From positions 1 through 64,000 of the forward strand of contig JAEEWM010000027.1 in NCBI GenBank assembly GCA_016287385.1: 64,000 bases of DNA, read 5' to 3'. This document shows positions 1-64,000 of the stretch, in pieces. The notes beneath the pieces are model-generated. The model did not search any database. It worked only from the letters and a program-made list of their open reading frames with translations, and was not told where the DNA came from. Every line of letters starts with the position of its first letter. Positions within the stretch are counted from its first letter, which is position 1. The DNA comes from Clostridiaceae bacterium. GTDB taxonomy: Bacteria > Bacillota > Clostridia > Oscillospirales > Acutalibacteraceae. A program made the position numbers and the translations under genes.

Positions 1-7
1 TCCACCA
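1..7 (+). other. 3' terminus of an RNA gene cut by the window edge (CCA end)
   Basis: The window opens with TCCACCA, the usual 3' end of a tRNA or tmRNA, immediately followed by a rho-independent terminator. Only seven bases are visible, so the identity is inferred. The same ending, CTGTCTCCACCA, occurs again at 166-177 and resembles tmRNA ends, so the ssrA gene is the best guess. Confidence 0.4.
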
Positions 8-56
8 ATAATGTCCGAAACAGACCGTCAGGTTTGGTTCGGGCATTATTCTTTTG
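8..56 (+). terminator. Terminator after the CCA end
   Basis: The arms AATAATGTCCGAA and TTCGGGCATTATT pair over 13 bp with one G-U pair and are followed by CTTTTG. It directly follows the CCA at position 7. Confidence 0.75.
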
Positions 57-57
57 C

Positions 58-177
58 ACAGGGGCTCGAACAGGGCGGTTTCGGCAAAGCCGGAATTGCA
101 ACCTTTCGGTGAACGGTTGCAAAGCCCGTGGGCGTGTAGCCGCGACAGCGGCGTAGCGAGCCCCTCTGTCTCCACCA
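58..177 (+). ncRNA. tmRNA/tRNA-like 3' end with an enlarged T-arm (remnant)
   Basis: AGGGGCTCG at 60-68 pairs perfectly with CGAGCCCCT at 157-165, followed by CTGTCTCCACCA at 166-177. This is the geometry of a T-arm plus acceptor strand, but the T-loop is replaced by about 88 bases. Those bases hold smaller hairpins, for example GCAACC...GGTTGC and CCGCGACAGCGG. No matching 5' acceptor strand is visible. It could be a decayed duplicate of the tmRNA 3' end left by an integration event, or an unrelated structured repeat. Confidence 0.35.
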
Positions 178-178
178 G

Positions 179-217
179 AAAAGACTCATCTTTTGTCTAC
201 CAAAAGATGAGTCTTTT
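179..217 (+). terminator. Strong terminator after the second CCA end
   Basis: A perfect 17-bp hairpin has arms at 179-195 and 201-217, starting AAAAGACTCATC and ending GATGAGTCTTTT, with a 5-base loop. The A-run and T-run flanks make it work in both directions. Confidence 0.8.
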
Positions 218-222
218 CAACT

Positions 223-398
223 AAATCCGTCCTCTCGGACGGGTAAAATCCGCCTACGGTGGGTGAAATCGTTTCACGGTGAAATCCTCGCTTTGCTCGG
301 GTGATGGGACGGATTTAATTTCACCGAATGCGGTAGCATTCGATTTCACCAATGGCTCAAGCCATTGATTTCACCGCGGCAAAGCCGCGATTTCACCA
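223..398. repeat. Multi-hairpin repeat element with TTTCACC/GGTGAAA spacers
   Basis: An outer inverted repeat AAATCCGTCC (223-232) / GGACGGATTT (307-316) encloses small hairpins. After it come three consecutive hairpins: GAATGC-GCATTC, AATGGCT-AGCCATT and GCGGC-GCCGC. Each is separated by the unit GATTTCACC. The layout is that of a non-coding, possibly mobile, repeat element. No transposase is nearby. Confidence 0.6.
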
Positions 399-617
399 TT
401 GCAAGTTCTATTTCATTTTGTTATACTCTAATTGAGGACGGCGCCAAGAGGACAAGAGAACCGTCCCCTGTGTTAATCTCCGCATCCCAATTAGAAAGAT
501 ATCGGAACAACCGCGTTAAGTCTTTATTATTGAACAACACGGTCTTGCCAACATCCGTAAGAAAGCAGATTTATAGCCATCAACCAAAAGAAGAAGTCCT
601 TGCTCCCCAACTAACTG
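399..617. other. Gene-free stretch upstream of the aquaporin
   Basis: I see no convincing gene here. An open frame crosses it from 365 but has no ribosome site, begins inside the hairpin element and has no recognisable protein. GAGGACGG near 434 and CCGTCCCC near 461 can pair. GTCCCCTGTGTT at 463-474 recurs at 33561-33572. Confidence 0.5.
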
Positions 618-646
618 TTGCAACCGCAAATAAAGTGTGTTATAAT
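618..646 (+). promoter_or_regulatory. Promoter of the aquaporin gene
   Basis: TTGCAA at 618-623, a 17-base spacer and a perfect TATAAT at 641-646 form a sigma-A-type promoter. It lies about 45 bases before the start codon at 692. Confidence 0.75.
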
Positions 647-691
647 ACTTTCGGTAAATTATACCGCAATTAACAACAGGAGGATAATGCT

Positions 692-1411
692 ATGAACAGT
701 TTATTCAAAAAAGCCATTGCCGAATGTATCGGCACGTTTACCCTTGTATTCGTCGCGTGCGGCGTTGCTGGTCTTACGGGCGGCAATATTGTACCGACCG
801 CGCTTGCGTTCGGTCTTACCATTGTGGCGATGGCGTATTCCGTGGGTCGCGTCAGCGGCTGCCACATCAACCCCGCCGTTTCGCTCGGTTGTCTGATGAC
901 TAAGCGCATGACCGCAAAAGAGTTTTGCGTTTACGTTATAAGCCAGATAATCGGCGGCACTCTCGGCGCGCTCCTTATTTTCGGCGTTATCAAGTACACA
1001 TACATTACCATTCACGGTAAACCGTGCGGCAACGCGTGCAACTATGTTGTAGGTTACGGCGAAAACGGCAATTTATCGCTCGGCGCGATTTTAGGCGCGC
1101 TTATCGTTGAAGCGGTGCTGACCTGCATATTTGTTTACACCATACTGAACGTAACCGATGAAAAAGCCGGAACAAGCAAAAAAGCAGGTATCGTTATAGG
1201 TCTTACGCTTACGCTCGTTCACCTTGTGGGCATTCCGCTTACCGGAACTTCCGTAAACCCGGCGCGCAGCATCGCGACCGCCGTTTCCGACGTTGTTTAC
1301 AACGGCAAAACGGAAGCTCTTTCGCAAATATGGATATTCATAGTCGCTCCGCTTGTAGGCGCGGCGGTTGCGGTATTCTTCTACAAGATACTCAATACCG
1401 AAAAAGAATAA
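692..1411 (+). CDS. aqpZ: Aquaporin Z-type water channel (MIP family)
   Basis: This 239-residue integral membrane protein has the six-helix, two half-helix pattern of the major intrinsic protein family. Both pore signatures are present, NPAVSLG in the first half and NPARSIATA in the second. The residues matching the AqpZ selectivity filter are kept: Phe in the LAFGL segment of helix 2, His in LTLVHLVGIP, and Thr and Arg around TSVNPAR. This favours water over glycerol selectivity. The ATG follows an AGGAGG ribosome site by a normal spacing. The gene is monocistronic, with its own promoter and terminator. Glycerol or other small-solute transport cannot be excluded. Confidence 0.88.
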   Translation: MNSLFKKAIAECIGTFTLVFVACGVAGLTGGNIVPTALAFGLTIVAMAYSVGRVSGCHINPAVSLGCLMTKRMTAKEFCVYVISQIIGGTLGALLIFGVIKYTYITIHGKPCGNACNYVVGYGENGNLSLGAILGALIVEAVLTCIFVYTILNVTDEKAGTSKKAGIVIGLTLTLVHLVGIPLTGTSVNPARSIATAVSDVVYNGKTEALSQIWIFIVAPLVGAAVAVFFYKILNTEKE

Positions 1412-1436
1412 AAACGTTAAATTTTACAGGAGTTTC

Positions 1437-1466
1437 AGAGGAGTTGCCGCGGCAACTCCTCTTTGC
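1437..1466 (+). terminator. Terminator after aqpZ
   Basis: AGAGGAGTTGCCG and CGGCAACTCCTCT form a perfect 26-base palindrome at 1437-1462, followed by a T-rich run. Confidence 0.75.
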
Positions 1467-1500
1467 TTACTCTTTTTGCGCGGCTCATACTAAAAATATA

Positions 1501-1529
1501 TTGACAACCGCGATATTAGGTGTTAAAAT
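1501..1529 (+). promoter_or_regulatory. Promoter of the lysine operon
   Basis: TTGACA at 1501-1506, exactly 17 bases, then TAAAAT at 1524-1529. It lies just upstream of the riboswitch aptamer. Confidence 0.8.
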
Positions 1530-1536
1530 GCATTCA

Positions 1537-1700
1537 TCGATAGAGGCGCGTGTTATCAAGAGTAGCGGTGCAAAAAAAACGGTCTGCCGAAGACCGCACC
1601 GTGAAAGGGGTATACGCCGAAGAGGTGGGTTGGCTTCCATGCTCTGGTACACGGAAATAAGATTCCGGATACTGTCGCAGAAATGCGGAGTGCTATCAAA
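1537..1700 (+). promoter_or_regulatory. Lysine riboswitch (L box)
   Basis: The leader of the DAP/lysine operon carries hallmarks of the lysine aptamer in order: AGAGGCGCG after the P1 strand, AAGAGTAG, GTGAAAGGGG, CGCCGAAG and a TTGG segment. GATAG at 1539-1543 pairs with CTATC at 1693-1697 to close P1. A terminator follows at 1706. Lysine binding should favour termination and lower dapA-ddh-lysA expression. The assignment rests on motif recognition and on the downstream genes. Confidence 0.88.
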
Positions 1701-1705
1701 TTACT

Positions 1706-1736
1706 GATGGTTACTTTATCGGTAGCCGTCTTTTTT
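1706..1736 (+). terminator. Terminator of the lysine riboswitch
   Basis: GATGGTTAC (1706-1714) pairs with GTAGCCGTC (1722-1730) over 9 bp including G-U pairs, followed by TTTTTT. It sits between aptamer and dapA, the expression platform position. Confidence 0.85.
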
Positions 1737-1776
1737 GTTATAGGCGGCTGAAATTAAACTGATGAAGGTGATTAAA

Positions 1777-2667
1777 ATGAAAAAAACAGTTTTCGAGGGC
1801 GCGGCAACAGCTATTATCACACCCCTTTTTGAGGACGGAAGCGTTGATTTTGAGACCTTCGGCGCGCTTATTGAATTTCAAATCGCGGCGGGGATAGACG
1901 CGATAGTCGTTGCGGGAACGACCGGCGAGGGCTCTACTCTTTCCGACAAGGAGCACCGGGATGTTATGGACTTCTGCATCAAGAAGACGGCGCACCGCGT
2001 GCCGGTGATAGCCGGCACGGGCTCTAACGATACAGCCTACGCCATAGAGCTGACGCAAGCGGCGGAGGAAAGCGGCGCAGACGCCATGCTTCTTGTTACA
2101 CCTTATTACAACAAGGCGACGCAGGCGGGTCTTATCAAATCTTTCAGCGCGGTTGCTGACAGGACGAGCAAGCCCTGCATACTCTATAACGTACCGTCAA
2201 GAACCGGATGCAATATTCTGCCCGCGACCGCGGCGGAGCTGTCACGCCACCCGAACATCGTGGGCATTAAAGAGGCGTCGGGCAATATTTCGCAAATTGC
2301 GGAAACAGCGGCTCTCTGCGGCGAGGATTTCAGCGTTTACTCGGGTAACGACGACCAGATAGTGCCGGTCATGTCGCTCGGCGGCAAGGGCGTTATTTCG
2401 GTGCTTTCAAATCTGCTGCCCGCCGAGACCTCCAAAATGTGCAGGTTATGCCTTGAAGGCGACTATAAAGCGGCGGCAAAAATGCAATTAGGTTTCCTGC
2501 CGCTCATTTCCGCGCTATTCTGCGAGGTAAACCCGATACCCGTTAAGGCGGCGATGTCCGCAATGGGTTACGGCACCGACGTTTTACGCCTGCCGCTCAC
2601 GACCATATCGGATAAAAACAGAAGCGTTCTTTTAAGTGAAATGCGCAAATGCGGAATAAATGTTTGA
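1777..2667 (+). CDS. dapA: 4-hydroxy-tetrahydrodipicolinate synthase
   Basis: The enzyme condenses pyruvate with aspartate semialdehyde, the first committed step to diaminopimelate and lysine. The 296 residues match the usual family length. Visible motifs are the GTTGEGSTL loop, YYNKATQAG, the catalytic tyrosine in YNVPSRTG, and the Schiff-base lysine in GIKEASGN near residue 163. I chose the ATG at 1777 rather than the in-frame ATG at 1762, because GAAGGTGA lies correctly upstream of 1777 and nothing suitable precedes 1762. It is the first gene after the lysine riboswitch, and ddh follows at once. The enzyme is cytoplasmic and normally tetrameric. Confidence 0.95.
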   Translation: MKKTVFEGAATAIITPLFEDGSVDFETFGALIEFQIAAGIDAIVVAGTTGEGSTLSDKEHRDVMDFCIKKTAHRVPVIAGTGSNDTAYAIELTQAAEESGADAMLLVTPYYNKATQAGLIKSFSAVADRTSKPCILYNVPSRTGCNILPATAAELSRHPNIVGIKEASGNISQIAETAALCGEDFSVYSGNDDQIVPVMSLGGKGVISVLSNLLPAETSKMCRLCLEGDYKAAAKMQLGFLPLISALFCEVNPIPVKAAMSAMGYGTDVLRLPLTTISDKNRSVLLSEMRKCGINV

Positions 2668-2677
2668 GGGTGAGTAT

Positions 2678-3655
2678 ATGAAAATTGGCATTTACGGTTA
2701 CGGAAATTTAGGCCGCGGCGTTGAATACTGCGCCGCCCAGAACAGCGATACCGAGGTAGTCGGCGTTTTTACGCGGCGCGACCCGGAAAGTGTACACACG
2801 GTACTCGGCGCAAAGGTTTATAAGGCTCAGGACGCGGCGAGCTTTAAGGAAAAAATCGACGTAATGATAATCTGCGGCGGCAGTGCCACCGACCTGCCGA
2901 AGCTCACGCCGATGCTCGCAAAAGATTTTTCGGTTGTTGACAGTTTTGACACTCACCCTAAAATCCCCGAGCACTTTGCGGCGGTAGACAGCGCGGCAAA
3001 ATCAGCCGGCACGCTGGCGCTCATTTCCGCGGGCTGGGACCCCGGTATGTTCTCGCTTAACAGACTTTACAGTGAAAGCATACTTCCCTGCGGCGAAACC
3101 TATACGTTTTGGGGCAAGGGCGTAAGCCAGGGACATTCTGACGCGGTAAGGCGCATTGAAGGCGTGCTTGACGCAAGGCAGTATACAATACCGAAGGAAG
3201 AAGCGCTTCGCGCCGTGCGTTCGGGCGGCAACCCCGCGCTTACGACAAGAGATAAACATTTAAGAGAGTGCTTTGTCGTAGCGAAAGAGGGCGCCGACCT
3301 TAAAAAAATAGAAAACGCGATAAAAACCATGCCGGATTATTTCGCCGATTACGATACGGTGGTTCATTTCATAACCGCCGAGGAGATGAAGGCGAATCAC
3401 TCCGAGCTTCCGCACGGCGGCTTTGTTATCCGCAGCGGAAAAAGCGGTGAAAACGGCAAGCATAACCATACCGTAGAATACAGTCTTACCCTCGATTCCA
3501 ATCCGGAATTTACCGCCGGCGTGCTTATCGCGGCGGCAAGAGCGGTGTATAAAAAGCACGCTCGCGGCGAATCGGGATGTATAACCCTTTTTGACGTTTC
3601 CCCCGCCGACCTTTCGGCAAAAACGGGTGAGGAACTGAGAAACGCGCTTTTATAA
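2678..3655 (+). CDS. ddh: meso-Diaminopimelate dehydrogenase
   Basis: The enzyme makes meso-diaminopimelate in one NADPH-dependent step from tetrahydrodipicolinate and ammonia, bypassing the succinylase and acetylase routes. The 325 residues fit the family. The N-terminus has a Rossmann motif, GIYGYGNLGRGVEY, and the substrate region includes SAGWDPGMFSLNRL and GGNPAL. An in-frame ATG at 2660 overlaps the dapA end. The ATG at 2678 has GAGGGTGAG as ribosome site and begins directly at the Rossmann strand, so I prefer it. Its place between dapA and lysA under the lysine riboswitch supports the role. Confidence 0.93.
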   Translation: MKIGIYGYGNLGRGVEYCAAQNSDTEVVGVFTRRDPESVHTVLGAKVYKAQDAASFKEKIDVMIICGGSATDLPKLTPMLAKDFSVVDSFDTHPKIPEHFAAVDSAAKSAGTLALISAGWDPGMFSLNRLYSESILPCGETYTFWGKGVSQGHSDAVRRIEGVLDARQYTIPKEEALRAVRSGGNPALTTRDKHLRECFVVAKEGADLKKIENAIKTMPDYFADYDTVVHFITAEEMKANHSELPHGGFVIRSGKSGENGKHNHTVEYSLTLDSNPEFTAGVLIAAARAVYKKHARGESGCITLFDVSPADLSAKTGEELRNALL

Positions 3656-3671
3656 GAGGAAAAGTGCCACC

Positions 3672-4988
3672 ATGACAAACGAAAGAAAATTTATTTGCGA
3701 TAACGTATCGGTAAACGGCGAAGGTCACCTCTGCCTTGCAGGCAGCGACGTTGTAACGCTCGCAAAAAAGTACGGCACCCCGCTCTACCTTATGGACGAA
3801 AACAGAATACGCAACCGCTGCCGTACTTATAAGGACGCGCTGAGCGTTGCGTTCGGCGGATCGGCTTTCCCGGCTTACGCCTCGAAGGCGGCTTCGTTCA
3901 AGGAGCTTTACCGCGTTATGGCAAGCGAAAATATGTATATAGACGTTGTTTCAAGCGGTGAGATATACACCGCCGCGGCGGCGGGGTTCCCCCTTGAAAA
4001 AGCGCTGTTTCACTCAAACAACAAAACCGACGAGGACATAAGATTCGCCATTGAAAACGGCGTCGGCTATTTCGTCGCGGATAACGAAGAGGAGCTTGCG
4101 GCAATAGAGCGCGAGGCAAAAAAGGCGGGCATAGTGCAAAAGGTGCTTTTGCGCATTACACCCGGAATAGACCCTCACACCTTCGCCGCGGTAGCCACAG
4201 GCAAGGTCGATTCAAAATTCGGCTCCGCGATCAAGACGGGTCAGGCGGAAAAAATCACCGCTCTTGCCCTTAAAAAGGAACATATTAAGCTTTCCGGATA
4301 TCACTGCCACGTCGGCTCGCAGATTTTCAGCGTTGACGTTTACCTTAAAACCGCCGAAATAATGCTCGAATTTATCGCCAATATAAAATCCGAATTCGGT
4401 TTTTGCGCGGAAATACTCAATTTGGGCGGCGGCTTCGGCGTAAGATATTTGCCGACCGACCCGGAGGTCGATATAAAGCGGAATGTAATCATGCTTGCAA
4501 ACAGGATCAAGGAGTTATGCGCAAAGCTTGATATCAAACTGCCGACCGTAATACTCGAACCCGGCAGAAGCATTGTAGCCGACGCGGGCATGACGGTCTA
4601 CACCGTCGGCACGGTAAAGAGAATACCCGATTTTGTAAACTACGTATCGGTAGACGGCGGCATGACAGATAACGTGCGCTACGCGATGTACAAGGCAAAC
4701 TACACCCTGCTTGCGGCGAACAAAATGAACGAGGCGAGTACAATTAAAGCAAATATCGCCGGTCGCTGCTGTGAAAGCGGCGACGTTATCCAGGAGCACG
4801 TTCCCCTGCCTTCAAGCATCACGCGCGGCGATATTATCGCCTGCCTTACGACCGGCGCGTATAACTACTCCATGGCTTCGAACTATAACCGCCTGCCGCG
4901 ACCGCCGATAGTAATGCTCAAAGACGGCGAAAGCCGCGTGGCGGTCAGGCGCGAAACGCTTTCTGACGTTTGCGCGATGGACGTATAA
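3672..4988 (+). CDS. lysA: Diaminopimelate decarboxylase
   Basis: The last step of lysine synthesis is decarboxylation of meso-diaminopimelate by a PLP-dependent, alanine-racemase-fold enzyme. The 438 residues include the PLP lysine in PAYASKAAS, the HVGSQIF and GGGFGVRY phosphate-binding segments, EPGRSIVADAG, and the substrate motif CCESGD. The C-terminal GAYNYSMASNYNRLPRP is typical. It closes the riboswitch-controlled operon and is followed by a strong terminator. The ATG at 3672 follows an AAGAGGA ribosome site. Confidence 0.95.
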   Translation: MTNERKFICDNVSVNGEGHLCLAGSDVVTLAKKYGTPLYLMDENRIRNRCRTYKDALSVAFGGSAFPAYASKAASFKELYRVMASENMYIDVVSSGEIYTAAAAGFPLEKALFHSNNKTDEDIRFAIENGVGYFVADNEEELAAIEREAKKAGIVQKVLLRITPGIDPHTFAAVATGKVDSKFGSAIKTGQAEKITALALKKEHIKLSGYHCHVGSQIFSVDVYLKTAEIMLEFIANIKSEFGFCAEILNLGGGFGVRYLPTDPEVDIKRNVIMLANRIKELCAKLDIKLPTVILEPGRSIVADAGMTVYTVGTVKRIPDFVNYVSVDGGMTDNVRYAMYKANYTLLAANKMNEASTIKANIAGRCCESGDVIQEHVPLPSSITRGDIIACLTTGAYNYSMASNYNRLPRPPIVMLKDGESRVAVRRETLSDVCAMDV

Positions 4989-4997
4989 AAAGACACA

Positions 4998-5029
4998 AAA
5001 ACGGCAGACCGGAAAGGTCCGCCGTTTTA
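4998..5029 (+). terminator. Terminator of the dapA-ddh-lysA operon
   Basis: AAACGGC-AGACC and GGTCC-GCCGTTT form the stem around GGAAA, followed by a T-rich run. Confidence 0.8.
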
Positions 5030-5040
5030 TTATGCGCGGT

Positions 5041-5445
5041 TTATCTGTATACTCTTACGGAAAACGATTTGCCGCATTTAGGGCATACGGTGGTGTGTCT
5101 GCCCTTCTTGCGCGGTAATCTTAAAACAGCACGGCAGTAAGGGCATTTTTTGTAAATGTGAGTGTAATCCGCCTTGCGCTGACGGCGGAGGTTTATTTTG
5201 TTTCTTATCTTACGAACGGCGGCTTCGGCGGCACGGTTTTCTCTGCTTCTCGCCGCGTAGTTGCGCGAAAAAACACGAAATATCGCAAAAGCCATGATAA
5301 GATAAACAGCCACCTGCAAAATCCATGACCGTACAATAATATTTATAAAGGCAAGAACGGCGCTCAACACGAACAGAACATAAAACAGTACATCGGGACC
5401 GTATCTGCCGCTCATAAACCGCATAAGTCTGTAACGGAAATTCAT
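5041..5445 (-). CDS. Small membrane protein with C-terminal zinc ribbon (function unknown)
   Basis: This 134-residue protein has two adjacent hydrophobic segments near residues 17-60 (VLFYVLFVLSAVLAFINIIV and the next one). A basic linker and a four-cysteine zinc ribbon, CPYC...CPKC, follow near the C-terminus. I start it at 5445 because AAAGGTGAG lies correctly upstream there; the longer frame to 5514 lacks a site. It reads against its neighbours, sharing the lysA-side terminator region. Such proteins are common in Clostridia and are uncharacterised. I do not assign a function. Confidence 0.6.
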   Translation of the reverse strand: MNFRYRLMRFMSGRYGPDVLFYVLFVLSAVLAFINIIVRSWILQVAVYLIMAFAIFRVFSRNYAARSRENRAAEAAVRKIRNKINLRRQRKADYTHIYKKCPYCRAVLRLPRKKGRHTTVCPKCGKSFSVRVYR

Positions 5446-5536
5446 TTTTCTCACCTTTCTGTTTTTTTCTTTTCTTATTATAACCTTAGTTTTCGTATAA
5501 ATTGTTAACTGCAAATTAAAAATATTTGTATTTTGA

Positions 5537-5565
5537 TTGAAACGGCGGAAGATTTATTGTATAAT
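5537..5565 (+). promoter_or_regulatory. Promoter of the YifB/ComM gene
   Basis: TTGAAA at 5537-5542, 17 bases, perfect TATAAT at 5560-5565. It lies 31 bases before the ATG at 5596. Confidence 0.75.
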
Positions 5566-5595
5566 CGCACTATAAAAGCATAAAGGGGAACTTGT

Positions 5596-7122
5596 ATGTT
5601 TTCTATGGTAAAGAGTATCGGCATATTCGGTATCGATACGTATACGATACAAATCGAGGCGGACGTTTCGGGCGGACTGCCGAGTTTTGACATAGTAGGA
5701 CTGCCCGACGCCGCGGTAAAGGAATCCCGCGACCGTGTGCGCGCCGCGATCAAAAATTGCGGTTTCAAATTCCCCACCGGCAGAATAACCGTAAACCTCG
5801 CCCCCGCGGATAAGAAAAAGGAGGGCGCGATTTACGATCTGCCCATACTGCTTTCGATACTGCTCGCAAGCGATCAGATAAAGCTGAATATAAACGACTG
5901 CGCCTTTTTGGGCGAATTATCGCTTGACGGCAAGGTGCGCCCCGTAAACGGCGTGCTCGCCATGTGCATAACCGCGAAGCAGGCGGGTATCAAAAGTCTT
6001 TTTACGCCGTCTGACAATGCCGCCGAGGGCGCGGTCATAGAGGGTATTGACGTATACGGCGTATCAGAGATAAAAGAACTGCTCAACCACCTTAACGAAA
6101 GCGCAAAGCTGACCCCCGCGAAGCATACAGCCGCCGACGGCGGAAGAACACCCGAAATGCTCGATTTCAGCGATGTAAAAGGTCAGATAACAGCAAAAAA
6201 AGCGCTCGAAATAGCGGCGGCGGGCGGCCATAACATACTGCTTATCGGTCCCCCGGGAGCGGGAAAAAGCATGCTTGCAAAGCGACTTCCCACCATCTTG
6301 CCCGAAATGACCTTTGAAGAATCAATAGAGACCACGAAAATACATTCGGTGGCGGGGATAATAAACAAAAACAGTCCGATAGTGACGGTAAGACCGTTCC
6401 GCTCGCCTCATCACACCATTTCCGCCGCGGGACTTACCGGAGGCGGAACAGTACCGAAGCCGGGCGAAATATCGCTCGCGCATAACGGCGTTCTGTTTCT
6501 GGACGAGCTGCCGGAATTCCGCCGCGACGCCATGGAGGCGCTGCGCGCTCCGCTTGAAGACGGCGTTGTGACTGTATCGAGGGTTTCGGGAACGGTAACT
6601 TATCCGAGCTCGATTACGCTCGTAGCCGCAATGAATCCCTGCCCCTGCGGATTTTACGGTCATCCGACCAAGCCGTGCACCTGCTCCGCCAATATGGTGA
6701 GAAAATATCTGGGCAGAATATCGGGACCCATGCTCGACCGCCTTGATTTACACGTTGAGGTGCCGCCGGTGGATTATAAGGCGCTGAGCAACACCGCGAA
6801 AGCCGAAACCTCCGCGCAGATACGAGAACGGGTAAACAAAGCGCGCGAAATGCAAAACCGCCGCTATGCCGGCACGGGCGTTACCTGCAACGCACGGCTT
6901 ACGCCCGCACTGCTGCGTAAGTTCTGCGTTATGAGTGAAGACGCGTCCGATTATCTGAGCCGCAGTTTTGACGAGTTGGGTCTTTCCGCCCGCGCCTATG
7001 ACCGTATACTTAAAGTTTCGCGCACAATAGCGGATATCGACGGCAGCGAAAAAATCGAAAAACATCACGTATTCGCCGCCATACGTTTCAGAAGTCTTGA
7101 CCGTAAATACTGGAACGAATAA
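5596..7122 (+). CDS. comM: YifB/ComM-family magnesium-chelatase-like AAA+ ATPase
   Basis: The 508-residue protein has the three-part YifB layout. It begins with a Lon-protease-like N-terminal domain (about 20-140, with the GLPDAAVKESRDRVRAA stretch). An AAA+ module follows, with Walker A GPPGAGKSMLAKRLP and Walker B LFLDELPEF near residues 215-310. The C-terminal magnesium-chelatase-like helical domain comes last. The MNPCPCGFYG motif typical of the family is present. In transformable bacteria ComM is a helicase for branch migration during integration of incoming DNA; in Clostridia its role is less clear. It has its own promoter and terminator. Confidence 0.9.
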   Translation: MFSMVKSIGIFGIDTYTIQIEADVSGGLPSFDIVGLPDAAVKESRDRVRAAIKNCGFKFPTGRITVNLAPADKKKEGAIYDLPILLSILLASDQIKLNINDCAFLGELSLDGKVRPVNGVLAMCITAKQAGIKSLFTPSDNAAEGAVIEGIDVYGVSEIKELLNHLNESAKLTPAKHTAADGGRTPEMLDFSDVKGQITAKKALEIAAAGGHNILLIGPPGAGKSMLAKRLPTILPEMTFEESIETTKIHSVAGIINKNSPIVTVRPFRSPHHTISAAGLTGGGTVPKPGEISLAHNGVLFLDELPEFRRDAMEALRAPLEDGVVTVSRVSGTVTYPSSITLVAAMNPCPCGFYGHPTKPCTCSANMVRKYLGRISGPMLDRLDLHVEVPPVDYKALSNTAKAETSAQIRERVNKAREMQNRRYAGTGVTCNARLTPALLRKFCVMSEDASDYLSRSFDELGLSARAYDRILKVSRTIADIDGSEKIEKHHVFAAIRFRSLDRKYWNE

Positions 7123-7142
7123 TTTTTGAAATGAAAACAAAC

Positions 7143-7176
7143 GAAGAAGCGACGCCGGTTTTAAGCGTCGCTTCTT
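7143..7176. terminator. Bidirectional terminator between comM and the opposing small genes
   Basis: GAAGAAGCGACGC and GCGTCGCTTCTTC make a 13-bp perfect stem. The minus-strand reading is followed by a T-rich run, so it probably ends both transcripts. Confidence 0.7.
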
Positions 7177-7200
7177 CAAAGTTTCAGGAGGAAGTATTCA

Positions 7201-7455
7201 TTAAACGATTCTTTCAAAAACAAGTGTCGCCTGGATCCTGTCGCCGCCGAGCAGGCCTTTACTGCCGCCGTTTGACGTGGCGATAGTGTGCAGGCGGTAG
7301 CCCTTGCTCGCCTGGGCGTTTATACACGACTCAAGCTCTGTAAGGTTGCCGGATCCGGTACCGATGAATTTTTCTTTAAGTGTGACCTGCAAAACAACGT
7401 ATTGCAGATTCTGACCCGACGCCGTCGAATAGGTTGAAGCATTACTGTAATTCAT
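7201..7455 (-). CDS. DUF4177-like small protein
   Basis: This 84-residue protein has a central YVVLQVTLKEKFIG strand pair, ESCINAQASKGYRLHTI and a final ATLVFERIV. It resembles the DUF4177 pattern of a small alpha-beta domain with a conserved glycine-tyrosine turn and a C-terminal strand. No function is known for that family. It has no signal peptide or membrane segment. It lies 25 bp after the ribbon-helix-helix gene on the same strand and probably shares its transcript and its repression. Confidence 0.6.
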   Translation of the reverse strand: MNYSNASTYSTASGQNLQYVVLQVTLKEKFIGTGSGNLTELESCINAQASKGYRLHTIATSNGGSKGLLGGDRIQATLVFERIV

Positions 7456-7479
7456 AAAAAACCCCCGTTTATTAAAAAA

Positions 7480-7653
7480 TTATTTAACTTTAAGTTCTTT
7501 TTCAAGCAGTTCGGATATGCACTGATTCATGCTGTATCCCCTCTGCTTCTTTTTTTGGGCGCTCACCCTGTCCGCAAGTTTTTCGTAGGTTTCGGGAGTG
7601 AGCCGCACCGTTAACATGACTTTTTCGTAAGTAACTGTTCCGGTATTGTTCAT
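7480..7653 (-). CDS. Ribbon-helix-helix (Arc/MetJ-type) DNA-binding protein
   Basis: The 57-residue protein has the pattern of a short beta strand (KVMLTVRLTPE) followed by two helices (TYEKLADRVSAQKKK and SMNQCISELLEKEL). That is the ribbon-helix-helix fold, which binds DNA as a dimer with the strand in the major groove. The ATG at 7653 has a GGAGG site at ideal spacing; the longer frame from 7674 has none. Four tandem octamers covering its own promoter point to autorepression. It could be the antitoxin of a toxin-antitoxin pair, but its partner (7201-7455) does not look like a known toxin. Confidence 0.75.
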   Translation of the reverse strand: MNNTGTVTYEKVMLTVRLTPETYEKLADRVSAQKKKQRGYSMNQCISELLEKELKVK

Positions 7654-7674
7654 AACGTCCTCCGTTTTTGACAT

Positions 7675-7706
7675 CTTGATATCTTGATATTATGATATCA
7701 TGATAT
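7675..7706. promoter_or_regulatory. Four tandem operator octamers
   Basis: Read on the plus strand the units are CTTGATAT, CTTGATAT, TATGATAT and CATGATAT, end to end with no spacer. They overlap the -10 element and spacer of the minus-strand promoter at 7692-7720. Contiguous short direct repeats are a known way for ribbon-helix-helix dimers to bind side by side, as with the omega repressor heptads. Confidence 0.7.
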
Positions 7707-7720
7707 CAAAAAAATGTCAA
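7692..7720 (-). promoter_or_regulatory. Promoter of the ribbon-helix-helix gene
   Basis: On the minus strand TTGACA (7720-7715), a 17-base spacer and TATCAT (7697-7692). The operator octamers cover the spacer and the -10 element. Confidence 0.7.
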
Positions 7721-7744
7721 GAAAAAAATCAAGAGTCGGTGTAA

Positions 7745-7957
7745 ACGCCCTTTGCGGGCGGTTACGGGTCGACTCTTAAAAAGCAGGAAGCCGCGGATTT
7801 CTTTGCCGACGTTCTGTTCAAGGGCAAGGAGTACCGGGGCGCAGTGGCGCAGGCGCTTAAATACGGTGAGGAGCTGCCGGAAGTCGGCGCCGAAAATTCA
7901 CTTTCGGTTTTGGAAGAGATCGCGCAGAAGGACAAAAAGCTATTCCGCAGTATATAA
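7745..7957 (+). pseudogene. C-terminal protein fragment without a start (unidentified)
   Basis: A frame of 70 sense codons opens after a stop at 7742 and closes at 7957. Its product reads like real protein: an STLKKQEAADFFADVLFKG stretch followed by a charged helix ending KKLFRSI. It has no start codon or ribosome site and stands beside other broken frames. I do not recognise the family. It is probably the tail of an element-borne gene whose front has been deleted. Confidence 0.45.
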
Positions 7958-8627
7958 TGTTGGAAAAATAAAAGCGGATAACATACCCAACGGAAACATA
8001 GTTTCTGCGATTGGCTCAAAGGCCGATATGTCATCCACTAAACATAGTATACGCCAAGCCTCTGAAAAAAGTCAAGAAAATTCTTCAGAGCAAAATGTCA
8101 AGGAAGTTTTCGGTTTTGAAATTCGTGAGGGAGCAGAAGTAAACGAAGACCTCTTGGAAGAATTGAGTATTCATGATCCGGACGCCGAGGTTGATAAAGA
8201 CGGCAATATAACCGTATACCACCGCACGGCAATTTTGAGTAAAGGTCCTGAAACAAACCATTGGTTACTTACGGCCTGGGACAACAAAGAAGAAACGGCC
8301 GTATATGCAACCAGGGAAGTTCGCGATTCCCTCGGTGCTACTGCCGTTACGCCTACACTTAATCGTCGTAGCGGAGTTAATACAACCGTTTCTAACAATA
8401 GTATACCCACATCCGAGCAAAATGTCAAGGAAGTTTTCGGTTTTGAAATTCGCGAGGGCGCAGAAGTAAACGAAGATCTTTTGGAAGAATTAAGTATCCA
8501 CGATCCGGACGCCGCGGTCGATAAAAACGGCAATATAACCGTATACCACCGCACGACCGCGGAGAACGCAAAAAAGATATACGAAACAGGTGTTATGACC
8601 GCTAACTGTGACAATCGGTGCTTATAA
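7952..8627 (+). pseudogene. Broken phage/ICE polyvalent-type protein, fragment 1
   Basis: The frame begins in an internal segment (VGKIKADNIPNGNIVSAIGSK) and has no ribosome-site-supported start. It contains the tail KHSIRQASEKSQE, then a block beginning NVKEVFGFEIREG and ending NITVYHRT. Next comes a piece with NHWLLTAWDN, then a second copy of the same block. The phrasing matches C-terminal regions of large phage and conjugative-element proteins with nuclease-like or ADP-ribosyltransferase-like domains. That link rests on memory of such proteins. The two blocks (about 8083-8225 and 8418-8560) are roughly 140-bp direct repeats, so recombination between repeats probably condensed a longer gene. 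Confidence 0.55.
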
Positions 8628-9012
8628 ACAGGATAAGCATTTAGACTTAAGACTACATACAATGTATGCAAAAAAAGGAAGCAATTCATCGGCAGTAGAT
8701 GCAAATGCCCCTACTCTTAAAACGCCCGTGGCGAACCGCGAAAATGCTTCCAAGGATAGTATACGCCAAACCTCCGAAAAAAGTCAAGAAAAAGTTTCTG
8801 CTTCAGACCGTGAATACCTTGAGCTTGCCGAAGACCCCGAAAATAACGAGGCGGCGGCAATAATTACAGCCCCTTATGTGCTCAAACGCGGATTTGCAAT
8901 TAGCGGTCACAAGAATCACAAATACAAAGGTTATCCTTCTGTTACTTTTGCTGGTAAAGTTGAAATTAACGGCGCCGAAGGAATTGTAGGTGTGTGTTCT
9001 ATATGCGGATAA
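8608..9012 (+). pseudogene. Broken phage/ICE polyvalent-type protein, fragment 2
   Basis: It continues the same theme in a shifted frame: TIGAYKQDKHLDLRLHTMYAKKG, the SIRQTSEKSQEKV tail, REYLELAEDPENNEAA, then TAPYVLKRGFAISGHKNHK and VTFAGKVEINGAEG. The last part resembles the domain at the ends of phage head-morphogenesis-type proteins. The frame is lost near 8990-9005, where the natural continuation (YADKNRVHSLRILAPNG) is in another frame. It has no start of its own. Confidence 0.55.
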
Positions 9013-9248
9013 AAATAGGGTGCATTCTTTGAGAATACTTGCACCTAACGGGAAAGAATTTGAACTTATAAAAACAGACACAAAAACGGCGAACAGCGGT
9101 AGCACTAAAAGTGTTAACACGCCAACCGAATCTGTGTCTAAACATAGTATACGCCAAGCCTCCGAAAAAAGTCAAGAAAAAGTTTCTGAACGGGATAATA
9201 GATACCTTGAACTTGCCGAAGACCCCGAAAATAACGAGGCGGCGGAGG
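8753..9248 (+). repeat. About 100-bp direct repeat pair in the decayed element
   Basis: The segment starting near AGTATACGCCAA and ending in GAGGCGGCGG occurs at about 8758-8853 and 9147-9245 with only scattered differences. A shorter third copy lies at about 8046-8080. It encodes the SIRQ.SEKSQEKV and YLELAEDPENNEAA peptide. Confidence 0.75.
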
Positions 9249-9263
9249 TCCTGCGGGATATAA
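8990..9263 (+). pseudogene. Broken phage/ICE polyvalent-type protein, fragment 3
   Basis: This is the out-of-frame continuation of fragment 2 (LYADKNRVHSLRILAPNGKEFELIK). It is followed by another copy of the SIRQASEKSQEKVSE...RYLELAEDPENNEAA block. The recognisable sequence ends close to 9263, just before the convergent aroF stop codon at 9278. The apparent open frame beyond that runs antisense through aroF and is not coding. Confidence 0.5.
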
Positions 9264-9277
9264 GGAAAGCGAAGGTA

Positions 9278-10309
9278 TTATTTCAATGTATCCGCTATTT
9301 TGAGAATCAGTTTTTCGGTCTTTTCCCAGCCGAGGCACGGGTCGGTTATCGATTTGCCGTAAATATGGCCGCCGACGGGCTGGCTTCCGTCTTCAATATA
9401 ACTTTCGACCATAATGCCCTTAACGAGCTTTTTGATATCCGCGTTGTGATTTCTGCTGTAAATAACGTCCTCGGCAATTCTTATCTGTTCAAGATATCTT
9501 TTGCCGGAATTGGCGTGATTGGTATCGACTATCGCGGAGGGGTCCCCTACCCCGAGGCTTTCGTACAAATCATAAAGCGAAAGCAGGTCTTCGTAATGAT
9601 AGTTTGATACGCATTTGCCGCTGAAATCGACGTAACCGCGAAGTATGGCGTGAGCCAGCGGGTTGCCGTGGCTTTTTACCTCCCAGCCGCGGTAAATAAA
9701 CATATGTCCGCTTCGCGCCGCCATTACGGAGTTAAGCATAACGTGCATATCGCCGCCGGTCGGGTTTTTCATACCGACGGGCACGTTGAGCCCGCTGGCG
9801 GTAAGGCGGTGCTGCTGGTTTTCCACCGAACGCGCGCCAACCGCGACGTAGGCGAGCAAATCGGACAAATACCTGTGATTTTCGGGATAAAGCATTTCAT
9901 CGGCGCAGGTAAAGCCGTAGTCTTTAAGCGCGTGCATATGAAGCTGTCTTATCGCGATTATACCTTTAAGCATATCGGGTGTGTGCTCCGGGTCGGGCTG
10001 ATGAAGCATACCCTTATATCCCGCGCCGGTGGTGCGGGGCTTATTGGTATAAACGCGCGGTATTATTATTATTTTATCCTTTACTTTATCGGCGACGGTT
10101 TTGAGTCTGCCGATATAATCAAGCACCGCCTCGCTGTTATCGGCGGAGCAGGGTCCTATTATCAGCACGAATTTATCGCTTTTACCGCTGAAAACGTCGG
10201 CTATTTCCCTATCCCTTTCCGCCTTTATTTTTGCCATTTCCTCCGTTACGGGATACTGACCCTTTACGTCCATAGGTATAGGCAGTTTGCGCAAAAAATC
10301 CATATTCAT
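9278..10309 (-). CDS. aroF: 3-deoxy-7-phosphoheptulonate (DAHP) synthase, AroG/F/H type
   Basis: The enzyme joins phosphoenolpyruvate and erythrose 4-phosphate, the entry to the shikimate pathway. The 343 residues match the microbial type I-alpha family. Motifs include LIIGPCSADNSEAVLDY, PRVYTNKPRTTGAGYKG, the metal-site cysteine in FTCADEMLYPEN, VGARSVENQQHR, PVGMKNPTGGD and IVDTNHANSGKRYLEQ. It is the last gene of the aromatic operon, and its ATG overlaps the tyrA stop by 4 bases (ATGA). A second ATG two codons later is also possible. Feedback inhibition is usual in this family, but the specificity cannot be read here. Confidence 0.93.
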   Translation of the reverse strand: MNMDFLRKLPIPMDVKGQYPVTEEMAKIKAERDREIADVFSGKSDKFVLIIGPCSADNSEAVLDYIGRLKTVADKVKDKIIIIPRVYTNKPRTTGAGYKGMLHQPDPEHTPDMLKGIIAIRQLHMHALKDYGFTCADEMLYPENHRYLSDLLAYVAVGARSVENQQHRLTASGLNVPVGMKNPTGGDMHVMLNSVMAARSGHMFIYRGWEVKSHGNPLAHAILRGYVDFSGKCVSNYHYEDLLSLYDLYESLGVGDPSAIVDTNHANSGKRYLEQIRIAEDVIYSRNHNADIKKLVKGIMVESYIEDGSQPVGGHIYGKSITDPCLGWEKTEKLILKIADTLK

Positions 10310-11175
10310 ATATTTTTCCCGTCCTTATTAAACATTTTTCTTCTTTCGGTTGACAGGCGCATCATACTTTTGAGCACGTCGGCGTCGCTTTCCTTTACCG
10401 CGTTATAGAGTTTGTCAAAGCAGGCGCGGTAACAGTCCATTTCATAAAGCAGCGCCTCTTTATTGAGCAGGAAAAGCTCGCTCCACATATCCTCGTTTAT
10501 GTTTGCTATTCTTGTAAGGTCTCTGAATGAATCGCCGGTATAGCTTACAAGATTCGGGTCGCCGTTCGCGCACATGAGCGATACGGCGATACAGTGCGTA
10601 AGCTGAGAAAGAAACGCTATCATTTCATCGTGCTGTTTAGGGTTAAGATAGGATATTCTCTTAAAGCCGAGAACTTCGCCGAGCGCTCTGCATTTTTCTA
10701 TGGCGCCCGGAGTATTGCTGCGCGTGGGCACCACTATAAAATTAGCGTCCTTAAATATGCCGTCGTCGGCGTTTCTTACGCCGTAAACCTCTTTACCCGC
10801 CATCGGGTGCGCGGCGATAAACTCGGCGCCCGCCGGCACATATGAGTTTATTTCCTCAATGACCGCGCCCTTTACGCCGGTAACGTCGGTAAGCAGAGTC
10901 CCCGCCGAAATGTACGAGCCGTATTCCCTCATCCACTCAACAAAAACGTGCGGATAAAGGGCGAAAACGATAATATCGGCGCCCGCTACCGCGTCGCGGC
11001 TGACTTCCACACCGCCCTTTTCGATTATCCCGTTTTCGAGAGCGTAGTCGATATCCGACTGCTCCTTGCTTATCGCGGTAACGTGATATCCTTTTTTTGT
11101 AAGCGCCATGGCGTAACTGCCGCCGATAAGCCCCAAGCCGACTATAAGAATATTACTGTCTTTTTCAAACGTCAT
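10306..11175 (-). CDS. tyrA: Prephenate dehydrogenase
   Basis: The enzyme oxidatively decarboxylates prephenate to 4-hydroxyphenylpyruvate, the branch to tyrosine. The 289 residues have an N-terminal Rossmann fold (ILIVGLGLIGGSYAMAL), the HPMAGKEVYG motif and a helical dimerisation domain with QLTHCIAVSLM. No ACT domain is fused. The start overlaps the aroA stop as ATGA, and its own stop overlaps aroF the same way, so the genes are translationally coupled. Confidence 0.92.
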   Translation of the reverse strand: MTFEKDSNILIVGLGLIGGSYAMALTKKGYHVTAISKEQSDIDYALENGIIEKGGVEVSRDAVAGADIIVFALYPHVFVEWMREYGSYISAGTLLTDVTGVKGAVIEEINSYVPAGAEFIAAHPMAGKEVYGVRNADDGIFKDANFIVVPTRSNTPGAIEKCRALGEVLGFKRISYLNPKQHDEMIAFLSQLTHCIAVSLMCANGDPNLVSYTGDSFRDLTRIANINEDMWSELFLLNKEALLYEMDCYRACFDKLYNAVKESDADVLKSMMRLSTERRKMFNKDGKNI

Positions 11176-12368
11176 TTTACTTCAACCTCTATGCCGAGAT
11201 TTTTGAGAACCTCAAAAAAACCGGGGAAACTTTTGTTTATTGCCTCGGCGCCGCTTACCGCGCCGCCGTAAACCGATAAAAGCACGCAAAGCGCCATAAC
11301 CACTCTGTGGTCGTTATGCGAATCGAGAATACAATCCGGCGCGTGAAGCTTTGCCGCCCTTACGGTAACCTCATCCGCCGACACACGTATATCCGCGCCG
11401 AGTTTTGAAAGCTCTTCTTTCATCGCCTGCGCACGGTCGCTCTCTTTTATTTTAAGGCGTGCCGTGCCGGTAAAGCGCGCGCCGGAAAACGCGGCGGCAA
11501 GCGCAAAGAGAAGCGGCGCTAAATCGGGACAGTCACTCAAATCGTAACTGCCGCCGGAGCTTAGTGTTTTGAAAATCTCTTTATAAACGCGGTCGCCCTG
11601 CGCGGTATCGGGTTTAAGCCCCTTGACACTCACGGCGCCGCCGAGCAGGTTAAACGCCTCAAGCGGCGCGGCGTTTGAATAATCGCCCTCTACGCGGTAG
11701 TTTAACGCATTATACCTCTGATTACCCTTAATATAATATCCGTTTTCGTTTTCGGTTATCTTAACGCCGAAGCGTGACAAAGTCTTTACGGTGATATCAA
11801 TATACGGTTTGCTGAAAACGGGCGTTGTAAACTCTATTTCACTATCGCCTTCAAGAAGCGGAAGCGCAAACATAAGCCCCGAAACGAACTGACTCGATAT
11901 ATCGCCGCGAATACGGTATTTTCCGCGGGAAAGCTTACCTTTTACGGTGAGCGAATCTTCAGAAAGCGAAAACTCTATGCCGTTTTCTTTTGCAATATCG
12001 CCGTAAACCGATAAATCGCGTGCGAAAAGCCGTTTCGCGCCGGTAAATGTGATTCTTTTGCCTGAAATCATACAAAGCGGCAGGATAAAACGAAGCGTAC
12101 TGCCGCTTTCGTTTGCAAATATATTTGTATCGGTTATTTTCTCTGCCGAAAGCCCGCCGAGCGTTACACTGTTTTTGCCGATACGCGCTTTTGCGCCGAG
12201 CGCTTCGAGAGCGCCGAGCGTAGCTTTAATATCATCGCTTTGCTGCACGTTATCGACCCTGCACCCGCCGGACAGCGCCGCGCAGATAAGCGCCCTGTGC
12301 GCCTCGGATTTAGAGGGCGGCGCCGTAACCGCGCCCCGCGCCCTTGACGGTTTTATGTAAACTATCAT
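11172..12368 (-). CDS. aroA: 3-phosphoshikimate 1-carboxyvinyltransferase (EPSP synthase)
   Basis: The enzyme transfers the enolpyruvyl group from PEP to shikimate 3-phosphate. The 398 residues are slightly shorter than the usual 425-430. Visible motifs are PPSKSEAHRALICAALS near the N-terminus, NESGSTLRFILPL, SSQFVSGLMFALPLL, DYSNAAPLEAF, CPDLAPLLFALAA, KESDRAQAM and the terminal DHRVVMAL. The start is fused to the aroQ stop as ATGA. It is cytoplasmic. Confidence 0.94.
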   Translation of the reverse strand: MIVYIKPSRARGAVTAPPSKSEAHRALICAALSGGCRVDNVQQSDDIKATLGALEALGAKARIGKNSVTLGGLSAEKITDTNIFANESGSTLRFILPLCMISGKRITFTGAKRLFARDLSVYGDIAKENGIEFSLSEDSLTVKGKLSRGKYRIRGDISSQFVSGLMFALPLLEGDSEIEFTTPVFSKPYIDITVKTLSRFGVKITENENGYYIKGNQRYNALNYRVEGDYSNAAPLEAFNLLGGAVSVKGLKPDTAQGDRVYKEIFKTLSSGGSYDLSDCPDLAPLLFALAAAFSGARFTGTARLKIKESDRAQAMKEELSKLGADIRVSADEVTVRAAKLHAPDCILDSHNDHRVVMALCVLLSVYGGAVSGAEAINKSFPGFFEVLKNLGIEVEVK

Positions 12369-12805
12369 TTGTTTTCTCCGATATATTGAGTCAAAAAATC
12401 GAGCGCCTCAATATACCCCTCAAATCCCTTGCCGGAAACGGTCTTTACGCAGGCGGCGCGAACGAAGCTTGTTTTCCTGAACTCTTCCCTGCCGTTTACG
12501 TCGGAAATATGCACCTCGACCGCCGGGATACCAACGGCTTTGAGCGCGTCAAGCAAAGCGATACTTGTGTGCGTGTACGCCGCGGGGTTTATGATTATAC
12601 CGTCAGCGTTCTTGTACGCGCTTTGGATTTTATCGACGAGGTCGCCCTCGTGATTTGACTGGTACACCTCGACTTCGACCCCGCTTTTTACGGCGCGGTC
12701 GCCTATCATGGCGACAAGGTCCTTATAGGTCTTGTTACCGTATATCTCCGGCTCGCGAATGCCGAGCATATTGAGATTTGGTCCGTTCAACACTAAAATT
12801 TTCAT
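12365..12805 (-). CDS. aroQ: Type II 3-dehydroquinate dehydratase
   Basis: The enzyme dehydrates 3-dehydroquinate to 3-dehydroshikimate. The 146-residue length and the motifs LVLNGPNLNMLGIREPEIYG, NPAAYTHTSIALLDAL, EVHISDVNGREEFR and a GKGFEGYIEAL tail identify the dodecameric type II enzyme. The catalytic tyrosine lies in EIYG, the histidine in EVHISD. Both ends overlap neighbours by 4 bases. Confidence 0.95.
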   Translation of the reverse strand: MKILVLNGPNLNMLGIREPEIYGNKTYKDLVAMIGDRAVKSGVEVEVYQSNHEGDLVDKIQSAYKNADGIIINPAAYTHTSIALLDALKAVGIPAVEVHISDVNGREEFRKTSFVRAACVKTVSGKGFEGYIEALDFLTQYIGENK

Positions 12806-14040
12806 AACAGTAAATCTTTCCTTATTATTTCGACGGCGGAATCTATATCCGCGTCGTTTTTAACTATTACGTCCGCCGCGCTTCTGTAAAGGGCTATACG
12901 CTTTTCGTAAAGGCGTTTGAGCGCGTCGCCGCTTGAAGAAAGCGGCCGGTCGGGCGAAGATTTTAACATTTCAAGCGGCCGGTCAAGAAAGTAAAGCTTG
13001 CCGTTAGATTTAAGCGCAAGCAGGTTTTTATCCACCGTAACGGCGCCGCCGCCCGTGGCAATAACAGAGTGATTATTCTGCGAAATAAGCGCGATAACTT
13101 CGCTTTCAAGCGCCCTGAAATACTCCTCACCGCGGCTTTTTATGATTTCGGCGGGGGTTTGCCCCGTTTTTTCGGTTATCTGTTCATCCGTATCAAAAAA
13201 CCTCATACCGAGCTTTTCCGAAAGCGTTTTACCCACTGTGGTTTTGCCGCAGGTCGGCATACCGATAAGCACTATATTGAGCTTTTCTCTTAAAATATCG
13301 CCGTAGATTTCTTCAAGGCGGCTTTTATCAATGCTCCCGCCGGTAAAAAGCTCGGCGGCGCCCACCGCCTGCGCGACCAGCATATAAAGTCCGCCCGTCG
13401 CTTTTATCCCACGCCGCTGTGCCTCGAGCACAAGGCGGGTTTTAAGGGGGTTGTATATCACATCGACGACCGCTTCAAGAGCACCGAACGGCAAAAGTCC
13501 TATCGGCGCGCTTTGACTGTCCGGAAACATACCGCACGGCGTGGTGTTGATTATAACTTCGGCGTTGTTTTCACGGTCTGCCGCCTCGCCGTAGGTGATA
13601 AAGCCGTCTTTTTTATCGCGGGAAACCCGAAGCACCTCTTTTGCGCCGAGATTTTCCGCTACAAAGAGCGCGGTCTTAGAGGTTCCGCCGCTCCCTAAAA
13701 CGAGCACTTTTTTGCCGTTTATTTCAATACCGTTTTTCTTTATCAGAGCGGTAAGACCGAGCGCGTCGGTATTAAAGCCCGATAGCTTACCGCCTCGGTT
13801 TACCACTGTATTTACCGCGCCTATTTTCTCTGCCGCGGTATCGATTTCGTCAAGAAATCCGATGACCCGCGTCTTATACGGAACGGTCACGTTTATGCCG
13901 CAGAACTCGCGTTTTTCGAAAAACTCTTCAAGCTTTTCCCGTTCTATCTCTTTAAGAGTGTAATCGTAGTCCGCCAGTCTGCCGTGTATTTCCTTTGAAA
14001 AACTGTGGGTAAGCTTTTCGCCTATAAGTCCGTAAAGCAT
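12802..14040 (-). CDS. aroE-aroK: Fused shikimate dehydrogenase and shikimate kinase
   Basis: One 412-residue chain carries two consecutive pathway enzymes. Residues 1 to about 245 are AroE: THSFSKEIH for shikimate binding, the catalytic lysine K56 in NVTVPYK, D92 in GFNTDALG, and the NADP-binding loop VLGSGGTSKTA near 114-124. From about 253 the chain is AroK, with Walker A GMPTCGKTT (K266), DTDEQITEKTG and ATGGGAV. There is no stop or frameshift between them and no long linker. It starts one base after the aroC stop and overlaps aroQ by 4 bases. Substrate handover from dehydrogenase to kinase is a natural idea but is inference. Confidence 0.93.
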   Translation of the reverse strand: MLYGLIGEKLTHSFSKEIHGRLADYDYTLKEIEREKLEEFFEKREFCGINVTVPYKTRVIGFLDEIDTAAEKIGAVNTVVNRGGKLSGFNTDALGLTALIKKNGIEINGKKVLVLGSGGTSKTALFVAENLGAKEVLRVSRDKKDGFITYGEAADRENNAEVIINTTPCGMFPDSQSAPIGLLPFGALEAVVDVIYNPLKTRLVLEAQRRGIKATGGLYMLVAQAVGAAELFTGGSIDKSRLEEIYGDILREKLNIVLIGMPTCGKTTVGKTLSEKLGMRFFDTDEQITEKTGQTPAEIIKSRGEEYFRALESEVIALISQNNHSVIATGGGAVTVDKNLLALKSNGKLYFLDRPLEMLKSSPDRPLSSSGDALKRLYEKRIALYRSAADVIVKNDADIDSAVEIIRKDLLL

Positions 14041-14041
14041 A

Positions 14042-15130
14042 TCACGCCAGCCAATCTGTGCCGAAGCGCACCGTTAAAGAGTCGGCAAGAGCCAGCGCCG
14101 TAACCGAGTCGACAACTACGCGCGCCCTGTGAGCAATACACGGATCGTGTCTGCCGGCGGCGGTTATATTCGCCGCGGTCATGTTTTTCATATCGACCGA
14201 TTTTTGCTCTTTGCATATAGTCGGAGTCGGCTTGACGGCGCATCTGAAAACTATCGGCATACCGCTTGTAATGCCGCCGAGCACGCCGCCGTTATTGTTG
14301 CTCGCGGTTTTAATTTCTCCGTTTTCTATTACAAACGGGTCGTTAGCATTACTGCCCTTCATATCCGAAATGCCGAACCCCGCGCCGAACTCTATCCCTT
14401 TAATTGCGGGAACGCTGAAAACCGCGTGAGATATTTTACCCTCAACTGTATCGAACCACGGCTCGCCGACACCCGCCGGCATACCGTAAACCGCGGTTTC
14501 GAGAATTGCGCCTATACTGTCGCCCTCATTTGCGGCGGCAACTATTTTATCGCGCATTTTGCTTTCAACGCCGGTATCGAGCACAGCGAAACGCGCGTCT
14601 GAGAGATAAGCGATATCCTGCTTAAAATCGGCAAAGTCCCTGTCCGAAACGCCGCCGAGTTTCTTTATATGCGTGCCGATATAAACGCCCTTACGGTTTA
14701 AGGCGGGTATAACAATTCCCGCCGCCGCGACTAACGCCGCGGTTATTCTGCCGCTGAAGTGTCCGCCGCCGGACTTCGCCTCAAAGCCGTGATATTTCTG
14801 TCTTGCGGTAAAATCCGCGTGAGAGGGGCGCGCTATATCGTCGAAAGCCGAATAGTCCTCTTGTCTTATGTCGCCGTTTTCAATAACTATACAAATCGGC
14901 GTACCGCAGGTAAAGCCGTTTACCACGCCGCTTAATATACGGAATTTATCCGCCTCTTTGCGCGAAGTGGATATCGCGCCGGCGGGGCGGCGAAGAAGAA
15001 GCTGTTTTTCGATGAACGCGCAGTCCACCTTTACTCCCGGAGCGATACCGTCAAGCACCGCGCCTATCGCCTCGCCGTGGCTTTCGCCGAAAAGCGTAAC
15101 AGTCAAACTGTCACCGAACGTATTTTTCAT
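14042..15130 (-). CDS. aroC: Chorismate synthase
   Basis: The enzyme converts EPSP to chorismate using reduced FMN. I start it at the ATG at 15130, which overlaps the aroB stop as ATGA with AGGAAG upstream; a GTG nine bases earlier is less likely. The 362 residues include FGESHGEAIGAVLDG, RRPAGAISTSRKEAD, SGGGHFSGRITA, GVLGGITSGMPIVFRCAVKPTPT and GRHDPC near the end. It lies between aroB and the aroE-aroK fusion. Confidence 0.94.
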   Translation of the reverse strand: MKNTFGDSLTVTLFGESHGEAIGAVLDGIAPGVKVDCAFIEKQLLLRRPAGAISTSRKEADKFRILSGVVNGFTCGTPICIVIENGDIRQEDYSAFDDIARPSHADFTARQKYHGFEAKSGGGHFSGRITAALVAAAGIVIPALNRKGVYIGTHIKKLGGVSDRDFADFKQDIAYLSDARFAVLDTGVESKMRDKIVAAANEGDSIGAILETAVYGMPAGVGEPWFDTVEGKISHAVFSVPAIKGIEFGAGFGISDMKGSNANDPFVIENGEIKTASNNNGGVLGGITSGMPIVFRCAVKPTPTICKEQKSVDMKNMTAANITAAGRHDPCIAHRARVVVDSVTALALADSLTVRFGTDWLA

Positions 15131-16134
15131 TTTTCCCACTTCCTTTTTATTTCCCGCAAGAAGGTATCGGTTTTTTGAGCGTCAAAACGATAGCTGCCTA
15201 TTTCGTCGACAAAAACGGTGGTTATGCCGCTTCCGTCGGCTTTCTTATCGTGAAGTACCGCCTGTTCGATTTTCTCGAAGTCAACCTGAGTCGCTGTAGG
15301 CAGATCAAGCTTTTCGAGCGCGGATTTTATACGCTTTCGCGCTTCATCCGAGCACATATAAAGCATCCCGATACCGACGCACTCGCCGTGCAGTAAATCG
15401 TGATCGGCAATTTCTATCGCATGTCCGAGCGTATGCCCGAAATTAAGCACGCGGCGAAGTCCCGATTCGTATTCGTCCGCCTCGACCACCGATTTTTTGA
15501 TATTTACCGCTCTTGTCACTACTTCTTCTATTTTTTCCTTTGCTCTTCCCTCTTCAAACACATTAAAAAGGTCGCTGTCAAGCGTGGCGGACATTTTCAG
15601 CGCCTCGGCAAGTCCGTTTGATACCTGGCGTCCGTCGAGCGTCAGGAGCGTTTCAACGTCGATAAGCACACGCTTCGGCGGATAAAACGCACCGACGGTA
15701 TTCTTGTATCCATCGAAATCTATCGCTGTTTTACCGCCCACCGAGGAGTCCACCTGAGAGAGCACCGTAGTGGGTATATTGTAAAAATCTATACCGCGCA
15801 TATAAGTCGCCGCGGCAAATCCCGCAAGGTCGCCGACCACGCCGCCGCCTACCGCCACTACGCAGTCACTCCGCGTAAAATCGGCGCCGAGAAGCGCGTC
15901 AAGTATCCTCGCGTAGTTTTCAAAGCTCTTTGACGCCTCGCCGTCAGGTATTACCAGAATAAGCGATTCGAGCGACGCGTCAGCGACGGTGTTCGCATAT
16001 TCTTTCGGTACGCCGCTGTCGGTTACCACCAGCACCTTACGGTCAAGGTTCAGATATTTGCCTGCTTTTTTCAGCGCACCGCGTTCAATTACGATATCGT
16101 ATCCGCCAAGCGCGGTTTTTATGGGTATTATCAT
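15127..16134 (-). CDS. aroB: 3-dehydroquinate synthase
   Basis: The enzyme cyclises DAHP to 3-dehydroquinate with NAD and a divalent metal. The 335 residues show the nucleotide site VVAVGGGVVGDLAGFAAATYMRG and the NIPTTVLSQVDSSVGGKTAIDF stretch. The metal ligands are an aspartate/glutamate in VEADEYESGLR and histidines in NFGHTLGHAIE and LLHGECVGIGM. The ribosome site is AGAGGT before the ATG at 16134. Confidence 0.95.
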   Translation of the reverse strand: MIIPIKTALGGYDIVIERGALKKAGKYLNLDRKVLVVTDSGVPKEYANTVADASLESLILVIPDGEASKSFENYARILDALLGADFTRSDCVVAVGGGVVGDLAGFAAATYMRGIDFYNIPTTVLSQVDSSVGGKTAIDFDGYKNTVGAFYPPKRVLIDVETLLTLDGRQVSNGLAEALKMSATLDSDLFNVFEEGRAKEKIEEVVTRAVNIKKSVVEADEYESGLRRVLNFGHTLGHAIEIADHDLLHGECVGIGMLYMCSDEARKRIKSALEKLDLPTATQVDFEKIEQAVLHDKKADGSGITTVFVDEIGSYRFDAQKTDTFLREIKRKWEK

Positions 16135-16144
16135 AAATTACCTC

Positions 16145-17233
16145 TTATATACGTATTTCTTTTTCAAAACTTCCGAGCACCTTTATATCGGAACAGCAGC
16201 TTTTAAGAGATGAAAGCATCTCTTTGCCCTTTTCGCCGTTAATATTGCCCTCGCCCTCGGCGTAAAAATAATAACTCCAGACAAGTTCTTTAGTAGGTCT
16301 GCTTTTAAGAGCGCGCAGGTTAAAACCGTATTCACCGATGAGCGATACCGCTTTTGCAAGGGCACCCGCCGAATTCTTAACCGTAAAAAGCATTATAAAT
16401 CTGTTATCGGTTTTCGCCGGCGATTTTGCCGCGCGCGTGAATACCGCGAAGCGGGTAGTATTGCTCGAGCTTTGGTTAATATGCTTTTCAAGTATCCGAA
16501 GCCCGAATTGTTCCGCCGCCGACGTACTGCCTATCGCCGCGATATCGGTGCGGCCCGACTCGCTTACGTGCTTTGCGGCGACAGCGGTATTTACCGCCTC
16601 AACCGTTTCAAAGTTATGCTCTCTTATATAGTCGGCGCATTGACTGAGCGCCTGGGGATGACTTATAACGGTTCTGATACCGTCGACGTGCGCGCCCTTT
16701 ACGGCGAGAAGGTTCTGTATAATCTCGGTTTCATAGACGCCGTTTATAAAAAGCGGTCCGAAAAAGCAAAGATCCATAACGGTTCCCACGTCGCCGCCCA
16801 CGCTGTTTTCAAGCGGTAAAACCACACTGTCGCACTCGCCCGACACCACCGCGTCATACGCCGCCTTGAAATCCTTATATCCGATAAGCTCCGCATCGGG
16901 AAAAATCTTTGACGCCGTGATATCCGCAAACGCGCCGCGCGTTCCGCTGAACGATACGCGCATACCGTCAAGCAGGCGGTGCTGAAACGATTTTGAGATG
17001 TCCATTACCGATTTCTGAAATCCGACGTAATATGACTTGTAATCTTCGTTTTCTATGTATTTGCAGTTTTTCTCGATAAGCGCCTTTTCGCGCGCGGGGT
17101 CCTCAACGCAAAGTCCGTGCTCGCGCTTGTATTCCGCTATTACGCTTACCGCGTTCATACGCGCCTCAAACAGCGCCGCCATCTTTTTATCGGTTTCGTT
17201 TATCTTCTTTCTTGCTTCATCGAATTTTGACAT
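16145..17233 (-). CDS. pheA: Bifunctional chorismate mutase / prephenate dehydratase (P-protein)
   Basis: The enzyme converts chorismate to prephenate and then to phenylpyruvate. Residues 1 to about 85 form an AroQ-class chorismate mutase (FDEARKKINETDKKMAALFEAR, then SVIAEYKREHG and DPAREKALIEK). About 95-275 form prephenate dehydratase (VSFSGTRGAFADITA, ENSVGGDVGTVMDL, and the TRF motif in SNTTRFAVF). A C-terminal ACT domain at about 278-350 carries AGALAKAVSLIGEYGFN and SRP, the usual phenylalanine allosteric site. It follows the aminotransferase gene with a one-base gap. Confidence 0.95.
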   Translation of the reverse strand: MSKFDEARKKINETDKKMAALFEARMNAVSVIAEYKREHGLCVEDPAREKALIEKNCKYIENEDYKSYYVGFQKSVMDISKSFQHRLLDGMRVSFSGTRGAFADITASKIFPDAELIGYKDFKAAYDAVVSGECDSVVLPLENSVGGDVGTVMDLCFFGPLFINGVYETEIIQNLLAVKGAHVDGIRTVISHPQALSQCADYIREHNFETVEAVNTAVAAKHVSESGRTDIAAIGSTSAAEQFGLRILEKHINQSSSNTTRFAVFTRAAKSPAKTDNRFIMLFTVKNSAGALAKAVSLIGEYGFNLRALKSRPTKELVWSYYFYAEGEGNINGEKGKEMLSSLKSCCSDIKVLGSFEKEIRI

Positions 17234-17234
17234 T

Positions 17235-18416
17235 TTATTTTTTGTATTCCTCCATTAAAGCCGCAAAAGCCGGAAGTGCTTTTTCAATCATTTCATATTT
17301 AACACAGTATGCTATTCTCGCATAGCCCTCAATGCCGAAGCTGTCGCTCGGCACCATAAGTATCTCGTGCTTTTTCGCCCGCTCGCAGAACTCGTTGCCG
17401 TCACCCGAAGGCGATTTAACAAAAAGGTAAAACGCGCCGTTCGGCTTTGTAACGGTATATCCCATTTCCACAAGTCCGTTATAAAACAGCGTGCGGTTCT
17501 TATCGTAAGCGGATATATCCGAGGTATCGTAAACACAGTTTTTTATCACGTACTGCATAAGACTCGGCGCACAGACGTAGCCCATACTCCTGCCCGCTCC
17601 GCAGACCGCGGCGTATATATCGCGGTTGTTTTGTGCCGAAGACGGTACAAATATATATCCTATTCTCTCACCCGGCACCGAAAGCGATTTACTGAACGAA
17701 TAATCTATCACGGTGTTTTCATAGTAGTTTGGCATGAACGGCGACGGCTCGCCGTAGCAAAGCTCACGGTACGGCTCGTCACAGATGAGATATACAGGGT
17801 GCGAAAGCCGCGCGGATTTTTCCCTTAAAAGCGCGCCGAGTTTTTCCGCCTCATGTGCGCTTAACGTCGCGCCCGTGGGGTTATTCGGGAAGTTTATCAG
17901 CACCGCGGCGGTTTTCCCGTTTATTGCCGCTTCAAGAGCGCCGAGATCAAGGGTAAAATCAGGCGGAAGAGTGGGAACGGTTATTTTGACTGCTCCCGCG
18001 TTTTCAATAAACACGCTGTATTCCGGAAAATACGGCGATAAGACTATAACCTCGTCGCCCGGCTCGCAAATGGCTTTAAGGGTGACGGTGAGCGAAGCCG
18101 CCGCGCCGCAGGTCATATAAATATCATCGCTTGAAGCGGGTGTGCCGAACCGTTTTTCTATCGACTGAGCGACCGCCTCGCGCACGCCGAGGTCGCCCTG
18201 TGCGGAGGTATATCCGTGAAGGGATACGCTGTCACGTCCGGCGACAAGCTCCTTTATTGCGTCGTTTACGCTCTGCGGCGCGGGTATACTCGGATTCCCG
18301 AGGCTGAAATCAAATACGTTATCCTCGCCGAGAAGCGCTTTTCTGCCCCTCGAATACTCAAATATTTCCCTGATTTTAGACGGTTTTTTACCGAGGGCTG
18401 TCATTTTTGCATTCAT
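17235..18416 (-). CDS. Class I/II PLP aminotransferase, probably aromatic
   Basis: The 393-residue fold-type I aminotransferase has the FSLGNPSIPAPQSV N-terminus, a glycine-rich CGAAASLTVTLKAI segment, the NFPNNPTGATLS motif, the PLP-contacting DEPYREL and the Schiff-base lysine in YSFSKSLSVPGERIGY. It is the first structural gene of the aromatic operon, directly after the Phe/Tyr attenuator. It is therefore the likely last step, converting phenylpyruvate and hydroxyphenylpyruvate to Phe and Tyr. I start it at 18416, where CGGGAGAG precedes the ATG; the longer frame to 18464 would run through the terminator hairpin. Substrate specificity is inferred from context. Confidence 0.85.
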   Translation of the reverse strand: MNAKMTALGKKPSKIREIFEYSRGRKALLGEDNVFDFSLGNPSIPAPQSVNDAIKELVAGRDSVSLHGYTSAQGDLGVREAVAQSIEKRFGTPASSDDIYMTCGAAASLTVTLKAICEPGDEVIVLSPYFPEYSVFIENAGAVKITVPTLPPDFTLDLGALEAAINGKTAAVLINFPNNPTGATLSAHEAEKLGALLREKSARLSHPVYLICDEPYRELCYGEPSPFMPNYYENTVIDYSFSKSLSVPGERIGYIFVPSSAQNNRDIYAAVCGAGRSMGYVCAPSLMQYVIKNCVYDTSDISAYDKNRTLFYNGLVEMGYTVTKPNGAFYLFVKSPSGDGNEFCERAKKHEILMVPSDSFGIEGYARIAYCVKYEMIEKALPAFAALMEEYKK

Positions 18417-18448
18417 AGTTTTCTCTCCCGAAAATGTAATAAATAAAA

Positions 18449-18484
18449 AGTCCGCCGTCTGCAAATAATTGCTAAACGCGGACT
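18449..18484 (-). terminator. Attenuator terminator of the aromatic operon
   Basis: On the minus strand AGTCCGC-GTTT (18484-18474) pairs with AGAC-(G)-GCGGACT (18460-18449), with an inner GCAA-TTGC extension. A TTTTTATTTATT tract follows. Its left arm overlaps segment 2 (18485-18479), which can instead pair with the distal part of the leader peptide gene. Confidence 0.85.
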
Positions 18485-18549
18485 GTCCAACCTATTTCAA
18501 AACACAGCAAATTATTCCGCTGCATTCTTAAAAGAGGGCAGGCAGTCCG
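18479..18549 (-). promoter_or_regulatory. Antiterminator pairing in the aromatic operon leader
   Basis: CGGACTG at 18549-18543, inside codons 14-16 of the leader peptide, is complementary to CAGTCCG at 18485-18479. The latter is the left arm of the terminator, so the two hairpins exclude each other. A ribosome paused on the Phe/Tyr run (codons 6-12) would leave the first segment free and permit the antiterminator. Confidence 0.8.
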
Positions 18550-18589
18550 TGCTAAAGTAATAATAAAAGTAAAACTCTTTTCCGAACAT
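18512..18589 (-). CDS. Phe/Tyr-rich leader peptide of the aromatic operon
   Basis: A 25-codon open frame starts with ATG at 18589 after an AAGGAGG ribosome site and ends with TAA at 18512. Codons 6-12 read Phe-Tyr-Phe-Tyr-Tyr-Tyr-Phe, and codons 2 and 20 are also Phe. It is placed between a strong promoter and a rho-independent terminator, ahead of a Phe/Tyr biosynthetic operon. This is the classical design of a translation-coupled attenuator, as in the enterobacterial pheA and trp leaders. The peptide itself probably has no function. No T-box motif is seen. Confidence 0.88.
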   Translation of the reverse strand: MFGKEFYFYYYFSTDCLPSFKNAAE

Positions 18590-18618
18590 ATCCGTTGCCT
18601 CCTTTTTTTGATAGGTCT

Positions 18619-18647
18619 ATATTACTCCCATTCAAGCCGTTTGTCAA
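18619..18647 (-). promoter_or_regulatory. Promoter of the aromatic operon
   Basis: On the minus strand TTGACA (18647-18642), 17 bases, TAATAT (18624-18619). Transcription should start near 18612, about 23 bases before the leader peptide ATG. Confidence 0.82.
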
Positions 18648-18702
18648 GGAAAAAAAGAGTATTTATCGACATTTGCGGCAATTTATCGCCGCGCAATATT
18701 GA

Positions 18703-18731
18703 TTGACAAACGAAAAAATAAATGTTATATT
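18703..18731 (+). promoter_or_regulatory. Promoter of the secreted cohesin-like gene
   Basis: TTGACA at 18703-18708, 17 bases, TATATT at 18726-18731. It points away from the aromatic operon promoter; their -35 boxes are 55 bases apart. Confidence 0.75.
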
Positions 18732-18762
18732 ATATGTGTATAATTTTTGCGAGGTGTTGGCT

Positions 18763-19866
18763 TTGAAAAAAGTCGTTTTGGTTTTTTGCGCCGTTTTGCT
18801 TCTTTTGCCGATCGGTCTCTACGTCGCCGCGAAGCAGGAAGAGAACGCGGTTATAAGCATTTCGAGCATCGGCGGCAACCCCGATGATTACACTTACGTT
18901 ACCGTAAGCGCCGAAAACAACCCGGGGATAGAAAAATGCGCTTTTACTTTAAGCTACGATACGTCGGCGCTGAAATATGTAAGCAGCCATTCCGGCGCGT
19001 ACGGCAATTACTCGGTTTACGACCATTCCGGCGACGGCGAACTCACCTTCGCGTTTATTGACGGCAAGGATGTAACCGGCAACTGCGATGTGATAAACCT
19101 CGCGTTCAAAATAAAAGCGGACGCGGCAACGGGCAAATACGACATAAGCTTCAAAAAAACATATTTTGCGGATAAAAACGATAAAAAAATCAGCGTCAAA
19201 GCCGAAAACGGAACCGTTGAAGTTAAAAAACCCTGCGCGGGCGAGCACACTTTCGCGGGCGACCGGATAAAAATGCTGTCGGTTCCCACCTGCACAGAAG
19301 ACGGCGTCAGGGTCACGGCATGCAGTTTTTGCGGTCACATAAAAAAAGAAACAGTAGCCGCACCCGGACACGTCGCGGGGAAAGAATTCTCGGTAAGTTA
19401 CGTATCCAAAGACGGCAAGGCAATAGTTATTTCGCAGACCTGCAAGACCTGCGGCGAGCGTGTGAACGTAATCGTCAACGACAGCAGCGGCATGAAGCCG
19501 GTCAATACGGACGATCTCAACCGCCTTGCAAAAACTTTTGGCGACACCTCTGTTTCCAACCTCGTTTATTTCCTTAACGGCAGTAAAACTTATCCGGATA
19601 TCCCGAAGGATGCGGACGACAGCTACATGGAAGAATATATCAAAGGCGAAATTAAGGTTATAAACAGCACGGCGGCGGTGGAAGAAAAATCACTCAGAAA
19701 CGCAAACGGAACCGTAAACGTGGACGTCGCGGTTGACAGACTGCTTCGCACCTTCTTCGGCGAAGATAAAAAGAGCGGTATTATGGGTGAGTTAAAAAAA
19801 GCCGAAGTGGCAAACGAGTTGCCCGTCAGACTTATCAGAAAACTATTTTCTTTCGGAATAGGTTAA
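18763..19866 (+). CDS. Secreted cohesin-like domain protein
   Basis: The start is the TTG at 18763, preceded by GAGGTG, giving 367 residues. The N-terminus is a signal peptide (KKVVLVFCAVLLLLPIGLYVAA). About residues 30-155 match a cohesin-type beta sandwich: TVSAENNPGIEKCAFTLSYD, a W/F-rich middle and INLAFKIKADAATGKYDI. A short cysteine-containing repeat of the PTCTEDGVRVTACSFCGHIKKE type follows, a form common in clostridial surface proteins. The C-terminal 150 residues are unrecognised and hold no dockerin. A role in cell-surface or extracellular binding is likely, but its partner is unknown. Confidence 0.7.
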   Translation: MKKVVLVFCAVLLLLPIGLYVAAKQEENAVISISSIGGNPDDYTYVTVSAENNPGIEKCAFTLSYDTSALKYVSSHSGAYGNYSVYDHSGDGELTFAFIDGKDVTGNCDVINLAFKIKADAATGKYDISFKKTYFADKNDKKISVKAENGTVEVKKPCAGEHTFAGDRIKMLSVPTCTEDGVRVTACSFCGHIKKETVAAPGHVAGKEFSVSYVSKDGKAIVISQTCKTCGERVNVIVNDSSGMKPVNTDDLNRLAKTFGDTSVSNLVYFLNGSKTYPDIPKDADDSYMEEYIKGEIKVINSTAAVEEKSLRNANGTVNVDVAVDRLLRTFFGEDKKSGIMGELKKAEVANELPVRLIRKLFSFGIG

Positions 19867-19894
19867 AAATCTTTTAATACGGAAATGTTAAAAT

Positions 19895-19920
19895 GGGCGC
19901 ACCGCGGTGCGCCCGTTTTA
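19895..19920 (+). terminator. Terminator after the cohesin-like gene
   Basis: GGGCGCACCG and CGGTGCGCCC make a perfect 20-base palindrome followed by GTTTTA. Confidence 0.78.
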
Positions 19921-19975
19921 ATTACGGATTTAATGATATGCGTTTTATAATACGCCGCAGGCGGATATCATCCGC

Positions 19976-20018
19976 TTCGTACCCTCGCGGGTTCAAGTCC
20001 TCTGCCCTATTTCCGCCA
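19976..20018 (+). other. tRNA 3' fragment (T-arm and CCA)
   Basis: The stretch contains GCGGGTTCAAGTCC, a T-arm-like sequence, and ends TTTCCGCCA, which reads as an acceptor strand, a G discriminator and CCA. It is followed by a perfect terminator. The T-stem does not pair fully, and no anticodon arm is recognisable in the normal 70-90 base window. I read it as a degenerate remnant rather than a working tRNA. Confidence 0.4.
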
Positions 20019-20052
20019 AAACAAAACCGCCACTTCGGGCGGTTTTGTTTTG
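20018..20052 (+). terminator. Terminator after the tRNA fragment
   Basis: AAAACAAAACCGCC (20018-20031) and GGCGGTTTTGTTTT (20038-20051) form a perfect 14-bp stem. It works in either direction and may also serve the gene ending at 20116. Confidence 0.8.
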
Positions 20053-20115
20053 TGATTAACAGACAAAATAGCCCAACAGTTTATCGTCAATCCGTTTATC
20101 CCGACAAGCCGGAAT

Positions 20116-20862
20116 TTACCGGGCAACCAGTTTCAAAAACTTTGTATCATTCATCTGCTCGTTTGTCAGATATTCCCCGTCATAAAACAGAGCATACGTC
20201 GTGATCGGAGTCGGCGCGTTCTGCGCCTGTGCTTTATCTTCAATATGAATGGCCCTAAACGGAATATGATGCTCTTTGGCTGTCTGCTCCACAATCGGCA
20301 CATACTTTGCGTTAAAAGGGCACTGGTTTGTATAGTAAAGCACATATCCTTTTTCTTCAATATGCGGATGCTTTGCGCAGTCTTTGAAACGCGGTTTGGT
20401 GGCGGAACCGGTAAACGGCAAGCAGGCAAGCTGAATGCCGTTATCCGCCTCATCGCAAACAGTAAATCCCTTATGTTTCAAGTATTTAGGATCAGCCAAA
20501 AACGGTTTTTTCTTTTCGGAAGTTAAAATGCAAAGGCCGGTTCTTCCTTTGGCTTTACTGTCTTTTATGCACTCGCCCAAAAGATCGTTTGAATATCCGT
20601 GCCCCTTAAACGAGCCGGACACCCACAGACAGTCAATATACATATAACCATCTGCAACTATCGGATTCCACGCATTTTCAGCGGGTATATACTCGATAAA
20701 ACATTTCCCGCGCTCAACGCTTTTCATAAATACAAGCCCGTCATCAAAGCGGTCTGTAATCCATGCTTTCTTTGACGACACTTGTACATCCTTGTTGTTT
20801 GAAATGGCGCAGCAGATATGTTCGTTTTCAATGTTGTCTTTCGTAACCTTTATATATTCCAA
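20116..20862 (-). CDS. GNAT acetyltransferase with YoaP-like C-terminal domain
   Basis: The 248-residue protein starts most plausibly at the TTG at 20862, which follows GAGGAGGGG. The first 150 residues are a GCN5-type acetyltransferase: strands around CLWVSGSFKGHGYSNDLL give the acetyl-CoA loop (GHGYSNDL), and KGRTGLCILTSEKK is the next strand. Residues about 165-248 (GYVLYYTNQCPFNAKYVPIVEQTA onward) resemble the thioredoxin-like extension of B. subtilis YoaP. The substrate is unknown. It lies between a tRNA remnant and two tRNA genes, a typical insertion spot, and may be a recent arrival. Confidence 0.75.
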   Translation of the reverse strand: MEYIKVTKDNIENEHICCAISNNKDVQVSSKKAWITDRFDDGLVFMKSVERGKCFIEYIPAENAWNPIVADGYMYIDCLWVSGSFKGHGYSNDLLGECIKDSKAKGRTGLCILTSEKKKPFLADPKYLKHKGFTVCDEADNGIQLACLPFTGSATKPRFKDCAKHPHIEEKGYVLYYTNQCPFNAKYVPIVEQTAKEHHIPFRAIHIEDKAQAQNAPTPITTYALFYDGEYLTNEQMNDTKFLKLVAR

Positions 20863-21177
20863 AAGAGACCCCTCCTCAAATCCCGATTTGTTGATTTCTT
20901 TTTGAATATTATAACACAATTACATGTGATTTTCAATCTGTCTTAAAGCGCCGACTTGCGTGGTGTGTTGTGCTTGAACCAAAAATCATCGAACACCTGA
21001 TGCCTATGAATCGAATTATTTCAAGCAGCAAGCGGCTTTGCAGGATTTGCAATCGAACACTGGTGGTTCGGATTGAAAGAATTTTTCGTTTTGTTCGCGT
21101 AATTTGAGCTGTTTCGTAAATTGTGTTCGATTAGCAGCGCTTGCGAAAACCCGCATAGACACTGGATTTGCATAAAA
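20863..21177. repeat. Gene-free patch with ATCGAACAC repeats
   Basis: No gene is supported here. The 9-mer ATCGAACAC occurs at 20988-20996 and 21052-21060, and again at 21191-21199 in the neighbouring terminator. It is inverted at 21123-21131. Two copies are followed by similar TGGTTCGGATTGAA and TGGTTCAGATTTGAA sequences, so they are partial palindromic units about 140 bases apart. They look like remnants of a small dispersed repeat. Confidence 0.5.
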
Positions 21178-21226
21178 AAATCACCCTCTGATCGAACACG
21201 AATGGTTCAGATTTGAAGGGTGATTA
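21178..21226 (-). terminator. Terminator after tRNA-Trp
   Basis: Read on the minus strand, AATCACCCT pairs with AGGGTGATT and is followed by TTTTT. The loop contains one of the ATCGAACAC repeats. Confidence 0.7.
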
Positions 21227-21229
21227 TCA

Positions 21230-21305
21230 TGGCAGGGGCAGAAGGACTTGAACCCTCGGCACTCGGTTTTGGAGACCGATGCTCTACCAACTGAGCTATA
21301 CCCCT
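21230..21305 (-). tRNA. tRNA-Trp (anticodon CCA)
   Basis: The minus strand reads as a complete 76-base cloverleaf with encoded CCA. It has an acceptor AGGGGTA/TGCCCCT, D-arm AGCTCAGTTGGTAGAGC, anticodon loop TCTCCAAAA with anticodon CCA, and T-arm GAGGGTTCAAGTCCTTC. Confidence 0.95.
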
Positions 21306-21362
21306 ATATATTAATTAAATTGAAAACTTCTCACGTTCGCGCCATTTTAGAATTAAAGACGA

Positions 21363-21394
21363 AAAAACCACGCGATTGCGTGGTTTTTTCACTG
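21363..21394 (-). terminator. Terminator between the two tRNA genes
   Basis: AAAAAACCACGC and GCGTGGTTTTTT form a 12-bp stem with a 4-base loop. It can act on the minus-strand tRNA-Met transcript and in the other direction. Confidence 0.75.
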
Positions 21395-21491
21395 GTGGAG
21401 CAAGATGTCTTGAAGATGAACACCCGGTCGGGAAATAAAACTTGCGATCTGCATAAACTTTATTCTCGAATTAGGTGCGGCACCTTGCCGC

Positions 21492-21568
21492 TGGTGGACC
21501 AGCAGGGACTCGAACCCCGGACCGACCGGTTATGAGCCGGTTGCTCTAACCAACTGAGCTACTGGTCC
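21492..21568 (-). tRNA. tRNA-Met, elongator (anticodon CAT)
   Basis: The minus strand gives a 77-base cloverleaf with encoded CCA: acceptor GGACCAG/CTGGTCC, D-arm AGCTCAGTTGGTTAGAGC, anticodon stem CCGG with loop CTCATAA, and T-arm GGGGTTCGAGTCCC. It lacks initiator features. A lysidine-modified isoleucine tRNA also reads CAT, but the anticodon arm fits elongator methionine better. Confidence 0.88.
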
Positions 21569-21653
21569 GCGCATACAGCCACGCGGCTGACAGCAAAAAA
21601 TATTATACCTTTATTTTCCGCCTTTGTCAACAATAATTTTCAATAAAAACGTC

Positions 21654-22322
21654 TTATTTTTCATAAAGCTTCAGGCAAAGACTTCCGGCACTGACGGCGA
21701 CCACCGCAAAGATGGCTACAATAGCCGGGATAAGCCATTTTTTCTGCGTACCGTAGTTTTTAATATTTGTACTTATATCATTAACCGAAAAGCTCGAAAA
21801 TATCTTGTTCACCTCGCTTGAAGCGCCTACGCCGCTGTTATAGCAGGTTATAAGGTATACCTGACCGCCGGCGATCGTGACATACTGAGTCGCGGTATAT
21901 TTTCCGCCGCTGTCCTCGAGCACCTGCAAGGTGCGTGCAAACTTTCTGCCGCCGTTTTCAACCGATTTTACCACGCCCGGAGATTTGCTGTAAAGCGACA
22001 TCATCTCTATGACCTGCGCGTCGCTCAGATTCTCGACATCGTATACTTTTTTTGAGAACTCGTCTTCAAAGCGCGCAATACGCACCTGTGTTCCCCTGTC
22101 CTTCGACACGGCTATAAACACGAGCGAGTTTTTTGTGAAATAGGACGCAACCTCCTGCTTCGATATACCGAGTCTGTCCGCAACGTCGCCGACTTTGGAG
22201 CTATCGGTGGCAACCGCGAAATCATCGCCCGTTTCTATTGAAAATCCGTTTCCGCCCTTAAAAGCCGTAAGAAACAGAAGAGCGATTATAAAAATCGGCA
22301 GCAGGCACAGTTTTTTTCTCAT
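21654..22322 (-). CDS. Membrane-anchored protein with signal and C-terminal helix (unknown function)
   Basis: The 222-residue protein has an N-terminal signal-type helix (KLCLLPIFIIALLFLTAF), an external domain of about 165 residues and a C-terminal membrane helix (WLIPAIVAIFAVVAVSAG). I chose the ATG at 22322, where AAAGGTGA precedes it; a GTG at 22331 is weaker. The external domain has no motif I recognise. It is the last gene of the maf-yfmF-yfmH-lgt-folD series and starts a few bases after folD ends. Confidence 0.6.
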   Translation of the reverse strand: MRKKLCLLPIFIIALLFLTAFKGGNGFSIETGDDFAVATDSSKVGDVADRLGISKQEVASYFTKNSLVFIAVSKDRGTQVRIARFEDEFSKKVYDVENLSDAQVIEMMSLYSKSPGVVKSVENGGRKFARTLQVLEDSGGKYTATQYVTIAGGQVYLITCYNSGVGASSEVNKIFSSFSVNDISTNIKNYGTQKKWLIPAIVAIFAVVAVSAGSLCLKLYEK

Positions 22323-22327
22323 TGTAT

Positions 22328-23176
22328 TCACCTTTCATTCTGCCGCTTCGCGGCAGTTAAAGTGTTTTTAAGCAAAACCGAGATAGTCATCGGTCCGACG
22401 CCGCCGGGTACCGGCGTGATATAATCCGCGATTTCCGCGACCTCTTCAAAGCAGACGTCGCCGCAAAGCTTACCGTCGGTCCTGTTCATACCGACGTCAA
22501 TCACGACCGCGCCTTTTTTCACCATATCAGCGGTAACAAAGCCCGCCTTGCCGACCGCGCTTACAAGTATATCGGCGTTTTTGGTTATATCCGCAAGGTT
22601 CTTCGTTTTTGAGTGGCAAACCGTAACGGTGCCGTTTCTGTGAAGAAGAAGCATTGCCATCGGCTTTCCCACAATATTTGACCTGCCTATTACGACGCAG
22701 TTTTTGCCCTCTATCTCAATACCGTAATAATCGAGTATTTCAATAATTCCCGCCGGTGTGCAGGGCAGAAAATCATAATCGCCTATCATTATTCTGCCTA
22801 CGTTTGAAACGCAAAACGCGTCAACGTCCTTCTCGGGTGAAATCGCCGCGATGACCGACTGCTCGTCAATATGCGGCGGAAGCGGCAACTGGCATAAAAT
22901 ACCGTTTACGTTTTCCTGCGCGTTAAGCGTTTTTATGAGCGCGATAAGCTCTTCCTCGGTGGTGCTTTCATCCATGGTATACTCAAACGATTTTATACCC
23001 GCCTCTTCGCATGCTTTTTTCTTATTTGCAACATATATTTTCGAGGCGGGGTTTTCACCCACAAGAATTACGGCAAGTCCTACGGATATGCCCTGCGCGG
23101 ACAACTCCTCAACCTGCGTTTTCACCTTTGCCCTCAGATTTGCCGATACGGCTTTGCCGTCTAAAATTTTACTCAT
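22328..23176 (-). CDS. folD: Methylenetetrahydrofolate dehydrogenase / cyclohydrolase
   Basis: The bifunctional enzyme interconverts 5,10-methylene- and 10-formyl-tetrahydrofolate, supplying one-carbon units to purine synthesis. The 282 residues carry the active lysine region ASKIYVANKKKACEEAGI, the QLPLPPHIDE motif, PCTPAGIIEIL, the NADP loop VIGRSNIVGKPMAMLL and the C-terminal PVPGGVGPMT. I start it at the ATG at 23176, which overlaps the lgt stop by 8 bases; the longer frame would lie deep within lgt. Confidence 0.94.
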   Translation of the reverse strand: MSKILDGKAVSANLRAKVKTQVEELSAQGISVGLAVILVGENPASKIYVANKKKACEEAGIKSFEYTMDESTTEEELIALIKTLNAQENVNGILCQLPLPPHIDEQSVIAAISPEKDVDAFCVSNVGRIMIGDYDFLPCTPAGIIEILDYYGIEIEGKNCVVIGRSNIVGKPMAMLLLHRNGTVTVCHSKTKNLADITKNADILVSAVGKAGFVTADMVKKGAVVIDVGMNRTDGKLCGDVCFEEVAEIADYITPVPGGVGPMTISVLLKNTLTAAKRQNER

Positions 23177-24083
23177 TTTCTTCTCCGTCTTCGTTATTTG
23201 TTTTTTCAGCCTGTCCGTCCGGTTGCTCTTCGTTTTCTTCCGCAAAAACCTCTGCGTATTCGCTCTCCCGTACCGCTTCGATACGCCGCTTTCTGATCAT
23301 CACGAGCGCAACCGCCGCGCCAATGCATATAACCAGGGAAAGCAGGAACGAAACCTTAAAAGGACCTATCCGCAGGCTGTCGGTTCTGAGCGGTTCTATA
23401 ATCGCCCTGCCGAAGCCGTACCATACGCAATAGTAAAGCGCGACCTCGCCGCTGAATTTGCGCTTTTTGCTCAAAAAATGCAAAACAAAGAAACCGGCGA
23501 TACACCATACCGACTCGTAAAGAAAGCAGGGATGAACAAGCCCCTCGCCTACTTCTTTGACGGTATTCGCACTGGTCATTCCCCAAAAACTGCTTCCGGT
23601 AAGAGCGCCGAACGCCTCCTGGTTTGTAAAGTTGCCCCAACGACCGATGCCCTGACCTATAAGAAAGCCCAAAGAGGCAAGATCGAGCGCGTCAAGCATA
23701 TTTATCTTTTTGAGCTTACACATAAGCGTGCCGCAAATGGCAGCGCCTATCACTCCGCCGTAAATGGCTATTCCCGAAAAGCCGGATCCGGAGCTGAATC
23801 CGAAGAAATCGGAGACGCTCGAAATATGATCGCCGGAGAAAATCACGTAATACGTTCTCGCGCAGAGTATCGCCACCGGCACGGTCACTATTATTACATC
23901 AAGCAACTTATCAAAATCAAGATTAAACCTCTTCGCATTGAGCCTGCCGTAAATAATCGCAAGCAAAAAACCGGTCGCGATAATAATACCGTACCAGTAC
24001 ACGTCCCACCCGTTTTTGCCTATCGGCAACGTAAACGCGACGGGATGTACGGTAAGATGTATACCGAATATAGTAACTTCCAT
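23169..24083 (-). CDS. lgt: Prolipoprotein diacylglyceryl transferase
   Basis: This integral membrane enzyme adds diacylglyceryl to the lipobox cysteine of lipoprotein precursors. The 304 residues hold about seven membrane helices, YGGVIGAAICGTL, and the signature GQGIGRWGNFTNQEAFG with its essential arginine. A charged, acidic tail of about 40 residues (RIEAVRESEYAEVFAEENEE onward) extends beyond the usual end. The ATG follows the yfmH stop directly. Confidence 0.93.
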   Translation of the reverse strand: MEVTIFGIHLTVHPVAFTLPIGKNGWDVYWYGIIIATGFLLAIIYGRLNAKRFNLDFDKLLDVIIVTVPVAILCARTYYVIFSGDHISSVSDFFGFSSGSGFSGIAIYGGVIGAAICGTLMCKLKKINMLDALDLASLGFLIGQGIGRWGNFTNQEAFGALTGSSFWGMTSANTVKEVGEGLVHPCFLYESVWCIAGFFVLHFLSKKRKFSGEVALYYCVWYGFGRAIIEPLRTDSLRIGPFKVSFLLSLVICIGAAVALVMIRKRRIEAVRESEYAEVFAEENEEQPDGQAEKTNNEDGEENE

Positions 24084-25361
24084 TTATGCTTCCTCCAATG
24101 GTGAAATAACCGATAAAACCGACAGACTGTCATCAAAAATATCGGTACGTTTCAGCACGTCGTCATAACTGACCGTCTTAAACATTTTCAGTTTTTCAAA
24201 CAATTCGTAATCCGAAACGGCGCACTCGGTAAATTGCAGCGCAACCTCTTCAACGCTGTTGAACATACGCACCGCTTCGCCGTAAGCCGCGCATTTTACC
24301 GCCGAAAACAGCCGTTTATCAAAGCCGTGTTCTTTAATCGATGCGATTTCCGCCTTTATTGCCGCCGCGACCGCTTTCGGGTCACGCGATTCACCCGAAA
24401 AAATCACCGCGGCAAAATCACGACCGGTAAAATATTCAAAATCAAATTCGTCGTTTATCAGCCCCTCGTCCATAAGCCGTTTATAAAGCGGCGACGCCTC
24501 ACCGCATATAATTTCGAGCAGCAGTTCAACGCAGACTTTACTTTTAAGGCGCCGGTACGGAGATTCGATTCTCTGCTTATAGCCGAAGCAGAAAACAGGC
24601 GTGAGCACCGGGAATTTCTGCTCAACGTAGCTTTTTTCGATTTCCTGCGGCTCGTCAAAGCCGACGCGCCCGACAGTCACCTCGCCGCGGTCCTTTACGG
24701 ACTCTTCTATACGCTTTAACACCTGTCTTGTGTCTATATTACCTGCTATGCAAATAAACATATTCGAGGGGTTATAGAAGGTTTCGTAGCAACTGTAAAG
24801 CAGTTCGGCGTCAATTTCGGCTATTGATTCAACCGTGCCCGCAATATCTATCCGCACGCTGTGGTTCTTATACATTGCGCGAAGCATATTGAAAAGCACC
24901 TTAAACGACGGGCTGTCGTCATACATACGTATTTCCTGACCGATTATGCCCTGCTCTTTTTTTACGGTTTCTTCGGTAAAATACGGCGACTGAACAAAGT
25001 CGAGCAATATATCGAGATTTTCTTCAAACCTGTCACTGCAGGAAAAGAGGTAGCATGTGCGGTCAAACGACGTAAAGGCGTTTGCCATGGCGCCGGTTTT
25101 GGCATATCTTGTAAAAGCGTCGCCGTCCTCGCTCTCAAAAAGCTTGTGCTCGAGAAAATGCGCGATTCCCTCCGGCACGCTGACCGCCGGCCCGGAATTC
25201 TTTGAAAACTTTGTATCTATCGAGCCGTATTTTGTGCCGAAAACCGCATAAGCGGAAGTATATTGCGGCATTTCGCAAACATAAACTTTAAGACCGTTAT
25301 CCAAAGTCGCAAGGGTATAACTTTCGCCGATCTCACTCTCGAAAATCTGTTTTTCCATCAT
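24084..25361 (-). CDS. yfmH: M16 peptidase, YfmH type (active partner)
   Basis: The 425-residue insulinase-family protein has the inverted zinc motif HFLEH at residues 68-72 (H68, E71, H72) and the downstream acidic ligand region. In B. subtilis the YfmF/YfmH pair is linked to elongation factor P 5-aminopentanol modification. The start overlaps the yfmF stop as ATGATGG. The M16 family normally works as a heterodimer of one active and one inactive chain, and both are encoded here. Confidence 0.88.
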   Translation of the reverse strand: MMEKQIFESEIGESYTLATLDNGLKVYVCEMPQYTSAYAVFGTKYGSIDTKFSKNSGPAVSVPEGIAHFLEHKLFESEDGDAFTRYAKTGAMANAFTSFDRTCYLFSCSDRFEENLDILLDFVQSPYFTEETVKKEQGIIGQEIRMYDDSPSFKVLFNMLRAMYKNHSVRIDIAGTVESIAEIDAELLYSCYETFYNPSNMFICIAGNIDTRQVLKRIEESVKDRGEVTVGRVGFDEPQEIEKSYVEQKFPVLTPVFCFGYKQRIESPYRRLKSKVCVELLLEIICGEASPLYKRLMDEGLINDEFDFEYFTGRDFAAVIFSGESRDPKAVAAAIKAEIASIKEHGFDKRLFSAVKCAAYGEAVRMFNSVEEVALQFTECAVSDYELFEKLKMFKTVSYDDVLKRTDIFDDSLSVLSVISPLEEA

Positions 25362-26635
25362 TTATCTCCCTTCGGCTTCAAGGTGTATACCGTATTCAGC
25401 TTAACTGTCTTCGCGGCGTCGACGACCGACTGTCTGTCGACCGCAGAAACGTACTGCGCAAATTCTTCCGGCGATACCGGATTATTCGACGCGCTCTTAA
25501 CGGTATACCACGCGTCTATCGCGCCCTGGTGGTCGCCGTAGCCTTTCAGCGCGTTTACTATGCTGCGTTTTGAGGATTCAAACTCGAAATCCGTAAAATT
25601 GCCCGCTTTGACCGCTTCAAGCTGGCGAAGTATCTCCGCCTCCGCCTTTCTGGCGTTTTTATCTTCAACGCCGCTGTCAACTATAACAAGTCCCTTGCGC
25701 TTTTCACCCGAAGCCGCACAGTAGTAGCAAAGACTCATTTTCTCACGCACATTGGTAAAAAGCCGTGAATACGGACCGCCGCCGAAAATATCGCACATAA
25801 CGGTGAAGGGCGCGCTCTTGCGGTCGTCGGGGTCGACCTCGGCGGAGAAGCCCATAACGAGCTTGCCCTGGGCGACGTCCATTTCCTCCTCCACCCTTTT
25901 CGCCGCGTATATCGCGCGCGTCGGCGTACTGTCTTTAACAGTTATCGCGCCGCTCCTGTCGATAAGCGAGAGGCGCGACTTAATATCGTCAAAAATGTTC
26001 TGCGGCAGTACGCTTGATATAACATTGACGCAAACAGCCGCACGGGAAAGCAGTTCTTTCCAGGCGGCATAAAGACTCGCCGGTGTAATTGCCGCGACCT
26101 GCTCTTCAGTGCCGCATTTCGGAATACCGTAAATGTCGTCCTTATACATTTCTTCAATCATACGGCGGCGGGCGTATATACGCTTTTCAGCTAATTCACC
26201 GCGTATATGCTCTATAGCTTTGCGCTTTTCGCGCTCAACATCGGCGGCGTTAAAGGCGCCGTTTTCGGCGTTCGGCTCGAAAACAAGACTGTTAAGAAGC
26301 TCTGCCGCTTTAACGACAAGCTCCTCCCCGTCAAGCGCGTATTTATCGTCTATCACCGAAATGCTCATTTTAAGAAGCTGGTAATCGCCCACCTTCTCCG
26401 CCGAAGCTGAAAGCGACGCGGAATAAAGCTTGTTAAGCTTAAAATTGAGTTTTGAAAAATCCGGATATTCTTTGCCGCAGGTGGTAAGCACAAAAGGAAG
26501 CAGCGCGAAAGCGGCTGTTTTTTCACGGTCGAGCGGCAGATAGAAGTTGTATGAAATATATGTGGTCTTAAACCTTTCGGTCCTTATAAAATTGCCCTTT
26601 GCCGCGTTTGAAAGTTCGGTAGTGTTTTCAAGCAT
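25358..26635 (-). CDS. yfmF: M16 peptidase-like protein, YfmF type (no zinc motif)
   Basis: The 425 residues align in overall pattern with M16 peptidases, but the HxxEH motif is missing. At its expected place the chain reads LLPFVLTTCGKEYPDF. GGGPYSRLFTNVREKMSLCYYC, a substrate-binding segment of the family's C-terminal half, is kept. It is the likely non-catalytic partner of YfmH. The start overlaps maf by 8 bases. Confidence 0.85.
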   Translation of the reverse strand: MLENTTELSNAAKGNFIRTERFKTTYISYNFYLPLDREKTAAFALLPFVLTTCGKEYPDFSKLNFKLNKLYSASLSASAEKVGDYQLLKMSISVIDDKYALDGEELVVKAAELLNSLVFEPNAENGAFNAADVEREKRKAIEHIRGELAEKRIYARRRMIEEMYKDDIYGIPKCGTEEQVAAITPASLYAAWKELLSRAAVCVNVISSVLPQNIFDDIKSRLSLIDRSGAITVKDSTPTRAIYAAKRVEEEMDVAQGKLVMGFSAEVDPDDRKSAPFTVMCDIFGGGPYSRLFTNVREKMSLCYYCAASGEKRKGLVIVDSGVEDKNARKAEAEILRQLEAVKAGNFTDFEFESSKRSIVNALKGYGDHQGAIDAWYTVKSASNNPVSPEEFAQYVSAVDRQSVVDAAKTVKLNTVYTLKPKGDK

Positions 26636-27224
26636 CTGTATTTTCCCTGCTTTCGCCTAAGATTTTAACGCCGAAACCGCGAAGCATATCCGAAAGCATA
26701 CTAAGCGGCAACCCGTAAACGTTGAAGTGGTCGCCCGAAATGCCGCGCACAAAGATCGAAGATATGCCTTGAAGCGCGTAGGCGCCCGCCTTATCCAGCG
26801 GGTCGCCGGTTTTTACGTATTCGTCGATTTCGGTTTGCGTAAGATTTCTGAAAGTGACGTCGGTTTCCATAGAGCGGGTATCCCTGCAGCCGCCCGACGT
26901 CACCGTAACGCCGGTAATGACCTTATGAGTTTTACCCGAAAGCGCGCCGAGCATACGCTTTGCGTCTTCACTGTCCTTCGGTTTACCGAAGACCTTACCG
27001 TCAAGCGATACTACCGTATCAGCGGCAATAACTATATCGGTATCCGACGCCTTATCCGCTACCGCCGCCGCTTTAAGACGCGAAAGGCGCATTATTTCAT
27101 CCGCGAGAGGCAACGCTTCGTTTATCGTCTCGTCAACCTCTTCGGTTATAACGTCAAAATCGATGCCGAGCATTGATAAAAGCTCTCGTCTGCGCGGCGA
27201 TTTTGACGCAAGGATAACACCCAT
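26628..27224 (-). CDS. maf: Maf-family nucleoside triphosphate pyrophosphatase
   Basis: The enzyme hydrolyses non-canonical or modified NTPs to monophosphates. Maf is also named for an effect on septation. The true start is the ATG at 27224, with AAGGAAG upstream; the open frame continues much further but only through the divergent promoter region. The 198 residues begin ILASKSPRRRELLSMLG, the family signature. They also hold AADTVVSLDGKVFGKPKD and a YALQGISSIFVRGISGDHFNVYGLP stretch near the end. Confidence 0.9.
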   Translation of the reverse strand: MGVILASKSPRRRELLSMLGIDFDVITEEVDETINEALPLADEIMRLSRLKAAAVADKASDTDIVIAADTVVSLDGKVFGKPKDSEDAKRMLGALSGKTHKVITGVTVTSGGCRDTRSMETDVTFRNLTQTEIDEYVKTGDPLDKAGAYALQGISSIFVRGISGDHFNVYGLPLSMLSDMLRGFGVKILGESRENTDA

Positions 27225-27252
27225 GCGGCAACACTTCCTTATAATTTTAATT

Positions 27253-27281
27253 ATTTTAACATACTTCGGACGTATTTGCAA
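27253..27281 (-). promoter_or_regulatory. Promoter of the maf operon
   Basis: On the minus strand TTGCAA (27281-27276), 17 bases, TAAAAT (27258-27253). It is divergent from the nrdR promoter. Confidence 0.72.
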
Positions 27282-27301
27282 CACAAACAAACAGTTTTTG
27301 C

Positions 27302-27330
27302 TTGTAATTATACACATTATATGGTATAAT
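27302..27330 (+). promoter_or_regulatory. Promoter of the nrdR operon
   Basis: TTGTAA at 27302-27307, 17 bases, perfect TATAAT at 27325-27330. The sequence ACACATTATATGGTAT over the spacer loosely resembles an NrdR box, so autoregulation is possible but unproven. Confidence 0.68.
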
Positions 27331-27363
27331 TGCAAATAACAATATGTATAGGTGGTTGATTTT

Positions 27364-27816
27364 ATGAAATGTCCGTTCTGTGCTTTTGAAGAAAGCAAGG
27401 TTATCGATTCCCGTCCGACAGACGAGGGCGAGCGTATCAGAAGAAGACGCGAATGTCTTAAATGCGGCAAGCGTTTTACTACCTACGAGATTATCGAGAG
27501 TCTGCCTATTATCGTAATCAAAAAAGATAAGTCACGCGAAGTGTTTGACAGGCAGAAGCTCATGACAGGTATGCTCCGCGCCTGCGAGAAGCGCCCCGTT
27601 TCCATTGAAACGCTCGACCGCGCCATTGACGATATCGAAACGCTTATTCAGAATTCGCTTGACCGCGAGGTAAAGAGCGAAAAAATCGGCGAGCTCGTTA
27701 TGGAAAAGCTCAAAGAGATCGACGAAGTCGCATACGTTCGCTTCGCTTCGGTTTACAGGCAGTTCAAGGATATCAACACATTTATGGCAGAGCTTAACAA
27801 ATTACTCGAAAGTTAA
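27364..27816 (+). CDS. nrdR: Ribonucleotide reductase repressor NrdR
   Basis: NrdR represses ribonucleotide reductase genes in response to the ATP/dATP ratio. The 150 residues fit the family: an N-terminal zinc ribbon (CPFC near residue 3, [12 protein letters not shown] near residue 31) and an ATP-cone domain beginning [17 protein letters not shown] start it at the ATG at 27364, preceded by AGGTGG; a GTG twelve bases earlier overlaps that site. It leads an operon with two aminoacyl-tRNA synthetases. Confidence 0.94.
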
Positions 27817-27829
27817 GGACTTTTAACAC

Positions 27830-29485
27830 ATGAATGAAAATGAACTTTTAGCGGAGCTGCTGCTGCCTAAAACGGATAAGCAGCCCGAATACTATGAGGA
27901 ATTATATCCCGCGCGAAACATTCCCGAGGGCGCAAAGGTTACGCGAGTAGCCCCGAGTCCCACGGGATATCTGCATTTGGGCACTCTCTTCACCGCGCTT
28001 GTAAACAGAATCACCGCGACCTCCTCGGGCGGCGTATTTTACACGAGAATAGAAGATACAGATAAAAAGCGCGAGGTAGAGGGCGGTATTGCCGATATCA
28101 TAGGCGGTCTTAACCGCTTCGGCATAGCTATTGACGAGGGCTTTATAAGCGGCGACAGTGAAAAGGGCGAATACGGGCCCTACAAGCAGAGTATGCGCGG
28201 CGAGATATACCGGTGTTTTGCAAAAGACCTGATAAAGCGCGGTCTTGCCTACCCCTGCTTCTGCACGGCGGATGAGCTTTCAAAAATGCGTGAAGAGCAG
28301 GAAAAGCTTAAAGTCCGCACAGGATACCACGGCGAGTGGGCGCGGCACAGAAACATAACTTACAGTGAGGCAAAAGCCCTTATTGACGCGGGCAAGCCGT
28401 TTGTAATACGCCTGCGCTCGGGCGGCAGCGAGAGCCGCCGCGTGGTATTTGACGACGTTATTAAAGGCAAAATAGAAATGCCGGAGAACGATGAAGATTT
28501 CGTCATCCTTAAATCAGACGGCATACCCACCTATCATTTTGCCCACGCCGTAGACGACCACCTTATGCGCACCACCCACGTTTTCAGGGGCGACGAGTGG
28601 ATATCCTCCGCGCCGAAACATATTGAGTTGTTCCGCGTTCTCGGCTTCAAGCAAGTAAAATACGGTCATATTTCGCCTATTATGAAGCTCGACGGCGGCG
28701 CAAAACGCAAAATATCAAAACGCAAGGACCCCGAGGCGGCGGTTCACTTCTTTGCGGAAGAGGGCTATCCCGCAAGCGCGGTAATAGAATATCTTATGAC
28801 CATTGCCGCCTCCGATTTTGAGGACTGGCGGCGCGTAAACCCCGACGCCGACTATAAATTATTCAAATTCAACCCCAAAAAAATGAGCGTTTCGGGCGCG
28901 CTTTTCGATAACGATAAATTAAACGACGTAAGCAAAATTATTATTTCAAAAATGCAAAGCGGCGCGGTATACTCCGCGCTTTGCGACTGGGCAAAGGAAT
29001 TTGACGGCGATTTTTACGGCATTTTAAGCACCGACCCCGACTATACGGCAAAAATGCTCGCGGTCGACCGTGACGGCGTTAAAAACGCACGAAAGGATAT
29101 AGCCAAATGGAGCGAGGCGAAAAGCTATTTCGCCTATTACTTTGACAGTCTTTTCGTCCCCGATTATTCCACTCCCGAAAGGGTCTCGCCGGCTGACGCA
29201 AAGACGTTTCTGGAAAAATACACGTCAGTTTACAGTGAGAGCGACGACCGCCAGGCGTGGTTTGACAAAATAAAAGCGATAGCGCCCGAAATCGGCTTTG
29301 CGGCGGAAACGAAGGAATACAAAGCCGAGCCCGAAAAGTACAAGGGCAGCGCGGGCGATTTAAGCGGCGTTTTACGCCTCGCCGTGACCGGGCGGACCAA
29401 CACCCCCGACCTTTGCGGCATTATGAGCGTTTTAGGCAAGGAAAAATGCGCCGAGCGCATAAAGGCATATATAAACAACATTTGA
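27830..29485 (+). CDS. gltX: Glutamate--tRNA ligase
   Basis: The class I synthetase charges tRNA-Glu. The 551 residues are longer than the common 470-490 residue form. About 25 residues precede the first strand, and PSPTGYLHLGTL provides the HIGH motif near residue 44. The KMSKS equivalent is KRKISKRKDP near residue 290. TRIEDTDKKREVEG and HVFRGDEWISSAPKH support the Glu-type catalytic core. It begins 13 bases after nrdR with AAGGAC as ribosome site. Confidence 0.93.
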   Translation: MNENELLAELLLPKTDKQPEYYEELYPARNIPEGAKVTRVAPSPTGYLHLGTLFTALVNRITATSSGGVFYTRIEDTDKKREVEGGIADIIGGLNRFGIAIDEGFISGDSEKGEYGPYKQSMRGEIYRCFAKDLIKRGLAYPCFCTADELSKMREEQEKLKVRTGYHGEWARHRNITYSEAKALIDAGKPFVIRLRSGGSESRRVVFDDVIKGKIEMPENDEDFVILKSDGIPTYHFAHAVDDHLMRTTHVFRGDEWISSAPKHIELFRVLGFKQVKYGHISPIMKLDGGAKRKISKRKDPEAAVHFFAEEGYPASAVIEYLMTIAASDFEDWRRVNPDADYKLFKFNPKKMSVSGALFDNDKLNDVSKIIISKMQSGAVYSALCDWAKEFDGDFYGILSTDPDYTAKMLAVDRDGVKNARKDIAKWSEAKSYFAYYFDSLFVPDYSTPERVSPADAKTFLEKYTSVYSESDDRQAWFDKIKAIAPEIGFAAETKEYKAEPEKYKGSAGDLSGVLRLAVTGRTNTPDLCGIMSVLGKEKCAERIKAYINNI

Positions 29486-29497
29486 AAGGCAGTTTCT

Positions 29498-31183
29498 ATG
29501 GAAGACAACATGATTTTGAACGACGGCGCGCCGGCATCGAATTTTATTCTTGATTTTATAGACGAAGATTTGAAAGAGGGCGTGTATAACAGGGTTCAGA
29601 CCCGCTTCCCGCCGGAGCCCAACGGCTATTTGCATATAGGCCACGCCAAGGCGATATGCATCGACTTCGGCACGGCGGAAAAATACGGCGGCGTTTGCAA
29701 CCTGCGGCTTGACGATACCAATCCCACAAAGGAGGACGTCGAGTATGTCGACGCGATAATGGAGGATATAAAATGGCTCGGCTTTGACTGGGCAAACGTA
29801 TATTACGCCTCCGATTATTTTGATTTTATCTACGAATGCGCCCTGCGGCTTATCGATAAGGGGCTCGCTTATGTTGACGAGTCAAGCGCCGATGAAATAC
29901 GCGAAATGCGCGGCACGCTTACAGAGCCCGGTATTGAAAGCAAATACAGAAACAGACCCGCCATGGAAACCAAAGAACTGTTCCGCCGCATGACCGACGG
30001 CGAAATCGAAGAGGGCAAAATGGTGCTCCGCGCGAAAATCGATATGTCCTCCTCAAACCTCAATATGCGCGATCCTGTCATTTACCGCGTTCTTAAAGCG
30101 CATCACCACCGTACCGGCGATAAATGGTGCGTATACCCTATGTACGACTTCGCGCACCCGCTTTCCGACGCAAAAGAGGGCGTGACCCACTCGCTTTGCT
30201 CGCTTGAATTTGAAAATCACCGCCCCCTTTACAACTGGGTACTCGAAGCGGCGGATATAAAGAATCCGCCGAGGCAGATAGAGTTTGCGCGTATGAATGT
30301 AAACTATACCCTTACAAGCAAGCGCAAATGCTTAAAGCTTGTAAACGACGGTCTGGTTTCGGGTTGGGACGACCCGCGTATGGCGACGCTTTGCGGTATG
30401 CGCCGTCGCGGATATCCGGCGGCGGCTGTAAGGGAGTTTGTCGATAAAATCGGCGTTTCAAAGGCGTACAGCGTTATCGACTACGCGCTTCTTGAATCCT
30501 GCGTTCGTGACAACCTTAATTTTAACGCACAGCGCGCGATGGCGGTGCTTCGTCCGCTTAAAGTAATTATCGATAACTACCCTGAGGGCAAAACCGAGGA
30601 AATCAGCGTTGAAATAAACCCGAACAAGCCGGAGCTCGGCAGTAAAACGGTCACCTTTTCACGCGAAATATTCATTGAACGGGACGACTTTATGTTAGAC
30701 CCGCCGGGCAAATATTTCCGCCTGTGTCCCGAAAAAGAAGTCCGCCTTAAAGGCGCCTACTATATAAAGTACGCCTCGCACGAAACCGATGAAAACGGCG
30801 ATATAACCGTTGTTCACTGCACGTTTGACCCTGAAAGCCGCGGCGGCGAAACGCCGGACGGCAGAAAGGTAAAGGGCACGCTTCACTGGGTTAGCGCCGC
30901 AAGCGCGGTAAAGGCGACGGTTCGCCTTTACGACCGCCTGTTTAACGTGGAGAATCCGAGCGACGAGGAGGGCGTTTCTTCCTTTGCGGATAATCTTAAT
31001 CCCGATTCGCTCACAGTGCTTGACGGCTGCCTTATAGACAAGGAGATAGCAAACGCCAAACCCGGAGACACCTTCCAGTTTATGCGGCAGGGCTATTTCT
31101 GCGTGGATAAAGATTCAAAAACGGGGGCGCTTGTCTTTAACCGCACCGCGTCGCTTAAAGACTCGTTTGCAAAGAAACAATGA
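29498..31183 (+). CDS. glnS: Glutamine--tRNA ligase
   Basis: The class I synthetase charges tRNA-Gln directly with glutamine. The 561 residues show RFPPEPNGYLHIGHAKAI with the HIGH motif, NLRLDDTNPTKEDVEYVD and YPMYDFAHPLSDAKEGVTHSLCSLEF, all diagnostic of GlnRS rather than GluRS. TSKRKCLKLV replaces KMSKS. The C-terminal beta-barrel domain (about 340-550) is present. Many Bacillota lack this enzyme and amidate Glu-tRNA-Gln instead, so its presence next to gltX is noteworthy. Confidence 0.94.
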   Translation: MEDNMILNDGAPASNFILDFIDEDLKEGVYNRVQTRFPPEPNGYLHIGHAKAICIDFGTAEKYGGVCNLRLDDTNPTKEDVEYVDAIMEDIKWLGFDWANVYYASDYFDFIYECALRLIDKGLAYVDESSADEIREMRGTLTEPGIESKYRNRPAMETKELFRRMTDGEIEEGKMVLRAKIDMSSSNLNMRDPVIYRVLKAHHHRTGDKWCVYPMYDFAHPLSDAKEGVTHSLCSLEFENHRPLYNWVLEAADIKNPPRQIEFARMNVNYTLTSKRKCLKLVNDGLVSGWDDPRMATLCGMRRRGYPAAAVREFVDKIGVSKAYSVIDYALLESCVRDNLNFNAQRAMAVLRPLKVIIDNYPEGKTEEISVEINPNKPELGSKTVTFSREIFIERDDFMLDPPGKYFRLCPEKEVRLKGAYYIKYASHETDENGDITVVHCTFDPESRGGETPDGRKVKGTLHWVSAASAVKATVRLYDRLFNVENPSDEEGVSSFADNLNPDSLTVLDGCLIDKEIANAKPGDTFQFMRQGYFCVDKDSKTGALVFNRTASLKDSFAKKQ

Positions 31184-31926
31184 AAGTAAAAGACGTTTTA
31201 TCATATCTCGAAAGCTTATACCCGCCTGATACCGCCTGCGATTTCGATAACGTAGGTCTGCTCGTCGGCGACGGCGAATGCGGGGTTACCGCCGCCGTCA
31301 TTACGCTTGACTGCGACGTAAACGCCGTAAGTTTTGCAAAAGAAAACGGCGCAAATCTCATTATAACCCACCACCCCGTTATTTTGGAGCCGCTCAAATC
31401 GGTTACGGCGGGCAGTATTGTTTTCAGACTGATTAAAGAAGGTATTTCGGTAATATCGATGCACACTAATCTCGACGTAGGCGACGGCGGCGTGAATGAC
31501 GCCCTGTGCGCGGCGCTCGGGCTTACCGATATAAAGCCGTATACGGCGGGCGACGGATACCTGCTTAAAAGCGGCAAAACCGATAAACATAAACCGAATG
31601 AGCTTGCTTTACACATAAAAGAACGCCTCGGCGGCGCGGTCAGATACACCGCGGGCAAAAAGGATATCGAAAGCGTGCTTGTTTGCTCCGGTTCCGGCGG
31701 AAGTTATTTAGACGAAGCGATAAGCGCCGGGTTTGACGCGTTTATCACGGCGGACGTCAAGCAGCACGTATTCGTCGCGGCGATTAACGCCGGTATTTCC
31801 CTTTTCGACGGCGGACATTTTTGCACCGAAAACGTAGTAGTAGAGCCGCTGTGCGAAGTGCTTCAAAAACGGTTTACCGCAATCAAGTTCACCGCGTTTT
31901 CGCCGGAGAGTATAAAGACAGTTTAA
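31180..31926 (+). CDS. Nif3-like dinuclear metal protein
   Basis: This 248-residue YqfO/Nif3-family protein lacks the long central insert found in some members. Metal-binding motifs are NLIITHHPVIL, HTNLDVGDGGVNDALC and, near the C-terminus, ITADVKQHVFVAA and DGGHFCTENV. The family forms toroidal hexamers with two metals per subunit. Proposed roles include GTP cyclohydrolase type I activity, but the function is unsettled. It overlaps the glnS stop as ATGA. Confidence 0.9.
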   Translation: MKVKDVLSYLESLYPPDTACDFDNVGLLVGDGECGVTAAVITLDCDVNAVSFAKENGANLIITHHPVILEPLKSVTAGSIVFRLIKEGISVISMHTNLDVGDGGVNDALCAALGLTDIKPYTAGDGYLLKSGKTDKHKPNELALHIKERLGGAVRYTAGKKDIESVLVCSGSGGSYLDEAISAGFDAFITADVKQHVFVAAINAGISLFDGGHFCTENVVVEPLCEVLQKRFTAIKFTAFSPESIKTV

Positions 31927-31946
31927 TGCAATTCGGCAAAATTTAT

Positions 31947-31975
31947 GCCGGCGCTGATATGCGCCGGCTTTTTGC
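31947..31975 (+). terminator. Terminator of the nrdR-gltX-glnS operon
   Basis: GCCGGCGC and GCGCCGGC pair around a 6-base loop, followed by TTTTTG. The manganese catalase gene converges on it from the other side. Confidence 0.8.
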
Positions 31976-31981
31976 TATGTG

Positions 31982-32650
31982 TTACTTAAACGACGGAGGG
32001 GTTGTTTTCGTATCAGAAAATTCATTTCCGCCCGGGGAAGGTTCTGACATACTGAAATACATTTTTGCCGCTTTTGTTGTACCGAAATCACGGTTTGAGC
32101 CGCTGTTCTGCACCTTGTTGAACGCCTCTCTGAACAGAGCGTTGTGGGCTTCCTCTCGGTTAAGCAGAAAATCTATTGTCTCTCTTACCTTTTTATCCTC
32201 GATCTGCCTGTAAAGATACTCATATACAACCTTTGCTCTCTGCTCTGACGCAATATTTGAAAGCAAATCCGCACACAAATCGCCGGTCACGGACACGTAA
32301 TCGCTTGTCCAAGAATACCCGGAAGCGTTTATAAGCCCCGGGTTAAGTCCTAAAATCACGTGAGTCTGAATCTCTCCGGCAGGCACTTTTGCCGCGTCAA
32401 CGTCGTGACCGTTCAAGAGATTTATCGTCGTCGCCACCATCTCCATATGGCCGAGTTCCTCCGCGGCAATATCAAGGAACAAATCTTTAATCTCGGGGTC
32501 CTTCACCCTGAAACTCTGCGACATATACTGCATAGCCGCTTTAAGCTCACCGTTGGCGCCGCCAAGCTGCTCGTGTAAGAGCGCCGCATACTGCGGATTC
32601 GGTCTTTCGACCGCCACCGGATGAAAAAGCTGTTTTTCGTGTTTGAACAT
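31982..32650 (-). CDS. Manganese catalase family protein, CotJC-like
   Basis: The 222-residue ferritin-like four-helix protein shows the dimanganese ligand pattern: an early glutamate in GGANGELKAAMQYM, EELGHMEM near residue 70, SEQRAKVVYEYLYR, and the late EEAHNALFREAF. The length and the lack of a large C-terminal extension match spore-coat CotJC proteins rather than classical 260-300 residue catalases. It probably protects from peroxide or forms part of the spore coat. The ATG follows GGGAGG. Confidence 0.87.
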   Translation of the reverse strand: MFKHEKQLFHPVAVERPNPQYAALLHEQLGGANGELKAAMQYMSQSFRVKDPEIKDLFLDIAAEELGHMEMVATTINLLNGHDVDAAKVPAGEIQTHVILGLNPGLINASGYSWTSDYVSVTGDLCADLLSNIASEQRAKVVYEYLYRQIEDKKVRETIDFLLNREEAHNALFREAFNKVQNSGSNRDFGTTKAAKMYFSMSEPSPGGNEFSDTKTTPPSFK

Positions 32651-32722
32651 ATTAATTACCTCCCTTACTATTATTCTCGACGAATCAAACTGTATACCAA
32701 GAATTTTTAATCATAATATACA

Positions 32723-32764
32723 AGCCCCTTTTCATACCTTCAAGTATAGGTATAAAAAGGGGCT
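32723..32764 (+). promoter_or_regulatory. Hairpin covering the ribosome site of the deacetylase gene
   Basis: AGCCCCTTTT (32723-32732) pairs perfectly with AAAAGGGGCT (32755-32764). Inside it ATACCT pairs with AGGTAT around an 8-base loop. The GGGG ribosome site for the ATG at 32771 lies within the right arm. In the RNA this would hide the site, giving control at translation. As DNA it could be an operator. Confidence 0.6.
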
Positions 32765-32770
32765 GTATTT

Positions 32771-33532
32771 ATGCGATACTTTATAATCACAAAAAAGCAA
32801 ATCACATTGGCGATAGCGGTGGTGATTTGTCTTACGCTGGCGGTAATAACCTCGGTTTCGGCTTTTGCCGGAGCAAACAGAAAACTGCCTATCTACTGCG
32901 TCGACACCGACAGTAAAAAAATAGCAATAAGCTTCGACGCCGCCTGGGGCAACGACGATACGCACGCGCTGGTCGAAATTCTCAAAGAATACAACGTGCC
33001 GGCGACGTTTTTTGTTGTGGGCGCGTGGGTGGATAAATATCCCGAATCGGTAAAAGAACTCGCGGACGCGGGTCACCGCATACAAAATCACTCGAACACC
33101 CACCCGTATATGACCGAGCTTTCCCACGCGAAAACGGTAGATGAAATCACGGTTTGCAACGAAAAGATAAAGGCGATAACCGGCGTATCCCCCACCCTTT
33201 TCCGCCCGCCCTACGGCGACTATGACGACGCGGTAATAGAGACGGTAGAAAACCTTAAAATGTATCCGATACAGTGGTCGGTCGACAGTCTTGACTGGAA
33301 GGATAACGCTACCGCGGAGAGCATTTATAAGCGGGTGGTGGGCAAGGTTAAAAGCGGCAGTATCGTGCTTTTTCACAACGACGCCGAGCATACACCCGAG
33401 GCGCTGCCTAAAATACTGAAAACACTTAAAGACGAGGGATATGAGTTTGTGTTTATCGACGATTTGATTTATAAAGACGGTTACGAAATAAAGCACGACG
33501 GAACGCAGGTGAAATTAAAAGGCGGCGAATAA
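32771..33532 (+). CDS. Polysaccharide deacetylase, PdaB-like
   Basis: The 253-residue NodB-type deacetylase has one N-terminal membrane or signal helix (LAIAVVICLTLAVITSVSAFA). The catalytic domain shows the first motif SFDAAWGNDDT, the metal histidines in NHSNTHPYM, RPPYGDYD and LFHN near the end. This layout matches PdaB of spore formers, which acts on spore cortex peptidoglycan. The gene is preceded by a hairpin covering its ribosome site and ends within its terminator. Confidence 0.87.
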   Translation: MRYFIITKKQITLAIAVVICLTLAVITSVSAFAGANRKLPIYCVDTDSKKIAISFDAAWGNDDTHALVEILKEYNVPATFFVVGAWVDKYPESVKELADAGHRIQNHSNTHPYMTELSHAKTVDEITVCNEKIKAITGVSPTLFRPPYGDYDDAVIETVENLKMYPIQWSVDSLDWKDNATAESIYKRVVGKVKSGSIVLFHNDAEHTPEALPKILKTLKDEGYEFVFIDDLIYKDGYEIKHDGTQVKLKGGE

Positions 33533-33547
33533 TCGCCGCCTTTTTTA
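33521..33547 (+). terminator. Terminator overlapping the deacetylase stop
   Basis: GGCGGCGA and TCGCCGCC pair around the TAA stop codon and are followed by TTTTTT. Confidence 0.82.
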
Positions 33548-33580
33548 TGACATACAGAACGTCCCCTGTGTTCTCCTTCT

Positions 33581-33877
33581 TTATCTTTCCCAATGGTAAC
33601 CGCAATTCTTACAAACATAACAACTTGTATAGTTAATTTCGTTCTTTGTTTTTTCGACACCCTTATATTTCTTTCTTCTGCCTATATGCAAAAGCACTCT
33701 CGGAAAGAAGAAAAAAATCCAAGAAAATAAATCAATAGCCCAACCACCGCAAATCCAGTATAAACATCCGTGCCCTTTCTCTTTCATTCTGATTTTTGTT
33801 TTACTGCCTTGAACTTCCTGAAAAACCTGCACATCAATATTCTCACTTCCGCATTTTGGGCAAAACATTGTTTCCAT
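33581..33877 (-). CDS. Small membrane protein with split zinc ribbon (unknown)
   Basis: This 98-residue protein opens with CPKCGSENIDV and closes with CKNCGYHW, so four cysteines from the two ends can form one zinc ribbon. Between them lie a hydrophobic stretch (WICGGWAIDLFSWIFFFFPRVLLHI) and a basic linker. It is more A+T-rich than its surroundings. Its promoter overlaps a TTGTC-N9-GACAA palindrome that also occurs before the divergent regulator. No function is assigned. Confidence 0.6.
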   Translation of the reverse strand: METMFCPKCGSENIDVQVFQEVQGSKTKIRMKEKGHGCLYWICGGWAIDLFSWIFFFFPRVLLHIGRRKKYKGVEKTKNEINYTSCYVCKNCGYHWER

Positions 33878-33907
33878 TTTTCATACCCCTAACATATAAT
33901 ATTATCG

Positions 33908-33926
33908 TTGTCCTGTTACAAGACAA
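33908..33926. promoter_or_regulatory. Operator-like palindrome, copy 1
   Basis: TTGTCCTGTTACAAGACAA. A minus-strand promoter (TTGTCT, 16 bases, TAATAT) for the zinc-ribbon gene overlaps it. Copy 2 lies 49 bases away and agrees at 15 of 19 positions. Confidence 0.6.
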
Positions 33927-33946
33927 TGATTAGTTATTAGTATGCT

Positions 33947-33986
33947 ACCATAATATTTGTCCTATGTCAAGACAGAATATTATGGT
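33947..33986. promoter_or_regulatory. Operator-like palindrome, copy 2, with extended inverted repeat
   Basis: TTGTCCTATGTCAAGACAG at 33957-33975 repeats copy 1. It is embedded in a longer inverted repeat whose arms, ACCATAATATT and AATATTATGGT, flank it. It covers the start region of the XRE regulator transcript. Confidence 0.6.
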
Positions 33987-33999
33987 GGGTGAGATACAA

Positions 34000-34248
34000 A
34001 TGGCAAGAATTATCGACGGTGAAAGAATGAACCTGATCGGAAGTAATTTGAAAGCAATCAGGGAGAGTAAAAAAATGAGCCAGCAAATGCTCTCTAACAA
34101 GCTTGAGCTGTTAGGCGTTTATGTTTGCCGCGGTTCTATTTCCAGAATTGAAGATTACCAACGAACAGTAACAGATATTGAGCTTATTGCAATTTGCGAA
34201 GTCCTCAATATTTCAGTTGATGAGTTATTATCACACGACAAAACGTAA
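34000..34248 (+). CDS. XRE-family helix-turn-helix regulator
   Basis: The 82-residue protein is essentially one Cro/C1-type helix-turn-helix domain: LKAIRESKKMSQQMLSNKLE, then GVYVCRGSISRIEDYQRTVTDIELIAICEVLNISVDELL. I start it at the ATG at 34000 with GTGGGTGAG upstream; in-frame ATGs at 33964 and 33982 are alternatives. It has no effector domain. The two palindromes just upstream suggest that it controls itself and the divergent zinc-ribbon gene. Confidence 0.8.
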   Translation: MARIIDGERMNLIGSNLKAIRESKKMSQQMLSNKLELLGVYVCRGSISRIEDYQRTVTDIELIAICEVLNISVDELLSHDKT

Positions 34249-34307
34249 ATATAATAGACGGGCGCCCGGCGGATTAAACAGCCGGGCGCTCATTTAATAA
34301 ATAATAT

Positions 34308-35120
34308 TTAATCCAAAAAATCTTTTCTGTAATCGACCTTAAAGCCCTCGGCGATTTCGCGGAGCTGGTCGTCGGTAATAGTGTTGATTCTCGGCAGGTG
34401 GGCTGAAATCATATAAAGCTGAGCCGCCTTTTCAACCGTTTCGACAAGACCGAACGCCTCGTCGATATCCTTGCCCGCGCCGTAAAGACCGTGAAGTCCC
34501 CAAACGACTATGCGATAATCTTTCATCTTTTTCGCCGTTGCCTCGCCTATCTCGTTTGTGCCGCAAAGCATCCACGGAAGCACGCCTACGCCGTCGGGAA
34601 ATACGACCATACACTCGGTGCAGGTCTGCCAGAGGGTATGTGTAAATTTCTTATCGTCAAGCTCGTGAACGTAGTTCATGGCAAGCGTATAGGTCGGGTG
34701 GCAGTGAAGCACAACGCGGTTTTCGGGGTTGACCTTAAGCCGCGCCATATGGCTCATAAGGTGAGCCGGAAGCTCGCTCGTAAACCTGCCGCCGTCCGAA
34801 TAACCCCAGAGCAGTTCGGCGGTTGTACCGTCCTTTGCTATCCTTATGATACCGAGGTTGTTTTCGGGGTCGATTTCAACGTTCTTAAAATATTTGCCCG
34901 TACCGGTAACGATAAATATTTTACCGATAAGCGAATCCGCCTTAAAGCCGGTGGGTATTGTGCGAATGACCTTGTTTAAGTCAAGGTACTCGCCTACCTG
35001 CGCCCCGTCGAGCAGCATGCTGATATTGCCGCCGTTTCTCTCATCCCAGCCGAGGCGGTACATATTGGCGGTGGTTCTTTTCATTTCCTCCACAAACGGA
35101 GCGGTCAAGATATCTTTCAT
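34308..35120 (-). CDS. rhaD: Rhamnulose-1-phosphate aldolase
   Basis: The enzyme splits L-rhamnulose 1-phosphate to dihydroxyacetone phosphate and L-lactaldehyde. The 270-residue class II aldolase shows RLGWDERNGGNISML, VTGTGKYFKN, the zinc histidines in VVLHCHPT and a third in WGLHGLYGAG. The ATG overlaps the rhaA stop by one base (TAATG). It is the last gene of the rhamnose operon. Confidence 0.93.
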   Translation of the reverse strand: MKDILTAPFVEEMKRTTANMYRLGWDERNGGNISMLLDGAQVGEYLDLNKVIRTIPTGFKADSLIGKIFIVTGTGKYFKNVEIDPENNLGIIRIAKDGTTAELLWGYSDGGRFTSELPAHLMSHMARLKVNPENRVVLHCHPTYTLAMNYVHELDDKKFTHTLWQTCTECMVVFPDGVGVLPWMLCGTNEIGEATAKKMKDYRIVVWGLHGLYGAGKDIDEAFGLVETVEKAAQLYMISAHLPRINTITDDQLREIAEGFKVDYRKDFLD

Positions 35121-36358
35121 TATCTGTTCACCAAAATTTCCTTTTCATATTTTAAGACTTCGTCTATATAATTGCCGGTTACGTTTTCGCGACGTAAAAA
35201 CTCATCCCAAACGTCGCCTACCGGAGCGGTTTTAAGCTCCTCGCTTATCGCCATAAGCTCGGTAAGACGGTTTTCGTCCTGCAGCTTTTTAAGAGCGCCG
35301 TTCGGCTGTAAGAGGGCGAAAAGAAGCGCTTTCTGAACGTTTCTTACACCCGTTATCCACGCGGATATCCTGTTTATCGAAGCGTCGAAATAATCGGTGG
35401 CGATAAACACGCGGTCGAGCGCGTCGTTTCTGACGATTTCCTTTGCTATTTCTTTTGTCTCGTCGTCAAAGAGCACTACGTGGTCGCTGTCCCAGCGGAC
35501 GGGGCGAGTCACGTGAAGCGCTATTTTTTCGTTGAACAGAAGCAGCGCGGAAATTTTATCGCTTACAACCTCCGTCGGATGATAATGTCCGTTATCCATA
35601 AGCGGCGTAATGCCCTTATAGTTTGAATAGGAAAGGCAAAATTCGCCCGAGCCGACGGTATAGCTTTCAAGACCTATGCCGAAAACCTTTGATTCAAGGG
35701 TTATGTAGACTTTTTTCTTATCATAGGGCTGTGCGAGTATTTTATCAAGCGAGTCCTTAAAGCGCGCGCGCGGACCCATACGGTCGGCAGGGATATCCTT
35801 GTAGCCGTCAGGTATCCAGATATTCATAACGCAGGGAATTCCCGTTTCATTCGCGAAATACTCGGATATCCTTATACACGCTTTGCCGTGCTCTATCCAG
35901 TAGTTTCTCGTATCCCCGTCGGGTGAGGAAAGGGTTAAATTATCCTTTACCATGGGATGAGCGAAAAACGTGGGGTTGAAATCGATTCCCATATTGCGCT
36001 CTTTTGCATAATCCACCCATTTTTTGAAGTGGCGCGGCTCGATTTTGCTGCGGTCTATCTTTTCGCCCGGCTCGCCTATCGCGTAGCAGGCGTGAAGATT
36101 AAGCTTCTTTTTGCCGGGTATAAGCGAAAACGCCTTATCGAGGTCCGCCATAAGTTCTTCGGGCGTATTTGCTTTGCCGGGGTAATTGCCTGTAGTCTGA
36201 ATGCCGCCGGAAAGTGTCTCGCGGCTGTCAAAGCCGACAACGTCGTCACCCTGCCAGCAGTGTACGGATATCGGAACGTTTTTGAGCGCTTCCAACGCCT
36301 TTTCCGTATCCACGCCGTATTTTGCGTAAATCTCTTTTGCGCTTTCGTATCTGTTCAT
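35120..36358 (-). CDS. rhaA: L-rhamnose isomerase
   Basis: The enzyme converts L-rhamnose to L-rhamnulose using Mn. The 412 residues are near the family norm of about 418. Visible features are VPISVHCWQGDDVVGF, NLHACYAIGEPGEKIDRSKIEPRHF, GIDFNPTFFAHPM, NIWIPDGYKDIPADRMGPR and LLMDNGHYHPTEVVSDKI. The start overlaps the rhaB stop as ATGA. Confidence 0.95.
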   Translation of the reverse strand: MNRYESAKEIYAKYGVDTEKALEALKNVPISVHCWQGDDVVGFDSRETLSGGIQTTGNYPGKANTPEELMADLDKAFSLIPGKKKLNLHACYAIGEPGEKIDRSKIEPRHFKKWVDYAKERNMGIDFNPTFFAHPMVKDNLTLSSPDGDTRNYWIEHGKACIRISEYFANETGIPCVMNIWIPDGYKDIPADRMGPRARFKDSLDKILAQPYDKKKVYITLESKVFGIGLESYTVGSGEFCLSYSNYKGITPLMDNGHYHPTEVVSDKISALLLFNEKIALHVTRPVRWDSDHVVLFDDETKEIAKEIVRNDALDRVFIATDYFDASINRISAWITGVRNVQKALLFALLQPNGALKKLQDENRLTELMAISEELKTAPVGDVWDEFLRRENVTGNYIDEVLKYEKEILVNR

Positions 36359-37725
36359 AAGCTTATCTCCCGTATATCAAAAGATTTTTTAACTGTTTCT
36401 CTCGCCTTGTCAAGACCGATATTCTCACTGTACATTATCTGTGAAAGTATGTTGCCGGTGGCGGTTGCCTCGTCAAGACCTATCACGACCCTTTTGCCGG
36501 TGATTTTCGCGGTAAGTTCGTTTAAGTATTTATCCTTACTGCCGCCGCCTACTATAAATATGTTTTCTATCCGCTTGTTTGAAAGCTTTTCTATCGTTTT
36601 AACGGCGGTGTTATAAGAATTCGCGAGCGAAAGATAAACGCTTTTAAGCAGGTCGCCGAGTGGAAGCTCGCGCTCGCCCAAATATTCTCTTATGGCGTTT
36701 ACCATGCTTTGAGGCGCCGTAAACGACGGATCGTTCGGATTTATAAGCTTACCGTAACCGCTCTCTCTCGCCATATTCATCATTTCATCGTAGGTGTACT
36801 TCTTATCCGTATTTCTGCGGATATTCTGGAAAAGCCACATTCCCATTATGTTTTCAAGGAAACGGTATCTGTACTCAACGCCGCCCTCGTTTGTAAAGCC
36901 GGCTTCGCTCGCCGCAAAATCAAGGGTGGGCGTTTTATTTTCCGCACCGATAAGACTCCACGTGCCCGACGATATATAAACGCTTTTATCATCGATGGGA
37001 CAAGCGGCGACCGCCGAGGCGGTATCGTGGCTCGGCGCGTGTATGACCTTTGCCGAAAAGCCGACCTGCGCTTTTATTTCGGGCGAAAACTCACCGAGCA
37101 GCGTCGCGGGCTTTGAAAGGGGCAAAAACAGGTCTTTTTGAAAACCGAGCAAATCTATAAACTCATAATCCCACTCGTTTGTCCTTGCGTTTACAAGCGA
37201 GCCGGTGGTGGCGTTCGTATACTCGTTTGCCATAACGCCGGTAAGCTTATAGGAAAGATAATCGGGTATCATAAGAAAATGACGCGCCTTTTTGAGTCTG
37301 CCTGAAAGCTTATCCGCGTAAAGCTGATAAACGGTATTGAAATTTATCGCCTGTATACCCGTTCTGCCGTAAAGGTCCCTGCGCGGGATGATTCCGTCCA
37401 CCTTTTCGGGTATGCCGTCGGTGCGCGAATCGCGATAAGCGTATACAGGTCTTACAGGTTCTTTATTCTCATCCAAAAGCACATAATCTACGCCCCAGGT
37501 ATCGATAGCCACAAGATCGGGAATTTTACCCGTTTCGCCGCATTTCTTAATACCTTCAATGACGTTTCTTTCGAGAGCGTCGATATCCCAGGTAAGACTG
37601 CCGTTTTGCTCCGTCATACCGTTTTCAAAACGGTAAATCTCTTCAAGCTCTAATTTACCGTTTTTAACCGAGCCGAGAATATGCCTGCCGCTTGAAGCGC
37701 CGATATCCACCGCCAAATAATACAA
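36355..37725 (-). CDS. rhaB: Rhamnulokinase
   Basis: The enzyme phosphorylates L-rhamnulose. The FGGY-type sugar kinase has the phosphate motif LAVDIGASSGRHILGS at its N-terminus, AIDTWGVDYVLLD, HAPSHDTASAVAACP, SSGTWSLIGAE and the FIVGGGSKDKYLNEL adenosine motif. I prefer the TTG at 37725, because GAGGTGA lies six bases before it; the GTG at 37734 would overlap that site. It is the first gene of the operon. Confidence 0.93.
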   Translation of the reverse strand: MYYLAVDIGASSGRHILGSVKNGKLELEEIYRFENGMTEQNGSLTWDIDALERNVIEGIKKCGETGKIPDLVAIDTWGVDYVLLDENKEPVRPVYAYRDSRTDGIPEKVDGIIPRRDLYGRTGIQAINFNTVYQLYADKLSGRLKKARHFLMIPDYLSYKLTGVMANEYTNATTGSLVNARTNEWDYEFIDLLGFQKDLFLPLSKPATLLGEFSPEIKAQVGFSAKVIHAPSHDTASAVAACPIDDKSVYISSGTWSLIGAENKTPTLDFAASEAGFTNEGGVEYRYRFLENIMGMWLFQNIRRNTDKKYTYDEMMNMARESGYGKLINPNDPSFTAPQSMVNAIREYLGERELPLGDLLKSVYLSLANSYNTAVKTIEKLSNKRIENIFIVGGGSKDKYLNELTAKITGKRVVIGLDEATATGNILSQIMYSENIGLDKARETVKKSFDIREISL

Positions 37726-37757
37726 GTCTTTCACCTCGCGATAAAGCTTATAATACG

Positions 37758-37786
37758 AGTATAAATCAAAAAAGTGCTTATTGCAA
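37758..37786 (-). promoter_or_regulatory. Promoter of the rhamnose operon with overlapping inverted repeat
   Basis: On the minus strand TTGCAA (37786-37781), 17 bases, TATACT (37763-37758). An inverted repeat, AAAAAAGTG (37768-37776) and CACTTTTTT (37787-37795), spans the -35 element. This suggests a regulator binding there. Confidence 0.68.
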
Positions 37787-37809
37787 CACTTTTTTGACGT
37801 TTAGAGCCG

Positions 37810-37823
37810 TTTTAACGTTAAAA
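37810..37823. promoter_or_regulatory. LacI-type operator-like palindrome
   Basis: TTTTAACGTTAAAA is a perfect 14-base palindrome with a central CG, the form preferred by LacI/GalR-family regulators. It lies about 24 bases upstream of the rhamnose promoter's -35 box. Confidence 0.45.
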
Positions 37824-37835
37824 GCAAGCCGACGT

Positions 37836-37877
37836 AATAAAAGCACACCGTGAAAGCGTCTGCTTTCGCGGTGTGCA
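37836..37877 (-). terminator. Terminator after the zinc-ribbon membrane gene
   Basis: GCACACCG(T/C)GAAAGC pairs with its complement around a GTCT loop. On the minus strand it is followed by TTTTATTA. Confidence 0.75.
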
Positions 37878-37883
37878 TAAGTT

Positions 37884-38846
37884 TTACTTTGCGGATTTTA
37901 TTGAATCAAGAACGGTAACTATACGGTTCTCTTCGGTATCGGTTGCGATTACGCAGGACATATAGTTATCAATTTTTCTGACGCATATATACTGACAAAC
38001 GGTATTTTTGTTTACACTAAACTTTATATTCAAAACCGTTGCGTCGTAGTTTTCACCGGCGATTTTCATCTTTATCCTGTGTTGATTCGACACATCTATG
38101 CCAAGTCCGCCGTATTCCGACACTATCCGCTTTTCAAGCAGATCAAGGTAATCCCCTGCCGTAAGGTCGGCGCTCGCGGACCCAAGTTTTTCAAAGACGA
38201 TAGCCAGTTGCCTTTCTCCGTCCGACGCTAAAAACCCGCAATCCGTATTTTGGTTTTCATAGGAGCTGTAAAGAGATTTCGGACCCTCCGGCAGGTCATC
38301 GGTTATGCGATATTTTATATTTGCCCACTCGTTTATGTATGAGCCGTCGATAATCTCGCCCTTGGTATAAGGCGTAAGGTCATTGTCCTGCCCGTCCTCA
38401 CCCTGTTCATAAAAGCCGCCGGCATCGTCTTCATCCTCATCACGACTGTCAGAAGCCGAACCCCGTTCTTTATCCTTTTTTTGACTCTGCGAGCCGCTTT
38501 CATTACCGATAACAAACGTTTTAACGGCAAAAACGGCGGCTCCCGCTATCAGTAACACACCCGCTATTATAAGCACTATAATCAGTATAGACTTTTTCTC
38601 GCTTTTCGGAGCGGGAGCACTATCGGCGTTTTCCGCACCCGGAACTTGCGGCGGTGCATACTGAACCGGCGCGGTGTACGTGTGTTCGCTGTAAACGGGC
38701 TCCTGATAATTATACTGATACGTTCTGTCGGTATCCGGCGACACCGGCGCTGTGTCAGCATAATAATCAACAAGCGGCAAACCGCATTTCGGGCAGAAAG
38801 TCCCTTTTTCAAAAATCAGATTGCAATCAGCACATTTTTTTGCCAT
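37884..38846 (-). CDS. Zinc-ribbon membrane protein with extracellular domain (unknown)
   Basis: The 320-residue protein begins with a four-cysteine zinc ribbon (CADC...CPKC) and a tyrosine- and proline-rich linker. A membrane helix near residues 84-108 (ILIIVLIIAGVLLIAGAAVFAV) and an acidic linker follow. The last 160 residues (SYINEWANIKYRITDDLPEGPKS onward) form an external domain with alternating strands, similar in style to secreted lipoprotein-like domains. The ribosome site is GAGGGGAA. This architecture recurs in Clostridia with no known role. Confidence 0.6.
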   Translation of the reverse strand: MAKKCADCNLIFEKGTFCPKCGLPLVDYYADTAPVSPDTDRTYQYNYQEPVYSEHTYTAPVQYAPPQVPGAENADSAPAPKSEKKSILIIVLIIAGVLLIAGAAVFAVKTFVIGNESGSQSQKKDKERGSASDSRDEDEDDAGGFYEQGEDGQDNDLTPYTKGEIIDGSYINEWANIKYRITDDLPEGPKSLYSSYENQNTDCGFLASDGERQLAIVFEKLGSASADLTAGDYLDLLEKRIVSEYGGLGIDVSNQHRIKMKIAGENYDATVLNIKFSVNKNTVCQYICVRKIDNYMSCVIATDTEENRIVTVLDSIKSAK

Positions 38847-38963
38847 TTTAACTTCCCCTCATATTTTTTGATGTTTCAAAGGTCGCCGTGTGTAATCAGG
38901 TCACTGCAAATGTATTATAGGGAATAACCGGTATATTTCTATCCTTTCACCTTTCTATAATTC

Positions 38964-41900
38964 CTATTTGAAATATTTGACCGCCGACTCAAAGAGACGT
39001 ATATCGTAATTGCCGGGTACGTTCTTATAAAGTCCGGCGCCGACGCGTTCGCTGTGCCCCATTTTGCCGAGCACGCGACCGTCGGGCGAAGTGATACCCT
39101 CTATCGCGCAAAGCGAGCCGTTGGGGTTGAACTGAATATCATAGGTGGCTTTTCCCTCAAAATCGACGTACTGCGTCGCTATCTGACCGTTTTCGGCAAG
39201 CTTTTTCACCGTTTCCTCATCGGCGTAGAATCTGCCCTCGCCGTGAGAAATAGGAACGTTTACGACGTCGCCCACATTCATGAGACTAAGCCACGGAGAC
39301 TTATTGGACGCGATACGGGTGCGCACTATCTTAGACTGGTGGCGCGCTATCGTGTTAAAAGTAAGCGTCGGCGAGTTTTCATCGGTATCGATAATTCTGC
39401 CGTAAGGCACAAGACCGAGCTTTATGAGCGCCTGAAAGCCGTTGCATATACCGAGCATAAGTCCGTCCCTGCGATCGAGCAGGTCGGTCACCCCCTCTTT
39501 TATCGCGGCGTTACGGAAAAACGCGGTTATGAATTTGCCGCTGCCGTCGGGCTCGTCGCCTCCCGAGAATCCGCCGGGGATAAACACCGTTTGCGCCGAC
39601 TTCAACGCTTTTGCAAATGTTTCCACCGACCTTGCTATGCCGGATGAGGTAAGGTTGTTTATAACGATTATTTCCGGCTGCGCGCCCGCGTCGGCGACCG
39701 CCTTGGCGCTGTCATACTCACAGTTGGTGCCGGGGAAAACCGGTATAATAACGGTGGGCTTTGCTGATTTTACAGCCGGAACCGACACAGTTTTTGAATT
39801 ATATGAGTAGGTCTCCGGCGTTTTTTCTTCACTCTTTATGTTACAGGTGTAAACCGATTCGAGTTTATCCTCATACAGTTTTGAAAGCTCATCCGCGGAT
39901 ATACTTTCGCCGCGCAGTGTAAATCTGTTATCGTCGGTTATAACGCCTATTTCCTGACCGCTTACGCCGTCGGTCACTTCAAGCAGGAACGAGCCGTAGG
40001 AGTAACCGAAAATATCTTCCACCGTGAGCGCGTCGTTAAACCGGAATCCGAAACCGTTTCCGAAAGCCATTTTCATTACCGCCTCGGCTATACCTCCCAT
40101 ACCGGGGGTGTAGCAGGCAACCGCCTTGCCGGAACGCAAAAGCGACGTGACCTTTTTGAACACTTCAAGCAGTGACGCCGTCACCGGCAGTTCGTTCTCA
40201 TCCGTTTCGGGAGCAATGCCGATAACCCTGTTACCCGCCGCCTTAAAGTCGTTTGAAACGATATTCTTTACCTTTTCATCGGTTACGGCAAAGGAAACGA
40301 GAGTGGGCGGAACATCGAGGTTTTCAAAAGAACCGCTCATCGAGTCCTTGCCGCCGATAGCGCCGATGCCGAGCTCCATTTGCGCCTTGAACGCGCCGAG
40401 CAGCGCCGCAAACGGCTTGCCCCAGCGTTTTTTATCCGTTCCGAGTTTATGGAAATACTCCTGGAAAGTGAGATACACGTCGCGGAATTCCGCGCCGGTC
40501 GCGATAAGCTTGCACACCGATTCGACGACTGCGAGATAAGCGCCGTGATAAGGGCTTTGCTCGGTTATAAACGGGTTATAGCCGAAGGACATAACAGAGC
40601 AGTTATCGGTATGCTTTTTCTCAACCGAAATTTTCTGCACCATTGCCTGAACGGGAGTAAGCTGTCTTTTACCGCCGAACGGCATCAGTACGGTACCTGC
40701 CCCGATTGTTGAATCGAAGCGCTCGGACAGTCCGCGCTTTGAGCAGATATTAAGATCGCCCGCGAGGGCTTTATAGTTTTCGGTAAACGAATCGCCGATT
40801 TTTTTATCGGGCGCGGCCGCTTTCAGAACGCAGACGTCAGTATGCTTGGGCGCACCGTTTGAATTCAGAAATTCACGGCTTATATCCACGATTTTTCTGC
40901 CGTTCCAGTTCATTATGAGGCGCGGCTGTGCGGTCACCTCAGCCACGGGGCAGGCTTGCAGGTTTTCTTCGTTTGCAAGCGCGAGGAAGGCGTCAACATC
41001 GCTCTTCTCCACCACCACCGCCATACGCTCCTGGGACTCGCTTATCGCAAGCTCGGTGCCGTCGAGTCCCTCGTATTTCTTCGGTACGGCGTTAAGGTCT
41101 ATTGAAAGACCGTCCGCCAGCTCGCCTATTGCCACCGATACGCCGCCCGCGCCGAAATCGTTGCAGCGTTTTATCATGCGGCAGGCGGTCTTATTGCGGA
41201 AAAGGCGTTGAAGCTTGCGCTCCTCGGGGGCGTTGCCCTTCTGCACCTCGGCTCCGCAGGTTTCGACCGAGTGTGCGTTGTGCGCCTTTGAGGAGCCGGT
41301 AGCGCCGCCTATGCCGTCGCGACCGGTAGCGCCGCCTATAAGTATCACTACGTCGCCCGGCGCCGGCACTTCGCGGCGCACGTTTTCCTCGGGCGCCGCC
41401 GCTACTACCGCGCCTATCTCCATACGCTTGGCGGCATAGCCGGGATGATATATTTCATCAACTATTCCGGTGGCAAGTCCTATCTGATTACCGTAGGACG
41501 AATATCCCGCCGCCGCGGTCGTTACCAGTTTACGCTGCGGAAGCTTGCCGGGTATTGTTTCCGATACCGGTACTGTCGGGTCTGCGGCTCCGGTTACGCG
41601 CATGGCGCCGTAAACGTACGCACGTCCGGAGAGCGGGTCTCTTATCGCGCCGCCTATGCAGGTCGCCGCGCCGCCGAACGGTTCTATCTCGGTCGGGTGA
41701 TTATGCGTTTCATTTTTGAAAAGCAGCAGCCACGGCTCTGTTTTACCGTCGACGTCAACATTTATCTTCACCGTGCAGGCGTTGACTTCTTCCGATTCGT
41801 CGAGCTTATCAAGTTTTCCGTGTGCGCGCAGGTATTTTACCGCGACAGTCGCGATATCCATAAGGCAAACCGGCTTGCTTCTGCCGAGTTCTTTGCGAAC

Positions 41901-42650
41901 GGCAAGATACTCTTCATATGTTTTTTGTATGAGCGGGTCGCAGAATTCCACGTTATCTATGTTAGTAAGGAAGGTTGTGTGCCGGCAATGGTCGGACCAA
42001 TAGGTGTCTATCATCCTGATTTCGGTAATTGTGGGCTCGCGCTTTTCCGACTTAAAATAGTCCTGACAGAAGGCGATATCGTCAACGTCCATAGCAAGCC
42101 CGTAATTATCCGTAAACGCTTTAAGCCCGGCACGGTCAAGACTTAAAAAGCCGGTTAGTGTTTCCACCGTTGTGGGGATATTGTAGTTGACTTTGAGCGT
42201 TTGCGGCTTTTCGAGCGCCGCTTCACGCGCCTCGACCGGGTTAATGACGTATTTTTTTATCTGAGCGATTTGCTCGCCGGTCAGGTCGCCGTAAAGGGCG
42301 TAAACCTTTGCCGAGCGTATAAGCGGCCGCTCGGACTTTGATATTATCTGTATACACTGCGCCGCCGAATCGGCACGCTGGTCAAACTGACCGGGCAGAT
42401 ACTCAACCGCGAACACAAAAGCGCCCGAAAGGTCTGCTTCGCCTGACGCGATATCCAACTGCGGCTCGCTGAATACGGTTTTGACCGCGTATTCAAAAAG
42501 CTCTTCGGAAATGTTTTCCGCGTCGTAGCGGTTAAGTATTCTTACATCTTTAAGGTTTTTGATACCGAACAGACCGTTTATATCGCCAAGCAGCGCCCTT
42601 GCTTCGCCGGCGAGTTCTTTTTTCTTTTCAACAAAAACGCGATATACCAT
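38964..42650 (-). CDS. purL: Phosphoribosylformylglycinamidine synthase, single-chain
   Basis: The enzyme makes FGAM from FGAR, glutamine and ATP. One 1,228-residue chain joins an N-terminal PurS-like part, two PurM-like halves (HNHPTEIEPFGGAATCIGGAIRD; GIGAIGGKDSMSG) and a C-terminal glutaminase. The glutaminase has VIIPVFPGTNCEYD, GGFSGGDEPDGSGKF, the catalytic cysteine in GICNGFQAL and the histidine in ISHGEGRF. It closes the purine operon, four bases after purD. No clear terminator follows. Confidence 0.94.
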   Translation of the reverse strand: MVYRVFVEKKKELAGEARALLGDINGLFGIKNLKDVRILNRYDAENISEELFEYAVKTVFSEPQLDIASGEADLSGAFVFAVEYLPGQFDQRADSAAQCIQIISKSERPLIRSAKVYALYGDLTGEQIAQIKKYVINPVEAREAALEKPQTLKVNYNIPTTVETLTGFLSLDRAGLKAFTDNYGLAMDVDDIAFCQDYFKSEKREPTITEIRMIDTYWSDHCRHTTFLTNIDNVEFCDPLIQKTYEEYLAVRKELGRSKPVCLMDIATVAVKYLRAHGKLDKLDESEEVNACTVKINVDVDGKTEPWLLLFKNETHNHPTEIEPFGGAATCIGGAIRDPLSGRAYVYGAMRVTGAADPTVPVSETIPGKLPQRKLVTTAAAGYSSYGNQIGLATGIVDEIYHPGYAAKRMEIGAVVAAAPEENVRREVPAPGDVVILIGGATGRDGIGGATGSSKAHNAHSVETCGAEVQKGNAPEERKLQRLFRNKTACRMIKRCNDFGAGGVSVAIGELADGLSIDLNAVPKKYEGLDGTELAISESQERMAVVVEKSDVDAFLALANEENLQACPVAEVTAQPRLIMNWNGRKIVDISREFLNSNGAPKHTDVCVLKAAAPDKKIGDSFTENYKALAGDLNICSKRGLSERFDSTIGAGTVLMPFGGKRQLTPVQAMVQKISVEKKHTDNCSVMSFGYNPFITEQSPYHGAYLAVVESVCKLIATGAEFRDVYLTFQEYFHKLGTDKKRWGKPFAALLGAFKAQMELGIGAIGGKDSMSGSFENLDVPPTLVSFAVTDEKVKNIVSNDFKAAGNRVIGIAPETDENELPVTASLLEVFKKVTSLLRSGKAVACYTPGMGGIAEAVMKMAFGNGFGFRFNDALTVEDIFGYSYGSFLLEVTDGVSGQEIGVITDDNRFTLRGESISADELSKLYEDKLESVYTCNIKSEEKTPETYSYNSKTVSVPAVKSAKPTVIIPVFPGTNCEYDSAKAVADAGAQPEIIVINNLTSSGIARSVETFAKALKSAQTVFIPGGFSGGDEPDGSGKFITAFFRNAAIKEGVTDLLDRRDGLMLGICNGFQALIKLGLVPYGRIIDTDENSPTLTFNTIARHQSKIVRTRIASNKSPWLSLMNVGDVVNVPISHGEGRFYADEETVKKLAENGQIATQYVDFEGKATYDIQFNPNGSLCAIEGITSPDGRVLGKMGHSERVGAGLYKNVPGNYDIRLFESAVKYFK

Positions 42651-42653
42651 TTT

Positions 42654-43928
42654 TCAGTCCTCCCCGTTTCCCGCCGCCAGCGCGCGTGCGCCTATATCAC
42701 GGCGGTAAAAGGCATTTTCAAATCGGACGGTGCCTACCCGCTCGTAAGCGAGGTCAAGCGCCTCTTTAAGCGTGTTTCCCTTAGCGGTAACGCCGAGCAC
42801 CCTGCCGCCGTCGGTAAAAAGCTTACCGTCGGCAAATTTTGCGCCCGCGACGTATACGTATGGCTCTGTCTTTTCGGGTATTTTAATCTCATACCCTTTT
42901 TCGTAAGAAGCCGGATAACCCTTTGACGCCATAATCACGCACGCCGCGTGACCGCCGTAAAACTCGACGTTTATATCGGCGAGGCGCTCCTCTGTCACCG
43001 CCTTCATAACGGTCAGCAAATCGGTTTTAAGCAGCGGCAGTACCACCTGTGTTTCGGGGTCGCCGAAACGGCAGTTATATTCGATGACCTTGGGGCCGTC
43101 AGACGTTAGCATAAGCCCGAAATAAAGGCAACCCTTGAAGGTCCTGTTTTCCTTCGCCATCGCGCGGACGGTGGGCAAAAATATCTCTTCCATGCAGCGC
43201 TTCGCGATATCCGCGGTGTAATACGGATTAGGCGCGACTGTTCCCATACCGCCGGTATTAAGTCCTCTGTCGCCGTCAAGCGCGCGTTTGTGGTCCATTG
43301 ACGATACCATCGGAACTACCGTTTTGCCGTCGGTAAACGAAAGAACCGATACCTCGGGTCCCGTCAGAAACTCCTCAATAACTATTCTGCTTCCGCTTTC
43401 GCCGAATTTTTTATCCCGCATCATTGATATTACGGCTTCTCTCGCCTCATCCTTTGTCTGCGCGATTATAACGCCCTTTCCGAGCGCCAGCCCGTCCGCC
43501 TTGATAACGGTGGGAATCGGCGCGGTTTCGATATATTCAAGCGCGCTTTTTATATCCGAAAAAGTTTCATACTTTGCGGTGGGTATGCCGTATTTTTTCA
43601 TCAGTTCTTTCGAAAAGACCTTACTGCCTTCGATAATCGCCGCTCTTTTTACCGGGCCGAAGCAGGGTATTCCCGCCGCTTCGAGAGCGTCCACCGCACC
43701 GAGCACAAGCGGATCATCCGGCGCGACAACGGCGTAATCTATGCCGTTTTTCACCGCGAAGTCCGTTATTTTATCAATATCCTTTGCACCGATATTCACG
43801 CAGGCGGCGTCCTTGCGCATACCGCCGTTGCCCGGAAGAACAAAAATTTCAGTGACCGACGGATTCTCTTTAAGTTTCCTGATTATCGCGTGCTCGCGGC
43901 CGCCGCTGCCTACAACCAACAGTTTCAT
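42654..43928 (-). CDS. purD: Phosphoribosylamine--glycine ligase
   Basis: The enzyme joins phosphoribosylamine and glycine. The 424-residue ATP-grasp protein begins KLLVVGSGGREHAI and carries VIKADGLALGKGVIIA, the DHKRALDGDRGLNTGGMG signature near residue 285 and YNCRFGDPETQVVLPLL. The ATG follows AAGGAG. Confidence 0.95.
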   Translation of the reverse strand: MKLLVVGSGGREHAIIRKLKENPSVTEIFVLPGNGGMRKDAACVNIGAKDIDKITDFAVKNGIDYAVVAPDDPLVLGAVDALEAAGIPCFGPVKRAAIIEGSKVFSKELMKKYGIPTAKYETFSDIKSALEYIETAPIPTVIKADGLALGKGVIIAQTKDEAREAVISMMRDKKFGESGSRIVIEEFLTGPEVSVLSFTDGKTVVPMVSSMDHKRALDGDRGLNTGGMGTVAPNPYYTADIAKRCMEEIFLPTVRAMAKENRTFKGCLYFGLMLTSDGPKVIEYNCRFGDPETQVVLPLLKTDLLTVMKAVTEERLADINVEFYGGHAACVIMASKGYPASYEKGYEIKIPEKTEPYVYVAGAKFADGKLFTDGGRVLGVTAKGNTLKEALDLAYERVGTVRFENAFYRRDIGARALAAGNGED

Positions 43929-43973
43929 AAATACTCCTTAAAAAAAGCGTTATATTTTATTTGCCCGTTAAAA

Positions 43974-45158
43974 TCAATGGTGGAATAAGCGCATACCGGT
44001 AAACGCCATCGTCATACCGTATTTGTCGCAGCACTCTATAACCAGATCGTCGCGGATGGAACCGCCCGGCTCGGCTATGTATTTTACGCCGCTTGCGTGC
44101 GCACGCTCAATATTGTCGCCAAAGGGGAAGAACGCGTCTGAGCCCAGCGCAACGCCGTCTACCGTATCGAGGTATTCTCTCTGCTGCGCCTTGGTAAAGG
44201 GCTCGGGTCTTACGGTAAAATACTTCTGCCAGTTGCCCTCGGCGCAGACGTCCTCCTCATTCTGATTTATATACCCGTCTATAACGTTATCGCGGTCGGG
44301 TCTGCCGAGTTCGGGCTTAAACGGCAGATTCAAAACCTTATCCGCCTGTCTTAAAAACCAGGTATCCGCCTTGGTGCCGGCAAGTCTTGTGCAGTGTATT
44401 CTCGACTGCTGACCCGCGCCGACGCCTATCGCCTGTCCGTCTACCGCGTAACATACCGAATTCGACTGTGTATATTTAAGCGTAATAAGCGCCACGATGA
44501 GATCGCGCGCCGCGGCGTCGGGCAGGTTTTTGTTCGCCGTCACGATATTTGAAAGAAGCTCGCGGTTTATTAGAAAATTGTTTCTGCCCTGCTCAAAGGT
44601 AATACCGAAAACCTGCTTACGCTCTTTTTCAGCCGGCACGTAATCGGGGTCTATCTTTACGATATTATAGTTACCTTTGCGCTTTGATTTTAATATTTCG
44701 AGCGCCTCCGGCTCAAAACCGGGCGCAATAATACCGTCGGAAACCTCGCGTTTAATCATTTTTGCGGTGGTTACATCGCACACGTCGGAAAGCGCGACCC
44801 AGTCGCCGAAGGAGCACATCCTGTCGGTACCGCGGGCGCGGGCGTACGCACAGGCGAGCGGAGAATCGTCCAGCCCCTCGATATCATCAACAAAACACGC
44901 TTTTTTAAGCTTATCCGAAAGCGGAATACCCACCGCCGCGGAGGTCGGGCTGACGTGCTTGAATGAAGTGACCGCGGGAAGTCCCGTCGCCTCTTTGAGT
45001 TCCTTTACCAACTGCCACGAATTGAAAGCGTCAAGAAAATTTATATATCCGGGTCTGCCGCTCAAAATCTCTATCGGAAGATCGCTTCCGTCGTCCATAT
45101 ATATGCGCGAGGGCTTTTGATTTGGATTACAGCCGTATTTAAGTTCAAATTCTTTCAT
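43974..45158 (-). CDS. purH: AICAR transformylase as a separate protein (PurH C-terminal part only)
   Basis: The 394 residues correspond to the formyltransferase half of PurH, which adds a formyl group to AICAR using 10-formyl-tetrahydrofolate. Motifs are ELKYGCNPNQKPSRIY, TSFKHVSPTSAAVG with the catalytic lysine-histidine pair, DLIVALITLKYTQSNSVCYAVDGQAIGVGAGQQSRIHCTRLAG and VALGSDAFFPFGDNIERA. The N-terminal IMP cyclohydrolase domain of normal PurH is missing. The next gene upstream supplies a different type of cyclohydrolase. Confidence 0.92.
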   Translation of the reverse strand: MKEFELKYGCNPNQKPSRIYMDDGSDLPIEILSGRPGYINFLDAFNSWQLVKELKEATGLPAVTSFKHVSPTSAAVGIPLSDKLKKACFVDDIEGLDDSPLACAYARARGTDRMCSFGDWVALSDVCDVTTAKMIKREVSDGIIAPGFEPEALEILKSKRKGNYNIVKIDPDYVPAEKERKQVFGITFEQGRNNFLINRELLSNIVTANKNLPDAAARDLIVALITLKYTQSNSVCYAVDGQAIGVGAGQQSRIHCTRLAGTKADTWFLRQADKVLNLPFKPELGRPDRDNVIDGYINQNEEDVCAEGNWQKYFTVRPEPFTKAQQREYLDTVDGVALGSDAFFPFGDNIERAHASGVKYIAEPGGSIRDDLVIECCDKYGMTMAFTGMRLFHH

Positions 45159-45223
45159 GTTTATATCTCCTTAATGTTTATTGCAATACCGCGTAAAAAT
45201 GAAAAATACAACCGTTTTACCGG

Positions 45224-45952
45224 TCATACTTCTCCTGTCATTTTATTTATAAGCCGACTCTGCACAGCGCCCGACACGAGATCGGTATAGCGCACATAGA
45301 GGGATATTTTGTTATCGTTGTCGAGCGCGTTCCAAAGGTTGTTTGTAAACGCATCGATATGATCGTTTATCATAACTCTTTCCGGCTCGCCGCAAAACGT
45401 GGGAATGGGGTTGCCGTCGGTGATATAGGTATGGATAAAATGACCGAGTCCCGCTTTTGAGGGATATGCGAACGTATAACGCGCACAGTCGCTCCCTGAA
45501 GAATCCACCGATTTGAGGATACTCATCTGATAAGTGAAATCACCGCCCGAAAAGGTAATCATTCCGCTTATTCGCGGAGTGAAATTGGGCGCGTCCGGCT
45601 CGAAAGCGCGGGATGAGAGCGCATCGCTGAACGAAACGCCGTTTTTAAGTCCCTCGTATACCGTATCGGTCTGATCGCCGTTTGTGACTATAAGGTTATT
45701 CTTATACTCCCTTACCGCGGCGTAGATTATGAGCGTCGGGTCCTCGACCTTTGAGGCGTCAAACGGTTCGGTAAAAACCGCGCCGTCCTTTTCGGCAAAA
45801 ACTCTGTTGCGGGAATTTGCGCTTCTGCCCATAATGAAATACGCGCTGACCGCGTTTTTGCCGTCCTCCGTTTTGCCGATAACTATACCGCGCCCGACGT
45901 AAGGATTTCCCTTTATAAGCTTTCCGATGTCGTTTACTTCATAGACGTTCAT
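45224..45952 (-). CDS. purO: IMP cyclohydrolase, PurO type
   Basis: The 242-residue protein matches the PurO-type IMP cyclohydrolase first known in archaea: GNPYVGRGIVIGKTEDGKNAVSAYFIMGRSANSRNR, DPTLIIYAAVREY, VTNGDQTDTVYEGL and TPRISGMITFSGGDFTYQMSILK. It closes the FAICAR ring to IMP, the last step of the pathway. Its position directly before the lone AICAR transformylase completes the split PurH function. The start lies 14 bases inside purN. I rely on recognition of the family; a profile search would confirm it. Confidence 0.88.
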   Translation of the reverse strand: MNVYEVNDIGKLIKGNPYVGRGIVIGKTEDGKNAVSAYFIMGRSANSRNRVFAEKDGAVFTEPFDASKVEDPTLIIYAAVREYKNNLIVTNGDQTDTVYEGLKNGVSFSDALSSRAFEPDAPNFTPRISGMITFSGGDFTYQMSILKSVDSSGSDCARYTFAYPSKAGLGHFIHTYITDGNPIPTFCGEPERVMINDHIDAFTNNLWNALDNDNKISLYVRYTDLVSGAVQSRLINKMTGEV

Positions 45953-46553
45953 TTGTTTTAATCCTTTCTGAAATAATCTCTATCGCCTTAGGCAGAATCT
46001 TCCATTCCGCCTGCCGCATAACTCTTTTTTGAAGCCGCTCGGGTGTATCGCCCGGATAGACCCTGACCGCTTTTTGTTCGATTATCTCGCCGCCGTCGGG
46101 TATTTCGTTTACAAAATGGACCGTGGCGCCCGTCACTTTCACGCCTTTTTCCAGCGCCGCCTCGTGTACGCGAAGACCGTAAAAGCCCTCGCCGCAAAAG
46201 GAAGGTATCAGCGAAGGGTGAACGTTTATTATCCGGTTTTTGAAGGTATCGGTAAAACTTTTGCTTAAAATCACCATAAAGCCCGCGAGCACGATAAGTT
46301 CAATACCGTTTTCCCTTAAAACCGAAATCAGGCGGTTTTCAAAATTCGCGCCGCAGTCCTGCTTCGTTATTACCGCGGTTTTTATTCCTGCCGACCCGGC
46401 GCGCTTTAAGGCGTAAGCGTCCTGCCTGTTCGAAATTACGAGCACGACCTCGCCGCTCTTTATAACGCCCGACCTTTGCGCGTCGATAATCGCCTGCAAA
46501 TTAGTGCCGCCGCCGGATACGAGGACCGCGACCCTGACTTTTTTTGCTGACAT
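45939..46553 (-). CDS. purN: Phosphoribosylglycinamide formyltransferase
   Basis: The enzyme formylates GAR with 10-formyl-tetrahydrofolate. The protein begins RVAVLVSGGGTNLQAI. The catalytic site reads FSFTDT-like KSFTDTFKNRIINVHPSLIPSF, followed by TGATVHFVNEIPDGGEII. I start at the ATG at 46553, which has TGAGGT six bases upstream; an ATG at 46565 overlapping the purM stop is also possible. Length is 204 residues. Confidence 0.93.
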   Translation of the reverse strand: MSAKKVRVAVLVSGGGTNLQAIIDAQRSGVIKSGEVVLVISNRQDAYALKRAGSAGIKTAVITKQDCGANFENRLISVLRENGIELIVLAGFMVILSKSFTDTFKNRIINVHPSLIPSFCGEGFYGLRVHEAALEKGVKVTGATVHFVNEIPDGGEIIEQKAVRVYPGDTPERLQKRVMRQAEWKILPKAIEIISERIKTNERL

Positions 46554-46561
46554 ATCGTACC

Positions 46562-47605
46562 TCATTTAATTTTTATTTTTTCGTCGCCGCTTACGATTTT
46601 TCCTATTACGTAAGCGTCTTCGCCGTTTGCTTTTAATATTTCAAGCGCGAGCGGCGCGTCGGCGCCGTCAACTACTATACTCATCCCGACGCCCATATTA
46701 AAGGTATTGAACATATCGCGCTCGGAAATATTACCGGTTTTCATTATAAGGTCGAAGACCGAAAGCACGCGAACGCTGTTTTTATCTATTTCCGCGCACA
46801 GCCCGTCCGGTATACTGCGCGGGATATTTTCGTAAAAACCGCCGCCGGTGATGTGCGATATACCTTTGACGGGAATCCGGTCGAGCAGTGCAAGCACCGG
46901 CTTAACATAAATCTTTGTAGGTGCAAGCAGCGCTTCGCCAAGCGTTCTGCCGCCGAGTGCCGCTACCGGCGCGTCAAGGTCCGCGTTTTCCACGTCAAAA
47001 ACCTTACGCACGAGCGAAAACCCGTTTGAATGAACGCCGGACGAAGGCAGGGCTATAACAACGTCACCCTCGCGCATGGTGTTATTATCGATTATTTTAT
47101 CTTTATCCACAATTCCGGTACAGTAGCCCGCCAAATCGTATTCATCCTCGGGATAAAAGCCGGGCATTTCGGCGGTTTCACCGCCTATGAGCGCCGCGCC
47201 GGACTGCACACAGCCGTCACATACCCCTTTGACGATATCGGCAATTTTCTCCGGCACGTTTTTGCCGCAGGCGATATAATCGAGGAAAAAGAGCGGTTTT
47301 GCGCCGCAGCAAATTATATCGTTCACGCACATCGCGACACAGTCGATACCGACGGTATCGTGTCTGCCGGTCAGGAAAGCAATTTTAAGCTTGGTACCGA
47401 CACCGTCGGTGCCCGAAACCAGCACCGGATTATTTATGCCGGTAAGATCAAGTGAAAACAGCCCGCCGAAACCGCCGATACCGACGTTCGCTCCCGGCGT
47501 CGCCGTGCGGGCGACGTGCTTTTTCATTAGTTCTACCGCCTTGTATCCGGCGGTTATATCTACGCCCGCCGAGGCGTAAGCTTCTGATTTTGACTGAAGG
47601 TTCAT
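46562..47605 (-). CDS. purM: Phosphoribosylformylglycinamidine cyclo-ligase
   Basis: The enzyme closes the imidazole ring to give AIR. The 347 residues show [66 protein letters not shown] and [16 protein letters not shown], all typical. The ATG follows AAGGAA. It lies four bases after purF. Confidence 0.95.
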
Positions 47606-47609
47606 AACA

Positions 47610-49031
47610 CTATTCCTTTCCGTTCCAACAGTAGGTACACAGCTTGCACGCGGGAAGACCTATCGCCTTCTCCACACCTTCGAGCGACTGAAACTCCAGA
47701 GAAGCGAGGTGCAGTTCTTCACAAATTTTCTTTCTCATACGCTTGCCGCGTTCGGTTTTGCCGTCGCTGTATTGGTCAATAAAATTAAAGCCCTCCTCAC
47801 CTTCAAGTTCCATGATCACCCTTCTCGCGATAAGTTCCATATCGCTCGTGGCGCGTGAAAAATTCAGGTATTTGCAGCCGTACATGATAGGCGGACAGGC
47901 AGAGCGCATATGTACGCTTTTGGCGCCGTTCTTATAAAGAAACTCAACCGTTTCACGAAGTTGAGTACCCCGCACTATCGAATCATCTACAAAAAGAAGA
48001 CTTTTATCTTTAATAAGTTCCGTTACCGGAATCTGTTTCATTTTTGCGATTTTATTACGCTCGTTCTGAACAGCCGGCATAAAGCTGCGGCTCCACGACG
48101 GCGTATATTTAATAAAGGCGCGCGCAAAGGGTATGCCGCTTTTGTTCGAATATCCTATTGCGTGAGGCGTACCCGAATCAGGCACGCCGCCGACGTAATC
48201 AACGCCGGCGTTATTTTTGAGCAGTTCGTCGTTTTCCGCCATAATGGCACCGTTACGGTAACGCATCATCTCTACGTTCACTCCCTCGTACCGCGAGGTA
48301 GGATATCCGTAATAGCTCCAAAGGAAAGAGCATATCCTCATTTCACTGCCCGGCGCTTTTAGCTGCTTTATTCCGGCACAGGTAAGTGATACTATCTCTC
48401 CCGGTCCCAGTTCCTTTTCATCGGTAAACCCGAGCTTCAAATACGCGAAGTTTTCAAAAGAAACGCAGTATCCGTCTTCCCTTTTGCCTATGAGCACGGG
48501 AAGCCTGCCCTTTAAGTCCCTCGCCGCTATAATTCTTCCGTCATCGGTAAGTATGAGTATGGAAGCCGTGCCCTTGATTACGCTTTGAGCAAAGCTTATA
48601 CCCTCCGCAAAATCGTTTTTCTGACTTATAAGCGCCGCCAGAAGCTCGGTAGAGTTGACGTTTCCGCCCGTTTGCGCGCTGAAATGACCGCCGCCGTTAA
48701 TATAAGTTTCTATAAGCTCCTTTGCGTTATTGATAACCCCTATCATACAAATCGCGTACGCGCCGAGCTTTGAGCGGATAAGCAGCGGCTGCGGGTCGTA
48801 ATCGCTTATTATGCCTATTGCAGAATTGCCGTTCATTTCCTCAACGACATGTTCAAATCTGGTACGAAAGGGCGAATTCTGTATGCTGTGAATATCACGC
48901 TGCAACCCGCTTTCTTTATTCCATGCCGCCATACCGGCGCGCCGTGTACCGAGATGCGAGTGATAGTCCGTCCCGAAAAACACGTCTTCAACCGCGTCAT
49001 GTTTACTTACAACTCCAAAAAAACCGCCCAT
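47610..49031 (-). CDS. purF: Amidophosphoribosyltransferase lacking the N-terminal cysteine
   Basis: The 473-residue protein has the PurF layout, an N-terminal Ntn-glutaminase-like domain and a C-terminal phosphoribosyltransferase domain with [17 protein letters not shown] as PRPP loop. Normal PurF begins Met-Cys-Gly, and Cys-2 is the glutaminase nucleophile. Here the start reads [10 protein letters not shown], with Gly at that place. The ATG follows AGGAGG, so a missed upstream cysteine is unlikely. Four C-terminal cysteines (PACKLCTYC and nearby) could hold an iron-sulfur cluster. I recall similar chains in other gut Clostridia. Ammonia-dependent activity or an outside glutaminase is inferred. 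Confidence 0.85.
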
Positions 49032-49091
49032 ATTTCCTCCTTGGCCCGCAAGGCCGTACGCTATCTGAAACCCGGTTTATACTACTGCTTA

Positions 49092-49802
49092 TTATTCGCC
49101 GAAAACTCTGCGCATCATTTCGTTATACGCATCCTCGACGCCGCCCATATCGCGGCGGAAACGGTCCTTATCCAGCTTTTCGTTGGTGTCCGCGTCCCAG
49201 AATCTGCACGTGTCAGGCGATATCTCGTCAGCCAGAACTATTGTACCGTCGGAAAGTCTGCCGAACTCTAATTTGAAGTCTACAAGCTTCACATTCAATT
49301 TGAGGAAATACGCTTTCAGAACGTCGTTCACCTTAAAGGCAAGCTCCTTAATTCTTTTGATTTCCTCTTTCGTTGCCAGATTCAAAGCCAGCGCGTGATA
49401 CGAGTTTATCAGCGGGTCGTGCAAATCATCGTTCTTGTAGGAAAACTCGATAGTCGGCTCGGCAAACACAATACCCTCTTCAACGCCGTAGCGTTTTGCG
49501 AAAGAGCCGGCGGAAATGTTGCGGATAATTACTTCAAGAGGTACAATACTCACTTTTTTGACCACGGTTTCCCTGTCGTTTAATTCCTCCACAAAATGGG
49601 TAGGCACGCCTTCCTTTTCAAGCATTTGCATAAAAAAGTTGGTCATACGGTTGTTTATCGCGCCTTTGCCGCTTATGGTGCCTTTTTTGAGCCCGTCGAG
49701 CGCGGTGGCGTCATCCTTATAGGAAACTATCACCTCGTCCGCGTTCTGTGTCGCGTAAACTCTTTTTGCCTTGCCTTCGTAAAGCTGTTGAAGCTTGCTC
49801 AT
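49092..49802 (-). CDS. purC: SAICAR synthase
   Basis: The enzyme couples CAIR with aspartate. The 236 residues begin [15 protein letters not shown] and include [57 protein letters not shown] and [15 protein letters not shown]. The start overlaps purE as ATGA. Confidence 0.95.
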
Positions 49803-50287
49803 TTTTGTTCCTCCTGTAACGCTTTATCTTTTTTGATGACCGCCTCATAATCGGCAGTCCGTTTTTCGGTAAGTTTTTTTGCTATCGCGCCGTCGCTGAC
49901 CGCTAAAATCTGCGCGGCAAGTAAAGCGGCGTTTGTACCGCCGTTGACCGCCACCGTCGCGACCGGTATGCCCGAAGGCATCTGCACTGTTGAAAGAAGC
50001 GCGTCCATCCCGTCAAAATGCGCCGAGGCGCAGGGTATTCCGATAACCGGCAAAACGGTATTGGCGGCAAGCGCGCCCGCAAGATGCGCCGCCATACCCG
50101 CGGCGGCTATAAGCACGCCGAAGCCGTTATCCTTGGCGCCCGCGGCAAACGCCTTTGCCTCATCGGGCGTACGGTGCGCCGAAAAAATATGCACCTCGTA
50201 AGGAATATCCAGACTTTTAAGCGTATCTATCGTTTTTTTGACGACAGGCATATCGCTGTCGCTCCCCATAACAATACCGATTTTCAT
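49799..50287 (-). CDS. purE: N5-carboxyaminoimidazole ribonucleotide mutase
   Basis: The first gene of the purine operon makes CAIR. The 162 residues show [16 protein letters not shown], the [17 protein letters not shown] active-site segment and [24 protein letters not shown]. The SAHR motif and length indicate class I PurE, which needs a PurK partner that is not in this window. Confidence 0.95.
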
Positions 50288-50300
50288 AAACTATCTCCTT

Positions 50301-50347
50301 AAAAAAAGTATAGGGGCACACTTAAACTGTACGGTTTGAGTGTGCCC
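50301..50347 (-). terminator. Terminator of the ZTP riboswitch
   Basis: On the minus strand GGGCACACT (50347-50339) pairs with AGTGTGCCC (50322-50314), followed by a T run. Its left arm uses the GGGCA that is part of the aptamer's conserved 3' strand, so ligand binding and termination should exclude each other. Confidence 0.85.
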
Positions 50348-50415
50348 AGACGGTCGGCATATATAATCCCTTGCTCCCATGTGGTTTTCCACTTTTCCGT
50401 CAGTCATAAGGGACA
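50341..50415 (-). promoter_or_regulatory. ZTP/ZMP riboswitch (pfl motif) before the purine operon
   Basis: The minus-strand leader reads GTCCCTTATGACTGACGG, a hairpin GTGG-AAAA-CCAC, GGGAGCAAGGGA and, after a short linker, GCCGACCGTCTGGGCA. These are the conserved parts of the pfl motif: TCCCTT pairs with AAGGGA as P1. ZTP/ZMP accumulates when 10-formyl-tetrahydrofolate is short, and binding normally turns expression on. This fits an operon containing both formyl-dependent enzymes, PurN and PurH. Confidence 0.88.
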
Positions 50416-50420
50416 CGCCC

Positions 50421-50450
50421 ATTATAGCACAGAATTCAAAATAGTGTCAA
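50421..50450 (-). promoter_or_regulatory. Promoter of the purine operon
   Basis: On the minus strand TTGACA (50450-50445), 18 bases, perfect TATAAT (50426-50421). Transcription starts just before the aptamer. Confidence 0.8.
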
Positions 50451-50629
50451 GTGATAACCGCCCGTATTTTGACCTTTTTCCGTTTTGTACAAAAAAACGG
50501 TCGGCACAGCCGTGTTATTAGAGCACACAAACAGTTTTCAGACCGCAAGGACTTTAAGGCGTTAAGTCGACATTCCGCGAGCAGTGTGATATTTGTTTTT
50601 TAATTTGTGTTTTATTTTGCAAAAAACAA

Positions 50630-50658
50630 TTGATTTAGAAGGTCGGTTATTGTATAAT
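50630..50658 (+). promoter_or_regulatory. Promoter of the GntR/LacI-type regulator
   Basis: TTGATT at 50630-50635, 17 bases, perfect TATAAT at 50653-50658. Confidence 0.68.
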
Positions 50659-50685
50659 CAACTTATCGAAAAGGTGGGTGCAAAA

Positions 50686-51732
50686 ATGGCGCGTGACAAC
50701 AGTTTATACAATAAATCCCTGGCGGCGTTCAAGGAGGAAATAATAAATAACAGTTATACTTTCCAGTCAAAACTGCCTCCGGAATCGGTCCTCGCCGAAA
50801 AATTCAACATCAGCCGGAGCACACTCAGGAAGGTTATGGAAAAATTAAAGGAAGAGGGCTTCATCGAATCGCATCAGGGGTCCGGCTGGTTTGTGTGCAA
50901 TAAAAGCATTAACCGATATATTCCCGTAATCATCCAAAAGGACAGTCAGAATTACCGCCTGACGGAAATATTTGAAGGAACGCAGGATTTTTTCGACAGC
51001 ATAGGTTTTTCATCATTGCTTACTCTTGCAGAAACCAACCCGAAAAAAGAAATCGAGCTTATAAACAAGCTGATAAGCAACGGGCATAAAAATTTCATAA
51101 TATACCCCCTTTCACATAACAGCAATAACGTTTTCTATCAAAAGCTGCTTCGCAAAGGTTACAACTGCGTATTTGTTGATACTCTGCCTGAAAAAATCAC
51201 CTGCGATTACGTGACAAGCTGTAATTTTCTCGGCGGATATATGGCGACTAAAAAGCTGATAGACCTAGGACATACGGACATCGCTTTCTGCTCCCTGCCG
51301 TCTCCCGAGCAGGCAAATACCATAAGCGAGCGTTACGAGGGTTATTTATCCGCGCTTGAACAGAATAAAATACCTTTTTCGGAAAGTATGGTTTATATCA
51401 AAAAAGATATGACCTTTGAAGAATTCGGCGATTATGTGGTTGAAAACCTGTCTTCAACCGCGCTATTCGCTTCTACCGACGAGCTGGGTCTTATCCTTAT
51501 GAAAAAGTTTGCGCTTTCAAGCAAGCACCCCGCCATTATCGGATTTGATAACACCGTACTGTCGTCGAGTCTTAATATGGCGTCTATGAATCAGAATTTT
51601 TATGAAATGGGAAGAACCGCCGCCCGGCTCTTATATGAAAGAATCATAAACCCGAATAAAAGCTACGAGCACATATACATACCCGTTTCCCTTGAGGAAA
51701 GAGCGTCACTCACAAGACCCGCGGACATATAG
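50686..51732 (+). CDS. GntR-type regulator with LacI-like sugar-binding domain
   Basis: I start it at the ATG at 50686, with AAGGTGGG upstream, giving 348 residues. The first 70 are a winged helix of the GntR family: KLPPESVLAEKFNISRSTLRKVMEKLKEEGFIESHQGSGWFV. The rest is a periplasmic-binding-protein fold as in LacI/GalR: IEGTQDFFDSIGF-like opening, GGYMATKKLIDLGHTDIAFCS, ERYEGYLSAL, ALFASTDELGLILMKKF and IIGFDNTVLSSSLNMASMNQNFYEMG. B. subtilis AraR has this design. The ligand is probably a sugar. No sugar genes adjoin it, so the target is unknown. Confidence 0.87.
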   Translation: MARDNSLYNKSLAAFKEEIINNSYTFQSKLPPESVLAEKFNISRSTLRKVMEKLKEEGFIESHQGSGWFVCNKSINRYIPVIIQKDSQNYRLTEIFEGTQDFFDSIGFSSLLTLAETNPKKEIELINKLISNGHKNFIIYPLSHNSNNVFYQKLLRKGYNCVFVDTLPEKITCDYVTSCNFLGGYMATKKLIDLGHTDIAFCSLPSPEQANTISERYEGYLSALEQNKIPFSESMVYIKKDMTFEEFGDYVVENLSSTALFASTDELGLILMKKFALSSKHPAIIGFDNTVLSSSLNMASMNQNFYEMGRTAARLLYERIINPNKSYEHIYIPVSLEERASLTRPADI

Positions 51733-51796
51733 CGTCAAACTTTCGCTTTGCGGCGTTTGGCGCGCAAGTGTCCCGCTATATGACAATATGCAACAT

Positions 51797-51848
51797 AAAA
51801 ACCGGCTGAAACAGGAAATTCGTTTCCCGCTTCGGCCGGTTTTTTACC
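51797..51848. terminator. Terminator between the regulator and the cohesin-dockerin gene
   Basis: AAAACCGGCTGAA and TTCGGCCGGTTTT pair with an internal GGAAA-TTTCC stem, followed by TTTT on the plus strand. Confidence 0.72.
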
Positions 51849-51883
51849 GTACTTTAGAGCGCCGCGCTTGCCGTCGCTTCTTA

Positions 51884-52576
51884 TCAGAATATCTCCACAT
51901 CCCAGTCGGAGAGATACTGGAACAGACGGGTAAGGTCCTTGTTGTTGACGCTTCCGTCGCCGTTTACGTCAAGCGCGCTTTCGTTCACTTCCACATCCCA
52001 GTCGCTGAGATACTGGAACAGACGGGTAAGGTCTTTGTTGTTGACGCTTCCGTCGCCGTTGATATCGCCGGGAATGTGGTTGGACACTGTGATTTTGCCG
52101 TCAGTTACGGCGAATTCAACGTTTACGTCGTTTATATCACATACGTCCTCGGGATCGTAAGTCGCCGTAATGTCCCTTGCGCCCTGTTCGGCGTCATCCG
52201 CCACCGTAAAGGTAAGGGTTGCAAAAACCGTTTCGGATTCCGTCATATTTTTAAGTCCGTCAAACCAGTTAAGGCATAAGGGGCTTACAAGGCGTTGCGA
52301 CGTAATTGCCTGACCGCCGATATCACCGAAAGTCACCTGTGTGAGCGTCAGATCATCCGGGAAGGATATTATCAGCTTTGCGCTGGTGATGCCGGGATTG
52401 TTTTTAAGAGTTATAACGACGTCAGCGCTTTTGCCGGGGGACGTATTAACGGCGGAGATCACTATTGTCGGCACGTTTTCGTCAATGACGCCTCCTGCCG
52501 ATACTCTAAAACCGACGCCGGCAAAAACGGCCGCCGTTATGCAAAAAGAAAGAATAATTGATAATGCTTTTTTCAT
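51884..52576 (-). CDS. Secreted protein with cohesin-like domain and C-terminal dockerin
   Basis: The 230-residue protein has a signal peptide (KKALSIILSFCITAAVFAGVGF), then a cohesin-like beta sandwich at about 33-165 (GKSADVVITLKNNPGITSAKLIISF, LCLNWFDGLKNM, VFATLTFTVADDAEQGARDI). The last 62 residues form a type I dockerin with two calcium loops, each reading D-I/V-N-G-D-G-S-V-N-N-K-D followed by LTRLFQYLSDWDV. Cohesin and dockerin in one small chain would let it both receive and dock, like an adaptor scaffoldin. It is the last gene of the sensor-kinase-regulator operon, 82 bases after the response regulator. Whether the cohesin-like domain binds dockerins is untested. Confidence 0.8.
   Translation of the reverse strand: MKKALSIILSFCITAAVFAGVGFRVSAGGVIDENVPTIVISAVNTSPGKSADVVITLKNNPGITSAKLIISFPDDLTLTQVTFGDIGGQAITSQRLVSPLCLNWFDGLKNMTESETVFATLTFTVADDAEQGARDITATYDPEDVCDINDVNVEFAVTDGKITVSNHIPGDINGDGSVNNKDLTRLFQYLSDWDVEVNESALDVNGDGSVNNKDLTRLFQYLSDWDVEIF
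51887..52075 (-). repeat. Dockerin-coding segment shared with the giant gene, copy 1
   Basis: This stretch, two tandem units of about 90 bases, is close in DNA sequence to 56458-56643. Only scattered changes separate them, mostly at third positions. Confidence 0.8.
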
Positions 52577-52658
52577 TTGTCATTCCTCCGACTGTTTTTG
52601 AAAAATACGCCGCGTTTATCCGCTCTATGCGGCAAAACACAAAGCATAATAACAAGCG

Positions 52659-53291
52659 TCATTCCCGCTTGCTTTTTATCACTATCCCGAGTCCCCTTGC
52701 CTCGGATACCAGCTCCGTGCGTGTCTTGAAACCGGTTTTTTCCATAAGATGCTGAATATGGCTTTTAACCGTCGCGACCGAAATTGAGAGCCGTTTTGCT
52801 ATTTCAGCGTTGGTATCGCCGGTCGTCAGTTCTTTAAGGACATCCAGCTCGCGCTCGGTAAACTCGTGATTTGTAGCGTTTCCGATACGGATAAGCGGCG
52901 TTTCATCAGGGTATATGTGCTCACCCGCCATGGTGCGCTCCATTACGTCGAGGATGCTGTCCTTCTGCCCGTCCTTATACCAGAAGGAATCGACGCCGAT
53001 TTCTCTCGCCCTTGCAAGCCACGAATACTCGGGCATGGAAGTAACTATGATAATTTTTATATCGGGAAACTGCTGCTTTATAACTTCTGCCGCGTCAAGC
53101 CCGTTATGGTCGAATCCGGTCATAACGTCCATTAAGATAAGGTCCACCTTGCTGTTCCGACAGACGGAAAGCGCCGCCGAGGCGTTGGCGAGCGAAAGAA
53201 GATGCTTAAAATTATCGCTCGCGCCAATGTATATTTCAAACAGATCACGCGGTATATCCTGATCCTCAACTATCAATACGTTATATGCCAC
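52659..53291 (-). CDS. LuxR/NarL-type response regulator
   Basis: The 210-residue protein has a receiver domain (about 1-125) with acidic pair E9/D10, phosphoacceptor D55 in LILMDVMTG, and the late SMP and K segments (IIIVTSMPEYSW, SFWYKDG). The LuxR-type helix-turn-helix follows (about 145-200): FTERELDVLKELTTGDTNAEIAKRLSISVATVKSHIQHLMEKTG. It lies downstream of two membrane sensors on one transcript, so it is probably their output. Its target could be the dockerin genes beside it. Confidence 0.9.
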   Translation of the reverse strand: MAYNVLIVEDQDIPRDLFEIYIGASDNFKHLLSLANASAALSVCRNSKVDLILMDVMTGFDHNGLDAAEVIKQQFPDIKIIIVTSMPEYSWLARAREIGVDSFWYKDGQKDSILDVMERTMAGEHIYPDETPLIRIGNATNHEFTERELDVLKELTTGDTNAEIAKRLSISVATVKSHIQHLMEKTGFKTRTELVSEARGLGIVIKSKRE

Positions 53292-53378
53292 AAAAGCACC
53301 GCCTTTAACATTTTCCCCGCCCTGCTTCCGGCAGGGTTTTCCGTATTCCGATTCTAAACCGTGAACGAAATCCGCACA

Positions 53379-54626
53379 TCAGCCATCCGGCTGATTTTTC
53401 ATGAACTTAAGAGTCAGCGAAAAGGTATCGCCGGCTTCGGCAAACACCTGAGCGTTTTGCTTCCCCGCAAGCAGCGAGAGATTGCCGAGGCCGCCTGTGA
53501 AGCGCACTTCGCCTGTCGGTATTTGTCCGTCGTTTGTAAACGTACAGGCAATATACTTATCGGTCGACTCGAAGGAGATCTCCATGACCTTCGCGCGGGC
53601 GTGCTTGGCGGCGTTCGCAATAGCCTCCTGCGCCGCGGCAAAAAACAGAGTTCGCTGCTTTTCGGATAATTCCGCAGGCAGTTCGTTTTTCCGGACAAGG
53701 CGTATTTTGAGCACTTCGGCAAGCTTTTCTATACGGACCGCCGCCTTCGGCACGGCGATTTCATCCGCTTCCATACACAAAAGCAGAGCGTTTTGCTTCC
53801 ATAGCGTAAAAATCCGGTCAAGCTCCGCCGCGTCGTCGCATTTTGCCGCCACGGTCGAAAGCATCAGTCTGTTCATTTCATCGTGGATATTTACCTTTGC
53901 CTGTAATATTTCCCGGCGGCGTACGGTATCGTCAATGCTTTGCGTATACTCTTTAAGTTCAAGATTAAGTCTTGAAAGCTCGGCTTTATCCTCACTGAGT
54001 TTTTGCGTTTCGGCGTATTCGGCCGTAATATCCGAAGCTATCATCTCGTGCAGGCGCTCGCCGTCGAATATTATTTCGCGACAGGTAAAGCGCCAGCGTT
54101 TTCCCTCTGCCGTAAGCATTCCGTCCGCCACGGCGTCATAAAACTGATTTCCGCTTAACAGCGGACTGCCGGTTATGTCGGCGCACAGGCGGTTCATACA
54201 TACGTTTGAAAAGAGGACTCTTCCGTCATCACGCCAACAGCATATACCGCAGGGCATACGGTCGAGGCAGTGCTTTACGGCGTTCGGCGTAACGGTGTGC
54301 CTGCCGCAGCGAACGGTTAATACGAGCACCGCGGCGCCCGCCGCCGTTAAAAAGACGAGGGATAAAGCTAAAAACACAAAGGGTATTTCACCGAACCCGC
54401 GGCTGACGGGAGCAGACCTCGCAGAATCACCGAACAGGTGAATATCAAACAGTATCTGCCAAATGTAATAACTGCAAAAAAACGGTATCAGCGCAAGCAC
54501 GGTAAAAGCATACCTCTTTTGAGTAATCGAAAGAATCGTGCTGAAAATACCAATCACGCAAAGGAGCAAGGTCCAAAACAGGAGTAAAGAAAGCGTAAGC
54601 TCCGAAACGTCTATGACGGAAATCAT
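53379..54626 (-). CDS. Membrane histidine kinase (HisKA_3-like)
   Basis: The 415-residue protein has two or three membrane helices in the first 105 residues, a PAS-like domain at about 115-205 (RMPCGICCWRDDGRVLFSNVCMNRL) and a coiled coil. The dimerisation segment has H248 in VNIHDEMNRLML. The C-terminal ATPase has the N-box AAQEAIANAAKHARA and the glycine motif GGLGNLSLLAG. This is the NarX/LytS-like class that pairs with LuxR-type regulators. It overlaps the preceding sensor gene by one base. Confidence 0.85.
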   Translation of the reverse strand: MISVIDVSELTLSLLLFWTLLLCVIGIFSTILSITQKRYAFTVLALIPFFCSYYIWQILFDIHLFGDSARSAPVSRGFGEIPFVFLALSLVFLTAAGAAVLVLTVRCGRHTVTPNAVKHCLDRMPCGICCWRDDGRVLFSNVCMNRLCADITGSPLLSGNQFYDAVADGMLTAEGKRWRFTCREIIFDGERLHEMIASDITAEYAETQKLSEDKAELSRLNLELKEYTQSIDDTVRRREILQAKVNIHDEMNRLMLSTVAAKCDDAAELDRIFTLWKQNALLLCMEADEIAVPKAAVRIEKLAEVLKIRLVRKNELPAELSEKQRTLFFAAAQEAIANAAKHARAKVMEISFESTDKYIACTFTNDGQIPTGEVRFTGGLGNLSLLAGKQNAQVFAEAGDTFSLTLKFMKNQPDG

Positions 54627-56290
54627 CAGCTTTCCCCCCTTTCGGGGAAGAAAAAGCTGATATAGGTAATATCGTCCTCCCTGACTGTTTCGGTAGCGAC
54701 TCCGGCTTCAAGAAGCGCGGCGCTATCGGCTTTTGAAACCTGCGTTTTAAGATTTTCAAGCGCCAGCTTACATACCGTACCGTCGCCTGACGATAAATTG
54801 ACAAACACACCGCATAGAAACGAAAGATTTTCCGTAAGGAGTGTTCCGAACGCTTCAAACACGGCAAGTGCCGCGTCTGCCGGCACCGCGCCGTCCGCCG
54901 CGCCGACAAGCTCACCGGGAATACCGGAAAAGTTAAGGTATCTCAGCACTTCCGAAAAAGAGAGCGCAAGCTCGCCGGTTTTTATCGTCTTATTCTCATA
55001 AGACAAAAGCATCAGGTTTGCATAACGTTTGGTGTAAGAAGCAAGAAGCGTTATATGATTACGGCATTTTTCCCTTATCACCGTATCGCCAGAAACAAGC
55101 GCCTTCTCCGCGAGCGTTGATATTGCCTGCGACTGCCGCCACGTGCGCTTTGCGATAGTATCATACACAGCGGTACGCTGCTCGATTTTCGTCTGCTTTT
55201 CTTTCAATTCGTTTTGCAGACGGGTAAGCTCCGCTTCCTGTGCCAGGCCCTCTTTTGCCTCCGCAAGTTCGTCGTTAAGGCGGTCAAGTTCGGTCAGGTC
55301 ATCCTGCCAGAAGCCGAAACCGCCCGGAATCGCCATCCTATGCAGAACGGTATGTTCGGCTATCCTCGTGCCGTCGGGAGCGGCAAACTGCTCAACCGTG
55401 AGCGGAACGGCGGAGCGGGAGAGATAAACCGGCGTTCCGTTACGGTCGGTTATCTGAGCGGAAAGCGAAAAAACGCCGAACAGCTTTCCGTAACTCTTAT
55501 TTGTGGGTATAAGCCCCAACTGCATACAGCACTCCAACATTCCCGCGACCATGCAAATCAATGTTTCGGGAAATTCCACTATATAAGAGCCGTTTACCTT
55601 AGGCATTTTCTCAGTCATCAGAAGAACGCTCATCGCCGCGCCTATGAAAAACGGAATTGCGGTAAGCCACGCGTTCTTTTTTGAATTGCCGATGCGGCAT
55701 CTGAATACAAGAACGAGGACCGCCGCAAGGTAGAGCGCATATTGCCAGACAGTTATAATATAAAACAGCGGGCCGCGCGAATAGTCGCCGTCCCAGTTTT
55801 CGAAGCCGGGTTTGAAGCTGAAAATAAGCTGATGCGCGTCGTTTGTTAAAACCAGCAGTATAAAGACGGCGGTGAGAGCCGCGGTCCAATGCCACCTTGC
55901 GGGCATCTTCAAATCGCCGTTTGTTGAAATGAGCAGTGAAATATAGAGCAAAAGCAGCGGAAGCAGCAGCATAGGCACGTAATAAAGATACCACGTATGC
56001 CGTGCGAGAATCGCCACGCCGGCAAAAGCACTGTACTTGATGCCGCGAAAAAAGATAAGCAGAAAAGCCATCCATGAAATCGACTTCATCATAAAGGACA
56101 GATACGTCGGACCCGATACCCGGTATGAGTAGTAATGTATGAGACATGCGGAGATAATAAGCAGATATAACGTGGAAACATTGCGGGTCGGGAAAGCGTC
56201 GGGAAGTATACTCGCGCACGGGATAATATTGACCGCCAGCAAAAAATAGTACAGCGCCAGTCTGCCGAGAGTCGCCTTCGCAGTGCCCAT
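54626..56290 (-). CDS. Seven-helix sensor with degenerate kinase tail
   Basis: The 554-residue protein begins with about seven membrane helices (residues 8-250), similar to the 7TM sensor class of clostridial histidine kinases. A linker and a coiled coil (about 325-380, NDELAEAKEGLAQEAELTRLQNELKEKQ) follow. The last 170 residues are laid out like a kinase core, but I see no phosphoacceptor histidine (the place reads YDTIAKRTWRQSQ) and no N- or G-box. It is probably a ligand-sensing partner for the intact kinase encoded next. The ATG follows AAAGGAGA. Confidence 0.78.
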   Translation of the reverse strand: MGTAKATLGRLALYYFLLAVNIIPCASILPDAFPTRNVSTLYLLIISACLIHYYSYRVSGPTYLSFMMKSISWMAFLLIFFRGIKYSAFAGVAILARHTWYLYYVPMLLLPLLLLYISLLISTNGDLKMPARWHWTAALTAVFILLVLTNDAHQLIFSFKPGFENWDGDYSRGPLFYIITVWQYALYLAAVLVLVFRCRIGNSKKNAWLTAIPFFIGAAMSVLLMTEKMPKVNGSYIVEFPETLICMVAGMLECCMQLGLIPTNKSYGKLFGVFSLSAQITDRNGTPVYLSRSAVPLTVEQFAAPDGTRIAEHTVLHRMAIPGGFGFWQDDLTELDRLNDELAEAKEGLAQEAELTRLQNELKEKQTKIEQRTAVYDTIAKRTWRQSQAISTLAEKALVSGDTVIREKCRNHITLLASYTKRYANLMLLSYENKTIKTGELALSFSEVLRYLNFSGIPGELVGAADGAVPADAALAVFEAFGTLLTENLSFLCGVFVNLSSGDGTVCKLALENLKTQVSKADSAALLEAGVATETVREDDITYISFFFPERGES

Positions 56291-56357
56291 CCGCGTTTCT
56301 CCTTTCCTTTTGCGTATCTGATATTGAGGTATGCCTTAATACCGTAAGGATATATTT

Positions 56358-56386
56358 TTTATACCATAACGCACGACGAAAATCAA
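56358..56386 (-). promoter_or_regulatory. Promoter of the sensor-kinase-regulator-dockerin operon
   Basis: On the minus strand TTGATT (56386-56381), 17 bases, TATAAA (56363-56358), about 70 bases before the sensor ATG. Confidence 0.68.
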
Positions 56387-56417
56387 GGTATCGGTGCTGT
56401 AATATACTCATAAGGGC

Positions 56418-56452
56418 AAAAAACTCATCGGGCAAACGCCCGATGAGTTTTT
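56418..56452 (-). terminator. Terminator of the giant dockerin gene
   Basis: AAAAACTCATCGGGC and GCCCGATGAGTTTTT form a 15-bp perfect stem with a 4-base loop. It separates the giant gene from the sensor operon. Confidence 0.85.
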
Positions 56453-56454
56453 AA

Positions 56455-59400
56455 TCAGAATATCTGCACGTCCCAGTCGCTGAGATACTGGAAGAAACGC
56501 GTCAAATCCTTGTTGTTGACGTTGCCGTCGCCGTTGACGTCAAGCGCGGCTTCGTTTACCCATACATCCCAGTCTGAGAGATACTGGAACAAACGTGTGA
56601 GGTCTTTGTTGTTGACGCTGCCGTCGCCGTTGATGTCGCCGGGGATATATGCGGCTCTGACTTCAACGTTGACATTTACTTCCCCGTCCGTAACGCTGAC
56701 AATGATTTCGTCCGCCTCAATCTTTTTGCCGTCGATACTCAAAACGTAGGTTCCCGCCACAACGTCGGTAAACGTGTATGTCGCCGTACCTTCGCTTATC
56801 TGTACATCGGCGGTGTAGGTGACGCTGCTGTCGTTAAGGTCGGTAAGGATAACCTTTGAACCGGCGGCGTCCGCCTTTGCGTCTGTCGGTACAAGCTGAC
56901 CCGAAACGGTATAACCGGGTATCTCATCAACGGTTGCCGCCACGGCGCCGTGTCTTACCACGGTGTATTCAGCGCCGGTTTCATCGCCGGAAGCGACGTC
57001 TTCGCTTATCACCTGTACAACTTCGATATACTGACCTTCAAGGACGTTTCTGACCGTAAAGCTCGATACCGCGCCCGCGCTTATCCACTCTGTCCGGTCA
57101 AATTCACCGTTGGCGGGATAGTCCGCGTCAGGCTGACTGTCAACGATTCTGTAAAGAATATCTCCGTTTACTGTAAGTCCGGTAATCTGTGCGCCGTAAA
57201 GGGTTACTTTTACATCGCGTTTGCCCTCAACCTGCGCTGCCGATATTGAGGTGAACGAATCCGCATACTTAACGTTTTCTTCCGGAGTTTCGTTATGTCC
57301 CGTAACGTCTACCGCGGCGCCCTTGGACATACCGCCCGCGGCATTGACCGCTACCGCTTTAATCCTTGAATCCACTGCCGGCTTCGGAACTGTCACATTA
57401 AAGCTGCCGTCGGCAACGGGATTAAGGATGGCGGCTATCACCGTGGAAGTGTAAGTATCGGGATTGCCCTCGTCGTCTTCAAATTCATAATCGTTTTCAA
57501 ACGTTATTACGACGAGTTCTGCTCCGGGCGCGTTACCGGTGACGCTTACCGAACCTTCCTTTTCGCCCTCGGTCACGTTAAACTCGGGAGCGGCGGGAAC
57601 AGCCGTATCGACCTTAACCGTTATCTGCGCCGTATATACGGCCATACCGCCTTCTATACGCCAGTTGCCTGTGCCGGCGCCTGAAGTCAACGACAAGAAT
57701 GCGGGGTCGCACTTGTTCGCGTCAAATATCACCTTAAGCGTTCCGGTATATACGCCCGCGGGTGTGTTCTGATTTGCTTTGATTACGAACGTACCGTTAA
57801 GAGCGCCGCCGGGGGTAAGCACCATATCATCGGCGCCCGTGAGTGTCGCCGTAAGGTTTTCATCCTCGAATTCAAGCGTAGCCGCAATCGCTCCCGCGTC
57901 CATACCGGCGCTTTCGCTGATGCCGAAGTTTACGGTGGCGAAGTATTTACCGTCACTGTCTACACTGTTACAGTTGATAACGGCTTCTGTTTCACTGTGA
58001 ACGTCCGTTATCGCCTTATTGTAGGAGGATACTATTCCTTCAACCGTAATTCTGTTATCAAAGCCCTCGGGCGTTGTAACTTTTACGGTGTAGGCTCCCG
58101 CCTCGCAGTTGCCGATAATCGCATAGTCTCCCTCGTTTATAAAGGATTCTGCCGTGACAGTTTCGCCGGACGGCGATATTATTTCTATCGAAATTTTGCC
58201 GTTTACGGGAGCCGCCGCAAAGATTCTGAGGCTCTGTCCCGCTTTCACGGTAATACTTCCGGTAAGAACATCCTGACCTGTGACCCAGCCGGAGACAAGC
58301 GTTCCGGCGCTGACCTTGTTTCGCATAGCGGATATCTGTTGTTCGGTACCCGCGTAGAAGTGCTTGACAAACGGTCCCTGCTCTTTCACTATCGAAACGG
58401 TTTCCGGCTCACTGGCAGAGTAAGAAAGGACCGCCGTATAACCGGTACTGTCAAGCAGTGCGGAACGCGTTACGGTAAATTCACCGATAAACTCAGCTGT
58501 CTGCCCTGCCGGGATAAGTATACTGTTACTGCTGAAATCGACCGTTTCGACCTTGCCGAGCGAAGTATAGAGAGATACACTCGGGCTTATGGCAACCGCT
58601 TTGTCGCCGTCGTTGCGGAAGGTCACAAGTACCTCGCCGGTACCGGTCGCTTCGCCGTTCGGTATAACCACGTCCTTTATAGAATACGTTACAAGCTCAA
58701 TATCAAGCGGCGGGTCAAATACGACAGCCGTATCAAGCGCGGATATAAGGTCGTAAATACTATCGGCAATCTTAACTTCCTTCATTACCGTGGCGCCCAT
58801 CGTAACCGCAAGGTCCGCTATGGACATCGCCGTAAGCATTGAACGCTGTTTCCATTCGTCGTCAAGCTTTGTGAATACCTGGTCGGCAAGACTGTCCCAC
58901 GTGGCGGTCGCCGTCGCACCGAGCGACGCGGAAATCGCATTGGGGCTGAGCGTTACCACAAGCAGAGCCGAGCGGACTATCAAATCGTACATCGCCGCGG
59001 TCCAGTAGTTGACTACTACCATGGCATTTTCGGCATTGATCATATCGGTATTAAGCAACGCCTTCTGATAATCTCTGAAGCTCATGACAAAGTTTGTGTC
59101 TATGCTGAGCTTTGTGCCGGTAGAGCTGCCTACCAGCCAGAGGTTGAGGTCCTTATACCTGCGCGTTGATATCTGATCGATATTCGCGGCTGCCGCTATC
59201 TTCTGTGAGAGACCTTCAAGATATTCCACGATTTCCTTTACAGGATAGGAAGAATTCTTTCCTATATTCGTACCGTACCTGCCCGCAATAGCTTTTGCGG
59301 AATCGAGCTTGGCTATCGCGCCTTTCCTGACTTCGCGGAAAATTCTCTTTTCCATTGTCTTGTCAAGATAACTGTTAAGGGTCTTCTTGGTACCGGAAGC

Positions 59401-62400
59401 CTGCATGTATTTAAGGAACGCTTCCGGACTTGCCTGTTCGGTTATAGCCGCAACGTAAACCTGCTCAAAGAGAGCCGCCATAACGCCGCTGACGTGCGCT
59501 ATCATCCAGTTGGAATCGGTTTGTTCGCTTCGGGTATACTTGGCGCGCTGAACGTTAAGATATTGCACGAGGTATTCCGCTATATCCTTCCTGTCAGCCT
59601 TAGACATCGGCTTAAACGCACCCGGTGCATTTGCCGCCGACTTGAATATGGCTTCCTCGATTAAATCCATCAGCTTATTTACAAGCGGCGAACCCGTGCT
59701 GAGCGCACCGGTGGTAAAGTCGTTGCGGACCGCCTCGTAGGTGTGATAATTGAGTTTGAGTGTTGCGTCGCCGAACGCGCCCATCGCCTTATTCATCTCA
59801 TCCTGCTCATTTGCAAGCTGTATGAGCTGCATGGTGTTCTTTATAAACTCGGCGCAATCCTTCAAGGCATCAAACTCGCTTGCAAGCTCAAGTCCTTCGT
59901 TTCCGAGTACGTCGAGAATTGCCGAATAGTCCTTGGTGGACGCTTCACCGAGAGCGGTGCTGAAATTCTTTACCTTGTCTTTGAGCGAGCGGAAGTTTTC
60001 TTTCGCCTCATAAACGTCCTTTACCTTTCCGATACCATCCGCGGTCTTGGGGAATATCTTTGCAAGGTAGTTGTCGTTTATGTCTTCATTTTCATATGCC
60101 GCCTTTACGGCATCCCATGTGGTTTCAAGCTTATACTTCTTGATAAGCTCGTCAAAGTCCTTGTCATAATCGCCGCGCAGATAGTGATTGAGCATAATAT
60201 GACCTTTTTCGAGCAACACCGTATTATTGAGACCTATTACGGAGCCCTGCAAAGCGGTAAGAAGTTCTGACGCCCTGAGCAGACGCTTCTGTACGTCATT
60301 GTAGTTGTAATAATCCTCGTCGTCGAAAACCTGGTCGTTTACAGAAGTCATATAGAGGCTGTGGAGCATCGCAAACGTCTCGGTGAACTGTATCGTTATT
60401 TCCGCATTGATGGCAAAGCAGTTGTCTGCAAGTCCGTTAAGTTTGGTTTCAAACTTCGGAAGGTCGTCAACACTGACGCCCGCCTGCGAAACAAGCTCGT
60501 CATAGGCGAAAAGTCCGGTGTTTACGATATTGATAAGACTGCTTATCTTGCCGTCGAGTTCACCGAGCCTGGCGGTGAGACTGCTGTTGATTCTCTTTGC
60601 GGGTTTAAGACTGCCGAAGTTTTCTATCTGCCTTATATTGGTCTCGATTTGGCTCTTCTTCGCAGTACCGGCTTTAAGAGCGTTCTTGAACGGCTGTATA
60701 TGGCCGATGATACCGTCGGCGGTATCAAATACCGCGCCCATAAGCAATGTTCCGGTAAACACCTGGTCAATGAGCGATTTTTCATCATCGCCGCCTTCGG
60801 CATCCGGAAGCTCAGGCTTCTCGGTAGTGTTTGCGCCGAAGAATCCGAGCACGTTTGCAACAACGGTAGATACAAATGACAAATACTTCTGAACACCGAC
60901 TATGACCTTTGCGGTCTGCATCATTTTGGCGTTGGTGTAAGCGTCTTCAACTCTGGTGCCGAAATCGCCGACCGTTGAATACATCATTATACCGAGATTT
61001 TTGGATATCTCGCCGATAAGTTCCGCAATCCTTGACGGGTCTTCGGGTTCACGGTCATCTTCTTCGTTACCACAACTGCCGACCGGCTTGCCGCCGATGT
61101 ATATGACCGGCTTAAAGTTGGTCTTCTTGGGAGGCTTGGGCAATTCAATCGGATGCGGCTTGATATCGGTCGGAACGCCGTCTTTGCCCTTGCCTATCAC
61201 GTTGAGCTTATAGATTACATAAACGCTTTCGCCCGCCTCGATAGGTTCGAGTATTATCTCTTCGGGTACGGGCTGGTCATCCCAGCTGAGATACCACTGA
61301 ACGAGATCCTCGGAAGAAGCGTTCGCGCCCGGATAATCATTCATACTGCCGGTCTTGTAGGACGAAAGTCTTATTCTCTCGCCGTTAAGCGACGGTATAT
61401 CAAGCGCCGAGAGCTGTATCTCGTCGGAACGACCGAAGCCGGAATTTGTCAGAACAATGGCTACATAGTAAACGTCGGAGTCTTCATCAAGCTGGAACAC
61501 TTCCTCGTGATACGTAATATCCGCGGGAAGCTGAACGTTCTGAACGACCGGGTCTGTAATTCCGGTATACGTCCTGCCGGCGCGCTTGAAGCTGTACTCG
61601 ACCCACGCGTAGCTTGTTCCGGATGATTCCCTGATATTCTCCGCCGCCTCGGACGCCTGCTCGGGCGTCATATAACCGGCGTCTATCAGATAAGTAAACA
61701 TATCGTTACTGTAAAGCTGTGAGAGCGGTTCAAGGTCAAAGTCTATTGCAAAACTGCCGTTTGCAAGGAGAGTTCCGACGTCAATACCGTTGCTGGTGGC
61801 AAATTTGCCGAGTATTTCCGCTTCACTGAGTCCGTCCCAGCCCTTTACGCCGCTCGCCTTTACTATTGTAGGCGATACGTAGAAGTCCGCGTTCTTGAGC
61901 GTTGCACCGGAAGCAATTTTGCCGTTTTCATCGGGCATCATATCGGATATGATGACCGTAAATTCGAGCTCTTCAATCGATTCGAGATTACTCGGATTAT
62001 CAAAGCCTACCGAAAGTCTGGAATGTTCCTCGCTGGTGATGATATCCTGCGAGAATCCCACCTTGAAGCCGTCATTATTCTTGGCGGAATTTGTAGAGGA
62101 TGAAGAGCTTGAAGCTCCGGAGCCCGACAGAAGCTTTTTACTGAAGGTCTTTGCCGGCGCGTTGGAGCCTGTCGAGAACGCGCCCTCTAAACGTTCGGTG
62201 GTATAGAGCGATTCAACGTTGTCCCCAAGATAATAGCCGTTGGGGATATAATCAACCTGTACGGGTATTGTACGGGTGATTTTCTTCATTTCGGTAAGAC
62301 TGCCTTCGGCAAATTCGAGAGCGCTTCTGCCTTCAACGATAATATCGAACTTATAAAGCTTCGGCGTTTCCTTGGTGTGAAGCGGTACTCTCGAATCCGG

Positions 62401-64000
62401 TTCGCCTATGCTGCTGTCGGCGGGCGCTACCGTAAGTACCCTGCCGTTCTCCGATACGGATATCTTATTGTACAAATGCTTTGTGAGATATCCTCTGTCG
62501 TCAATGGCGGTGTTTTCTTTATCCCAGACGGTGTAATAGGTGTTCCAGCTGCACCCTTCCGGAAGCGTTAAGGTATAGTTATCACCGACTTTTTCCACCA
62601 CAGCGTCAATATAAAGTGCCGAAAGGTCAAGATTCCACGAGAAGTCAAATGTCTCCTGCGGAGCGAGCGTGCCGACTTCAAGCGTATCGGTATATCCGTC
62701 CTTACCCCTGAATTTAATGTACTGCGACGGGATATCACGCGATTCTATCCTTACGGTAACGTCGGTGACGTTGTGATTTGCGTTGCCGACTGTCAGGTCG
62801 GTGTTCATAATCGCAAGACGGCTTATTATTCTGCCGTTTGTATAGGTTATTTCCACCTCGTCCACCGGATAGTCCGACATAATATCGGGTTTCTCAGATT
62901 CATAGGCGCCGCCGTATTTGAGTTTATACATCGCGTCGTCATACGCCTGATTCTTTGAGGTATAGGAATCTATGGTCTTTTCGGTAGATGAAGAAGAAGT
63001 GATAACGAAAAGCTGCTGCTCAACTATTATTTTTTCCGGAATCATATCGATTATCGGGAGAACCTCGATTTGACCGGTAACCGCTTTAAGACCGTTTCCG
63101 GAAACGCTGATATTGTACGTACCCGACGGAATATTAGTGAACTGTACCGTTCCGCCGTTTGACAGGTTACTGCCTACCGTTACGGCGCCGCTTATATCGC
63201 CGGTATACGATTTCGGGTCTATCGGCTGGACGCTGTACGCGGACGATACCGGACCGTAAAGCGTGACTTTACCGTCGGTTATTACCGTTCCGTCGGCGGT
63301 GACTACCTTAATCACCTTGGTGCCGATGGCGTGCGCGGTCACGTAAACCGTCATCGGAATGTACACGGTATCAACTTCATCCGCACTGATTATAAGGGTA
63401 AGGTCATACTTGCTCGCGCTTACGTTTTCCTGCGGCGCGAAGGTTACGGAAATTCTCGCGGCGCCTTCGGCGGTTCCGATATCATAGCCCTTGAAGTAGG
63501 GGTAAACCGTTGTGGTAAGCGCGTCTTCCGAAGGAACGCCGCCCACCGTAACAAGACTTGCCCACGGAACAGAGCATCCGTTCTTATCAACAAGTACGGC
63601 GCTAAGTCCGGTAAGATTACCTGTGCCGAGGTTTACCACTCTGTAACTGAAGGTTTTTGCCTCGCCGGGTGCGGCGGAGGTCTTTACCGCGAGAGGATCT
63701 GTATCGGCGCTCATAAACCCGTCCCCGTCGGAGGCGAGATTAAGGTTTGTTATATCCATAATCGGCTTCGGAACCGTAACCGTAACGCTTATGACCTTAT
63801 CCACCGCGTAGGCGCCCTTATCCGTATCACAGGCAAGTGTAAGAATTATCTCATATTTGCCGGGGAGACATCCGGCAGCGTCTATCTGCATAGTGGCGTC
63901 GATCGCGTTGTACTCTATTCCCTTGCCGTTTACCGATACGCCTTCGGTCACCGCTTCAAGCAGGCTTGCGGTCTTCTTATCCAGCACGAACGCGTGGCCG
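56455..64000 (-). CDS. Giant secreted multi-domain dockerin protein, N-terminus outside the window
   Basis: The frame is open to the window edge, leaving about 2,515 residues. In order these hold Ig/CARDB-like beta domains (first 230 residues), a carboxypeptidase-regulatory-like domain (about 240-325) and further beta domains to about 980. A helical region of about 700 residues follows (RIAELIGEISKNLGIMMYSTVGDF onward), then a CARDB-like domain, a PPC-like domain and more Ig-like repeats. A 62-residue type I dockerin with two calcium loops ends the protein. No catalytic domain is seen in the visible part. The dockerin nearly matches that of the 51884-52576 protein. It ends at its own terminator and should be exported; the signal peptide lies outside. 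Confidence 0.82.
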   Translation of the reverse strand, partial: GHAFVLDKKTASLLEAVTEGVSVNGKGIEYNAIDATMQIDAAGCLPGKYEIILTLACDTDKGAYAVDKVISVTVTVPKPIMDITNLNLASDGDGFMSADTDPLAVKTSAAPGEAKTFSYRVVNLGTGNLTGLSAVLVDKNGCSVPWASLVTVGGVPSEDALTTTVYPYFKGYDIGTAEGAARISVTFAPQENVSASKYDLTLIISADEVDTVYIPMTVYVTAHAIGTKVIKVVTADGTVITDGKVTLYGPVSSAYSVQPIDPKSYTGDISGAVTVGSNLSNGGTVQFTNIPSGTYNISVSGNGLKAVTGQIEVLPIIDMIPEKIIVEQQLFVITSSSSTEKTIDSYTSKNQAYDDAMYKLKYGGAYESEKPDIMSDYPVDEVEITYTNGRIISRLAIMNTDLTVGNANHNVTDVTVRIESRDIPSQYIKFRGKDGYTDTLEVGTLAPQETFDFSWNLDLSALYIDAVVEKVGDNYTLTLPEGCSWNTYYTVWDKENTAIDDRGYLTKHLYNKISVSENGRVLTVAPADSSIGEPDSRVPLHTKETPKLYKFDIIVEGRSALEFAEGSLTEMKKITRTIPVQVDYIPNGYYLGDNVESLYTTERLEGAFSTGSNAPAKTFSKKLLSGSGASSSSSSTNSAKNNDGFKVGFSQDIITSEEHSRLSVGFDNPSNLESIEELEFTVIISDMMPDENGKIASGATLKNADFYVSPTIVKASGVKGWDGLSEAEILGKFATSNGIDVGTLLANGSFAIDFDLEPLSQLYSNDMFTYLIDAGYMTPEQASEAAENIRESSGTSYAWVEYSFKRAGRTYTGITDPVVQNVQLPADITYHEEVFQLDEDSDVYYVAIVLTNSGFGRSDEIQLSALDIPSLNGERIRLSSYKTGSMNDYPGANASSEDLVQWYLSWDDQPVPEEIILEPIEAGESVYVIYKLNVIGKGKDGVPTDIKPHPIELPKPPKKTNFKPVIYIGGKPVGSCGNEEDDREPEDPSRIAELIGEISKNLGIMMYSTVGDFGTRVEDAYTNAKMMQTAKVIVGVQKYLSFVSTVVANVLGFFGANTTEKPELPDAEGGDDEKSLIDQVFTGTLLMGAVFDTADGIIGHIQPFKNALKAGTAKKSQIETNIRQIENFGSLKPAKRINSSLTARLGELDGKISSLINIVNTGLFAYDELVSQAGVSVDDLPKFETKLNGLADNCFAINAEITIQFTETFAMLHSLYMTSVNDQVFDDEDYYNYNDVQKRLLRASELLTALQGSVIGLNNTVLLEKGHIMLNHYLRGDYDKDFDELIKKYKLETTWDAVKAAYENEDINDNYLAKIFPKTADGIGKVKDVYEAKENFRSLKDKVKNFSTALGEASTKDYSAILDVLGNEGLELASEFDALKDCAEFIKNTMQLIQLANEQDEMNKAMGAFGDATLKLNYHTYEAVRNDFTTGALSTGSPLVNKLMDLIEEAIFKSAANAPGAFKPMSKADRKDIAEYLVQYLNVQRAKYTRSEQTDSNWMIAHVSGVMAALFEQVYVAAITEQASPEAFLKYMQASGTKKTLNSYLDKTMEKRIFREVRKGAIAKLDSAKAIAGRYGTNIGKNSSYPVKEIVEYLEGLSQKIAAAANIDQISTRRYKDLNLWLVGSSTGTKLSIDTNFVMSFRDYQKALLNTDMINAENAMVVVNYWTAAMYDLIVRSALLVVTLSPNAISASLGATATATWDSLADQVFTKLDDEWKQRSMLTAMSIADLAVTMGATVMKEVKIADSIYDLISALDTAVVFDPPLDIELVTYSIKDVVIPNGEATGTGEVLVTFRNDGDKAVAISPSVSLYTSLGKVETVDFSSNSILIPAGQTAEFIGEFTVTRSALLDSTGYTAVLSYSASEPETVSIVKEQGPFVKHFYAGTEQQISAMRNKVSAGTLVSGWVTGQDVLTGSITVKAGQSLRIFAAAPVNGKISIEIISPSGETVTAESFINEGDYAIIGNCEAGAYTVKVTTPEGFDNRITVEGIVSSYNKAITDVHSETEAVINCNSVDSDGKYFATVNFGISESAGMDAGAIAATLEFEDENLTATLTGADDMVLTPGGALNGTFVIKANQNTPAGVYTGTLKVIFDANKCDPAFLSLTSGAGTGNWRIEGGMAVYTAQITVKVDTAVPAAPEFNVTEGEKEGSVSVTGNAPGAELVVITFENDYEFEDDEGNPDTYTSTVIAAILNPVADGSFNVTVPKPAVDSRIKAVAVNAAGGMSKGAAVDVTGHNETPEENVKYADSFTSISAAQVEGKRDVKVTLYGAQITGLTVNGDILYRIVDSQPDADYPANGEFDRTEWISAGAVSSFTVRNVLEGQYIEVVQVISEDVASGDETGAEYTVVRHGAVAATVDEIPGYTVSGQLVPTDAKADAAGSKVILTDLNDSSVTYTADVQISEGTATYTFTDVVAGTYVLSIDGKKIEADEIIVSVTDGEVNVNVEVRAAYIPGDINGDGSVNNKDLTRLFQYLSDWDVWVNEAALDVNGDGNVNNKDLTRFFQYLSDWDVQIF
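56458..56643 (-). repeat. Dockerin-coding segment, copy 2
   Basis: This is the partner of 51887-52075. The two encode D-I/V-N-G-D-G-x-V-N-N-K-D loops and the same SDWDV linkers. Confidence 0.8.

Follow-up and report, generated by a model that had tools for sequence, protein, structure and literature searches.

The window analysed here, a stretch of 64,000 nucleotides, carries on its minus strand a leader that very probably acts as a ribosome-mediated transcription attenuator of a phenylalanine/tyrosine operon and would work through four RNA segments. The first-pass annotation had claimed a Phe/Tyr leader-peptide attenuator on an aromatic operon, and this claim is strongly supported, as conservation extends to the small frame, its run of Phe and Tyr codons, both stems and the gene context. 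Likewise, the individual elements it had named, i.e., a promoter, a 25-codon frame with AAGGAGG, the FYFYYYF run, the complementary CGGACTG and CAGTCCG stretches and a rho-independent terminator, were all found in place between 18647 and 18440. Since the layout recurs in relatives, it goes beyond what would be expected by chance.

Architecture of the leader

Two sets of leaders are used throughout: 49 aligned leaders from the same genus, the window's own included, and a wider set of 78, made up of these 49, three held-out leaders from the genus and 26 from outside it. The elements of the window's leader are as follows, with the evidence for each in brackets.

18619..18647, minus strand: promoter, TTGACA-17-TAATAT (10 of 12 consensus matches)
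18596..18605, minus strand: segment 1, the Shine-Dalgarno region of the leader, AAAGGAGGCA, which can pair with 18540-18530 (fold, shuffles, swap test)
18512..18589, minus strand: leader peptide frame, MFGKEFYFYYYFSTDCLPSFKNAAE, 25 codons, with an ATG start and the Shine-Dalgarno sequence AAGGAGG (homologous frames in the 49 aligned leaders)
18554..18574, minus strand: putative control codons FYFYYYF, codons 6-12 (run composition over the 78 leaders)
18541..18549, minus strand: segment 2, 5' arm of the predicted antiterminator, CGGACTGCC, within the frame (counted pairs)
18530..18540, minus strand: distal codons, TGCCCTCTTTT, complementary to the Shine-Dalgarno region of the leader (fold, shuffles, swap test)
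18501..18526, minus strand: middle helix between segments 2 and 3, with the stop codon near its apex (fold, z -2.2 in this leader)
18478..18488, minus strand: segment 3, GGACAGTCCGC, 3' arm of the antiterminator and 5' arm of the terminator (pair counts of both stems)
18440..18455, minus strand: segment 4, the 3' arm of the terminator, GCGGACT, and the U tract (pair counts, fold)

The core of the predicted switch is the complementarity of CGGACTG (18549-18543, codons 14-16) to CAGTCCG (18485-18479). The latter overlaps the left arm of the terminator, AGTCCGC (18484-18478), whose partner GCGGACT (18455-18449) is followed by the U tract, so that the intrinsic terminator spans 18484-18440, upstream of the first gene. 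An upstream TTGAC[ATC] with a -10-like site is present in 75 of the 78 leaders. As a general feature, the middle helix was not significant over the 78 leaders (mean z -0.74).

The probable operon downstream

The leader is followed by nine adjoining genes, which occupy 18416 to 9278, lie no more than 10 bases apart and lead to both Phe and Tyr. Their spacing suggests that they form one operon. All names below are best matches; for the dehydratase, the dehydrogenase-kinase, aroA and the prephenate dehydrogenase they derive from best match and context, because the scores fall under the NCBIfam curated cut-offs.

17235..18416, minus strand: aminotransferase (PRK06836 family)
16145..17233, minus strand: pheA, chorismate mutase-prephenate dehydratase (dehydratase models under cut-off)
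15127..16134, minus strand: aroB
14042..15139, minus strand: aroC
12802..14040, minus strand: fused shikimate dehydrogenase-shikimate kinase, aroE-aroK (both under cut-off)
12365..12805, minus strand: aroQ, type II dehydroquinase
11172..12368, minus strand: aroA (under cut-off)
10306..11175, minus strand: tyrA-like prephenate dehydrogenase (under cut-off)
9278..10309, minus strand: DAHP synthase (aroFGH type)

The genome assembly amounts to 1.86 Mb, and its nearest named relatives include the rumen assemblies Clostridia bacterium RGIG7807 and Ruminococcaceae bacterium RUG14768. Beside the aromatic operon, at 18763-19866 on the plus strand, lies a divergently transcribed gene for a protein with a cohesin domain (E 8e-14).

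Conservation within the genus

PheA was found in 62 of 70 same-genus genomes, mostly uncultured assemblies, and related genomes are taken as separate in this and all other counts. Upstream regions were inspected up to the limit of each locus, and 49 of the 62 loci had a complete leader and were aligned. The 13 loci dropped (L016, L019, L042, L044, L052, L059, L061, L064, L065, L066, L067, L068 and L069) comprise five that meet a contig edge, three with an unrelated PheA in another cluster, four that lack a matching leader and one with a different leader. Alignment of relatives' leaders was the check that had been suggested for the earlier reading, and it bore out the core of that reading: Phe and Tyr codons are conserved, and both stems show compensatory changes.

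A covariance model built from the 49 leaders matches 52 of the 70 genomes. The three matched outside the training set (G042, G047 and G060) all have Phe/Tyr leaders; two of these precede an aminotransferase, and the G047 stretch stops at a contig edge. Where the aminotransferase does not precede pheA, the leader stands directly ahead of pheA itself (L023, L028, L037, L049 and L051). The 18 unmatched genomes include seven without a PheA match, three whose PheA lies at the end of a contig, three whose PheA is unrelated and five that have the operon without a matching leader (L016, L019, L065, L061, which keeps a terminator-like remnant, and L066, which has a different leader). Given these five operons, the leader is dispensable, and L016, L019, L065 and L061 look like natural losses. 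By eye, promoter-like sequence remains in L016, L065 and L061. The L066 leader (genome G051), within 330 bases before pheA, has 62 codons, the run FYYFYFYF and different arms.

The leader peptide as a coding frame

In the 49 aligned leaders, Phe (204) and Tyr (185) together make up 389 of the 1093 residues after the first Met, and Trp is absent. The ratio of TTY to TTR codons is 204:14. Stops number 32 and 122 in the other two frames, whose Phe plus Tyr content is 9.9% and 14.2%, against a mean of 8.4% in 14 genes of the window. This conservation suggests that the frame is translated. Over the 78 leaders the Phe plus Tyr content is 34.7%, with a single Trp (in L209); for the 29 later leaders this content is partly so by construction, since the model used to select them includes the Phe/Tyr codons and a frame with at least four Phe or Tyr was required.

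The frame also runs over segment 2, and in some leaders this arm is read in a different frame, as ETAR (L051) or GLSV (L038 and L055). Segment 2 is thus conserved as RNA, whatever frame reads over it.

The codons themselves suggest that the leader responds to starvation, and does so for both amino acids. The run ahead of segment 2 is mostly F-Y-Y-F, and at least two Phe and at least two Tyr are present in 73 of the 78 leaders. It might be argued that the attenuator senses one amino acid in practice and that the other codons are passengers. There is precedent for this in the actinobacterium Corynebacterium glutamicum, where the aroR leader, upstream of aroF, likewise places Phe-Tyr-Phe codons before an aromatic operon and is reported to respond to limitation of Phe and not of Tyr (PMC11802643). 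The exchange of Phe and Tyr at several positions of the run in the 78 leaders would also fit such a reading. By contrast, the retention of both kinds of codon in the 73 leaders, together with an operon that serves both end products, argues for sensing of both, and we regard sensing of a single amino acid as a serious candidate that is nonetheless somewhat doubtful.

A separate observation concerns arginine. A CGA codon stands directly ahead of the last three or four control codons in 22 of the 78 leaders, L015 among them; the window's own leader has no CGA in that place. CGA accounts for 33 of 63 arginine codons in the leaders vs 8 of 281 in genes, a comparison in which the leaders come from many genomes and gene usage was counted in the 14 window genes.

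Antiterminator and terminator

Both stems were scored on a sequence-only alignment of the 49 leaders, against slid versions of each stem and 500 shuffles. The antiterminator (segments 2 and 3) comprises 15 pairs, columns 75-89 with 139-153, of which 72.8% of cells are paired, vs 22-38% when slid, and its covariation score of 0.213 (0.131 shuffled) was reached in none of the 500 shuffles. Double-change pairs and further pair types in this stem were not above the shuffles, of which 440 and 401, respectively, had as many or more, and the stem is imperfect: of the 49 leaders, 23 lack pair 79:149 and 40 lack pair 83:145, and pairs 75:153, 76:152, 87:141 and 89:139 are unpaired in 19 to 34. The terminator (segments 3 and 4) has nine pairs, with 89.8% of cells paired vs 35-48% when slid and double changes in six of the nine, a level that five of the 500 shuffles reach. 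When RNAalifold was run unprompted, it returned the terminator only and did not find the antiterminator.

Pairing between segments 2 and 3 was also compared with dinucleotide shuffles leader by leader. The duplex reached P<=0.05 in 37 of the 49 aligned leaders and 22 of the 29 further ones, with arm 3 misplaced in at least L012, L023, L026, L027 and L037. In G457, from another family of the same order, the arms have changed to CUUUCUG and CAGAAAG. The antiterminator pair counts in the 78-leader test (at least six in 34 of 78) are unreliable, and the choice of terminator there is rough.

In the window, the terminator folds at -20.0 kcal/mol (z -4.1). A transcript that starts at segment 2 and stops short of segment 4 adopts the antiterminator (-39.1 kcal/mol, z -5.6). 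With segment 4 added, little energy separates the terminator fold (-40.5) from the antiterminator fold (-40.0), which suits a kinetic switch. The 2:3 and 3:4 pairings are mutually exclusive, with segment 3 common to both.

Segment 1 and the four-segment layout

The earlier annotation had envisaged only three RNA segments, and this part of it is rejected. In the fold of the 5' part of the leader, the Shine-Dalgarno region AAAGGAGGCA (18605-18596) pairs with the distal codons at 18540-18530. Over the 78 leaders, pairing of the Shine-Dalgarno region with segment 2 and its 3' neighbours is significant against shuffles (mean z -2.7; 85% of leaders below -1.65). When segments were swapped for those of other leaders, the cognate 1:2 pairs had a mean percentile of 0.80 and the 2:3 pairs one of 0.72, vs 0.44 for the 1:3 combination, which nobody had proposed and which served as a control. 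Thus, cognate pairs are stronger than swapped ones, and the Shine-Dalgarno region and the distal codons co-evolve. The resulting 1:2, 2:3, 3:4 layout is the classical one, so that the three-segment model is set aside. That segment 1 should be the ribosome site, without the control codons, is possibly a variant feature.

This pairing suggests another way in which the leader might work. If 1:2 hides the ribosome site, control could act mainly through translation of the leader, with the rate of initiation, and not stalling, setting termination. The inclusion of the Shine-Dalgarno region in 1:2 and its co-evolution with the distal codons would agree with this; such control, however, leaves the Phe/Tyr run and its match to the products of the operon unexplained, and we consider it improbable.

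Proposed mechanism

Under ribosome-mediated attenuation, a shortage of charged tRNA-Phe or tRNA-Tyr would cause the ribosome to stall with one of codons 6-10 in the A site, just upstream of segment 2. The stalled ribosome would hold segments 1 and 2 apart, 2:3 would form before segment 4 is made and the RNA polymerase would read on into the operon. If both tRNAs were plentiful, the ribosome would travel across segment 2 as far as the stop codon, or would leave so that 1:2 closes; in either case, 3:4 would form and transcription would end. Without translation of the leader, 1:2 would also favour termination.

The geometry of the leaders is consistent with this model. The ribosome footprint reaches 15 nt beyond the first P-site base, and with such a footprint a stall with a codon up to the tenth in the A site leaves the window's segment 2 free. 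A Phe or Tyr codon placed so as to leave segment 2 free occurs at least once in every one of the 49 leaders. The distance that separates segment 2 from the stop codon has a median of 22 nt (quartiles 19 and 25; the 5 nt of L027 is wrong, because its arm 2 was mis-picked), which implies that a ribosome at the stop codon covers segment 2 in some leaders only. In the remaining leaders, 1:2 would have to close behind the ribosome.

Relation to known systems

No T-box covariance model matches the leader, and no other Rfam element does so either, as none of 4227 Rfam models gave a match in 18380-18700 at E<=5; six further loci had no Rfam match over cut-off. T-boxes are used elsewhere in the genome (eight matches, six over the Rfam cut-off, including those before pheS and before trpB-like and leuA-like genes), which might suggest that a T-box, or another leader that binds tRNA or a metabolite, regulates the operon and that the small frame is incidental, but with no Rfam match and a small frame conserved as a coding frame this is very improbable. 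As one of these T-boxes precedes pheS in the same genome as the leader (L002, 1501-1731), Phe genes are served there by both a T-box and a leader peptide. The window also contains a lysine riboswitch (1533-1703, plus strand), a Gut-1 RNA (218-290, plus strand) and a ZMP/ZTP riboswitch (50337-50417, minus strand).

Instead, the leader resembles the trp and pheA leaders of enterobacteria, which likewise have control codons in a leader frame and segments that pair as I:II, II:III and III:IV. In those leaders, segment 1 is the stretch with the control codons. The clostridial leader differs in that its segment 1 is the Shine-Dalgarno region, in that it has two kinds of control codon and in that its segment 2 lies inside the frame, ending at the median distance from the stop codon given above. 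For the E. coli trp leader, two alternative folds of similar stability are described (PMC1183508).

Other likenesses are more distant. In Acholeplasma, the uORFC-13-1 motif, a predicted uORF with one or more Phe codons beside a terminator upstream of aroF, is likewise found on a DAHP synthase gene; it is reported only from Acholeplasma and environmental sequences (PMC8632094). Ribosome-mediated attenuation in Bacillota has been described for other amino acids and other genes, namely predicted hisS/hisZ leader peptides in bacilli (PMC2965389), a predicted hisZ leader peptide in C. difficile (PMC4833913) and an ilv-leu leader peptide in Staphylococcus aureus (PMC5794164). Such control is also reviewed for Gram-positives (PMC6123439) and described for Actinobacteria (PMC1262725), and putative attenuators before tyrA operons, Bacillota included, are tabulated (PMC1173090). 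Searches of the open-licence literature, in its accessible parts, yielded no description of a Phe/Tyr leader peptide for Clostridia; the survey of attenuation in bacteria by Lopatovskaya et al. (2010) might list related leaders. We regard the element as an attenuator of the classical ribosome-mediated kind; as a Phe/Tyr family it is new to Clostridia, and it has no match in Rfam.

Although the principle of ribosome-mediated attenuation has long been known, the rumen Clostridia are a little-charted place for it. Covariation over many genomes indicates Phe/Tyr attenuation of the enterobacterial type in these uncultured bacteria, alongside a T-box before pheS, and the covariance model now covers a leader that no Rfam family matches. 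Moreover, the 78 leaders, with natural losses, arms in other frames and different first genes, form a natural series that could be used to test how attenuators originate, how they move and how they read two amino acids.

Distribution outside the genus

In a sample of the family, 29 of 300 genomes matched the model at E<=0.01: four belong to the genus, four are false (G123, G237, G325 and G347) and 21 genomes from 14 other genera have the leader. In a sample of the class, which the named relatives identify as Clostridia, 6 of 391 genomes matched at E<=0.001, i.e., the source genome and five from four other families. No match was obtained in 271 of the 300 family genomes and 385 of the 391 class genomes under strict filters, which may miss weak matches.

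Examination of 31 matches outside the genus gave 26 with a leader and an aromatic gene behind it and five with neither, which are the weak matches L203 (E 6.8e-5), L205, L206, L207 and L208 (E 0.003-0.007); two further weak matches, G125:C9 (E 0.0057) and G017:C20 (E 0.0056), were left out of this inspection. The first gene behind the 26 leaders is an aminotransferase in 11 cases, pheA in 7, a DAHP synthase of the aroFGH type in 7 and one of the B. subtilis type in 1.

We tentatively propose, with a little less than even confidence, that these leaders form an attenuator family through the Clostridia in which one peptide would read two tRNAs and the Shine-Dalgarno site would serve as the protector strand, so that one stem may both stop re-translation of the leader and commit the transcript to termination. 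The family would move between operons headed by an aminotransferase, pheA or a DAHP synthase, and the rare CGA ahead of the control codons in many lineages would be a possible pacing signal.

Finally, 80 further loci were drawn on. Six of these (L071-L076) belong to the genus and duplicate loci of the main set, and L120-L150 were left out. In the 43 loci L077-L119, surveyed for Phe/Tyr-rich frames and by eye, no comparable leader was found upstream of the aminotransferase except a different, Tyr-only one in L119. Short Phe-rich frames occur upstream in L083 and L109. In L119, from the Bacilli assembly RUI057, the 400 bases before position 3001 contain a leader frame with Tyr only, which ends in SSYYYDYYYYR and is accompanied, by eye, by a terminator-like stretch; it precedes a relative of the same aminotransferase and looks like a separate invention.
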